Of a DNA stretch of 64,000 nucleotides, positions 1-64,000 are shown one piece after another. Both the position numbers and the translations under genes were made by a program. The number at the start of each line of letters is the position of its first letter. The stretch's first letter is position 1. Source of the DNA: Isoetes taiwanensis (Eukaryota > Streptophyta > Lycopodiopsida > Isoetales > Isoetaceae); contig JAJEKV010000028.1 in the NCBI GenBank assembly GCA_021234155.1, forward strand, positions 17,938,573 through 18,002,572, read 5' to 3'. Under the pieces are notes generated by a model. The model saw only the letters and a list, made by a program, of their open reading frames with translations, was not told where the DNA came from and ran no database searches.

Positions 1-1340
1 AGATATGCAAGCAGAGGAGCCAATTCCAAGGAAAAAGGATTGAATTGCAGCACCTCTAAAATGGACGAATTTAACTAATGTAAAAGCAACAAAGCTCAAG
101 CTGTTTCGCTGCCATGGCAGATGCATGTATCTATTTTATTGGGGCATCCGTTCTATCATCTAACTCAGCTGTCTATTTTGTTTAAACCATGGTACAGCCC
201 TCTAGAACCCCTAGATTCTAACAGAGATGTAATGTAGCAGACTCAAACTTGCAGGTTCCAATCTCTCTTCTAATGCATGCATTCCAACATGAATGGTTTG
301 ATTGCAAGCAAGATGTAGCTAAAGAGGACCGACTTGCACAATGCCTCGTATTGATTGTGAAGATGCTAAGAGAGGGACATATTAGAACATTGAAAACTTA
401 TAGACTCACTTGCTTTGCGTGCACAATCTGCTCAAACACAACCTCCAAGAGCTCTCAATCCGGACAGCTCCAACAAACCCAACTAAGCCTGCATGCATAG
501 AAACTTGGCTCTGATTTACAATGTACGTGAGAACGCAGGTAAATTATGCGCAGGCTTGAAGAAAACCTCAGGAAATGAAGGAAGCAAAAGCAGCCAATGC
601 AAGCTGGTCAGATCCCTCTCAGTAAACCGAGAGTTCCTGCATGCCAACCATGAGAAAACGTAAGCAAGATTCAAGCAAGCAAGATTCTTAGTGAGCCGTA
701 AGAATAACAACTTCTTAATAAATGAATTTTTGCATCGCAGCAGATTTAATAAATGAATTTTGCATTTCCAATACATCTCGCTAGTTACAAACCATCGAAT
801 TTATGCATCCTCGGTTCTAAAAGGTCGATGATCTACAAACCACCAATCTAGAACAGCAAAACAAAAATCGAAGTCAGAGGGGGGCAAACAGAGATTGTCT
901 TTGAAGCTCGATGCAATGCTAGAACTTGAGTTTCCTTGTTCACCGAAGCCTCTCGAGATCGCTGAAGCCTCGTGAGTTTGCCGGAGCTAGATAAATCGCA
1001 CTGCCTCCTTCCCAACCACCGCCTAGAAGTCGTGAACTCTACCGCAAGCAAAGGCGCCGAATTTTAAAAATGGAGCAACGAAGAAGACGAAATGGAAATG
1101 GGTAGAGATGGCGGGCTTCCTCACGCAGCCCGCCTCCATTAATGAAGCCCAAAATATTTAATGCAAATTTGAAATATGAAGTTATCCACGTGAGTAAGTA
1201 TTGGTCGGAAGTTAATTTCTGGTAGGAGAGAAAGGGGGTAGAAACGCCGGAAAAAATTTTCCGGCGTATACATGTATACACAGGAGCACAAAGGGCACAG
1301 GAATTAGTATATCGAAACATTTTTAATAATGTATAGATAT
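1..1340. other. No gene recognised
   Basis: Short open frames occur on both strands, but none has a recognisable domain and none forms a convincing exon chain. The interval is unremarkable single-copy-looking DNA apart from a short dispersed repeat at 431-499. The stretch at 850-1050 is somewhat richer in GC, but I see no protein signature in it. Confidence 0.5.
431..499 (+). repeat. Short dispersed repeat (second copy at 16,935-17,003)
   Basis: The stretch reading acctccaagag ... gctccaacaaaccc ... gcctgcatgcatagaa occurs here and again near 16,935-17,003 in the same orientation, with a handful of mismatches over about 65 bp. No open frame is conserved between the two. It is probably the relic of a transposed or duplicated segment. 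Confidence 0.7.
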
Positions 1341-1350
1341 ATATATATAT

Positions 1351-1750
<400 letters not shown>

Positions 1751-2620
1751 TATGATTTTCATCTATAGTATCAGGTTGAAAGGCGATGAGCCAAGAAACT
1801 TCAATGCTTACCTGCTAGCCATTTCTTCATTACCCTCATTAGGCTAATGTTTGATTTGTTTGGCTGCAGGTAACCGGAGTTTCTTCTACCTACTCTATTT
1901 TATCATGTCTTTGATAAAGAACGTTTGCATGGAGCACTCCAAACGTTGCATCTCCAACAAATGAGGTTCTTTAAAGATGTTCTCACAGTAAAGATGACCT
2001 TAGTCTTCAAGAACAGAAAATTATTGTCAAACTCTTCAGGTTGTATCACTTCCCAACCTCTGCAGTAAATGTAAGGCAGCACCAAAAGTCTGAACTATGA
2101 TTTTAGCTTTATTTGCCTCTAGTAAATGAAAAGGCTGTGTGATGACCGCCACATTATCCCAGCTGTTTGAAAAGCTTCCATGATTGCTATTCTGAACTTG
2201 AACAAGTCCACCATATGTAACTGTGATGGTCTTTCTAGTAAGCTGTTATATTCTAAAAAGTTATCTCAAATCTTTTCATATGGCTGCATTTGTGGCTTAT
2301 ATAGATTAAATACTGCAACAATATCTCAGTTGCACTCTAATTCTGCTGTACCATTCTGCTGCATTCAATTGGAACACCATGTTGTATTTCTTAGTACACA
2401 ATTATGGGAAGTTAAAACAAGGATTCGTTTTCTTGATTACATCTCTAATAATATGTTCTTGAAACAGTATACTTGGTGGATAGCAAGTGTCTAAATTGGA
2501 CTACATGGAACCCCTATAAGATTATCCTTAATATAAAACATGGAACTGATAAGTCCGGCCAGGCTAAGATATCTTGGTCTGTGCTGGATGTCCGGTACTG
2601 GTCTTTGGATCAGGCCCAGG
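1751..2620. other. No gene recognised
   Basis: A 104-codon plus-strand frame lies at 2180-2494, but it has no recognisable motif and ordinary composition. I see no repeat, RNA gene or terminal structure here. Confidence 0.4.
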
Positions 2621-2622
2621 CT

Positions 2623-2625
<3 letters not shown>

Positions 2626-2683
<58 letters not shown>
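2626..2683. repeat. (AT)n microsatellite
   Basis: An uninterrupted run of about 29 AT units. It is preceded by 'ggcccaggctttct' and followed by 'atgaaaataaac'. It lacks the flanking modules seen beside the other long AT tracts in the window. Confidence 0.97.
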
Positions 2684-2685
<2 letters not shown>

Positions 2686-2917
2686 GAAAATAAACAATAA
2701 AAAAAGTCCTCCCCATTATTTGAAGAGGATGAAATCCTCTTTGTTCAAAATGTATAGGTCGGAGTCCAATTCGGTAACTTTTTTTTTAGGACGGCTTGTC
2801 CTGCTCGTGTAGACAATAGGTGGACATGACAAAATTTATAGGACAAAACATAAGATCATCCTCACTTTTTTCGAACCCTTCATTCATCCAGGGTCCAATC
2901 TTCCGCCGTCTGTCAGT

Positions 2918-3097
2918 ATGGCAAGCTCAAGTGGCAGCGAAGGGAAAGAAAAAATCACTCGAGCGCGAATTCAAAAGCTTTTTTGGAGTGCTAGAAGGAA
3001 ATACAGAAAGTATCCTGTGGAAGAAGATACTTTTTTCGATTGCTTTAAAGTGTTAAAGAATACGTCATCCCTATCTCAGACGAAGTTATGGTGTTAA
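2918..3097 (+). CDS. Small hypothetical ORF or exon relic
   Basis: A 59-codon frame begins MASSSGSEGKEKITRARIQK and continues with a basic segment (WSARRKYRKYP) and an acidic patch (VEEDTFFD). Downstream, in another frame, lies DEVMVLILYRFLAEQDIDE, which runs into a GTAAGTATG donor-like site at 3137; an acceptor-like TTTTTGCAG ends at 3193. That would be a 57-bp intron, shorter than is usual in plants. The composition looks more protein-like than its surroundings, and one base of indel would join the two segments, so this could be a degraded gene. I do not recognise the family and it may be chance. Confidence 0.2.
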   Translation: MASSSGSEGKEKITRARIQKLFWSARRKYRKYPVEEDTFFDCFKVLKNTSSLSQTKLWC

Positions 3098-3419
3098 TCC
3101 TTTATAGGTTTTTGGCAGAACAGGACATTGACGAATGTAAGTATGCTATTAGTTAAATTTTTTTTCCTTATAGATAACATGTTATTTTTGCAGGCAGCCC
3201 AGAGGTTCTTCAAATTATCTGGAATCAGCCACCATTGCGGGCGACACAAGAAAAGACCCAGAATATTTTCCAGCAGAAAAGGCAGAAAAGAAGACAAATG
3301 TGCATGGTCAATACAGAAAAGAAGACACCAACTAGTTAGTGATCAGCATATTAAAGCATATCAAGAAATACCTGTACCACCATCACCAATTATGATGAGT
3401 GACATATTTAACAAATTTT

Positions 3420-4140
3420 AGACTTATTCAAATCTGATAGATATTCTTCAAAGATGCCATAATAAAATTATATATATTTCTAACCCTTGTTGATTCTTAT
3501 AATTTTTTCAATTTAATTTATAGCGGTTATCAAAGTTTAATTTCTAGACTAATTTATACTTCAATTCATTTAGAATTATATTTTTATCTAAGATGAACTC
3601 TATATGATAAAAACGTTATTTTTTCAAAATGATTAAAGAAAGTTCTAGATGAAACAAATTAAATGATTATGTTTATGTTTTAATTAAAAAAAGGAATAGT
3701 TTATTTTTTAATTGGTTTTCAATATATTTTATTTCATCAATAATAAACTAATATTTGCTATTAAAAAATAAATTAGCATTTAATTAATTTCAATCTAAAA
3801 CTCTTGTTAAAGTATTTTTTTATAGTGCTAAGAATTTGTAAATTATAAAATTCTCATATAGTTTTTTGTCAATCATTTATCAAACCATTATATTTCATTT
3901 ACAAATTATCCTGAAATTTGTTATCAAATAACTAAAAAATAAAATTAATATTCTTGAAATGTTTAATTCTAAATAGATTCAAGTAAAAATAAGTCTAAAA
4001 AATAATTTTACCATTGTATAACCATTGCATTTTTAATTTAAATATAAAGCTATATAATTAGAACATATAAAAATTATAAGAATCAAGAAGAATTAAACAT
4101 TATATGTAATCTTAAAATGACATCCTTGTCTATTAAATCG
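3420..4140. other. Strongly AT-rich non-coding stretch
   Basis: The sequence is dominated by A/T with scattered short poly-A and poly-T runs, and it has no open frame of note on either strand. No terminal repeats, hairpin or RNA gene were seen. It could be a matrix-attachment-like AT-rich spacer or old decayed repeat. Confidence 0.6.
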
Positions 4141-6833
4141 GAATAAGTTCAGGTTTTGTTGAATATGCTATAGCTGCTTAAAACTGGGCATATAAAATAG
4201 AGCCGACAAAATACAAAGATAACAATGGTATAGAAAAAACTTGACATAGCAATAGCTTAAAACAGGAAATTGAAGAAGAATAAGGAAGTAAAAAAAAAAA
4301 GATAGTAACTTCTAGTTTCATTTTCACAAGATCTGAGCGCTAAGATAATCTAACATTAAATATGATGCACCAAAGCGCCTAGCAATTGGAACGATAAAAA
4401 AAGGTTAGTGATTGAAGCGAACTTGCAATTGCCGGAAGGGAACCGAGCCTCTCACTAGGGCTTTTTAGGGCAATTGTAAAAAAACAAATCGCTAACAAGT
4501 GTTTACTTTGGTTGATTCAACATAGGCTATGGGGCAGAACAATAACTAGGGTTCTCAAGATACTTTGAATGTTTTGAGAGAAAACTAACAACTGCAACTA
4601 TGACAAAACCCTAGAAATCAGAAGGGGCGGTTATGGAGCTGGAAGGTCTTCCCATGTTGTTCTTGGCGTGCAATTTTTATCGCTATTTTGGGTTGCCCCT
4701 AGGGGCAAACCCTTGTTTATGGGTTTTGGCATATCCTAAGTATATGCTAGAATATCCCTAGGATATCTTTGGACCGCTCCAAACCTCCTATTTCCCTCGT
4801 AAACTCTCGATACCATTTGGTAAAGATCCGCCATCGCCACACCCGCCCTTCCCTCCTCTTCCTCTCCATCTTTGCCATCGCCCATTGTTGCCGGTTGTGG
4901 GAGTTTACCTTCTCGAATAGCTTTGAAATGTTATTCTTTCGGATCCCAATTCCGACTTTAAAGATGATACTTTGAGCCCAATTAGTAGAAAGTATCTACA
5001 ACAATGGAGATGTTATTCGATGGAACTATCAATAATGGAGCCTCTTCAGAAATGGGAGTACACCATCCAGCAGATCAATTGTATGAGTTCATCAATAATT
5101 TGGTTTCACTATGTTTTTTCATGCAATGAGAACATACTACATTGGGATTTTTAATCATGATTTGAATACTAATTAAGACGTAAATTCGAAACATAGGTGC
5201 ACATCTCTAAGGAATGTTTATTGCAACAATGATGTGTCATAGGCAAAAACTCGAAGAGAAATGTCGTTGGAGTATGTAGGGAATGTTCAACCGGAATTTA
5301 TGGAACTATTTATAAAGCGGGCACCTCCACATGTGATTTACGCATAAGAGTGCTCTAGAAACGGACATTTTGAAGCTTTTATAGTTTTTTCCTTTTGAAG
5401 TTCTGTATGGGTTGCACAGGTCATTATAATTTTTGTCGTTGCACTTGGTTGCCTGCTATTCTACAGTGTGGTTGAAGCAATGCGGCAACAAAGGACAAAT
5501 ATGCTTGGGACATTACCTCCACGCTTTTTGAGATAACCTGTCACAACAAAGATGTAACGATCCGGTTTACTTTGTACTTCTATTATAGAAATGGTTGCTG
5601 AAATCATTGTATGTGATGAAAGGTCATTACATGTACAACCCTCTTTGGTTTGTATGGAAAATAAAAAAAATGGTATAGTCGATGTATTTAAATTATATGT
5701 TTCCTTAATAAAAATTTTTACATTTGGGACTCAGATTTGAATCAAAGGTTAAAAATCTTGCACAAAACTTTATGTACAAAGTGTTATGATGACTGGGTAC
5801 ATGTTTAGGAATGCCCAATATCGTCTTGAGTTGCAACAAAGTCTCAATCAAGTTGCATTGCCGATGCAAATACAAGGTGGTAAACCTTTTGTTTCTTACC
5901 ATTAGTCTTCATTTTCAAATCATCGCCATAACTATTATATGTTGTTAAAATCTTCTTATACTTGCCATGAGACCTTGAGAGATTTTGGGAAGGAAGTTAC
6001 TTTTTGGATGTAATTCACTTCAAACAATACACTCCAGGATGTGGTTTTAACGACTTCATGTACTTATGTCTTTGTTTTAAGGAGTTAACCGATGTCATAT
6101 TTCTCTTGTCATTGCAATAAGCACCGCTTGCTTCTCTCTTTGTACCGGGGATGATTATGAAAGGGGCTCTCGAAGTCACATGTGAATGGGAATGTATTAA
6201 GATGGCATAAAGAAGAAGGACCAAAGGAAATGGATGCAAAGAGAATACATTGAACTATTAGAAACCGAGATTGTTGAGCTAGAAAAGAAGTAGAGCAAAG
6301 CGTAAAGTCGCCTCGTGGGCAAAACGAGCTGCTCCAAGATCTTAAATCTCTTGAACCTCAGAATTTACTGGGTTTAATGACTTCCTCTCGCACCATAAAT
6401 ACCGCATGTCGTCGGAAGAAGATTAATATTAAAGTATATCTTTGTGTATGGAAAAGCTTGTGGCACATTATTGCATGTGCTACATCTATTGTCCGAATGC
6501 TAATGGATTAATTATGTTATAGCATTAGGCTAGTCATAAATGTCCGAGCTTGCGACATGCACATTCTTTGAATCCATGAACATGGCGGATTGCAAGGACC
6601 ATCTGTTTTAATTTTCGCACACTTTATGCCAATTTTAATGATCATAGCATCCTCACCGGCTGGTGTAGAATATTTTATCCGTGATTTAACGATGGTCCGA
6701 GCCCACTTAGAACTAACAAAGTTGGGAAACTTGTGGGACGGGGGATGAGCAATATTCATTAGCACTATTTCATTGATTTTATCTGACCTGTTCCACATGC
6801 CATTCCCATGATTGTGCTCTTGACCAACGGCTA
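4141..6833. other. No gene recognised
   Basis: Only short frames occur (74 codons or fewer, plus a 93-codon minus frame at 6517-6798), without known motifs. The frame at 6517-6798 lies just before the hAT fragment but on the opposite strand, and I could not relate it to that element. No tandem repeats or terminal structures stood out. Confidence 0.4.
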
Positions 6834-7087
6834 GTGGTGACTATGAGAAAGCTGCATCATGTAACTAATTTTCCATCAACCAAGCCAAAAAAAACCAGGG
6901 CAATTCTCAACTTATTTCGGGCGGCTTACACAGTGGCAAGAAGAAATCTATCCATGTTGGATTTCGCTTACATAATCAGGTTACTTCAAGTTGCTGAATG
7001 TCCATCTATCACAAGAACTATGTACCAGAATGATCAAGCATGTAAGGAATTCATTTTGAGCATTAGTGTGAGCATACGCCAAACTTT

Positions 7088-8494
<1,407 letters not shown>

Positions 8495-8892
8495 TAATAA
8501 ACGAATGCCGGCGGCGGCAATGAGAAGAGCGTGTGCGTGCAAAAATAATATTGAGATTATGTGTGCTCGACAATGCCAGGCAATTGAGGTTGTGTATTCA
8601 GCAAGTGCAATGAAAGAAAGTGAAAATACTGTTGAAATGACATTGTGTTAAAAGGAAAGTCAAACTCATTGGATGGAACGTGATTTTGGCGTTGTATAGT
8701 GAAGTTCTGCATATGGCTTATAAACAAACGCGACTCTTCAATGCCTCACTAAACAAAAATTTTGATCAAGGCCTTCTATTGTAAGAGTGAAAATGCACTA
8801 TACAATGGGATTAAATACTTCCTTGTATACAACATTTGCCGATATCGTGATGTCCATCTCGATTGCCTCCAAAGTGTTGTTTATAAGAACCT

Positions 8893-10952
8893 TTATTCTA
8901 TCGTGGCTTTGGACTCTTGACATAGCCACATAAAGCTGTCCATGAGAAAATATCGATTAGGTAAGTACAAACCAACTCGCCCATGGTTTGCCCTTGTGCC
9001 TTGTTGATTGTCATAGCAAATGTCGGGTCGGATTGGAAATTGCGCTCTCAAATTGAAATGGCAATCGGAATCAGAGGGTTTAGAGGAACCTAGGTATAAA
9101 AAAACTCTTGATCCCACATTCTTCCACTTGACCACCCCGCATCAATTACCTTATTTCCCAAGTGGCGATAATTAGACGCCGTGCCATTGAGAAGACCTAG
9201 ACGATTTGAGATGGATCAGACAAGATTACAATCATGCCCTCCTTCAAGACTAACTTATGTTGAGGCATACCACTTGGATTCGTGAGTGTTCAAGAACTCA
9301 ATTGATATGTGTCGATCTCCTCATCATCGATGCAACGATCAAAGACTTAGACATATCTTTGATTCTCCGTGTAGCATGTCCGCAACTTTCATATTGATCT
9401 CATCTACATCATCATTTAGTGGTGTAAGAATGGCACGCTTTGTCCAATATTCCACATTGTTAAAGTTGTGCTCGATATTTGGATATGTTACTTTAATAAG
9501 GTCATCTACATTTTGGGAGTTCAAGCACATTTCATCGGGCAACCTTACGTAATCAACCCCAATGTCATCAAAAAGTTGTCTCACGGCCATCTCCAAGTCT
9601 CAAGACCCACCCAACAATTTTGGCCGCCTTTCTCGATTTTTCCAATTAGTCCCATCACTCTCATGTTGATTGTTAACGGGTGCACCTTGACGTTGGTCCA
9701 TAGGTGTGACCCGCTGAGCGCCGATCAACTATCCTGCGGCACGGCTACCCTTCTAACAACCGCAAAAACTTGCCGAAAGTCTCCTCCAAGCACAATGGGG
9801 ATACCACCAAATGGCTTGTCACAACCTTTAAGGAATCGCAATGTTCTATCCAATGTCTCAAACACATGCCTATGCATCATAGGGGCCTCATCCCAAATAA
9901 TTAAGCTCGTTTCCCTTTATCGCCTTTTGCAATGTCATCCCCACGGTTAATACTACACATCGCAGATTCATGCATATTGATTGGAATCCTAAACCGGAGT
10001 GTGCCGTGGCACCACCTTTTAGTAATGTTGATGCTATCCCCGATTTAAGCAACAGCCTAAGGCAATCTTTCCTCTTGCTCGCAAATATGCCAAAGATTGC
10101 ATTGTAGAGATACGCCTTTCCCTGCTCCACCGTGCCCATCTATAAAGAACACACCGCCCCTCCCCGCAAGATAACACACTCCACAATGACACGATCAAAG
10201 ATTTCACGTTGATCTGCATTTAAGCGTGCACGCACTCATCGATTTGACGTAAGGCCCTCATAAAAATATTCTTCTCGCAAGGAAGGACTTAGTCATCTTT
10301 TCTTCAGAGGGTACGCCAAAACCAAATTGAGCCATAGACTTTCCAAGATCCTCATGTGCATCTCAATCTCACTGAGCGCTTTCTTGTACAACACATCATT
10401 GGCTTCTAAATTGTCATTCCCCAGTAGCTCTTCTCATCTCATGCAAATAATCCTCCACCATATAGTCCTCATCTCCATCCATGTGTCCTTTGCATTACCG
10501 GTGTTACAATTGAGTAGCGGTGGTGGCAAACATGTGTCGCAATTCTTTTTGACTCGCCATGTGGTCGCCTCTTGCAAGCATGCAAGCCATTCATTGTCAT
10601 CATCCCAACAATACCACGGCCGGACCTTTTCTTTTAAACGTGGAGCACATATGACCATCTACCATCTTCAGATCATCAAAGCTAGTAGGGCCGGGACCTT
10701 TGTTAGAAGCATGCGCAGTAGAAACGTTTCACCCTCACCTGGTGTAACAAAGTACATACGGCCAATAGTCTTGAGCTTTTTGTACACGGCTTCTTTCAAC
10801 CCAGTTTTAGAAGATGCATCCCATGTAAACTTTTTGGGAAAGTCGTGGTATAGCAAGGCACGCGGCTTCTCGCTACTACCACTTGCATTCATTTCAAAGA
10901 ACTTAGTCGAGTTGTCGCAAAGATTCTTGTTCTTGATCTCCTCCAATGACAT
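8893..10952 (-). pseudogene. Helitron helicase domain (PIF1-like), frameshifted
   Basis: Family motifs follow one another in the right order. From the N-terminal side: IGRMYFVTPGEGETFLLRML (about 10,700), DDDNEWLACLQEA (about 10,590), a Walker A-like FFIDGHGGAGK (10,117-10,150) followed after a frameshift by AYLYNAI, GIASTLL and GGATAHS, then Walker B IIWDEAPM (9882-9902), [16 protein letters not shown] (9767-9820), RAILTPLNDDVDEIN (about 9410), and finally FAMTINKAQGQTM (8981-9021) and FSHGQLYVAMSRV. In active elements this helicase unwinds donor DNA during rolling-circle transposition. The order and spacing fit plant Helitron helicases closely, but frame changes between neighbouring motifs show it is not translatable as it stands. 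Confidence 0.9.
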
Positions 10953-12334
10953 ACCATCATTGAAGCAAACAGTTTGCTCACTTAGGGTAAGTGTAACCGC
11001 AAGCCTTTGTATGCTTGGCTTCGTTGTCAGAAACCATAGCCAAGAATCCTCCGGCCAGACTCTTGGGCGTAGTAATAGCGAGCATTCAAATTGTTCAACT
11101 TCATTCGCCTACAATTGGATGCAGCTATTCTATTAGTACTTTGGAGCATAACCGGTGGATGCACCTTCTAGATGTCGTGGTTCCGTCAGCCTCCAAAGAT
11201 GTAAGAAATCATGTCCTGGGTCCTTTGTACACATATTTATACAAATACTTCACAGACCGATATCAAGACATATCTCCACATTGATGTGGCACTTGAAATA
11301 AGATGTCAACCATGGATTATATGGAACAACCCATCGATTGTCCAAACCATTCTCGCCTACATATAGCAATAATATTTAGCACTATGAGCATTGTTAAAAT
11401 TGAAGGAGAGACTAATGCTACAATCTTTAATCTCACGCACCTCACTTAATCGCCACACGTTTACGGGCGATACAAAGGGTAGCCTTTGTTGACTATTGTA
11501 GCCGGGCACCACTCTCGAGGAAAGCGCTTTGAGCATTTTCCATCCTTCATGCATTTTGATTTTGGTCGGTCTTTCCACATGGACCATGCATCATTAAACG
11601 CGGATGCCCATGAAGTTCGTGATGGCAACTTTCGCCGTGAATTTCTCGACACACTATCTTGTCAAAATCCTCCTGGGTCCCTGGGCTTGTCGGCATGGTC
11701 AAGGATAATAAGCATGTGCACATGTGGAAGACCTTTTTGAAATTCAATGACATGGACTTTGCCAATGAGCTTTCCAAAATCTGCTCAACGGTCAAGAGTT
11801 CCAACAACCTTTTTTTTCTTCATCTCAAACACCTTTGCTATCAAATCGGGCGATCGAAGGTTGCCTGGCCTGGTAGTAATTTCTTTGCACCTCTTCCCAA
11901 TTTGAATTAGTCGGTCATCGCTATAAATAAATCGCTTCCCTAATGCACGCACTATAGCCATAGCATCCTCGATACAATCGGGCGATATAACGCGGGAGAA
12001 CCAACATAGGAGCTTGGAAGTATGACCCATAATTAATAGTGGAAGCATCATCGCCAATATGATCCATAATTCCTTGCACGGATTCTACAACTATATCCCC
12101 CTCGATGGGTCTCATGATATTGCAGACGCATTCTCGCCCATCTTGGCAAACATGTCACATATGTATTCGCGGAAAAGTCTCCCTACGTATGAAGTGGAGA
12201 TGTACCACTATCTTCTCGCCAATAGAGATGGTAATTGTAGAAGTCCATGATTGTCACATGTTGTTCTCGTTCACACCCTCGCCTATGCTCCTTTGGAATC
12301 CCCAGATGTTACCCATCGGTCCCCTTCGGGAACA
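10953..12334 (-). pseudogene. Helitron Rep nuclease domain (HUH and twin Tyr), frameshifted
   Basis: Recognisable segments are PDLIAKVFEMK (about 11,850), FQKGLPHVHMLIIL with the HUH-type His pair at 11,716-11,724 (the usual Arg of QKRGLPHAH is absent), EDFDKIVC, MMHGPCG, CMKDGKCSKRFPR (about 11,540), NGLDNRWVVPYNPWL (about 11,300-11,345), YFKCHINVEICLD (11,270-11,305) and, one frame away, KYLYKYVYKGP (11,220-11,251) carrying the two conserved tyrosines. In the family this domain nicks and joins single strands at the element ends. The histidines and tyrosines survive even though the frame is broken, which points to fairly recent decay, consensus indel errors, or both. Confidence 0.9.
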
Positions 12335-13424
12335 TCAAGACATAGTGCAAAGGATCATATGATGAATGTAGCGACTTATCCTTTGTAATGGTCCGCTTAG
12401 AGTGTGCAAGATAATGTCACGTTGCCCATCACATGGTCTACTACTATCCGGCATAAGCACCGCAACCTCACTTTCCATAGGAGCATTCCAACGCCTTCTT
12501 GTTGGGTTGTTGACATCACATGATGGTATGCGGAACCTAAGATCCATCATTGGAAATTGCCCCATAGCGCGGTTGCCGATTAAAAATCTTCACAAATGGA
12601 TTAATCTCAAACATCATTTGTTGTATTAGCCGCATGATGTCATCGCATCCCTCGTGTTCTCACATCATTCAACTCCCTCATACCAGGTTTTCCTATGCTC
12701 CAACCGGGTTCTCAAACCCATCCATGATGTATATCCGGGCGAACTTAGGTTGTTCTTGTGGCCCTGCAATAATGATCCCATCCTATGACACGCCTTCCAT
12801 TCACTGAAAAGCAATATGCCCTCCATGGGCATTGGCAAAGTCTTCATCAACACGCATACACCTAAGGATGCAAAGGAGAACATGTTGTTGTATTTTCTAA
12901 TATTGGTCCGAAATAGTTTGGACACCGTGATCATCTCCCAAACACAATCCTCTAAGCCGCCTTTTGGAAGTTCGGGAAAATGCCAATTGAATTTGGCCTT
13001 TACCACAACATGCCTCTCCTCTCAGATTTCCAATGCTTTGCAAGACATCCCTCACACTCAACATCCATTACTCCTGAAGTCGACCGGTGGTAGATCCATG
13101 GTCCAAGCAGCCCTGTAAAGGCGGGGTTTAGGATCTTCCTGCTGCCCTTGACGGCGTGCTTTAAACTTTGCCATACGCCGCCTATGTAAACGCCTTCTTC
13201 TGGCGTTTGGGGTCTCCCCCGCCAGGGGTGTCTTGTAATAAGGATGGTTAGCAATATGTTGTGGAGTGTCATACATTCTTGGTCTTCCAACACCTCTCTG
13301 TTGTGGTGGAGTTGCAAAGTCATCGTCATGTGACAAATTGCCATCCGAATCTGTGTATTCCCCTGCTGAAGAGTGCATCGGCTGCATAGCAACTGAGGAG
13401 CTCGAGGGATTGCATGACCCTATA
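12335..13424 (-). pseudogene. Helitron N-terminal region (Helitron_like_N and basic leader)
   Basis: The minus strand encodes, in order, SNPSSSSVAMQPMHSSAGEY and RGVGRPRMYDTPQH, then a basic stretch ARRRRLHRRRMAKFKARRQ (about 13,150-13,210), then MDVECEGCLAKHWKSERR (13,010-13,060), FRTNIRKYNNMFSFASLGV (about 12,860-12,920), HRMGSLL, and WNAPMESEVAVLMPD ... QRDIILHTLSGPLQRIS (12,370-12,490). The last blocks are hallmarks of plant Helitron proteins just upstream of the Rep domain. A plausible splice acceptor (tattttatag) sits at about 13,422-13,431 at the start of the leader exon. Frame changes occur between blocks. Confidence 0.85.
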
Positions 13425-13498
13425 AAATACAGTTGACAATGTTAGAACATGTATGCTGTTAGTATGCTAAAGATATCTATTATACTCTACAAATACCT

Positions 13499-15306
13499 TC
13501 CGCGAGGTTTTGGGTTGGGAACCCAACTTCAGACGCTTCGTTTGAGGTGCCTATATACATCTCAGTTGGTGTCACTGTCTGTGTTGGTGTCGCTGCCTGT
13601 GAGGCTCCGATAGAAGCTCTAGATGGTGTCGTTGCTTGTGCTACAACACTTACCCCCGCGGACATGTTAAATGATGTCAAGCTCGAAGTGACAAACACTC
13701 AAAAGCATACTACAAAATGGCAAAGCATTGCAGATATACCTTCAGCATCTATTGCATGCTGTATTGCACGTGCCTTGCATACCGCCCTAGACTTTGCAAT
13801 TCTTCGTCGATGCAAACGCCTTTTCCTTTGTGTCTGACTTTCATTTGGAGGAGTTACGTACGAAGGGTTAGTCACCACATTTGGAGGAGTGATGTTGTTT
13901 GATGATAGCTGCACTTGGCTTGACATGGTGGAAGTAGTATCAATTACGCCATATGGCATCAGGACGCGTGTTACTTCACTCAGTTGAGTCACCCCACTTG
14001 AAAGTTCCACTTGGCTAGATGTGTTAATAGTCACATCAAGCGCACCTTCCCGGGTGTCGATAGTTTTGTTACGCCCGCCACCTCGTTGCACCGGGGTTGA
14101 GGTGCCTTAGGTCTCAAAAGCCCTCTGAATTTCACGCGGCCTTGCATACCAGCCCCTAGACTTTGCAATTCTTCTCCGGTGCAAACTTTTCCTTTGTGTC
14201 CGACTTTCATTTGGAGGAGTTATGTAGAATGGGTTGCTTGCCACCTCCGAGAGCGTGAGGGTTGTTTTTGAAACCTCGCTACTTTTGATTGGCTTGGAGT
14301 TCCAATCGTCATAGGTGTTGGTACCGGTGGTCACTCCTCTGCAAAGGTTCATAGAACACAACATTTGAAGAGTGTTGAGTACACCCAATCATCGAGTGAA
14401 TATAATACATACCTTCTCCACACGATGCATTTTCCACTTGGCTATATGTGTTAATAGTCACATCAACCGCACCTTCGGTGTCGATAGTTGTGTTACGCCG
14501 CCACCTGGTACACCGGGGGTTGAGGTGCCTTCAGGTCTCGAAAGCCCTCTTCGAATTTCCGCGTGCCTTGCATACCCCCTAGACTTTGCAATTCTTCGTC
14601 GATTGCAAACGCCTTTTCCTTTGTGTCTGACTTTCATTTGGAGGAGTTATGTAGGATGGGTTGCTTGCCACCTCCCGGAGGCGTGGCGGTTGTTTTGGAA
14701 ACCTCGCTACTTTTGATTGGCTTGGAGTTCCAATCGTCATAGGTGTTGGCACGGTGGTCACTCCCCGCAAAGGTTCATAGAACACAACATTTGAAGAGTG
14801 TTGAGTACACCCAATCATCGAGTGAATATAATACATACCTTCTCCACACGATGCATTTTCCACTTGGCTATATGTGTTAATAGTCACATCAAGCGCACCT
14901 TCCGGTGTCGATAGTTGTGTTACGCCGCCACCTGTACACCGGGTTGAGGTGCCTTCACCTGAAAGCCCTCTCAATTTCACGGCCTTGCATACCGCCCTAG
15001 ACTTTGCAATTCTTCCCCATTGCAAACGCCTTTTCCTTTGTGTCCGACTTTCATTTGGAGGAGTTATGTAGGATGGGTTGTTTGCCACCTCCCGAGGCGT
15101 GACGGGTTGTTTTGGAAACCTCGCTACTTTTTGATTGGCTTGGAGTTCCATTCGCCGAGGTGTTGGCACGGGTGGTCACTCCCGCAAATGTTCATAAAAC
15201 ACAACATTTGAAGAGTGTGGAGTACAACCAATCATCGAGTGGATATAATACATACCTTCTCCACACGATGCATTTTGAATACCACTCTCCAAACATATGG
15301 ACTTAG
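13499..15306 (-). repeat. Tandem exon-like repeats at the 5' side of the Helitron gene
   Basis: The block coding for NPSYITPPNESRTQRKRRL plus HRRRIAKSRA recurs four times on the minus strand. Its 'gactttgcaattctt' landmark lies at 13,790, 14,159, 14,582 and 15,000, giving spacings of 369, 423 and 418. A fifth, diverged version is the leader itself (TPNARRRRLHRRRMAKFKA). Each 420-bp unit also holds a donor-like GTATGT (as in 'gaaggtatgtattatattc') and an acceptor-like TTTGCAG about 75 bp later, as if each unit were an exon with its own small intron. The repeats differ mainly by small gaps and substitutions. The protein role of the basic motif is unknown to me; DNA binding is a guess. Confidence 0.85.
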
Positions 15307-15370
15307 CAATTGGCTCCATTTTATCGTGCAATTGCTTCCTCTTACGAATTGGTTCATCTCGTAGTAGCAT

Positions 15371-18365
15371 AGAACGGGCTACTTTTCCATGTTAGGTGTC
15401 ACGACACCCCTTGGGCAATGTCCATCGCGGGTAATAGTATCCTCGAGCCCTTCTTCCCCGTAAGGTGGAGCGGTACACCGGCCTTTTTCCACGCCTCCCC
15501 ATTAAGTCACTCCACGTTCAAGTTCCTACACAAACAAACATTTGTGCAAACTACCATTGAGTGAAACGTATTGCACGCCTTTTGTACACAACTCAAGTAC
15601 ATGCGATTGTAAAAGCTTGGCAACTTCAATTAATGTGAGCATCATATCCTTTCGAAGAAAATCTATAGACATGCAATGACGTAGATGGTTGGAGGCAAGC
15701 AATATAACTCGTAGAATGGAGTGAGAAATACAACCCAGAATACATCACTATTTAATGAAGTAGTCAAAGTCAAAGCCACATATGGACTCCCATTGCTACA
15801 ATTGGAACAAACATCATAAACATAGATTCCCACTTGGCTTTTAGTTTCATTGTCCTAGGCCTAATAATTATCCGCCGCTTGATGCATAACGGAATGGTCG
15901 ACCCTCCAACGACAATCCACTTGGTGGGGGGCCAGAGGTACTTCTCCCCCCTTCTTGTGCCCCTTTGCGACAATGACCTCCCATGGTTTTGCATCCAAGT
16001 CAAGCTCACAACTTCGCTTCTTTAGATAAGCGGAGAGCTTGTCCCTAAAACGGGTCTATAACTCCAGGTATGGACTTGAGCACCTTAAAGACAACCCCAT
16101 TGCAAAGGCCAATGTGGTACCTTCCACTATCATCACTCATCACGACCTAATCGCCACCGCGACGTTATCCATCCGGACAACCATGGTTCCAAGTGGTTAA
16201 ATTTAAAGGATTGGTAAAGCAAAACCGATGTGCATAAACTTAACAAATCGGGAACTCATGTGCATAAACTTAACACCTTTTTATTTAAAGTAAACGAAGT
16301 GTTTACATGAGAAGGGGCAAAATTCAGCATTGCTTTGAACAACATCTGTTTGTGGACACTAACTTAAACAGGACTCAAAATGGCCAAACTAAGTGGTCCA
16401 TAAGAATGGACTGGAACTCATGCAAGAACATATCCCGGCGCACCCTCCTTCGACGCTTGAACAAAAATTGCAAACGTTCAAGCACCTCCTCAATATGAAT
16501 GTAGCACACAAATGGATCTTGCCACAACATTTCTACTTCTTCCATGGCACCATTAGCATAATCCGCTTCAATAAGCAAGTCCTGCCACCTCCAACGGATG
16601 CGTCTGCCTTCCTCGCGGAGGATGCATTGTATCCGCTTAGGCCGATGTAGCGGATGTATCTACACCTCAAGCCAAACATCAAAGATTTCGTTGATGTGTA
16701 CATTGAAGTATAGTCTTCTCGCGATGCTTCTTCATTGCTACATTGCAGCCCCTTTCAAAGACCAATACAACCAAGAAAAAGAGAAGCAAAGAAGCTCTCT
16801 TCATATAGAAGAGTATGGCATGCATAGTAGAAAGAAGAAAATGCATAAACATGGCAAATTACCTCTAAGATATCAGCTCGCAACGACGTTGCCTACACCG
16901 ACAAAGCTGCAAATATATCTCCCCAGTACTAATTGTGAGACCTCCAAGAGAACTCAAAGTCCAGACGGCTCCAACAAACCCAAATAGGCCTGCATGCATA
17001 GAAGAGTGCATCAATCATCATAGCTGTTCATATGTCTTGATTGAATAAGTATGTATTTAATTCTCGTTCTATATGTATGATCTCGCGAAAAGCATTTAAA
17101 TTGCGAATGAAATTCAAAATCATTTCATGTTTAAGTAGATGTGGAGTCCATAGGAAAGCAAACATGTTTAATGTGTTTAAAGAATCCATCTTGCATGACC
17201 TCTACTTCTCATAGATCTTCGAATGTTCTCAAACCGCTTCACAAAACTCAATTCCTCAAAACATATAATACGATTTTAGAATGCCAAACAGCATGGCAAT
17301 ATTGCATCAGATAGTTCTCTTGGTTTCTACATTCAAAAAAAACTTCCGCAGTAGAAAAGCAGGGCAACAAATGCAAGAAATGAACCAACAAAGGGCTTGT
17401 CTACACCTACAAAGGGTAAGTATGTTGACAATCTGCCATCTTCAGGCTCTATCAAACTAACTCTGACGGCCAAGTGCTCGCAAAGAGGTGGGTCCTTAAT
17501 GCAAAAACTTGGCCTTAATGTAAAACCCTTTAAACAAAAGGATTTCTAGCATGCTAGGACCCGATATCATTGTAGACATGGGACACATCTTGAATGAACA
17601 TGCATGCATGTAAAGACAGCCCAACTCTTTAGTGCTGGCTAATCCATATCTTAATGCTCTAAGTTGCAGTATCACTTCTACTCATAGAAAGTAGTGATTA
17701 TTTGCCCCTGCCTGGCATATGTTCAGACAATTCTCTGGCTATTGTTTGAGACAGCATATATTATATCAAAATCAAAGGGTAAAGCCAAATTGAATTCAAT
17801 TGACTTCTCAATTGATGTTTCAAATCAAAGATACCTGATCTGCGGCTACACAGGACCTCACAAAACGCCAGGCTTCAATGATCTTCTCTGTTGGGCTTGA
17901 ACCTGCAGTTTAAAAACAATTACTAAAAAGCTATGACAATTATAGCTATGTCTGTAAACAGAAAGGAAAGGAGCTTAGAATGATCTATCATTGCCTCTTG
18001 ATAGATCTAACTACTCTGCAGCAGTGCATGAGCTATTATGACCAGAAATTTGTTTTGTTGCTTGTTCATGAACTTGCTAAAGAACGAATGCTTTTACAGA
18101 AAGGGACAACATTTTCTTCGAGCCACTGAAGAGTAACAACGGGAGGAAATTATAATGGAGGAGGGCTCACTAAAAAGAAGGCAATTTCTAGATATTAAGA
18201 GAGGCACATTAGCGACTTCCAAGAGAATAAAACCAGTCCTTTCAGAAGAGAATGCTTGACAGGAAGCAAAAGGAACCAAATGCTGAAACCATAGCTTATT
18301 AAAAGAGCCACGATGGCAAGTTGAGCATCTTTCTAGAAAATTTCTAGTAGATTTTGAGTAGATAG
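15371..18365. other. No gene recognised; short direct repeat at 16,228-16,275
   Basis: The frames here (for example the minus frame at 16,375-16,578, with EDPFVCYIHIEEVLERL-like text and an RRRRVRR stretch) are not recognisable. The words 'atgtgcataaacttaaca' occur at 16,228 and 16,258. The second copy of the repeat described at 431-499 lies at about 16,935-17,003. The left part may still belong to the Helitron's undetermined 5' flank. I found no 5' TC terminus or resumed (AT)n tract that would close that element. Confidence 0.4.
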
Positions 18366-18451
18366 GTGTTGGCAATAGTTTATGTTAAGTTTCTACTACA
18401 TGCATGCCTTCTTTGCAGGCTTATAATGCTGGATGCATCTGGAAAGCATGC

Positions 18452-19906
<1,455 letters not shown>

Positions 19907-19949
19907 AATGGGTTACTGAGCTATGGTTTATGAAGACATGGAAATAAAA

Positions 19950-21130
19950 TCTAGGCTTAAACGGATTGGAATACGCTGAAAGAGTCGAATTTAGTGGAAT
20001 ACAAAATCTTAAAGGATCTAGAAGAATCTTCATAGAACATTAGAGAGTTTAAGGAAATATTAAGATCCCCTTATAATTCTCATTCTTTCAAATTCCATAA
20101 AAATTCCAACATTATCTAGAAACATTTGCATTTGTCACTGTTTTCTTATTCTACATAACCTTGGATTTGTTTTTGAGGCACAGGCATTTCGACACATGTT
20201 ATATTGCAAAATAACATTCTCACCGACAAAAGTTTACCTTTTGGGAAGTGGCAATTTCTATACAAAAGATTGTGCACGCATTGGGTGGGTTGTTCTTTTT
20301 TTAACAACAAAAACGTGTTTTCGTTGCATAACAGTTGGCAAGCATTGCCGATCATTCTTTGATCACCTTGTACATGCCGTTCCTATTTGTATTTTCATAC
20401 ATTATATGTACATACATAGGGAATGCTCAAGTATGTGGGGTGTGAGGTGTATATTTGTGAACCCCGATGATCGGCATATTTGTAGGAATATCTTTGAAAT
20501 CCAATGTCAACATTCTATGTCAATATTAAGATATTTAAGACATTAAAATGCCATAGCGCTTTCATGTAAAATGTTAGGGTGGTTAAATGTGAAACATGTA
20601 ATTCTTAAGGTTATAGAAAACATATGCTATTTTCAAATATGTGTTACAATTATCTCCACCGTTGAGAAGGAAAAGGGATGTGTCTCAAGAAGCTACTTGG
20701 CTTAATTGCACCCTACAATGATTTAAGAATCTACATCCATGTGTTAAGAGTCAAATGTAATGCGACGCGTTGGGAAATATAGATTTGCTAAGTTTCTATA
20801 AGATTTCTAAGTATACTAACATTCAATTAAGACTGCCCAATATTCTGAAAAGATTCTATAAGATTCTTCGTGGTTTTCCATGAATCTATCAACATTCCCC
20901 AAGATATTGCAAGTATTCCTCAAGATCATACAAAGATTCATTGCAAGCCACACCCAATGTGAATGATATACCAAGATTTCCTTAAGATCCCCACAATGCT
21001 AGAATATGTTCTCCACTTTTTAAGATCCTGGCAATGCTTCGAGTTTAAGATTCCTTGAAGGCACATGATGTATATGGTGTCTATTCCATAAACTCCAGAT
21101 TTCTATGAAGATTTCCCTAGCTTCCTTAAG
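19950..21130. repeat. GAATCT-type minisatellite remnants in both orientations
   Basis: Plus-orientation units (gaatctaggctt, gaatacaaaatctt, gaagaatcttcatag) run to about 20,060. From about 20,840 to 21,130 the motif appears reversed (agattctataagattcttc, then attccccaagatattgc and further ccttaagat-type words). The part at about 20,780-20,890 aligns with 28,779-28,880. Between them (20,100-20,780) I see no gene. Confidence 0.7.
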
Positions 21131-21372
21131 ACTCTACAAAGACTCTGCTATTACACTACGACTGCCGAAGACGCTATAAATCTGGGGCATGCCCAAAAAT
21201 CTTGGACGGGGGCTACCCCCGGGCAAAGTTCTTAGCCACCGCCAGCTCAATGACACATTGACCAGAAACATCAAAAGTGAAAAATTATGGTTCTTGGCAT
21301 AATTTGAACGCCGGATTTGCTGTTTGTGAAGCCGAAACGGCAAATAAACACTGATTTGGAGCACTATTTGAA

Positions 21373-21693
21373 GGGTAAAAGCATGTTAGGGTGTACCACT
21401 TTTGGAACCTGCAAAAGTACATACACTAGGTACTTCAGAACTGGGTACTTTCTCATTTTTCTTTTCATTAAAACTAATACAAAAATCCAAAATAAAAGTC
21501 AAGGACATGGTAATATTCAAAGTTAAGATAAAGATAATGCTACGGAGACCAATATATATATAAAAAGTTCTAAGACATACCTTATATTGAGATATTATAC
21601 AGGTACCCAGTACCCAGTCCTGGCTACCTTTTTAGGTACCTTTTTAGTCACTAAATAATACTTTTTAAGGGACACCCTAACATGCTTTTACCC
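21373..21693. mobile_element. MITE-like element with perfect 22-bp terminal inverted repeats
   Basis: The left terminus (21,373-21,394) starts GGGTAAAAGCATG and the right terminus (21,672-21,693) is its exact reverse complement, ending CATGCTTTTACCC. A 4-bp direct repeat TGAA flanks both ends (21,369-21,372 and 21,694-21,697). The interior (277 bp) has no coding capacity but contains a second, imperfect inverted pair around 'actgggtact' and 'agtacccagt'. Size and structure fit a non-autonomous DNA transposon. The GGG/CCC termini and 4-bp duplication recall piggyBac-like elements, which normally duplicate TTAA, so the superfamily is uncertain. Confidence 0.88.
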
Positions 21694-21697
21694 TGAA

Positions 21698-24180
21698 CTA
21701 ATTGGCAGCGAAGGGATATGAAGAATTTTAGAGTCTAATCAAAGGTTATTTGAAGTGTTTTAAGCAAAGCTAGAACTATGCCAATTTTATAGATTTGGAG
21801 TAATCGACAGCCTAATCTAGAGATAATTAACGGTTTCTTTTCTTTGCAATCCAACAATTTCTAATGTGACAAGCACTGGGCGCTAATGTGATGTTAAAAT
21901 CTTGGGTCTCCACAACCTTTTATCAATGATTATGCGTTCCTACTCGAATGTACTCGCAAGGCACCTTGTTTGCATAGTGTGCACTTCCTTTTTTTAAGCT
22001 TTACCACGTTCTTTAAATTAGATTGTTGTCTTTGGTGAAATTAAGCAAGGCCAATGATATTGGATGTGACAAAAATTTAAGAGTACAATGATTATTTGGA
22101 TGCTAGTGCATTAAAACAAAAGACGCTAAATGTTGCTGCATTTTGGAGTCTTAGATAGTGTCTTGGATAACCAATTGTTGTGAGTTGTCAGACTAATATT
22201 TGATGCATAGGTTTTCTTGAATATATTAAGTTGAAGGAAATCATTGCTTTGTGTTCACAGATATAAATCATTGGTATCAACTTGTTTTGTGGATTTGTTT
22301 GTTCGATTAGTCAAAGACAACATGAGCTTGGTGCAAGGCAGTACATATGCTATACATTATAATTCCCAAAGTCAGCTATGTGTAAGTCATCTGTCAGCTA
22401 TGCCATGGTCTTCATCTGTGCTACTTGCCACAGAAATGCCGTCATTTGCAATATCTATCGATGCATCCTACCTGTTGTATAAGTATACACTTTTGAAAAG
22501 CACAAATCTGAATCAGTATTTTCAACCACATTAGTTACTGAAGCTGGTTGGGTTGCTATGCAAACAACTAGTCATGCATTCCTTTAAGACGAGATCAAAA
22601 ACGATAAATTAGATACAGAAAGAAAAAGATAGAAATGCTTCTACATGGCAACACAATACGTTTCTTTGACTTGCTGCATTGCCAATGAGATTACTTGGTA
22701 ATACAAACATATGTTGAATGCTCAAGATTTTTATCTATCTTACATAGAAGAAAGCATGAAGGTCAAGCATTGGCAAGAGCGTTTTAGTGCGACCCGGTGC
22801 TACCCATATTGCGAGGATTGAATGGGCACAAAGACCAACGGACAATATAAAACGATTGCACCAAAGACCAACACACAACATAAGAACACTCTATAAAATA
22901 TTAATTTTGAAGCTCCAAATCGTAGCCTATTACCCAATTGAAATGATGATACTTCGGAAAATGTTTACTACGAAGGCATTCAAGGTAACAATATGGGCAC
23001 GACACTAGTTCTGCTGGCAGATCCCAACAATATACTCTTGTCCCCTATATCTGCCTTCCCAATGTGCAAAGAAGAAAGAAATTGGACTTCAATGGAACAT
23101 TGTAAGCATTTGAGGGTGCTCACGGTGTATTTGGGATAAATACTAAGGACTTTAACAGTGAATACTTGGTATTTGAATACCAACTATGTGCACATAGGCA
23201 CTAGATATAGACGATTAAACTAATAATATATTTTAAGCTGCGCCTAACATACCAAAGGGCTTACCTCAAATATGGAATCGAAATAAGGAACAAACATTCA
23301 TACCTTTGATTTTGCTATGATCCAAATTCTTAGGCGCACGTCTTGGTATAAAGTGCTTCATGTGTGTAACCTTTCCAAAGGGATGAATATCTGAGCAATT
23401 GACCACTGCATTTTGCAGTCTTTGATTGGCGTGCCTACAAATTGATATCTCAAATTGGGAAATATATATAAGCGAGCAACAAACTTTCTTTCATATTATT
23501 GTTGTTTTACGCATGCATGCGGCAATAACCAAGCGTCAAAAGCCTTTATCTTGCTTTCATAATAGATTTGGTAGTATCAAATCTATAAGTCATGGAGCTC
23601 GTCTTTGCATCTCTGCTGGTAGCCGAATGTGGAATTAACCATCTCAGCCCCTTTATTAATTTCATGGTATTCAATTGGCAAAGTGGTGCCGCCCGGATCT
23701 GTTAAAAGCAAACACTTGAAGTTGCCTAGTATCAAAGCGGAGATTAGCTCCTCAAAATTCTAGATCTTGATGAATGGGAATAATCAAGAATGCATTATAC
23801 CAGCAGGTGTCTTTAAGGGTCGACATTATGAATCCCACGTTCATTTGCTAAAAGCCCCCCCTAGCTTGCTGGCGCCAAAAAAGAAAGCGCACTGAGAGAC
23901 GATTTGTGGCAAGAAAGCCGGCATTTGTAAAGGAGGAAAGTGCCACGAAATAGGCGGTGTCGATCTGAAAAAAGAAATCAAATGTTTTAAATAAAAAAAA
24001 AAGAGGGACGAATAGCCGAATTCTGAGAGAAAGTTTCTGAGAAAAAATGGAAGGCGTAAAAGCAAAAGCATTGTATTGTTGTTTATGATAATAAAACAAC
24101 ACGGACCACTAAGAAACAATGACCTCTAATGCATCTAGTGGAGCATTGCTATCTCGACCAATAAAGCAATAGGTATCACT
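21698..24180. other. No gene recognised
   Basis: Frames are short (96 codons at most, at 22,244-22,534) and carry no motif I know. A purine-rich poly-A stretch lies at about 23,965-24,010. No terminal repeats or RNA genes were seen. Confidence 0.4.
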
Positions 24181-24258
24181 TGTCAATATAAGATTCTAAA
24201 GAGCATAAACAACATCGTTGGATAACATGCGAGGATCGCACTTGGATGATCGACACAT

Positions 24259-24522
24259 TCACATCAAGACTGAGCAAAACACGTAAAAATAATAGCACTT
24301 GTGGATCTCTTGTGGTGCAACTTGGCGAATCTTTAAAGAAGAGGCCAATGTGGCATAAGATTCTATTCCATGAAATAAACAATGTACCTTTGCTTCGATT
24401 TGTGCCTCCGTGGTGCATCTCCTCAAAACATTCAATAGCTCAAGACCAATTATTTGCGTATGCCACAATAATGAGATTACGTGTTTGCATTTGTTGGCGA
24501 GCAAAGCTTTAAACAATCCCAT
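24259..24522 (-). pseudogene. Pentatricopeptide-repeat (PPR) protein relic 1
   Basis: On the minus strand one frame reads ARQQMQTRNLIIVAYANNWS, a TGA stop, AIECFEEMHHGGTNRSKGTL and then FIS. This follows the PPR pattern (M-x-x-R-N-x-hydrophobic core-AYxxNG-x-x-A-hydrophobic-x-x-F-x-x-M-x-x-x-G). A second frame continues with YATLASSLKIRQVAPQEIHK, as the next repeat of a PLS-type protein might. One stop and at least one frameshift break it. PPR proteins bind organellar RNA for editing, splicing or stabilisation, and are very numerous in seedless plants. It is too short and broken to assign a target or subclass. Chance similarity is possible, but the periodic motif argues against it. Confidence 0.5.
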
Positions 24523-27187
24523 CTAAGATCCAATATTTGCTCAAGCAAAGATATTTTCTGCCAATGGATTGCCCGCTACAAAAAAACCAAATAATCTTTA
24601 GCTCTATGGATCTTGACATCCCACAACGAATGTTCCAATCTTCAGCTGATTTAGAAAATAGCATATGCAAATTATTATTTAGTGTCGGGACAAAGCGGGT
24701 AGAAAGAAATCGACTTTGCACTCCATGCCATTAGAGCCCCATGAAGAGCTGGCGATGGGGTGCTTTTTGAAGTAAACCAGGCAATAAACCACAGTTTCAG
24801 ACTATATCTGCGGGATGTGCACATATTCACTTGGCTTGCGTACGTTGGGGAAACAGATGCTTATTTGTCTCTTTCCAGTTCCAAAGTATAACTACTTTGA
24901 GTTTGCAGAGAAGATTTAAGCGAGGTATGCATTCCAAATCTCTCCAACAACTAGTCTCGCAACTCTGCCAATAGATGCAACATAGAGGAATGCAAAAAAA
25001 GGTTACATTGCAGCAGAGAACAGCCAAACAATTAGGCAATTGGCTACACAATGTATATTGTCGAATATAACAACTCACTCTTCAAGAATCTGCTCCAGCA
25101 GCACATACTTTTATGCGGTCATATGGTTTGCAACAGACATGAATTTTTCTTGGTGACATTTATGGGAAATGTGGCAAAAACAGGGATGCTAAGCGATCTG
25201 TAAAGGCCGCAATAAAGTTTATATAGGTATGCATAGGATAGATCCTAAAAAAATCTAAATTATGTCCATGGACTAAGGCAACAACCAGAAGATGGATCGA
25301 AGCACAAAGCAAAGAGAGGACTCGAATGAGCCTTAAATTGCGCAATAATAGCTTTTGTTATGAGATCCCTCAATACTACATGTAATTTAAATGCATACAT
25401 GAGTAATTTTGTGCACTTAATGTTGTAACACGAGAAAAAAGCTTACTGTTCCTGCATTTCCAGTCTTATAAATCCTGTCATCAAGTTTAAGAATACCAAC
25501 TACAACCTGTACAACAAAACCTAATCATAGCATGGCATGATAATCCTAAATAACATACTTGAGGTTCATTCAGGGCTGTTCTACATAACTGACAACTGCA
25601 AATTACAAAAGAGATTTATTTCATGACATAATACATAATGCACAAGACTACAACAACTTAAATAGCACTTTTTGCATTTATTACCTCGTTTGGTTAAAGA
25701 ACCCCATTTGGAGGACACATTAAGCATCTCTTAGGGCGTTGTTTGAAACCGAAAGTTGAACAATTTATCGAGAACTTTCTTGCGGTATGCACAAAAACTA
25801 AAAATGTGAAATACAATCCAGCCCCTACGGCCAAGTGGTTAGGCACAGGAATCACTTAATTTCAATGCCACTAGGGACCAGCTAACATCTTTTAGCTTCC
25901 TTTGCACTTGCAACCTCCTTGCCGGGTTCATTTGATGAATACAAAGCTCATCAAAGCGCGCAAAACATCAAACATTGTTACAACCATTTCTTATTTTTCC
26001 CCGTAAAATATTATTGACATAGGTGTTACCATGTTGGCACCAAAGTATTATCCGGGCCGTATAACACGCAACATGAAAAAAAATGGAGTCTTGAGGAGAA
26101 ACACGTCACCCGGATGAACCGGGCTTGCAAATGGCAATGGATTTTGATTCATCACGTTTTTTTCTAAAGCAACCTCCACAAAGTGGAGAGCAAATTGAGA
26201 AATTATTCGGTAATTGCCATCAAGGAGACTAGCATGGGATTTATTCTTTGAACCATTATGCCCACACACGCTTTATATAAAGGGGTCTAAACCTCAACGC
26301 AGGCGATATTGAAATACCGGGATGCCAAATCTTTGCAAGAGGCTGTAATAAAAGGGCGGTATAATAATTCAAAGGGGGCTCGCTTCACATTTTAGCTATC
26401 AAACCGAAAAAAGAAAAACACATAGATAGACATGGATAACTTATTACAGTTAAGTTATGAAGCATATCTAAAAAGAGAACAGAAAGCACTGAATAAATCA
26501 GCCCTAATGACATTTCCAAAGTTACAAACAGGAATAGCAACATGCTGACCTCACGGGCAATTCCAGCCTCCACGAGCAATTGATCGGGTCTTAAATCCAG
26601 AATAAGTAACACATCACCTGTGGAACAGAAAGATTTTTCAGGCTTCTAGCTCAAGTAAAGATATTTCATATTATGCAATTAAAGCCTACTTGAGACATCT
26701 TCTAACACAGTTTGGAATCCAGATTTCTAGCTCAAGTGGCCTATCTATGTGGAAAGTATAGAAGTATGAACTAATAGAAGTACAAAGCATAAACTTGCAA
26801 AACGCTTCATCCTAAAATGTAAAGTAATGGAATTCTTCCAGATGCAATCAGCATAAACATAAATTGTGGCCATCCTATGAAAGCAGGGATGAGTGCAAGA
26901 AGCCAAGAGAGCATGGATTCATGGCTGTAAATGGGACCTTCCAATGGTATGCCATCTGCAATGTTTCATAAAAACATGCAAAATGTGTTAAGCTGCAAAC
27001 ATATGTAAAACAACTTACCACTAGAATAGTAGTATCCTGCCAACTAGAATGATGAAATGTCACTGAAGCCGAAAAGCAGAATCATTGCAGAAGAAAATTT
27101 TGACGGAGGGCACACCTTGGCAGTAAATCGTCTTCCATAATCAGTTTCTTATTGCCATACTTTCATGGCAGCAAATCCTCCCGCATA
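24523..27187. other. No gene recognised; weak tRNA-like D-arm at 25,821
   Basis: No domain could be assigned. At 25,821-25,935 the text 'acggccaagtggttaggc' resembles a tRNA D-arm or pol III A box, and 'gccgggttcatttgat' about 95 bp later faintly resembles a B box. No cloverleaf could be drawn, so I do not call a tRNA. An old tRNA-derived SINE is possible. Confidence 0.35.
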
Positions 27188-27249
27188 TTAAGTCGAGAAC
27201 ACGAAGTGCCGTTGCACAAAATGCAGAGATATTGAAAATGCATCAAGCT

Positions 27250-27720
27250 GGGTTTCAAATGTTTTGCAGTTGTTTGTGTAGCAAAAAATAGAGCCAAATC
27301 TGGCGGCAAGTTTAGATACTGCCGAAATATCCATAAGACAAATGAAGGTAATCTTATCCGGGTTGTAACGATTCTTCTTGCATCTGGTCAAAAAGTTGGA
27401 GGGACTTGATAAGTTGTCCGTGGCGACCATAAGCCGCAATCATAGCGTTAAAAGATACCACATTCTTGTTGGGGCACTTGCTCAAAACTTGATTGGCCTC
27501 CTCAAGCTTGCATGTTACGCATACGCAACAATTAAAGCATTCCATGCAACAACTTCCTTCACGGGCATCTGTTCAAATATTCTTGTTGCAACATCTAAAT
27601 TACCACATTTTCCGTGATTACGCAATTCATCTTGAGGATAATAAATCAGCAAATTCATTTAGAAGCCTTTGGTTTTGCTTTCGGTTCAAAGCCATAGTGG
27701 CAAACACTTACGTTTTTAAA
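27250..27720 (-). pseudogene. Pentatricopeptide-repeat (PPR) protein relic 2
   Basis: Minus-strand segments in order are MALNRKQNQRLLNEFADLLS, then GKCGNLDVATRIFEQM and PVKEVVAWNALIVAYA, then after a stop and frameshift CKLEEANQVLSKCPNKNVVS and FNAMIAAYGRHGQLIKSLQL plus FDQMQEESLQP, and after another frameshift DKITFICLMDISA. These are two consecutive PPR repeats plus the start of a third, of the P-L-S arrangement typical of organellar RNA-binding proteins in land plants. The C-terminal E/DYW domain is not recognisable downstream. It shares strand with relic 1, about 3 kb away, but the two read as separate fragments. The breaks make it a pseudogene unless the assembly carries indel errors. 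Confidence 0.8.
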
Positions 27721-28186
27721 AGCTCATATACGTGATACCCCTGCATAGAAATTTCACAATGCTTTATTTCTCACGCACAAAACTGAAGCATCCTACGATT
27801 GAGAAGAAGCGGGGCGTACAAAATTAAAGGAGTCCCATTTTGATGTTTTCTTGGAAGCTATCATATCACCATCACTTCTCGGTCATCCAATTCCAAGTTA
27901 ACCCCGTTGGGAGGAACGACCAAGCAAATGGCGCTTTGTGAAATGGGAAACCACCACGATTAGCCCTCAAAACCCACGACACAAGCAAGCCAAATGCAAA
28001 ACAAGCCAAATGCAAAGCGGAACAACACGAAACACGGAAAAAAGACCTTAAAAGGCCGATTAAACACTGCTGGCGGCAATGGGGGCGAGTTTCCTTCTCT
28101 TAATCAGCTAGGCTTGCCGTGCAGCTGGCGAAAGGCGCATTGTGGTAACGCCTAGAAAAGAACATGATATAAACGCCGAAAAAACC

Positions 28187-28630
28187 ACGTCAATTCGGCT
28201 GGATATTCACAATGGCGGGACGGATTTTTGACAAAACACAAGATCCCAATCTTAACTTGGCGAGGAGGCGGATCGATCGACGGGTCGGATTTGTGCTGTG
28301 GAGAAAAAGATCTACCTCCTCCGTCACCATTCTTTGCTCCAATCGTTGAACCCCAAAGGAAAACCCGAGGCGCCATCGGCGTGGAGAAATCGAATTGGGG
28401 CTTTTATTGTGGGCCGTTCATCTCAGAGATGGACGGCCGAGATCAATCTGTACCAATGTTTTGGTACACCAACAAGAGGGGTGCTTGGGGAGTTACGAGG
28501 TGGTGTCAGCGGACCGGTCCATCTCAAGAGATGGGTAGAGATCAATCTCTACCAAGATTTTGTGGCATAATCTCTACACCATTTGAGACTCTACATCATT
28601 TGTGGCACCCAATATAATTGTATATATATA

Positions 28631-28726
<96 letters not shown>

Positions 28727-28890
28727 AGTATGGGTACTATGAGGAAGTGTACAAAGCCGAATGTACATACGTTGGCAAGAATAGATTCCCCGAGTTTCTA
28801 TAAGATTTCAAGTTTACCAATATTCCATCAAGGCTACCCCTATTTTAGAGAGATTCTATAAGATTCTTTAAGGTTTTCTAGGAATCTATT
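28187..28890 (+). repeat. Dispersed repeat family B, copy 1, with (AT)n junction
   Basis: From 'caattcggctggatattcac' to 'caatataattgta' this aligns with 43,684-44,215. It contains the hairpin GGCCGTTCATCTC ... GATGGACGGCC and two successive 'gagatcaatct.taccaa' subunits. It runs into an (AT)n tract (to 28,724), followed by the right-hand module acaagtatgggtactatgagg and a GAATCT-type reverse array to about 28,880. Apparent frames through it (up to 129 codons) differ between copies and are not genes. It is probably a non-autonomous mobile element; no target duplication was found. Confidence 0.8.
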
Positions 28891-31228
28891 ATAAAGGTGC
28901 GGCACATGGAAGATCAATGACCTATTAGACCAAAAGAACAATTTATTTCTTGGGGTAGGAATTTCGCTGACCAACCTAACAAAGACTAAGATAACATCAC
29001 AGAACAAATGTAATCGAAATGTTCTTAAGGTGTAAATGTGGAGATAGATGCATGTGAGACATGATTCATGTACATTGTATAAGCATTGAGGTTTTGAAAA
29101 AAACCAGTCATGTGCAAACTACCTTTTTAAAGGCACAAGGTGACTTCAGAGCGATTAAAGTTGGATCAAGGCTTAAGACCAACCAAATATTTGGCAACAC
29201 GTTGTCAATAGAATCAAGTAAGATATTTGGAAAGCGCATCCATAAATTTTCCTTACATCAAGTAACATATTTGGAAAGCGCATCCATAAAATCTCCTTAC
29301 ATCCAAACATTGGGGAGGTTAATTGTTCTAAAGCCAAAGTCTAATAATACTTAAATCAAAACCGGAAAAAGTCTTTCACTCACAACTATTTATAGCTTAA
29401 GAAATACAAAGAGGCTAGAAAAAAGAAATTGATGATAAGGAAACAAAAAGCCAAAAAAGGGAAGACTCAATGTCCCATGGTGCACATTTATGATTTCAAA
29501 CATTTGGCTTTTTCTATCACCTCTAAATCCGCACACCCAACCATTCAAATTACTCGTAATAGTCTTAATGAAATCCAAGAAGTTTAAGTCTGTAAGCGCA
29601 AGACTTGATTATGGAGGGAACGTGAAGGGTACTCCAATGAGCAATCTAGACCCAACCATTCAAATTACTTGTAATAGTCTTAATGAAACCAAGAAGTTTA
29701 AGTCCGTAAGCGCAAGACTTGATTATGGAGGGAACGTGAAGGGTACTCCAATGAACAATCTAGGATGTCTTGGACACACACTCCAAATGACCACTATAAG
29801 AGGGGTAAGAACAAAGAAGAATGGGGTACTCCAATGAACGATCTAGGATTATCTTAGACGAGCACTCCAAATGACCACTATAAGTTTGGACTTCAAAAAA
29901 CAATCATACTATGAATTGTACATTTCTTATTGTTCTCCAAGATCATTGATCTACAAAAGGTGACCTAATCCATGCAACCTAAAGTCATAAAATAATTTAC
30001 CCTGAAAGGCAAAGCATAATGCATATGGAGACACAACATTCTACCAAATTGCAAAAGTTTTCCCCCGAGCCATTATATCCTTAACTTCTTGGAGATGATA
30101 GAGTTTGCATGTCAATTTATCCTAGGATAACCAAATCTAGAGAGAAGTTTTACTTGCAACAACACACAAGTAGCGATTACATAAGAGCAAGTTGTGACTA
30201 GCCTTTTTAGCGAAGCGCATAATTATGTTTGCTGGGACACACGTGATCTGGGAGGCTTACATTCCAAAATCGGCTGTTTAATTACTCACTTCGTCGTTAT
30301 GTACACGTATTAGCAGTAAGACCTTGAAGAGGTCACAAGTTTCATTATGGGCTCTCGTTTCTTCTATGCTGCTTGAAGAGGTCACAAGTTTCATTATGGG
30401 TCCTCTATTTAGCCCCCTTGGAAACACTTAATATGAGAAAATTGTGGATCTTAGCCTGCTATTTCAAAATGGAAGTCTCCTTATTGTATTTGTTGGAGAT
30501 ACCATGTCGTACTTGGTCCTTTATTAGAGTGGCCTTAGTTTGAAAAGGGAACAAATGCATGAGGATCAATGCTCCACAAACATCCAAAGAAACTTCAGTT
30601 TGCAAAAAAATCAACACATAGCATAAAACAATCAGAGCAAATGTAAAAAACAGTGGAATCGCGGTCGGGTCAGAATGTGTGTATACGTCTAGTTGGAGCC
30701 AACTTCGGCAAACTAGCATCAGTCCCCGCCATTCTAAGCTTCTATAAAATATCCGCCATGTCGGCCTCCCGATTTAAACAGCCTCAACTTTTGCAAAACA
30801 CAAAAGGCATAAAGCCTAGCTTCACGCAAGGCAAAGAGTCACATGGATCGATTGAATTGGTGAGATAGAAGATGTGTGTGTTAATGTCGTGCAAATACAA
30901 AAGCAAGAACTCTGTAGGCTGCCAAATGATAAAATATTCTAGCAAAATCATAGTTAGTCCATCAAAATCGACGGTCAATTTTAATTGACTTAGCCTTAAG
31001 ACATAGAACACCCTTGACAGTGAGTGCACATAAAGAAAAAAGTTTACATGAGCCTTATAGTAAAAAGATCAAAATCGAACAATTTCTAACCTAGGAGGAC
31101 ATTCAAGCATGGACTAAGCCTTGGTTCAGGTTGATAATAGCAATAAGTTCAGGTTGATAATAGCAATATCATCTAAGTTGGTTATTGCACATAACGCGGA
31201 GGACTGCATTGGACTCTACACATTGGCA
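28891..31228. repeat. Non-coding stretch with several short tandem duplications
   Basis: Two 44-bp units (29,213-29,300, 'atcaagtaa.atatttggaaa') and two 115-bp units (29,536-29,650 and 29,651-29,766, beginning 'cccaaccattcaaattac') are tandemly repeated, with a partial echo ('ggtactccaatgaac') at about 29,825. 'cttgaagaggtcacaagttt' occurs at about 30,324 and 30,373, and 'caggttgataatagcaata' twice at about 31,125-31,165. No gene is recognised. Apparent open frames spanning the 115-bp units reflect the duplication. Confidence 0.75.
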
Positions 31229-33291
31229 TCTTATATTATAATGTTATAGCGTAAGTATGTCATGAATGAAACCCTAATTTGGATGGTTGAGATCATCCAA
31301 TTGCATCCGAAGACCAAGATTTATCATACGACTTCCCACCACCATGATTGGCCGTGCTCTAATGTCTGAATAGGAAAGGGAAAAGGAAAAGGGAGGAGAA
31401 AAGGGCAAAGTGAAAGGAAAAAAGGCACGGGTAAAAGGGAAAGAAAGAAAGGGAAAAAGGAAAGCGAAAAGAGAACGGAAAAGGGAAAGGAAAATAAAGA
31501 AAAAAAGGACACTACGAAAAGGAGAAGATGGAAAGAACGAGGATAGGAGTAAAAGGGAAGTTGAAAGAAAAAGGGTAGAGAGGAGGGAAGGGAAAAGGGA
31601 AAAGGAAAGAAAAGGGAAAGGGAAAGGTAAAAGAAAGGGGAAGGAGGAGGGAGTGAAAAGGAACACTGGGAAAGGGGAAGAGGAAAAAGGTGGGGAAAGG
31701 AGGAAAAAGGAGGAGATGAGGGCAAAGTAAAAGGCAAAAAGGCACGGGTAAAAGGGAAAAGGAAATGGAAAACAATACAAAAAAAGAGAAAGGAAAAGAA
31801 AGAGAGAAAATAAAGGAAAAAAGGACACTATGAAAAGGGTGAGGACAGGAGTAAAAGGGAAGGGAAAAAGGGGATGAGGAAAAGGGTAGAGAGAAGGGAA
31901 GGGAAAAGGAAAAAGGAAAAGGATAGGAGAAGGGAAAAGGAAAGGGAAAAAGGGAGAGGAGGAGGGAGCAAAAAGGGACAGTGGGAAAGGGAAAGAGAAA
32001 AAAGGTGGGGAAAGGAGAAAAAAAGAAGGGAAAAAGGACATGAAAAAAAGGAAAGAGAAAAAGGGAGGGGAGAAGGGATGGAAAGGGAAAAAGGAAAAAG
32101 CGAGGGGAGTTGCAAAAGGGAAAAGGGCATGGGGAAAAGAGGAAGAGAAAATAAAGAGAGAGGCGGAAAAAAGGAAGAGAGAAAGGAGGGAGGAAAAGGG
32201 GAAATGAAAAAAGAAAAGAACAAAGGAGGGAGGAAAGGAAAAGAAAAAGACTACGAGAAAAAGGGAAGAGGGAAAGGGTGGGCAAAGGGAAGAAAGAAAT
32301 GGCACTGTAAAAAGGGGAAGAGAAATAAAGGGAAGGGAAAAAAGACATGAGAAAAAGAAAGGGAAAAAGGAAAAATGGAAGGGAAAAGGGCACGAAAAAA
32401 AACAGAAGAGAGAAAGGGTCGGGAAAGGAGGAAAAGGGAACAGAAAAAGGCTATTGGTAAAGGGGAAGGGGGAAAGGGAAGCGAAGGGGATGGAATGGGA
32501 GAAAAGGAAAATAAATAAGGTAAAGGGAATGTGAAAAGGGGAGGGGAAAAATGGAAAGCGGGAAAAAGGGAAAAGCAAGGAGGGGGGAAATGGAAAAGGC
32601 AAACGTGAAAAAAGTGGAAGCAAATGGAAAAAGGCAAAAGGGAAAAAACGGGGGGTAGAATGGGAAAATAGAAAGGGGAGGTGAATAAAAAGGAAGAGCA
32701 AAATAAAAAAAGAAAAAGAGAAGGAAAAAAGGGAAAAGGAGGGAGAGGAGGGAAAAGATGAAAAAAGGGGAAAAGAGGAGCGAAAAAAGAGCATGAAAAA
32801 ATAGAAGAGAAAAGGGACATGGCAAAAAAGGGAAGAGGGAAAGGATGAGGAAAGGGGAAAACCGAAGGAAAAATGGACATGGAAAAAGGGAAAGGGAAAG
32901 AGGGAAAAGAAAAAAAGAGAGAGAAAAGGAAGGGAAAAGGGCACTAGAAAAAAGGGAAGATGGAAGGGCTGGGCAAAAGAGGAAAAGGGAAGGAAAAAAG
33001 GGGAAAAAAAAGAAAATGTGGGGAGAAGGAAAGGGAAAAGGGAAAAGGGAAAAGGGAAAGGAAAGGGGAAAGCAGAAAGGAAAACTTAGAAAGAAGGGCA
33101 CGAGGAAAAGGGGAAGAGGGAAAAGGGGGAAAAGGGGGAAAAGGGAAAAGGGAAAAGGTAAGGGGAAGTGCGAAATGTGTTCGAATGCTCTTGATTATCC
33201 AATTTTAAAAACATGAATCCATTTAACAATTGCTCCAGTATATCATTCACAGTTTCTAGCTATGCCCAGCAACGCTGGGCACCTTAACTAG
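31229..33291 (+). mobile_element. Non-autonomous Helitron, unit 1 of 3 (homopurine passenger)
   Basis: The element begins TCTTATATTATAATG directly after an A (31,228) and ends with the hairpin GCCCAGC-AAC-GCTGGGC (33,264-33,280) plus 11 nt ending CTAG (33,288-33,291). These match Helitron hallmarks: 5' TC, a short 3' hairpin 10-12 nt from the end, and CTRR. Length is 2063 bp. After a 140-bp mixed-sequence head, about 31,370-33,170 is almost exclusively A and G on this strand, with punctuating words such as ggcacggg, ggacatgg and ggcactag. The long minus frames rich in F, P, S and L are an artefact of that bias. It encodes no transposase. Confidence 0.9.
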
Positions 33292-35333
33292 TCTTATATT
33301 ATAATGTTATAGCGTAAGTATGTCATGAATGAAACCCTAATTTGGATGGTTGAGATCATCCAATTGCATCCGAAGACCAAGATTTATCATACGACTTCCC
33401 ACCACCATGATTGGCCGTGCTCTAATGTCTGAATAGGAAAGGGAAAAGGAAAAGGGAGGAGAAAAGGGCAAAGTGAAAGGAAAAAAGGCACGGGTAAAAG
33501 GGAAAGAAAGAAAGGGAAAAAGGAAAGCGAAAAGAGCACGGAAAAGGGAAAGGAAAATAAAGAAAAAAAGGACACTACGAAAAGGAGAAGATGGAAAGAA
33601 CGAGGATAGGAGTAAAAGGGAAGTTGAAAGAAAAAGGGTAGAGAGGAGGGAAGGGAAAAGGGAAAAGGAAAGAAAAGGGAAAGGGAAAGGTAAAAGAAAG
33701 GGGAAGGAGGAGGGAGTGAAAAGGAACACTGGGAAAGGGGAAGAGGAAAAAGGTGGGGAAAGGAGGAAAACGGAGGAGATCAGGGCAAAGTAAAAGGCAA
33801 AAAGGCACGGGTAAAAGGGAAAAGGAAATGGAAAACAACACAAAAAAAGAGAAAGGAAAAGAAAGAGAGAAAATAAAGGAAAAAAGGACACTATGAAAAG
33901 GGTGAGGACAGGAGTAAAAGGGAAGGGAAAAAGGGGATGAGGAAAAGGGTAGAGAGAAGGAAGGAAAAGAAAAAAGGAAAAGGATAGGAGAAGGGAAAAG
34001 GAAAGGGAAAAGGGAGAGGAGGAGGAGCAAAAAGGACAGGGGGAAAAGGGAAAGAGAAAAAGGTGGGGGAAAGGAGAAAAAGAAGGGAAAAAGGACATGA
34101 AAAAAGGAAAGAGAAAAAGGGAGGGGAGAAGGGATGGAAAGGGAAAAAGGAAAAAGCGAGGGGAGTTGCAAAAGGGAAAAGGGCATGGGGAAAAGAGGAA
34201 GAGAAAATAAAGAGAGAGGCGGAAAAAAGGAAGAGAGAAAGGAGGGAGGAAAAGGGGAAATGAAAAAAGAAAAGAACAAAGGAGGGAGGAAAAGGAAAAA
34301 AAAAGACTACGAGAAAAAGGGAAGAGGGAAAGGGTGGGCAAAGGGAAGAAAGAAATGGCACTGTAAAAAGGGGAAGAGAAATAAAGGGAAGGGAAAAAAG
34401 ACATGAGAAAAGAAAGGGAAAAGGAAAAAATGGAAGGGAAAAGGGAAAAAAAAAAAAAGAGAGAAAGGGTGGGGAAAGGAGGAAAAGGAGAGGAAAAAGG
34501 CTATTGGTAAAAGGGAAGGGGGAAAGGGAAGTTTAAGGGGATGGAATGGGAGAAAAGGAAAATAAATAAGGTAAAGGGAATGTGAAAAGGGGAGGAAAAA
34601 ATGGAAAGGGGAAAAAGGAAAAGCAAGGAGGGGGAAATGGAAAAGGCAAACGGAAAAAAAAGTGGAAGCAAATGAAAAAGGCAAAAGGAAAAAACGGGGG
34701 GGTAGAATGGGAAAATAGAAGGGGAGGTGAATAAAAAGGAAGAGCAAAAAAAAAAAAAAAGAGAAGGAAAAAAGGAAAAAGGAGGGAGAGGAGGGAAAAG
34801 ATGAAAAAGGGGAAAAGAGGAGCGAAAAAAAAGAGCATGAAAAATAGAAGAGAAAAGGACATGGCAAAAAGGGAAGAGGGAAAGGATGAGGAAAGGGGAA
34901 AACCGAAGGAAAATGGACATGGAAAAAGGGAAAGGAAAGAGGGAAAAGAAAAAAGAGAGAGAAAAGGAAGGGAAAAGGGCACTAGAAAAAAGGGAAGATG
35001 GAAGGGCTGGGCAAAAGAGGAAAAGGGAAGGAAAAAAGGGGAAAAAAAAGAAAATGTGGGGAGAAGGAAAGGGAAAAGGGAAAAGGGAAAAGGGAAAGGA
35101 AAGGGGAAAGAAGAAAGGAAAACTTAGAAAGAAGGGCACGAGGAAAAGGGAAGAGGGAAAAGGGGAAAAGGGGAAAAGGGGGAAAAGGAAAAGGAAAAAG
35201 GTAAGGGAAGTGCTAAATGTGTTCGAATGCTCTTGATTATCCAATTTTAAAAACATGAATCCATTTAACAATTGCTCCAGTATATCATTCACAGTTTCTA
35301 GCTATGCCCAGCAACGCTGGGCACCTTAACTAG
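33292..35333 (+). mobile_element. Non-autonomous Helitron, unit 2 of 3, fused head-to-tail to unit 1
   Basis: Unit 2 starts TCTTATATTATAATG with no base between it and unit 1's CTAG. The two units are near-identical, differing mainly by small A/G indels (2042 versus 2063 bp). It ends with the same hairpin (35,306-35,322) and CTAG at 35,330-35,333, followed by T. A direct 3'-to-5' joint without an intervening host base is what termination read-through during rolling-circle replication would give. Long open frames on both strands (up to 355 codons) are low complexity and not credible genes. Confidence 0.9.
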
Positions 35334-35335
35334 TA

Positions 35336-37169
35336 TCTTATATTATAAAGTTTTAGCGTATGTCTTCAATCAAACCCTAATTTAGATAGTTGAGATCGTC
35401 TGATAGCATTCGAAGGCCGAGATTTATCGCACAACTTCTCACCACCGTGATTGGCCATGCTCTGATCTCTTAAGAGAAAAGGGAAATGGCGAGAAAAGGG
35501 CAAAGTGAGAGGCAAAAGGGCGCGGGTAAAAGGGAAAGACTTGAGAAGGAAAAGGAAAGGAAAAGAGCACGAAAAAGGGAAAGAAAAGAAAGGGAGAAAA
35601 GGAAGGAAAAAGGACACTATGAAAAGGAAAAGGGGGAAAGGGTAAGGACGTAATAAAGGGAAAAGAAAAGGGGAAGGGAGGAAAAGGAAGAAAAATAGGG
35701 CAACGGAAAAAAGGTGAAGACCGGAAAGGGTGACTAAGGGAAAAAGGGGAAGATAAGAATGATGTAGAGAAGGAAAAAAGGGCATGGAAAAATAGAAAGG
35801 GAAGGAAAAATGAGGCAAAAAAGGGAAAAGGGCATGAGGAAAAGGGAGAGGGAAATGAGAGAGGAAGGAGAAAGTGGCACGAGAAGAGGAAAAGGGTGAG
35901 GAAAGGAAAAAAAAAAGAAAGGCAAAAAGAGATGGAAAAAAGAGAAAAGGAAAAGGAAAAGCAAAAAGAGAATGGAAAAACATGGAATAGGAAAAAGAGG
36001 AAAAGGAAAAGGGGAAGAGGGTGGGAAAAGGAGGAAAAGGGCATGTGAAAAGGTGGAAAAAAAATGGAATGGAAAAGGTGTGGGAAAATGGAAAGGAAAA
36101 GAGAGAAGGAAAAAAAAGGGTGGAAAGGAAAGAGGAAAAGGGCATGGAAAAAGAGAAAAGGATGAAAAAAAGAAGGAACAGGAAAAAGGAAATGGGAGGC
36201 GAAAGGGGAAAGAAAAAAGAACACGAGGAATAAGGAGGGAAAATGGAAAAGAGGAAGGGAAAAAGGGCACATAAAAAACTGGAAGAGGGAAAGGGTGAGC
36301 AAAGGGTAAAAATAAAGGGAAAAAGAGCATAGGGAAAGGGAAAAGAAAAAAAAAAGGGGGAAGAGGGTAAGGCGGAAGAAAAGGCAAGTAAAAAGAAGTG
36401 GAGAAAAAGGAATGGAAAAATACATGGGAAAAAGGAAAAAGGAAAAAGGAAAAAGGAAAAAGGAAAAAGGAAAAAGGAAAGGGAAAGAGAAAAGGAAGGG
36501 GGGAAGGAAAGAGGAAAAGGGCAATGATGAAAAAAAGGTGGGGAAATGATGAAAAAAAAGAAGGAAAGGGAAAAGAAAAAGGGAGGCGGAAAGGGGGGAA
36601 GGAAAGGAAAAAGGCATGAGAAAAAAAAGGAAGAAGAAAATGGGAAAAAAAGAGACATGAGATAAAGAAGAAGAGGGTGAGGAGAGGAAGAAAAAACAAA
36701 AAAAAAAAGGTGGGGAAAAGGGAATGCAAAAAGGGCATAAGAAAAGGGAAGGGAAAAGAGAAAAGCAAAAAAAGGAATGGGAAAAGGAAAGGGAAAAAAA
36801 AAGAGCATGAGAAAAATGGGGAAGGGTGGAGAAAGGTGAAAAGGGAAGGAAAAAAAAGCCAAAAAAAGGGAAAGGGAAAGGGAAAAATGAGAAGGAGAAA
36901 AGGAAGGAAAAGAGGAGGGAGAAGAGGGTAAAAAAGAAAAGAAAAAAAGAGAGAGAGAAGGAGAAAAGTAAATGTGCAGGAAAAATAAGAAAAGGGAAAA
37001 AAGAAAGTGTGTAAGAAAATGAGGAAAAAAGGATAGGGAAGGTTATCAAATGCACAAAAACCTCTTATAGCCTAGATATGATGAACTTGGTTAATGAGTC
37101 TAAGCTGAATAGGTTTCCATCCACAAATGTTCCCAACATTTGCCCAGCAACGCTGGGCACCATTACTAG
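35336..37169 (+). mobile_element. Non-autonomous Helitron, unit 3 of 3, older and diverged
   Basis: The unit begins TCTTATATTATAAAG after A (35,335) and ends with the same 17-nt hairpin (37,142-37,158) and CTAG (37,166-37,169) followed by T (37,170), so its own A/T target site is intact. The head (to about 35,470) is clearly homologous to units 1 and 2 but substituted. The homopurine passenger (about 35,470-37,045) differs in detail and includes a run of eight AAAAAGG heptamers at about 36,427-36,478. Length is 1834 bp. It contains no coding sequence. Confidence 0.88.
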
Positions 37170-37369
37170 TACATATGATATTGTCGTTTAAAATAGATTA
37201 TAAATTAATTGTTCATAGAACCATGTGTTTCTACATATCTGAACCTAGCAGAAATCATCATGCCAGAAGATGCAACTAATATTTTGCTTAGCTCTAGGTG
37301 AAGCTGGGGTAACATATCCAAATGCCACAAAACTTGGAAATCAATACTCCAAAAATTGTCGTAAATGTT

Positions 37370-37545
37370 CTGGAATCTCAAGGGAATCTTAGGGAACTTA
37401 ATAGAATCCAAGTGCATCTTCATAAAATCTTTGAGAATCTATGGGGTCTTGAAGAATGTAGGGGAATCTATATAGATCTAATGGAATCTAGGGGAATATA
37501 CATAGAATCTAAAAAAATAAGGGGAGGAATCTAAAGGATCTCCTT
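37370..37545 (+). repeat. GAATCT minisatellite patch
   Basis: Irregular gaatct, gaatcttag and aaatctttgagaatct words lie 10-15 bp apart, resembling the arrays at 7.4-8.3, 18.8-19.7 and 48.4-48.9 kb. It is not adjacent to an AT tract here. Confidence 0.75.
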
Positions 37546-40500
37546 TTTGGATCAAGCATTTATCCTTTGGCTAATGCGATCGTACATTCTCTTATAGCAC
37601 ACAAATACACCTCAAACAACTTCCTATCATCCACCAGGAACTGATGTGGCCGTAATTTTGTATACATGTTAAAGTCACCAATCCACTTTGAGTAAGTCCC
37701 CAATGAAAATTTAGTTCTATGGTGCGCATTTTGGCCCGACATAAGAGAGCAATGGAGCTAATAAAATAACGGTACAAAAGATCCAGCAATCCAAGATAGA
37801 CAACAATCCGCTAGATTTTACAAATCTCTCCACATTGTTAACATACATAAGGAATAATGACTTTCTTCGTAATTCCTGTCTAAACTACATAATTCATATC
37901 TAAACTACTGCACGGATCTTTAAATTTGTAGTTGCAGCAAAATGCTCACATATAAGAATTTTTCCAATTATAATACACCATGTCATTAGACCAACATCAA
38001 AATATGTAGCAAATATGGTATAATTCAATTCTATGATTTATCCTATTACGACTGCTTCATAAAGGCTAGAACATCCTCTTTCATTGTATATGTTTCTTCC
38101 ATTTACTCTTTTCAAAACTTATGGCGCATTTATAAGTGATGTCCGCCTAATGTTTCAAGTAGTTGAAACCTCAATAGGGCAGTATAACTCTACTGCAACG
38201 GAGGGCTTCAACTTTGTCATTTCCGAGGCAATGGCTGAGGGAGTCATTCCGTTTAATAATAAAAAGCTTATCGTAGCAAGAAGACCTCGTATAGGCTCCT
38301 CAAACTCAAACGTCTTAAACTTTGGAAATAAAAAAGAGGGACCAGAACAGTTTTGATATATTGGCATCATATACAAAGGCAGTAGAACCATTTTTTAGCT
38401 GCCGTTGTTATATCCAAGAAAATGGGACCTTTCAGCCAATTTCTCCCTCAACTCAGAATCCAAATATAGACTCCGGCCAAAATAAACCTAGGAAAAAAGA
38501 TAACGCCAAAATGCCGACCGATCATTATGAACACATCTCCCCGGCCGACTATGAATGATACTTCCCATTCTCGCATATGAAAGCAATATACAATATCAAT
38601 TAAATGTGGTAACTCTACCTTGGCCAACAATATAGCTGCTTTATGGGCCACAATCATTTAATGCATTCCTCATTGCGGTGCTAACTCCTCGCATTCTCTA
38701 GTCACATAGAGATCAAAGCTTAAAGCAAATGTTCACAATATGTTGGCCTCTCAAGTCCAACATTTTACACCGGACAAGATTTGCAATCCCCAACCCAATC
38801 AATTTTTTCTTTTTCTTTTGCCCTCTAGAACCTCCATGCATTCATGTCCCTAAATGGTGCTTCTCCTTGCCAAAAACACCCCGCCAAAGACTAACCTTTT
38901 GGAGCAAAAGGAATCGCGGAAGCCGACCACCTATCCGACACCAAAACCTATAAGTTTCCCAAGTATTGTGATGTATTTCCAAGAATCGCCTTCAAAATGT
39001 AGCAAAACCTCTAAGTTTCCCAAGGAGCAACACATCGCGTAATGTATAGAATGACCACCAATTAAATTATCGCCCTTCTAACATCAAACATACCCCTGCT
39101 TTTTGTAAGTAAAACCATCGGGCACACCCCTTGAGACTACAATTACGTAAAATGCTCGATAAAGGCAAAACATAAAGTGAACTAACCTCATTTTGCAAAG
39201 ACGTTGTACTTGTCACATGTATTATGCATGATAGCCATATTATGTCTTTTGTTATTGCTCAACATCTTTGAACAATCGTAAACAAACTCCTCGACACATG
39301 GCACATGTATGGTCCCTTTTAATAGACAAATCAAGGCAATGCACCTTTAATAGTCCCGTTTGCATGCACAACTTGTCTTTAATGCTCTTGCAGAGCATCA
39401 AATATAGTTGGCACATACTCATCATGTCAATGCAGAAGAATATAAGTTTTAAAAGTATTAATACAAATAGTCCGGGCGTAAAAATTGTAAGAAATAAGAA
39501 GCACCTTGTCTTTAATATCGATGGGGGTAATGCAAAGACACACGATAAGTTTTGACAAATTTCTTAGCAAGATCTAAGTTATCCGATCCGACAAGAATTT
39601 CTCCGCTTGCTCGACAGCCCCAAGCATTCATCGCACGTAAAACCCCGATCCTTAACTACTGTGGGCAACCTCATCATTGTATTTTATAGTCCCCGCACAT
39701 ATATCAACATTTCAACCAATTAACGCCTTTTAATCTCTAATTCTAATACCTTGGTGGATCGATCTCGCTTTGAAATCAAGGTCGACGCAGCTTTGGATCC
39801 TCAGAAGAACAACACCGCATTTAGAGTAATGCAACAATGGACAAAGAGTTTGAGTAATACTACTAGCTAGCTAAATCAAAGAGCCTTTCCTTGAACTGCA
39901 AATGCAACATTTGCATCAAAGAAAACGTGAAATACATGCGCTTAGCATTGGGATCATTTCAATCTTTGGCCTTGCCACAAAGAGATTAGAAAAGATCACC
40001 GATGAAATGATAGATTTTCAAACATAACATTACCACCAAGCCGACCATGACCTCTCGTGACTTGAGGTCTCAGAGACTTATCAAGTAAAATAGCCAGCCC
40101 ATCAACAATAAGCTCAGCCGGTCAAAATGGGTAAGCTCAACCATGAACCCCGGAGAAAACCATCAACAACCGATGAAACACATACCTGGCCATGCCGATC
40201 AAACAAAACCACGTAAATAAAAGGTCGATTTATCAAGAAAAATGAAACAAATGGAAACGTTAAGAAGTCGGACTGAACAAATGCAATGAATATCGAAACA
40301 AAAATGCAAAGACACCGCCGCAATAGAAATCATTCTTGCTTCGCTTAAATGGTTCACTCAAATTTAGAACCAACCCATTCCTAGTCTGGTGATCAAGGTG
40401 TTCTTGAAATTGCCTGATAAGTGCAACAGAGCACGAAGTCATAAGTAGACTAAACCCGGTTCCTTCTTTCCCAAACCAAGAGAGCATCATATTAGCATAA

Positions 40501-43460
40501 CGCTATTATTGAAGCAAACAACCCATTAAAAAAAAAAAAAACAGAGGTTTTGAATGGGCAAAAATCATATAAATCATGAAGAAATAGAAGTTCCAAGTTT
40601 CACAAACCAGATACAAATTTTTAATCCAGATAGAAGTTCCATTTATAAAACGGAAGAAACATAACCAACAAAGCATTGCTAAAACATGATCTTGCCAAGT
40701 ATATGACATGCGCATTCACACCGTGGGCAATCCGTGATGCTATAAACTTGGTTATTTCTACTAGATTTAACATATGTGGATCTCTTTTAGCTTCGCTCCA
40801 TCTAAAAAATGTCTCGTGATCAAGCCAACAAACTTGGAAACAAATGACCATGGTGTCAACAAATAGGAGGTCTCAGAATTTTAATCGAGATTTGCTACAT
40901 GAACTTGGTAACATTACCTAAACCGACGAGTATAAACAAGGAGCTTTAATATTACCCTGGCCGGGCCGTAATCGATTTTCCCCGCAACAAAACGCCACAA
41001 AGAACTTAAAGGACATTCTAACCCTTATTTTGTTCTCCTTAAAGCACAAAAATTTCTGGCTATATTGGAAGCAAAGGCAGGATTTAAAATGAAATTTACA
41101 AAGCTATAAGTAAGGATTAAAAATTACCCGAAGGAGGATCCTATGCATGCCTTTGGTAATCGAATCTCCGGAGGCTAATCTCGACAAAAAGGGTAGAGCC
41201 GAATGCCGCTTGATCCTTCCCTTTGGGTTGATTATGTAGCTTAGGAGGACTTAAATTAGAACCTTCAAACCGCAGCAGGCACCAAAACCAAAGATAAATC
41301 CTATTAGAGAAAAAACCATAAAGAATTTAGGAAAGCACAAGATTTACCTGCAACTTCTTGAAATGTCATGCACAAAGCATGACTCTCTGCCACAATTATA
41401 AGCTACATACCTCTAAATGACCTCCAAACATGATGGCTACTGCACCCATTATTTGCTGACTCCCTATTTGTATGATGCACGCAAACAAAAAACATGTCAA
41501 TGCATGTATCCAATCAATTAAAGCAAGAAAGAAAAGGAAAAAACAAAACCTAGTCGGCATTGTATATGCATTCTCCAACATAACTTTGTGTCTTGTGTTC
41601 AAGAACCAACTTAAAAACCGAAAGATCTCGAGTATCCATGGTTTTTTTGTCACATTCAATATCTTCTAGAAGTTTAACTTTAGACATGTGTTGCCCTCAT
41701 AAGAAACACCTGTGGAAGACAAAAAAAGGAGATGAGAAAAAGCAATTCACAAATGGAAAAATAGGTTACAAACAAATTGTGCATGCATCATATCTCAGAA
41801 CCTTTAGATTGTTGCAGTTACCTAAGCAATCATTATGACATAGCATACATGGAAAAACTTGTGCAATGCAATAGGACGATCTGGGCAGAGAACAATGTTT
41901 TTGCATGGGTCTCACATGCGTAAAAATTAACCATATGCTCAACGCAAACCAAATCCTAGCTTTAATCATGTGGAACTGCTCTAATCTAGACATGTCCTAC
42001 AATCTAACAGAGCCAATCAAGCTGCCAAAGAAAATCGAAAAGCAAAATTGTTTCAAGCATAAACCTTGTGGGTTGCACAAATGCTCGTGCCACAAATCAA
42101 AATGCCCCGGTGCTCCAAATCGAAAATGCCTTAATGCCAAAATCGAATGCGGAACCTTGAGAATGCTCTAACCCTAATGAAAAACCATGGATGGTGTCAA
42201 AAATCGTTAGAAACCCTTCCGTAAATGCCAATATTTGTGAAAAAATGTAGTTTGAGAAATGTCATGAAACTCGTAAACTATTATGGTCTAAGATCGTTGT
42301 TTGTTGTCTGCGAGGCATGTTGAGGACAATAGGCATTGCTTCATTATCCAATGATATGAAACGAAAGTGCATGCAAAGATATGTTGATTTCATAATGGTT
42401 CACATATTGTGGAATATAGCAGCCACTGTAGCATAAGTTGACTTCTCGACGCAAGGGATAGAAGGCTTGAAGATTGAAGCTTGGATGACTTAAGCACCTA
42501 TCGAATAAAATAGACAACTACATGCCATAGGGCAAGGAAAAGGACTTAAATATGTCTAATCTTTTGTTGGGGATGATACATCTCAAATGTCGAACAACAT
42601 TTTAAATTTTGTGGTCATCAATTCAGTTACATAAAAATCTTAACAAGCATTTCTTGTCTCAGATTAATCCTCCCTGACTAGATTTATTCATCCTACACAA
42701 CAGATTTAAGATAATGAAAGCCTACTGAAATTCCTAGATTGTGGCACATACCATGACCATAAACCACCAAGAGATGCACTAAACTCACCTAGAAGGAACA
42801 CTCACTTAAGTCTTATACAACATTATAAGGGCCCTCCATCATGTAAATTTCTTAATAACATGCACCGCAATTAATCAGCCTAGAAAACTTACTACCAAAA
42901 TGAAGACATGGTCTTTACCACCGATCTCCTCCATGCAGAGCCATTTGTGACAATGTCGATAGCTTTTCTCCTGCTTTTAAATAATCTTCATTGCCTTCAT
43001 GATGCCGAAACTTCCCTTTGGCCTTCCCCAAGTTGCATCTCAAAGACTTAGAGATGCAAAAAAGGTACCAAGATCACATCCGCTTGAGTTGGGTCCAAAC
43101 CCTCCCACCTGTAGATCCACCTAAATAGCTAAAAAGCACAATGCAAAGAACCTAGATAAAACCCACTTAAGATTGTTCCATTGCCCACCGTGGAACCCTT
43201 CAAAAAGAAAAAATCAGCCAAATCAAATCACCTTGTAGAATACGTGAACGCCCCACGCTTTGAGAACCCATTGAAATAGCTCCAAAGATCCAATACAGAA
43301 GTTCCATACAGCCCGGCCGATGCGGTAGATAACATAGATGAATAACCACTAAGAGAAAGCCCATAGCCAACTACAACAAAGAATCGTGTCCCATCAACCT
43401 ACAAAATCGAACAACATTATTACAACGAGAATCCCCCAAACCGGATTGAAATGGTTCCCC
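37546..43460. other. No gene recognised
   Basis: Frames of 60-95 codons occur on both strands (for example plus 38,084-38,356 and minus 41,396-41,659), but none has a motif I recognise. Some short minus segments upstream of the ABCC fragment look coding-like in composition (for example about 43,260-43,400), but I could not tie them to ABCC exons. No terminal repeats or RNA genes were seen. Confidence 0.35.
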
Positions 43461-43533
43461 ATTCTCTTACCAAGTGACACCTCCAAAGGCAACCACAGAT
43501 ATAGTTCGCTTTTTGACTAAGACCGCTACAGCC

Positions 43534-43664
43534 TACGTATGGGATCTCCCCAAGAATAGCAGACAAAATGGATGTCTTTCCTTCACCGCCTCCCACTATT
43601 GCAACAAAGCTCCCATTTCAACATCAAATGTAATGTTTGAAAGTGTTTTTTCAGTCGCATGGAA
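43534..43664 (-). pseudogene. ABCC-type transporter NBD1 fragment (Walker A exon relic)
   Basis: The minus strand reads FHATEKTLSNITFDVEMG, a one-base deletion, then SFVAIVGGGEGKTSILSAIL and GEIPYV. This is the start of the first nucleotide-binding domain of plant multidrug-resistance-associated (ABCC) pumps, in which a Walker A of the form G-x-T/G-GEGKTS and the following LGE are conserved. Only about 44 residues are recognisable. Upstream it stops at the edge of repeat family B, and downstream a GTAGGC could be a splice donor. The Q-loop, signature and Walker B were not found nearby. It is probably a captured or stranded exon fragment. The Walker A match is strong; the rest is unproven. Confidence 0.6.
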
Positions 43665-43683
43665 CTAAAAAGGTCGCACGATA

Positions 43684-44530
<847 letters not shown>

Positions 44531-47500
44531 GCCAGATCTCAACCGCCCATTCGCTCCCTCGCGATCTGGGCCATCGGATCCGTGGCTTCGGAAGGTTCTT
44601 GGTGGTTCTTGTTGGCCCACCGGTGGTTTTAGAATACCGTAACATTCAAGAATGTTCAATCCACGCATATACGATTATTGATGTCGAAATTGTTTTTATG
44701 TGTATCGCTGAAAAAGGGCTGGCCCTCTTTTGTGTTTCCATATTTTCCAGCCTTTGGAGCCACTTGGCCATGGAGCTTTAGCCAATATTTTGTTGGCAAC
44801 CGTCATGGTACGGCTACCGGAGTTGCCCCCCTTTTATCCTCTCGATATTTTCCAAATTTTGAAATTATCTCAGGATCCTTTGGCGGCCGCTCGTTATGCA
44901 AGCCATCGTTATTCTATATAGGGCGCTGGCCCTCTCGCTATACTGTGATACTTTTCCAGCTTGGAGCTATGGTCATGGAGGCATTTCCTTGCTTCGTCGT
45001 TACTCTCCGCTATGTGGCTCAATCTGCTCCTTATTTTTACCCGATCAGAGCATTGATTTCGTGCACAGAGATAGATTTATGGAGCGTGGTTTCTCTGGAC
45101 ATTTGTGGTTTTGTCCTCTTTGTCCTTGCATCGATTCCTTTTTCATTTGGTAGTTTTTATGTTGCCTGTACAACCCAAGGCTTGGATTCGCCTTAGGTTA
45201 TGCTTTGCCGGCTGTTGCAGTGATGTATGGTTCCTACCAAGATTTCGCCATGGTTTCACTATTCTTTTAGTCGATTTCCACTGGACTTCTTATAATTTTT
45301 TTATGATAGGTTTTGCCATGATTTCCAAGCTCCTCGTGAACGATTCTCGAGCCGCCCGCATATATATTCCCGTGGATTCATCCAATCCTCAAGAAGGTCG
45401 CTATCTCCATCGCCTCCTCCCCGTTGTTGTGTGTATGCCGCCTTTTCACCCACCGGCGTGGTTTGTACAAAATCGATTTATAACTAGCTCTATTTGGTGT
45501 ATTCCTGCGTAAGTTTCGCAGACAAGACTAGCACCAACCGGCCCGCCAGAGCTAGAAAACTCCCCGTGAGTTGCTTCCAAAATTTGCTCGTGTATATAGT
45601 TGCCCATCCTTTCCTTTGAATTCCAAAGGATCTAAATTTATCTCCCCAAAACCCCAAAACCTCGCCTGTGGTCTTTCGTAAGCATAAAAGCAGTTTCGGC
45701 CTTTAGAATAAGCTTAAAATCGCTTGGAATCATGACTTTAGTTTCAATTCCGGTGAGCAAATCCATTGCCCACGCCATTAAAATAGATCGTAAGCCTTAC
45801 TTGAAGCCCTCGCTAAAAAATCCCCCCTCGCTTTTTGATTCAGATATCATATCCCCCGCTTTTAGCCCGAGCTCTTCCGCTTTCTTTAAAATTCATTCTT
45901 TCTTGGCTAAGTCTGATTTGCTACCGAAATGAGGTTCAAACCCCCGCCGATATTGTCATGATTACAAAGGGCATCGTGGTGTGAGGATTACAATAGAGCT
46001 TCGTGGATGCAAAATGGCAAGATCAACAGAATCTAAAGATCATGTCCGCAAGGTGCCGCAGAGAATAAGAAACCGCAGAAGTTTCTAAACCTGGAAGCCT
46101 CTTCTCGGGCCATTTCAAGGTAAATTTGTGGGTCTCGCTTTTGTCCGGACAAATTTGTGAGTCTATTGAATAAACCTATCGATCCAATTGGCGATTTTTC
46201 AGACAAGTCGCCGGATTCTCATAACCAATCCATATTCTCTTGAGCACGCTTTGAATTCCTCCCGCCATAATCATCTCGCCTATCAATTCAATCTAAGGAA
46301 CTTTGTAGGCCGCTTGTTGCGCTTTGTGGATTCCTAATTCAATTGCGGGATTTTTAGGATGCTTATTTCATGTGGTACTCTCTCATGCAAACAAGTTCTT
46401 CCGGTTGGAGGTATGGAGCTTTGAATGCGTGTTTTTTCATTGGCATATTTTTCTTCTTGCAACCCAACGTGATTGGGAGACCCGTGATGTGGATGAGTTG
46501 TGGATTTAAAGTGCTCAACAACAGCAATCTTTAGATATCAACCGGAAAACCCCTTCGATGCACCGATGCCGAAGTTTTGCCCTTTACATTTGATTTTTTT
46601 TATATGCAAATAATTATCATTTCTCCGATTTTGCTTGGACGAAGTTTATAGGCTTAAGGGTTTTGTCCAAATCTTAAGCCAAACCAAGAAGACTTCGATA
46701 TTTGCAGAGGTCATAAAAAATGTCCAACTAGAAAAGATGTGCACATATGGGCATAAAGTCGGATTCGTTGAGAAATGACCAATGGGCGGAGTTCTTTTGT
46801 GCCCATATGGGCCATATCCGCCATACCTTGCCATATCCGCCACCGACAAACTTGAATAGTCTTTGAGATTTGTTTAAGGGTCTATAGCATGGGCTAAAAA
46901 TACATGAGCAGTTATAGGTATATACAATGTTTCTTTTGAAAGACACAAGCCTTATGCAAACTACATTTTCCCTTTTAGATGTCAAAAGCATCCACAACTC
47001 TTTTCTCACAAATGTCCGCTCCACAAATTCTGAAATAGCCACATGTCCAACTACCATATTAGATGGTATCCAAAATCCATGGCGTATACTAGCCTTCAAA
47101 TCTCAAGATTGTACTTTGTTTATATTTTAGCCTAGTTGACGTTGGATATAGAACACCTGCAAGGGGACAAACTTGCACATTTTCAACGTATATATATGCT
47201 TTATAAAATAATGCTTATAGAAAACAATGAGGAATAATATTTAAGCTTTTATGGGCTAAGTAATGATGAACATGTTCCTTTGTTACCATGGATGTTACAA
47301 AATGAATCTAATGGTTGTTTGAATTGCATGATGAAATCTCACAAAGAGTAGATGTGTTTTTATGGAGTTAGAAACATCATACATTTTCTTCAAGCAAGGG
47401 AGAGAACATGGGCTCGAAAAAAAAGAAGATAAATGCCCAGTTGGTGTTTCCGTGATCTAATTAATGATATGTTAAGTGCAGATAAACCTTTACGCTCAAG

Positions 47501-48084
47501 GGCTTGATTGCTTTATGTTCTAAAATGATTCCAACAATGCAATCTAGAAATAAAAACTTCATAGTAGATACTAATACATCATTTGTTTTTTCATGCAATT
47601 GACTTTAAGGCTAATGCACAACTTGCAAAGTGAACCATCAAGGGATAAAACCTTGCCATTGTTTAATCCATGGATGGAATTCAACTAAACTTTGTGTCCA
47701 AATTAATGCAAATACTACTCATGGATTGTTAACTAGGGAATTTCATAGGTTAATAACAGTGTCCTTTTTCACCATCACATCCTTTCGAGTATCTAAGGGG
47801 CAGCCAACTCCAAACAATCTTTGCACTACTCATGCATCAGCCCAAACTTATGCTCTAGAAATGGCACAATTTTGAAATAAAATTGTGCCACCTACTACCA
47901 CCTTACAACTCACCTACTACCTTTGCACCAAAAGTCCCGTAATGTTCTAGGAAGTTCTAGAACTCATTGATGCCACCCAAGTCAAGAAACGCTCCTCTGA
48001 GAGCTAAGTCCTCCTTTTGTTTTTAGCATAAATTAAAGCTCTGTCTATGGCAACTGATAAGCAATGCTTAAGCATTCTGCTATA
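44531..48084. other. No gene recognised
   Basis: A 172-codon plus frame at 44,678-45,196 and a 135-codon overlapping frame at 45,105-45,512 are hydrophobic but not recognisable. The DNA beneath contains diverged internal repeats ('gggctggccctc' and 'gcgctggccctc', each followed by a 'ttttccag..ttggagc' stretch), which could create long frames by chance. No other structure was seen up to 48,084. Confidence 0.35.
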
Positions 48085-48370
48085 ATGTTTTGGAAAGTTC
48101 CAAAATCTTCTCGACTAGAAGGTCCTAGGAAGTTCTACAATATAGAACCTTCTAGAATAATAAAAAAAAGTTGTAAAATTTTGTAGAGTTGTAGAAAGTA
48201 TGAAAAATTCACAAAATCTAAGGCAATCTCATAAAACATAAAGGAAAGAACATTCTAAAATGTTCTAGAACTTAACATTCTAGAACTTTCTAGAATGTTC
48301 TAGAATATAAAATCATTGAACCTTTCTAAAATGTTCTAGCTAGAATGCTAGAATGTTTTAGAACTAACAA
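48085..48370. repeat. TTCTAGAA-rich block
   Basis: The words ttctagaa, gttctag and aatgttctaga recur many times in both orientations (the word is nearly self-complementary), starting with 'ttttggaaagttccaaaa' at about 48,090. The block merges downstream into a GAATCT array. It is probably a diverged minisatellite that has evolved a palindromic unit. Confidence 0.8.
48278..48305. promoter_or_regulatory. Perfect six-unit heat-shock-element-like array
   Basis: TTC and GAA triplets alternate with exactly two bases between each: TTC-ta-GAA-ct-TTC, then ta-GAA-tg-TTC-ta-GAA. This is the inverted nGAAn pattern bound by heat-shock factors, for which three units normally suffice. No gene start can be assigned next to it, and it lies inside a TTCTAGAA-rich repeat, so it may be incidental. 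The match to the consensus is exact; function is inference. Confidence 0.45.
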
Positions 48371-50196
<1,826 letters not shown>

Positions 50197-50341
50197 AACT
50201 TCTTTTGGCAAAAACACTAATAAAATATGTGGATGCTTACCGATTTGGTTGGTGTGGTCGACATATAGCAACTTCTTTTTGGCAAAAACACTAATAAAAT
50301 ATGTGGATGCTTATCGCATTTGGTTGGTGCGCCGACATATG
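50197..50341 (+). repeat. Two tandem 73-bp units
   Basis: 'aacttctttt.ggcaaaaac' to 'gccgacatat' occurs twice in tandem (starts at 50,197 and 50,270) with a few small gaps. No coding meaning was seen. Confidence 0.92.
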
Positions 50342-50527
50342 GACATGCTAGACCGGTTATGGTACAAAAATATTCTATTATCAAGCAGGAAAGGAATCCA
50401 TTAGAAAAGTATATGATGTCCAACACTATCACCGCATGCATACCGTCAAGTGCCAACAACCCCCCACAGCCTCACTTTGCTCGATGCAAGAATGCCTACT
50501 CTAAAGCCTATTCTACTCCATTTTCTT

Positions 50528-50900
50528 AGCCCCGATCCTTTTCGTAAATAGCATAACATTCTCATTAACATGGGTCGTGGCTAAGATATTGACGCTTGAC
50601 ATGTGCTTTTAAAACATAGCCCCGATCCTTTTGAGAATTTGGTTAAAGTTCCCATTAACATGAGCAAACCCTCTCCGCCACTCTCTTGGGATATATTTGT
50701 GAATCCTCAGCCCAAAACTCTAAGGGTAAGATATTGACCTTGGATTTCACAAAACATAGCCCGATCCTTTTGAGAAGAAGCTTAAAGTTCCCATTAACAT
50801 GGGCTAAGGCTAATATATTGGACGGTGATTTTGCAAAACATAGCCCCGATAAAAGTTCCCATTAACATAAGCCAACCCCTTCGCCACTCTCCTCTTAAAA
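50528..50900 (+). repeat. Degenerate tandem repeat (about four units)
   Basis: The pair 'acatagccccgatcctttt' and 'agttcccattaacat' recurs at about 50,528, 50,616, 50,753 and 50,840, with phrases such as 'taagatattgac' between. Unit lengths vary from about 85 to 135 bp. No gene is recognised. Confidence 0.85.
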
Positions 50901-53900
50901 CATGTACCCTGGAAATAACATATTCAAAAGCCTTTTAATTCATTTCAAGATGCTCAAAGCGACCACATATTTCTCGCAAAACGTAATGACCTTAAGATGA
51001 GATATGAAACCGAGTAACAACAACTTTAAAGAAATTATGATACCTTTGTCTCGTACCTGCTAGAAACAAAAAAGAATGATTAAATCCTCCTAAAAATTGT
51101 AGACAAAGAAAACATTCAGCAAGCAGAAACTCAACAATCAAACGAAGCCTAAAAATATTGAAGATAGTGATACCGATACTGACATTCTTCAATAAGGTAT
51201 GATAGTCTAGTATCAAGGGATTGATATAGATAAGAGAAATATGCTCAGACCAAAGAATCTATAAAGGAATATCAAGATAGCTCAATCCAAGTTGAATTTG
51301 AGTAAGGAAGCTTGTTTTTCTTACAGATCTGTGCTAAACCTTGAGAAGCTGGAAGGATATGGCCAGTTTTAGAGGGTTCTTGATGTTTATGGTCAGACTC
51401 AATGAATTTTATAGCTCTTGTACAATCTCTGCTAGTAGTATCGGTATCACTTGGTTACATATCCATCTTTAAGGACCGTTAGGCACTTTCACATTCTTTT
51501 TCTTCTTATTCGAAAGACATAATAAATGGCTCGAATACATTGATAAACTAGATATAAATTCTACTAGAATGCATTAAGACTGCGCGCAGTGGAATTGTAG
51601 AGGCATATTTATTAGATGGGCATACCTCCTTGGGAAATTACATTAATGAACTAGATAGAAATTCTGTTTGAGAGGATTAGATTTTGAGAGGATTTGATTC
51701 TTAGATATTGTTAGTATTATTATGCAGAATCTGCTAGAAGAGCATGCTCACTAGCATGCCTGAAAGCTCCAAAGTTATAGATCTGGTTGTAAAAAACGTC
51801 TACAATGTTAGCTCTGTCTTAAGCTTCCTAGACTTTATTTTTTGAAGTTCGTGAGTATATTCATGAGTAATATCTATATTTTTCCTTTCCTCTTAGTTAA
51901 TTGCTTGCATAAGTATCCATTGCCTGACAGATCTTACAAAACAACAAATTGAAAACATATGTAGTTACAATTTTCATGTGTCCTTTATAGCTATATTTCA
52001 TGTTCCCAGATCACTAACCTGGCTGGTGCCAGGGATTGCAGACATGTCTTGTCTGCTCCATGCCTGTTTAAGTAGAACCAGGCTTCAGATATATGTGAAA
52101 CATTTGTGGTGTTTTTTCACAAGAGGCCAGTCATAGCATACTCCAGAGCAACATAGCTGTCGAAATGGATCCAACATTTTATAGTTTACACTTTTTGGGA
52201 TGGGCTCGTACACATATATGACATATTCTAAGAGGATGAAGATGTGAAAAGCTACATGACATCATGCTCATCTCAGATTGCTAGACAAAACATTGGGCAA
52301 AAAATCAATAGAACACAAGTTCTTAAGGATCTTTTCACAAACACTCATCATGCAAAGTGGCATAATTCAAATACATGTCACTAGCACCACCTAGATGTAT
52401 TGGAAAACTATCAAGACGATCTTGAACAGCCATTCACAAATCACTGGCCCCCACGCATTTTGCCACTACAAATACATATAATATTCGAGAGTGTACGGCA
52501 CATATCAAGATCACAACGCATGTGATTCCCCTTTAATACAAAAGAGGGTCAGATCGAAATGGAAGAGGCAACATGTATAACTCATGATCAATCCCAGTCG
52601 TCCAATCACAAAATGAAGGGAGATGATCTCGCCAAAGAGAATTTTTAAACATGGGAACACGAGGATAATTAGTTGTTGCTAATGTGCATAATTTAAATAA
52701 ATAATCAAGGAGTGTTGTAAAGCAACCGACGCTTTGTGAGGCTCCGCCTTCCTTTGAGAAATACAACCATTTTGCCATGCCGAGGGTCTTACTCCATCCA
52801 TGAGTAATGATCTCGCGGGAACAAACCAAACTTAAAAACAAAAGATCTAGACCCATAAGATATCAATGGTTCATGATTGCCTCTTTGATTAAGCCAAAAT
52901 CTCCAACATTTGTGAGGTCGCAACTAAGCTAGATAGACAATGTGGTATCATCGAGGACACCGGCAAGCAGCCATAGGATTTGCGTAGGTGCCAATGGCAT
53001 TGATTGAAAACATTGAAAGCCCCTTTCCAAATTCGCCTTTAGCACATGCCGCAATTCCCCTTCAAATTGGCCTTTAGCACAGCCGCAATTTGTGGAAGTC
53101 CAAGAAATGATGTGTGAAAGTCCAAGAAATGACGATGAGAGGCTATGCTACGTAAAACAATTTCTTATGGCATTGCAAAATTACGGCAAACTCTTGCTAA
53201 AGATGCAAACATTTTTGAGAAAAGCAACCCATTCTCATGTGTAGCTTGCCGGCATCATTGATTTATAAAGCCACAATTTGGTACATGGTATCTAAATCAA
53301 CCTAATAGTTTTTCTTCTTCTGAGAAAGAACATCTATCTAGACAGCTAAATGCCACCATTAATTCAACCAGTGCATCAAGACGCCACATTTGGCTACAAA
53401 TTCCCAAGCAAGGAGATATATGTTTTGATTTATTTTATAAACCGCCGCAAGGGTGTCTGAATCAAACCGACATCGAGGGGAAAACTCATTAACAAAACCC
53501 CTTTCGACAAAAATGTTGCACGGACTTGAATGCATGCCTTCCGACCATCTTAGAGCGAAGCAAGCTCCAAACCTGTGTAAAACAGCCGCTATCACGATTA
53601 GAAATGTCTGGACCACAAAGAACATAAGCCGAGAAACAAAAAAGGAGGAAAGGAGGTCTTAAATGATGTAAAAAATAGAGAATGACTAGGAAATGGGCAG
53701 GACTTTCTAGTTCACACCTTTGAATACCAGAATAGCAACAACACGCTGTTTCTCTACCGCAATGTTAATTCGAAAGAGAAATGAAAGTGTTAGATCATGC
53801 AAACAATGCAAGGCAAACAGGACAGCTGATGCCAAAATTGCACTGCCATACGTTTTCCTACGCACATAATGTTTGAAGACCTCATCAATTCTAATATTAT

Positions 53901-55575
53901 GTATAAAGTCGAAGATACCTGGGAGAATCTTCATTGCCTTGTATAGGGAGGCAATCACCGCCGCCTTTATTTTCCTGGATTGTTCTGATAGTATCAAGAC
54001 AGTCCTTCTTCTGCAGATACATGCCAACCTCGCTCAATATAGACTTACAAAATGTTGTAACATGTTGACTCGGATTGCCCATTATCTATTTCCCAAGCCT
54101 TCCTTTTGCCGCCATTCCAAATGTGGCTAGTCCAAAGAAATTCCTCTAGGCGCTTGTTATCCGAGTTGCCTTTTCCAAAAGCTTCTTCGCTGCAGTTTTG
54201 GCGGCCCAACGTTTCTACGTTAAACCTCTTCAAAATGGAGTCTTTATGTTGAACTCAGCAGATTGTAACATGCACATTGTTATTTACCACCGTGAGAGAA
54301 ATAAAGTTGTCAAAAGGGTGAGAGAGCACCTTAGCACTCGACGAACACGGATATCTCAGGCCTTTGCTCATGGAAATAAAAAATGCAAAGATCTATCTCA
54401 CTCTCAAGATAGATAACATTTCCTTATTGGTTTTGAGAATGTTGTATTCAATTCCTCTTAAACCAACCCAAGTACATCAAAATAGGTTTCCACTAGACAA
54501 ATCAGAGAAAAAGTCGCATAAATATCATCATAAGACTACCTTCAGTGTTTCCTCAGACCCGCTTAAAGAATTACATCCGGTCATGCACTCTCGACTCATC
54601 AACATCAACCCATGCAACCGTCCCAAAACCTCCAACAAAATAAATGTCGCCGCATGAGTACCTAATGGTTAAATGTTTGCGTACGGACAGCCTCAATCGC
54701 TACAAAGCCCGGCCATCAATATTGTAATATGTATAACCAAAATAAGCTATTGTGTACCTTATAAGTGGCATCCAATAGTAATAACAAAGTTTTCCCATTG
54801 TTGGGCAGTCCCCGGTGCTTTTTGTGTAATGCTTATGAGCCCACTCCTACAAATCACAATAGGAAAGGACTTCTTAGACTACATCAATCTCTAGGAATAA
54901 AGCGAGACTATGCTCTTTAACGATGATAGACAGCTTGAAGGTCTTCAAGCCATAAGACATTTACTAAAAGGAGCGTATCGGGACCTAGTAATCACTCTCC
55001 AAGTGCAGCAGTGTTGGTGTTCTCTCGCAATATGTCTACATGGTTATACAATTGGTGCAAAGCTCACTCATCACCGGGCTACAACCCTCTCATGGACATT
55101 TTGTGTGATGAAGCCCAGATACTCTGGAGGGGAAATAAAAAGAAAAGTTGAGCAACCATTGTTTATCAACAGTGTAGACGATGTACATCCCCAAATAAGG
55201 TCACACTAGCATTTCCAAGGCCACTCCATCCGTGCACTGTACAAACAAGAACTCACATCAGCCTTAGACATCAAGAGTTACAATCGAAATTAATATTTAG
55301 AAACTATCCCTTGAGGCTACTTATCTACTATAGTGTCAGCCAGAAGACACAAGATGCAGACTCCAAAATGAATTTCCCTTATGAAACATTGGGTCACGTA
55401 AGTCAAAGGATTCATCATAAGATGCAACCAACTCGAGAGTTGCCATGGGAGGAAAGATGCAACAAGAAAAAGATCTACTAAATAGGAACCCGGAATGACT
55501 ATCATGCATTTAACCCTCTAATTTATCGGGCCAAGCCGATGATGGTGTAGGAACTAAAATATTTTTTAATGCAAG
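50901..55575. other. No gene recognised; short tandem duplication near 53,020
   Basis: Open frames reach 107 codons (minus 52,533-52,856; minus 53,707-54,027) with no family match. The words 'cctttagcacatgccgcaatt' and 'aagtccaagaaatga' are each repeated at about 53,035-53,130. A minus-strand AKCGVLDALVE-like phrase at about 53,380 hints at PPR but is too short to call. Confidence 0.35.
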
Positions 55576-55849
55576 AAAATTGACTACAAAGACAACTTGC
55601 TTTCCAAGGTCAACTCTATACCAACATCTACACTTGCCAATGAAACAAGAAGCAGTAAGGAGCTATAAAATTGACTACAAAGACAACTTGCTTTCCAAGG
55701 TCAACTCTATACCAACATCTACACTTGCCAATGAAACAAAGAAGCATGTATGAGCTATAAAATTGACTACAAAGACAACTTGCTTTCCAAGGTCAACTCT
55801 ATACCAACATCTACACTTGCCAATGAAACAAAGAAGATGTATGAGCTAT
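55576..55849 (+). repeat. Three tandem 91-92-bp units
   Basis: Units begin aaaattgactacaaagac at 55,576, 55,667 and 55,759 and end near 'gagctat'. They are almost identical, indicating recent amplification. No open frame runs through all three. Confidence 0.95.
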
Positions 55850-58800
55850 GAAAGATACCCATGGTAATGATGATGGCCATTCCTTAGCAAAAAGTTCAAA
55901 GAACAAGATGGTTCTTCTCTCGGGTGATCATAGATCCATCACCAAGATTCTAAAAAACTAAGCAAGGTCACTCACCACACATTCCCATATACAAAGCGAG
56001 ATGCTTCACTCTATTAAAGACTCAAATGGATAAGCTTACAAATGTTCAGCTTGTTTCCTAAACATTCGAAGTCACCAAATAGAAGCTTTTCCCACGCTCC
56101 AATTTTTAAACATTAGGTTTCATAAAAGACTCGTACTCTTTTCGCTCAAGAAGAAGACTCAAGTCAAGAGAAAGCAACCTCTTTTCACAAGGTATATTAC
56201 ATGAGGCAAATGCCAACCCAGATATATACTTACAAGCCCCTCAAGCTTAGGTCGTCATTCCAAAGTCGCTTTAACTTCAACGAGAATGATTCTATAATGC
56301 ATGAATAAATCTGATTGCCAAGGTCTCAATTACAAAATATGCTTGATCGACATCAAAGAAAGCCTTCTAAACATTCTGCCATTTATGTTATAAAAATGCT
56401 TTATCATTTGTTACCCAATGCCAAACTCACGCTATACAAATGCATTGCATGTTAAAAAAAATGCTTTAGCTACCTTAATGCCAAACTCACGCTAGATAAT
56501 GCATTGTTAGCACGCATCAAACCTCTATTTCCAACTATTACGTATACTTAAAATCTAGCAATTTCACAGCCACATAAATGCCGCAAGAACGCTTAGAAGG
56601 GCAAGATAACCCACCGAACTACTAGTGTGCATCTTGATCCGCCAAAAGATTTCTTTGTATGTATTGCCAATGGTGACGTAAAATATAGGATCCGTGCATC
56701 CGCCATTGAAAAATTAACAACATAGGAGGAATCAAATGCCATCCGACCATTGAAATCATCACCTATGTCCGTAGTATCTGCTGCAAACTCCACAAGAGTT
56801 CCAAAAGAATATCCTCTACCGATGATGCATTCAAGGTCTATTTTGTGTCCTTACAGAAGTAGCGTGTGTTCCTTCCGGATTCATTAACCATAGTATTGCC
56901 ATAATAACCTACAATTTTAAACAAACCATAGTTAATTAAGCAAGAAAGTGAATCAAATAAAACTTCACAATCACACAAGATTTCACGTGATATGCCCCAT
57001 CACATAGCCATGAAACCGCGAATATATCGGGCAAGATCCACATATTGTTTAACCCATTGGCCATTGCCATAGCCATGGAACCGCAAGAGATCCGGCAGAG
57101 CAATCAAAACCACGCAATCATATGAAGCATTCCGCCACAAATAGAACATGAACAAAGCAAAGAGCACAAGATTTGCCTTTATCCCCAGATAGTCACCATT
57201 TCCAAATGTGAATCGATCACGAATCCTCGCCATCGCCATGGTGTCCATGCCGAGTATCCCGATATTAATGTAATCCAAGACATCAGATCTTGTATGACAT
57301 CCTAACAAAAATTCAAGGCAACTTTTTTATACAACTACTAAACTAAAAGCACTTCTACTTCTTCCAACTTACAACCGAAAGTTACTATGCAAAGAAAGAT
57401 GTCGCCAAGGCACTTGCAGACAAGTGACATCATTTGGTTTCTCAAGATCTTTTTTGCATTTGCCAAGAGAGTTTGAGCACATCTTTGCCTCTTTGAATCT
57501 TGAAAATACTCCGCAATTGCCGCAATCCAAGAGAAAACATTTTCGCAAGCATCCCTGGCAAAAATCGCGATAATTATTCTTAAGACATGAAATACATCTC
57601 CACAAGAGTGCTACCAACAAATGAGTCTCAATTAAACCCTGATTGAAATGCTTCAAAGAGTAATTAGTTTTCCATGTTTTACGTAACATGCACTAGGAAT
57701 GGTAATAAAGTCTTGTTCCATTACCTAGAAAAGTTCAAGGGCTTGCTTAGAATCACATTATTTTGATTAATCACCATATCAAATGTTTCAAGCAGCTTGT
57801 TTGTGTAAATTGCAAAAAAAATAGAGCCAAATGTAACTAGCAAGTTTGATATAGATAAAGGCCTCTCGCCATAAAACCTTACACCATAAAATAGAAATCC
57901 TCTTGTAGAACATAGAGCATCAACTTACCCAGCCATCATGAAACCGAAACCGCCAGAGCTTTAAGAGCATTTTGGGGTAACGATTTACCCACCCCCTAAA
58001 CCTCGATCTTATGCTTCGATTTTGGCACAATGCTGGCGAGGAGATCAATAAATAAGAGACAAGTATCAATGTAATCTGCGGCAAGAGTCTCTCAACATCT
58101 TTTCAACCGTATATTTTTTTGTATGTAATGCCATCCTAATGGACAAAGAGCAATGTATACCTTCGTAAAATCAAGGTTTCTCCTCGAACCGCCTTTTCTC
58201 ACATAGATCGCCAAATTTTTATTTCGCAGAAGGTCCTCGATCGCCTATAAGTATCATTCATCCTCCAAGAGAAATAAAAGCTAAGCAAGTTAAAGGATAT
58301 GGTTTCAGCTTCATACCCGGTAGAAAGATCGGGCCATGGTACCCAAATGTAACCGACGACCGATGCAAAGGTTATAATCGGTTCTCAGATTTTCTTTGAA
58401 TCAATAAGCCGCATTCACAAGACAAAAATGCATCACTTGAGTGTCTTACCTTCTCCTTTGCTCGCCTACATGGCCACAAGTCGTCTGCGGTGCTTTGCTT
58501 TGTAAGCATCCGTTGGAATATGTCATGCATATACAATCGAAAAAACCCTTGCACTTAATGGCCAAATCAAAAATCTTAAATTCGGTGGCATACCTTATAA
58601 AACTTCCGTGCAGAAGCTTTGAAGATATCCCTGATGTTCGACTTGCATTTCTTCTTGTGAACATATCAAGAAAATGGAGAGGAACGGCAGTCTGCTCATA
58701 GCTCAGAAGACCATCAAACATACACCAAAAATGGCCATAGCCCTTGCTTCCAACAAATACGACAAAGGAGATCAAAGTCAATGATAAATCCCAAAAAATA

Positions 58801-59600
58801 GAAGGCATAAAAACCATATACCTTGAACTCGACAAAGAAAGCCCCCACCTCAAATAAAGTGCGCTTAGTAAAACTAAAAACATTGCTATAAAGAGCCAAA
58901 ATGCAAAGGCTCATGAGACTTCACGATATGAAATCACAAGGCACCAAGGATCGAGCCAAACTCGTAACCCAACTCATCAAAAATCACGTAAAATCTCTAA
59001 AAAGAAGAACGACAAGTGGGGAAAAGGAAAAAGACGAGCCAAACCTCGGCTTTTTTCTCGATGTCTACCGCCCAAATTGAATGGAGCAACTCCTCCGATG
59101 ATAACTCCTCCGATGATGTAGAGCACACCATGCCGCTTGCAAATGCATAAGTATCGATCGCTTGCATGTAGAAATCATAGTAATAGAGATTATATTGTAC
59201 TCAACATTGTCTACCCAGATCCGTAATTGGCTTAAAATGGGCGAAACAGCATCCGATCGGGAAAACATCCAATAAAAGGGCCCAAAGAATTCTCGCCCAA
59301 GTTTTTTTACTCCCACGCTGCCGCCTATCCAAATTGTTACCCTTAGAAGAGGATAATCGCCGTAACCTACCGGCCGAGAGCTCATGAAAAAAAGAGATGT
59401 TTCTAGATTATTCTCAAAGCCCAACGTGATTAAATTCCGCCACCACAATTATGCCAACACTATTAAATTGGCGCCACAATTATTTTTCGCATTAAGTTTT
59501 ACTTTTTTATTATTTAAGCAAGCAATTCTAATGATCCCGATTAAAAGCCCCAATTCTATCACCTTCCTCGTGAACTTCCTATCCAAAATTGACGCCAAGA
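55850..59600. other. No gene recognised
   Basis: Several minus-strand frames of 60-145 codons are present (56,593-56,793; 57,000-57,308; 57,369-57,689; 58,446-58,883; 59,065-59,448). Some look fairly protein-like, for example FDSSYVVNFSMADARILYF in the first, but I recognise none and could not chain them into a gene model. They may be decayed exons or chance. Confidence 0.3.
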
Positions 59601-59615
59601 TTTGACCTTTCCCTT

Positions 59616-59900
59616 TTAACTGGACGGCCCATATGAAAAGCCCCAAATAATTTTAATCGACGGCCTAGATAAAATGCCCTAAATTTCAAGGGCCTGCATT
59701 AAAAGCCCCAAATAAGGGGATGCTTGGGGTGTTACGAGGTGGCACCTGCCTCGAGCCGCCCATCTCTAGATGGACGGCCGAGATCAATCTCTACACTATG
59801 ATTCAGATTCTCCATATAATTGTATAAATATATATAAGGATATATATCTATTATATATATATACAATTATATTATGGGTCCTATGGGGGTGAAAGTTTGT
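59616..59900 (+). repeat. Dispersed repeat family B, copy 3 (partial), with short AT palindrome
   Basis: 'ggggatgcttggggtgtta', then 'cgaggtggcac', then a 'catctctagatggacggcc' hairpin and 'gagatcaatctctacac' match copies 1 and 2. The AT part is short here, and the junction is palindromic: 'ataattgtata' at about 59,816 is mirrored by 'tatacaattat' at about 59,861. It is followed by atgggtcctatggggg, related to the right-hand module at 28,731. The left two-thirds of the family is diverged or absent. Confidence 0.75.
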
Positions 59901-62900
59901 AGAGATTATTCCCGTCAGCCGATTTTTTGAGGGTCACACAATGGCCCTTGATTTGATGGGGGCATGCATGGGCATGCACCCCATCCCCGGGTCAGCCGAC
60001 GGGCACGGAGAAATCGTGGGCCCTTGGATTTCTTTTAGGAAGGTGCAAGAAGGTGCCCCTTTATTTGGGGCTTTTGATATGGACCTTTGATTTGAAGATT
60101 TCATCTCTACCATCAATTAGTAACTCATTGAAGTTAATGCATTTATATTTAATGTTAGCATTATATTTAATGTTGGCACATTATTATAATTAATGTAGGT
60201 AGCCCGCTGGGAAGGAAAAAGAAAAAAATCCCTCCCTTTGCCTGCAGATCGAAGCTTTTGATATGGCCGCAGCTGCCGCCATTGCCTGACGCTGCATTTC
60301 ATAGCTTTCCTCCGCTCGCTATTAGGCGGTGACCTAATTGGTCGTGGTTATTACCCGCTTACCATTTTGAATGCGCTTACCGAGCAAAGAATAAAAGCCG
60401 CGGAGTTTTATTCGAAAGGGGTCCGCTAAGTTCGCTAAGAATGGGTGATTCGGGCGAAGAATTGTAAATGGGTCATTTCATCGAGAAGGTCAAGGTAAAT
60501 TGATCCGAAAACCAGATTTTGCAGATTAAATTTCTGCTTCCATGGTCCTATTTCAGAGGTCGTGATTTGGCGATTGGTAAGGGAGCAAGGGAAGAAATTA
60601 AATCTGACACCTAAAAGATGGAAATGGATTGTTGAATATGATTGATTTGGGCAAATTTTTCGTGGGCGTGGATGGGCGTAATCCTCGCTACTAATTTCTA
60701 TCTTCTTTTGGATTCGGATCGAGTTGAAGAAACGTTCCTTTAGGGAGGTATGCACTTCTACTTTTAACGCAAATGAAAACTCCGCTATGAGCTTCCGTGA
60801 TAATATGAGATTCCGTGAAAACTCTGGCTATGGCGCCTGATAATATGTGATTCGCTATGCACCGTGCTTGTGGTTTTGGCTTAAAAACATTCCACTAATA
60901 TGTTTACTTGCGGTGGAGATTTTTGTCGTGGGTAATGAAATAATCGAATAAGCTCCAATAGACACGATGTACCGGGGAATGTTCTATAAAATAGGTTTCG
61001 GGACCATCAAAGAGCCAATTCCTAGAGATATCTTTTGCATGATTTTTGTGTGCGAAGTTTGTTATTCCTCTCGAATGGGTAGGTCCTTTGTCTCGATCTT
61101 AAATTATATGCTTGGTTATTTCAAGGGCATGGGATTACTTTACAAAGATGCAAGTTGGGTCAAAACAACCGATTTGCTCTTTTCTACTTTGCCCAGCTCC
61201 GATGGCCGATTGCTCGCCCATTCTTTAGTTTTGTGTCATATCGCCTTTAATCTTGCAGCTCGAGCCTGTGGGCAATCACACATGGATTAACCACGCTTTT
61301 ATCTCTTCATTCGTGGATTATTTCTCGCCGATTGATTGTTGTGGCATTTCGCCTCTCAAGGCCACCTATCAACCAATTTCTTGATTTTTTCTTCAAAGAA
61401 GTTCTCGCTTTATTGCTTTAGATTCCATCTTTGCTTCATCATAAATCTCCTTATAGCATGCTACTAAATGGATGTTTTTGTCCCTCCGTTGTATTGCTAG
61501 TAATCATTTGAAACGAAATGAATTCATATGCTTTTGTTGAATGCTTTAAATCTCCTCCCATGATAATAATTTATGTCACTATGGTGGATAATGCGATTTT
61601 TTTATCAGATTTAGCTCTTGTTAGGCCAAGAGTCGGAATTGATGTGTTTATGTTTGTCCGCAGAAGTTCAATTCGACATCTTGATCATTTAAAATGTAGA
61701 CAAATGGCAAACTCGTAAGAATGACCTACATTCAACCTAAGGCCGCTTGTAACAACGGAAAGCGTAAACACAGAGGTATTTGAAAATGCTTAGACTAGAA
61801 GGCCCATCTAATAAGTGGAACAAATTTGAGAAATATCCGGATGCGTGTAATCAAATTTCATTTTTAACAGTGACAAACGGACTTCAAGCTTGATAGAGGT
61901 TCTACTTTGAAGGTTGGAAATGATCCGCAAATTGGGTTTTTGAATGAGAGAGAGTCCTTTTTTGAATTATGCGTGTGAATGTCAAGCAGGCCGGGTAATG
62001 GATCTCCCGATTTATGTGCCGGCGGAAAAGGGCCATTGTTTCCAGAAGATCATCCACAACATCCGAAGTTGAATGACTCAGATAAGGTGATTGTAGAATG
62101 TTTACATTTTCAGAACCGGGTAAAGAAGATACTGATGCTTCGGATATGGTATGCATCTATTAGTTACTTTGTTTGATATGATATTGAAAGGGTGGTGTGC
62201 ATTTCAAGCGATATTTTGATAAAAGTTATGTTTCTCAAAGATGCAATGACAAGAGAGTATTGCACAATGATGTGCGCTTGTCAATGTAAATCTTTAAATC
62301 AAAGTGTAGTTAATGGCTCATATTTACGCTAAATAAGGAAGATGGTAGATTTCCACCGCCCTTGGCAAAGATGTGGGAGGATCCCAATGGCCTTTGTTGT
62401 TCTTTATCCGGGGCCTATTTTACTTAAATGAAACTTTGCATAATGTCAAGTGCTGAAGGCGGCGTATTAAAGTCAATCCAAATGAGTAGAATAGAGGGAG
62501 GAAAAGAGGCTTTATCGTTGTCATTAACTTTTTTTTTTTTAGCACAATTACTTTGTCCAATGCCGAGGAAACTTTTTGCTTTGCATGGTATTTTATGGTG
62601 AATCAAGCATGGCCGCTTTGATTAGGGTCAATCAACCTAACGAGTAGAAATAGGTCCAAGTCTCTCTTCATCTTTGTCCTTTTCCATTGTTATTTTTGCA
62701 TCTTTTGTTTGTGTTTATAAGTCGAGCAAAGTGAAACATATAAAGTGCTTGGGATAAACAATTTTGAGTGCTTGGTGTAAAGGTTGGCAAAATCTTTTCT
62801 ACATCTCGGGCTGTCAACCGAAAAATACCTACTTTCAAAGAATGCGATGTTTGTGGGATTAGATTGTGTGATCCGCGAATGGGATTGAAGTATAGTGTTG

Positions 62901-63017
62901 CTAGCATATATTTGGGTTCTTGCCTCAAACCCACAATTTTACTGGCCAGAATCTCTTTGGTTGGAAAATGTGATGTCAACTGTTTTTGATTATTTTGCAT
63001 GTTTTGTTTCTACCAAG
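59901..63017. other. No gene recognised
   Basis: Frames reach 107 codons (plus 60,967-61,290; minus 60,435-60,755) without known motifs. GC content rises slightly at 60,200-60,450. No repeat termini, RNA gene or microsatellite of note was seen, apart from a small 'tatatttaatgtt' duplication at about 60,145-60,175. Confidence 0.35.
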
Positions 63018-63438
63018 TATTGTTTCTGATCTCATGCTTCAATCTTTTGTATGGACTTTGTTCATACCCCTTGGGACCATAGTGGGTTTGGGCTTAACAT
63101 ATTTCTTGGACACAAATATTGTTTGTATCTCTAGCTTCAATTTGACTTTTGTTTGCACTCCTTTGGCAGCACCATACGTGTTTGAGCCTAATATATTTTG
63201 TGTACATATCTTAAAGTGAAGGTATTAAATGTAATCTGGCGTGAAGTTCGTTAATGCTTGAATACCCACTCGGATCTAGCATTGGGACCACAATCAAAAT
63301 AGAAGTGTGTACAATGTAGTAACATAAGTCTTTGTGGTAACATAAGTCCTGAACTCACATTGACTAAAATACAGTCGCTGTCATGGTGACATAAGTCTCC
63401 AAACTTCACATTGATTAAAATACAGTCACCATCGCTGG
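63018..63438 (+). repeat. Two diverged tandem duplications (99 bp and 49 bp)
   Basis: Units at 63,018 and 63,117 each begin tattgttt and share 'ctt(c)aat', 'actttgtt' and 'taatatatttt'-like words over about 99 bp, at moderate identity. A second pair starts 'cataagtc' at 63,341 and 63,390 ('cacattga.taaaatacagtc'). No gene was seen from here to the end of the window. Confidence 0.7.
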
Positions 63439-64000
63439 CTGTACTCCAGGAAATATTGGTGGGTAGAAATGGAGAATGCAAATACTGGGTGGGTAAAATG
63501 TAGAATGCAAATATCGATTTATTCAAATGTCATGGAAAAGATATAATTCCTCTCTCAAGACATGATAGTCCCAAGGCGGCTGGCTTTCGAGCCATACAAA
63601 CAAGTCATTTTTAAACAGCTACGGCCAGCAGTCATTTGTGTTCAAGCCAGCATCTATGTAACCATGGGCACTAGAAATTCAAAATTATTGGTGTCAATGC
63701 TATTGTGCAGAAACTTCTTGGGGACCTAAGTCTAGGACATGTCCTAGTGAACTTACTACTTATATCATATATAGTGACAATAAAGAAAGGAGAGAAACTA
63801 TCTTTGGATACCTACCAGACTAATTATCGGAATTGATTATCAAAAGTTGCAGCAAAAATCCATCATGGATGTAAATCAAGAACCAAAAATTAGGGCCAAA
63901 GATTTCATGTCCTTAAAATTAGGACCTAAAGAGAGAACATAACTTCTTATGACGCCCATTTAATTAGGAAATCAATGAAATAACTTGAACTTCATGTATC

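Follow-up and report, generated by a model that had tools for sequence, protein, structure and literature searches.

The 64-kb stretch of Isoetes taiwanensis DNA analysed here (the window) contains three Helitron units that lie head to tail in a single orientation. The first two abut without an intervening base, and the third, a diverged relative, follows after a dinucleotide that is read as host DNA. The features of the array and its immediate flanks are as follows.

31225..31228, + strand: host sequence GGCA to the left of the array; canonical left target base A at 31228
31229..33291, + strand: Helitron unit 1, 2063 bp; runs from TC through a purine body and a hairpin to CTAG
31369-33171, + strand: purine body of unit 1; degenerate nested repeats
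33263..33281, + strand: 3' hairpin of unit 1; 8-bp stem, 3-nt loop
33288..33293, + strand: joint CTAG/TC between units 1 and 2; zero bases between
33292..35333, + strand: Helitron unit 2, 2042 bp; shares 99.26% identity with unit 1 over 2022 aligned bases
33432-35213, + strand: purine body of unit 2; degenerate nested repeats
35305..35323, + strand: 3' hairpin of unit 2
35334..35335, + strand: TA spacer between units 2 and 3; probably of host origin
35336..37169, + strand: Helitron unit 3, 1834 bp; a diverged relative whose ends show the features of units 1 and 2
35476-37049, + strand: purine body of unit 3; degenerate nested repeats
37141..37159, + strand: 3' hairpin of unit 3
37170..37173, + strand: first bases of the host sequence to the right, TACA; canonical right target base T at 37170

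All three units begin with the TC characteristic of Helitron 5' ends (31229, 33292 and 35336) and finish with CTAG, matching the CTRR of Helitron 3' ends (33288-33291, 35330-35333 and 37166-37169). A 17-nt hairpin core, GCCCAGCAACGCTGGGC, is exact in each unit and belongs to a slightly longer hairpin (8-bp stem, 3-nt loop) positioned six bases upstream of CTAG, corresponding to the short G+C-rich hairpin found shortly before the 3' end of these elements. With up to three mismatches allowed, this core has six matches in the window, which are the three unit sites on both strands, against a chance expectation of 0.03. Both strands of the 64 kb were scanned for hairpins with an 8-bp stem containing five or more G/C and a loop of 2-4 nt, followed shortly by CTRRT; the three unit ends were the only structures found. 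When folded as single-stranded DNA, the 3' ends of units 1, 2 and 3 give -9.7, -9.7 and -9.2 kcal/mol, with z values of -4.3, -4.1 and -4.7, respectively. The 17-nt 5' pattern has three zero-mismatch matches in the window, located at the three unit starts; taken alone this count is weak, since 13 of 100 shuffles gave at least three matches at up to three mismatches. Viral contigs scanned with the 3' and 5' terminal patterns returned no stretch for either, and no inverted repeat of at least 40 bp was found in 30000-38500.

Canonical Helitron insertion takes place between A and T. The flanks follow this pattern with no target duplication: A stands to the left of units 1 and 3 and T to the right of all three units, while the base to the left of unit 2 is the terminal G of unit 1. 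A preliminary description of this DNA had proposed three same-orientation units, each running from TC to the 17-nt hairpin plus CTAG, with the CTAG of unit 1 (33288-33291) directly abutting the TC of unit 2 (33292) and with TA and then the TC of a diverged unit 3 after unit 2. The termini, hairpins and flanks bear out this account of Helitron identity, orientation, joints and target bases. A check set in advance, that the conserved ends of family members coincide with the TC and CTAG positions, also came out favourably in one diverged copy (unit 3; n = 1).

The bodies of units 1, 2 and 3 consist of 91.7, 91.9 and 91.2% purine on the + strand, compared with 59.4% in the highest 1-kb window elsewhere in the 64 kb, and are built from nested repeats such as one with a 311-bp period in unit 2 (78% matches). 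A repeat-built body of more than 90% purine is an unusual Helitron cargo, and a literature search on purine-rich Helitrons gave no title on the subject among the 15 of 313 matches listed. The longest open reading frames (ORFs) of the array reach 603 aa on the - strand; these were rejected as genes and attributed to composition, as stops are few in a pyrimidine-rich strand. A Pfam search at E 0.01 gave no match across 8 of the 21 listed array ORFs, and the units therefore look non-autonomous. No Rep or Helitron helicase Pfam family was matched across 19 of the 24 ORFs outside the array within the window. Such domains mark autonomous members only, and the lack of a match in the array ORFs searched is expected of a non-autonomous copy. 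Overall, the array looks like three non-autonomous Helitrons of one family, which presumably transposed by a rolling-circle route and may have been moved by a transposase encoded elsewhere.

Several further repeats are present in the window. A direct duplication (7088-8493 and 18452-19863, about 11.4 kb apart) is 99.3% identical over 1413 aligned columns, with 2 mismatches and 8 gap openings, and holds part of a DUF4371-like ORF with a weak Pfam score (copy at 18366: 31.6 bits against a cut-off of 32.1). Tandem repeats occur at 13759-15276 (period about 417-427 bp, 84-95% identity between pieces) and at 55576-55853 (three copies of about 91-92 bp). A dispersed repeat at 28183-28724 and 43683-44317 is 78-87% identical and ends in long TA-type simple repeats near 44.2 kb, and a 23-bp unit is found in two exact copies at 31124-31168, about 60 bp left of unit 1. 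No tRNA was found in the 64-kb window, nor any Rfam match at gathering score.

Units 1 and 2 are nearly identical, differing by 15 substitutions, 36 deletions and 10 insertions, with 2007 of 2022 aligned bases the same (99.26%). The first 245 bp and the last 119 bp are identical, and collapsing homopolymers leaves 5 substitutions and 12 indels, with identity at 1016 of 1021 aligned positions. A first MAFFT alignment, with 87 substitutions and 19 gap events, was replaced because it forced run-length shifts into mismatches. The pair had been described as a perfect dimer, a term that does not fit these 15 substitutions and the 46 indels that accompany them.

Unit 3 is far less similar: it matches unit 1 at 113 of 136 aligned positions in the 5' terminal region and at 82 of 107 in the 3' terminal region, a difference of 17-23% in the alignable ends. 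As judged from sequence comparison, this divergence speaks for membership of another subfamily rather than for an earlier insertion, and it does not date the insertion of unit 3. Using unit 3 to polarise the differences between units 1 and 2, attempted by eye, was dropped, as the purine body aligns too loosely. The target bases are equally neutral with respect to order. Removal of units 1 and 2 leaves unit 3 at GGCATA/TACATATG, an A/T target, and the preliminary description had noted that it also restores an ordinary A/T target at GGCA/TATC; removal of unit 3 instead leaves the pair at GGCA/TA/TACATATG, again an A/T. Both insertion orders therefore fit, and the earlier designation of unit 3 as the older copy is not sustained. 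Unit 3 would have inserted independently into this A/T-rich site, two bases from the pair and either before or after its arrival, and the empty site deduced from the sequence is GGCATATACATATG.

Perfect head-to-tail joints have served as evidence for rolling-circle concatemers, and the exact CTAG/TC joint between near-identical units that is expected of such a product is present here. At the level of single nucleotides, the locus also makes clear why this joint by itself does not settle the matter. When unit 1 is removed, the site reads GGCA/TCTTATATT (also given as GGCA/TCTTATATTATAATG), a canonical A/T target. A Helitron begins with T, so that behind a host A it rebuilds A/T at its own 5' border, and a second, independent insertion into the A/T in front of unit 2 would therefore give the same CTAG/TC joint. 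Both joint insertion of the two units and insertion of one after the other fit the joint and the target bases, and the joint alone does not diagnose a concatemer. Nor is the CTAGTC hexamer unusual in itself, with 17 occurrences in the window against 15.7 expected; it counts by its position between two complete units. The ambiguity was already pointed out in 2008 for a maize pair, where regeneration of A/T was named as a route to the CTAG/TC joint; the same paper relays an opposing view from Pritham and Feschotte, who expected independent copies to be separated by a host A (PMC2267711).

The best explanation, given slightly less than an even chance, is that units 1 and 2 entered together as a head-to-tail dimer at GGCA/TA. 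This reading is slightly favoured over successive insertions, because the joint that links the near-identical pair is the one observed experimentally in Helitron circles (PMC4778049). The exact CTAG/TC joint, the canonical A to the left of unit 1 and T to the right of unit 2, and the 99.26% identity of units 1 and 2, whereas unit 3 is clearly diverged, are all consistent with a common event. Several observations count against it. A canonical insertion of unit 1 at the A/T before unit 2 yields the same joint, units 2 and 3 show that separate insertions occurred two bases apart at this site, and units 1 and 2 are not identical. Both units also retain intact terminators, so no lost terminator explains a bypass. 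According to a review, transposon dimers in Drosophila were moreover judged to arise mainly through insertion-site preference (PMC12628747). The weighting of the two leading explanations sets the near-identity of units 1 and 2 against the second insertion seen at the same spot (units 2 and 3), and this weighting, like those of the other explanations, is a judgement, not a computed value.

The preliminary description held that a dimer produced by rolling-circle read-through, through missed termination, was the simplest reading. A dimer is slightly preferred, but it is not the sole simple reading, given that A/T is rebuilt in front of unit 2, and missed termination on a chromosomal copy would capture host DNA. 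In the Helraiser system, read-through carries flanking DNA past the 3' end in about 11.7% of events (PMC4778049). To yield an exact CTAG/TC dimer, by contrast, the element would have to pass through a circle, be replicated for a second lap or start from a tandem donor. The dimer may accordingly have arisen when a circular intermediate went through two laps of copying, or it may derive from a pre-existing tandem; simple read-through of a single chromosomal copy is less likely. It is tentatively suggested, with somewhat less confidence than the joint entry of the pair, that the integrated full-length dimer with both terminators intact records a two-lap rolling-circle product inserted into A/T, and that the body of more than 90% purine (+ strand) might favour a second lap by causing replication to stall or slip.

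A serious competitor, though rated below joint entry, is that unit 2 inserted at GGCA/TA and a near-identical unit 1 later inserted at the regenerated GGCA/TC. The array would then have grown through independent canonical insertions, to which a preference for A/T-rich 5' ends may have contributed. The A/T target at GGCA/TCTTATATTATAATG after removal of unit 1 agrees with this history, as does the 2-bp interval between units 2 and 3, which indicates that the site took separate insertions. Precedents have been reported: adjacent maize Helitrons with unlike cargo share the same CTAG/TC joint and were judged consecutive (PMC2267711), and in Fusarium a FoHeli4 element precedes the 5' end of another by 2 bp (PMC5148889). 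This history costs one extra event, in which a copy sharing 99.26% identity with its neighbour hits the exact dinucleotide; had near-identical copies recently spread in a burst, that event would be cheap.

An assembly or consensus artefact, in which only a single unit exists here or the second was misjoined or derived from poorly resolved reads, is considered unlikely. What speaks for it is the distribution of differences between units 1 and 2. All 46 indels fall within offsets 668-1934 and none within 141-667 of the same purine body, although this indel-free part makes up 29% of the body length and holds 82 of its 285 runs of at least three purines (P about 1.3e-7 by length share and 1.7e-7 by share of such runs, with the border chosen post hoc). 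The indels are mostly run-length changes, with unit 2 the shorter in 36 of 46, resembling uneven consensus quality. However, the joint coincides precisely with the ends of both elements, as a random misjoin seldom would, and the indels are accompanied by 15 substitutions, of which four lie where indels are absent. Uneven quality within unit 2 would also not by itself remove the joint. The affected interval of unit 2, 33959-35235, carries all 46 indels relative to unit 1 and may be of low consensus quality or patchily homogenised; the clustering reflects either partial homogenisation of the pair or a poor consensus of unit 2 in that interval.

A host tandem duplication or unequal exchange that copied unit 2 is very improbable: tandem duplication does make near-identical head-to-tail copies, and one shared base (T) is present at both breakpoints, but both breakpoints would need to hit element ends by accident, and unequal exchange between units 2 and 3 would bring the TA spacer into the new joint, which contains no TA.

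In comparison with known systems, the array is a clean example of an arrangement already documented, as the exact joint, the 2-bp neighbour and tandem copies are all in print. Tandem Helitron arrays are known in plants and bats (PMC5876387), and three copies in tandem are reported from Metarhizium acridum (PMC5148889). The adjacent Helitrons of maize AF466202 are likewise head to tail with CTAG followed directly by TC, however their cargo is strongly unlike and they were judged consecutive, whereas units 1 and 2 here are 99.26% identical (PMC2267711). Junctions in Myotis lucifugus are also perfect head-to-tail joints and were read as tandem repeats, in a different family and host (Pritham and Feschotte 2007, via PMC2267711). 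FoHeli4 of Fusarium oxysporum resembles units 2 and 3 in its insertion 2 bp upstream of the 5' end of another element, but its downstream partner is a 5' terminal partial sequence, and these elements are described as non-canonical Helitrons (PMC5148889). Truncated plant Helitron arrays are likewise tandem Helitron repeats in plants and have been explained by rolling-circle amplification, although many have several 5' ends and one 3' end (Xiong et al. 2016, via PMC12628747 and PMC5876387); arrays attributed to a lost terminator are described in a review as having several 5' ends, often with just one 3' end (PMC12628747). The present array departs from that form, with both ends in all three units and a hairpin plus CTAG in each. 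Helraiser circles have the same precise TC-to-CTAG joint, but they are extrachromosomal and were observed in human cells (PMC4778049), whereas the Isoetes pair is integrated. Should further family members be found, together with a site that is empty or half filled, the locus could be used as a test case for distinguishing concatemers from successive insertions among such arrays.
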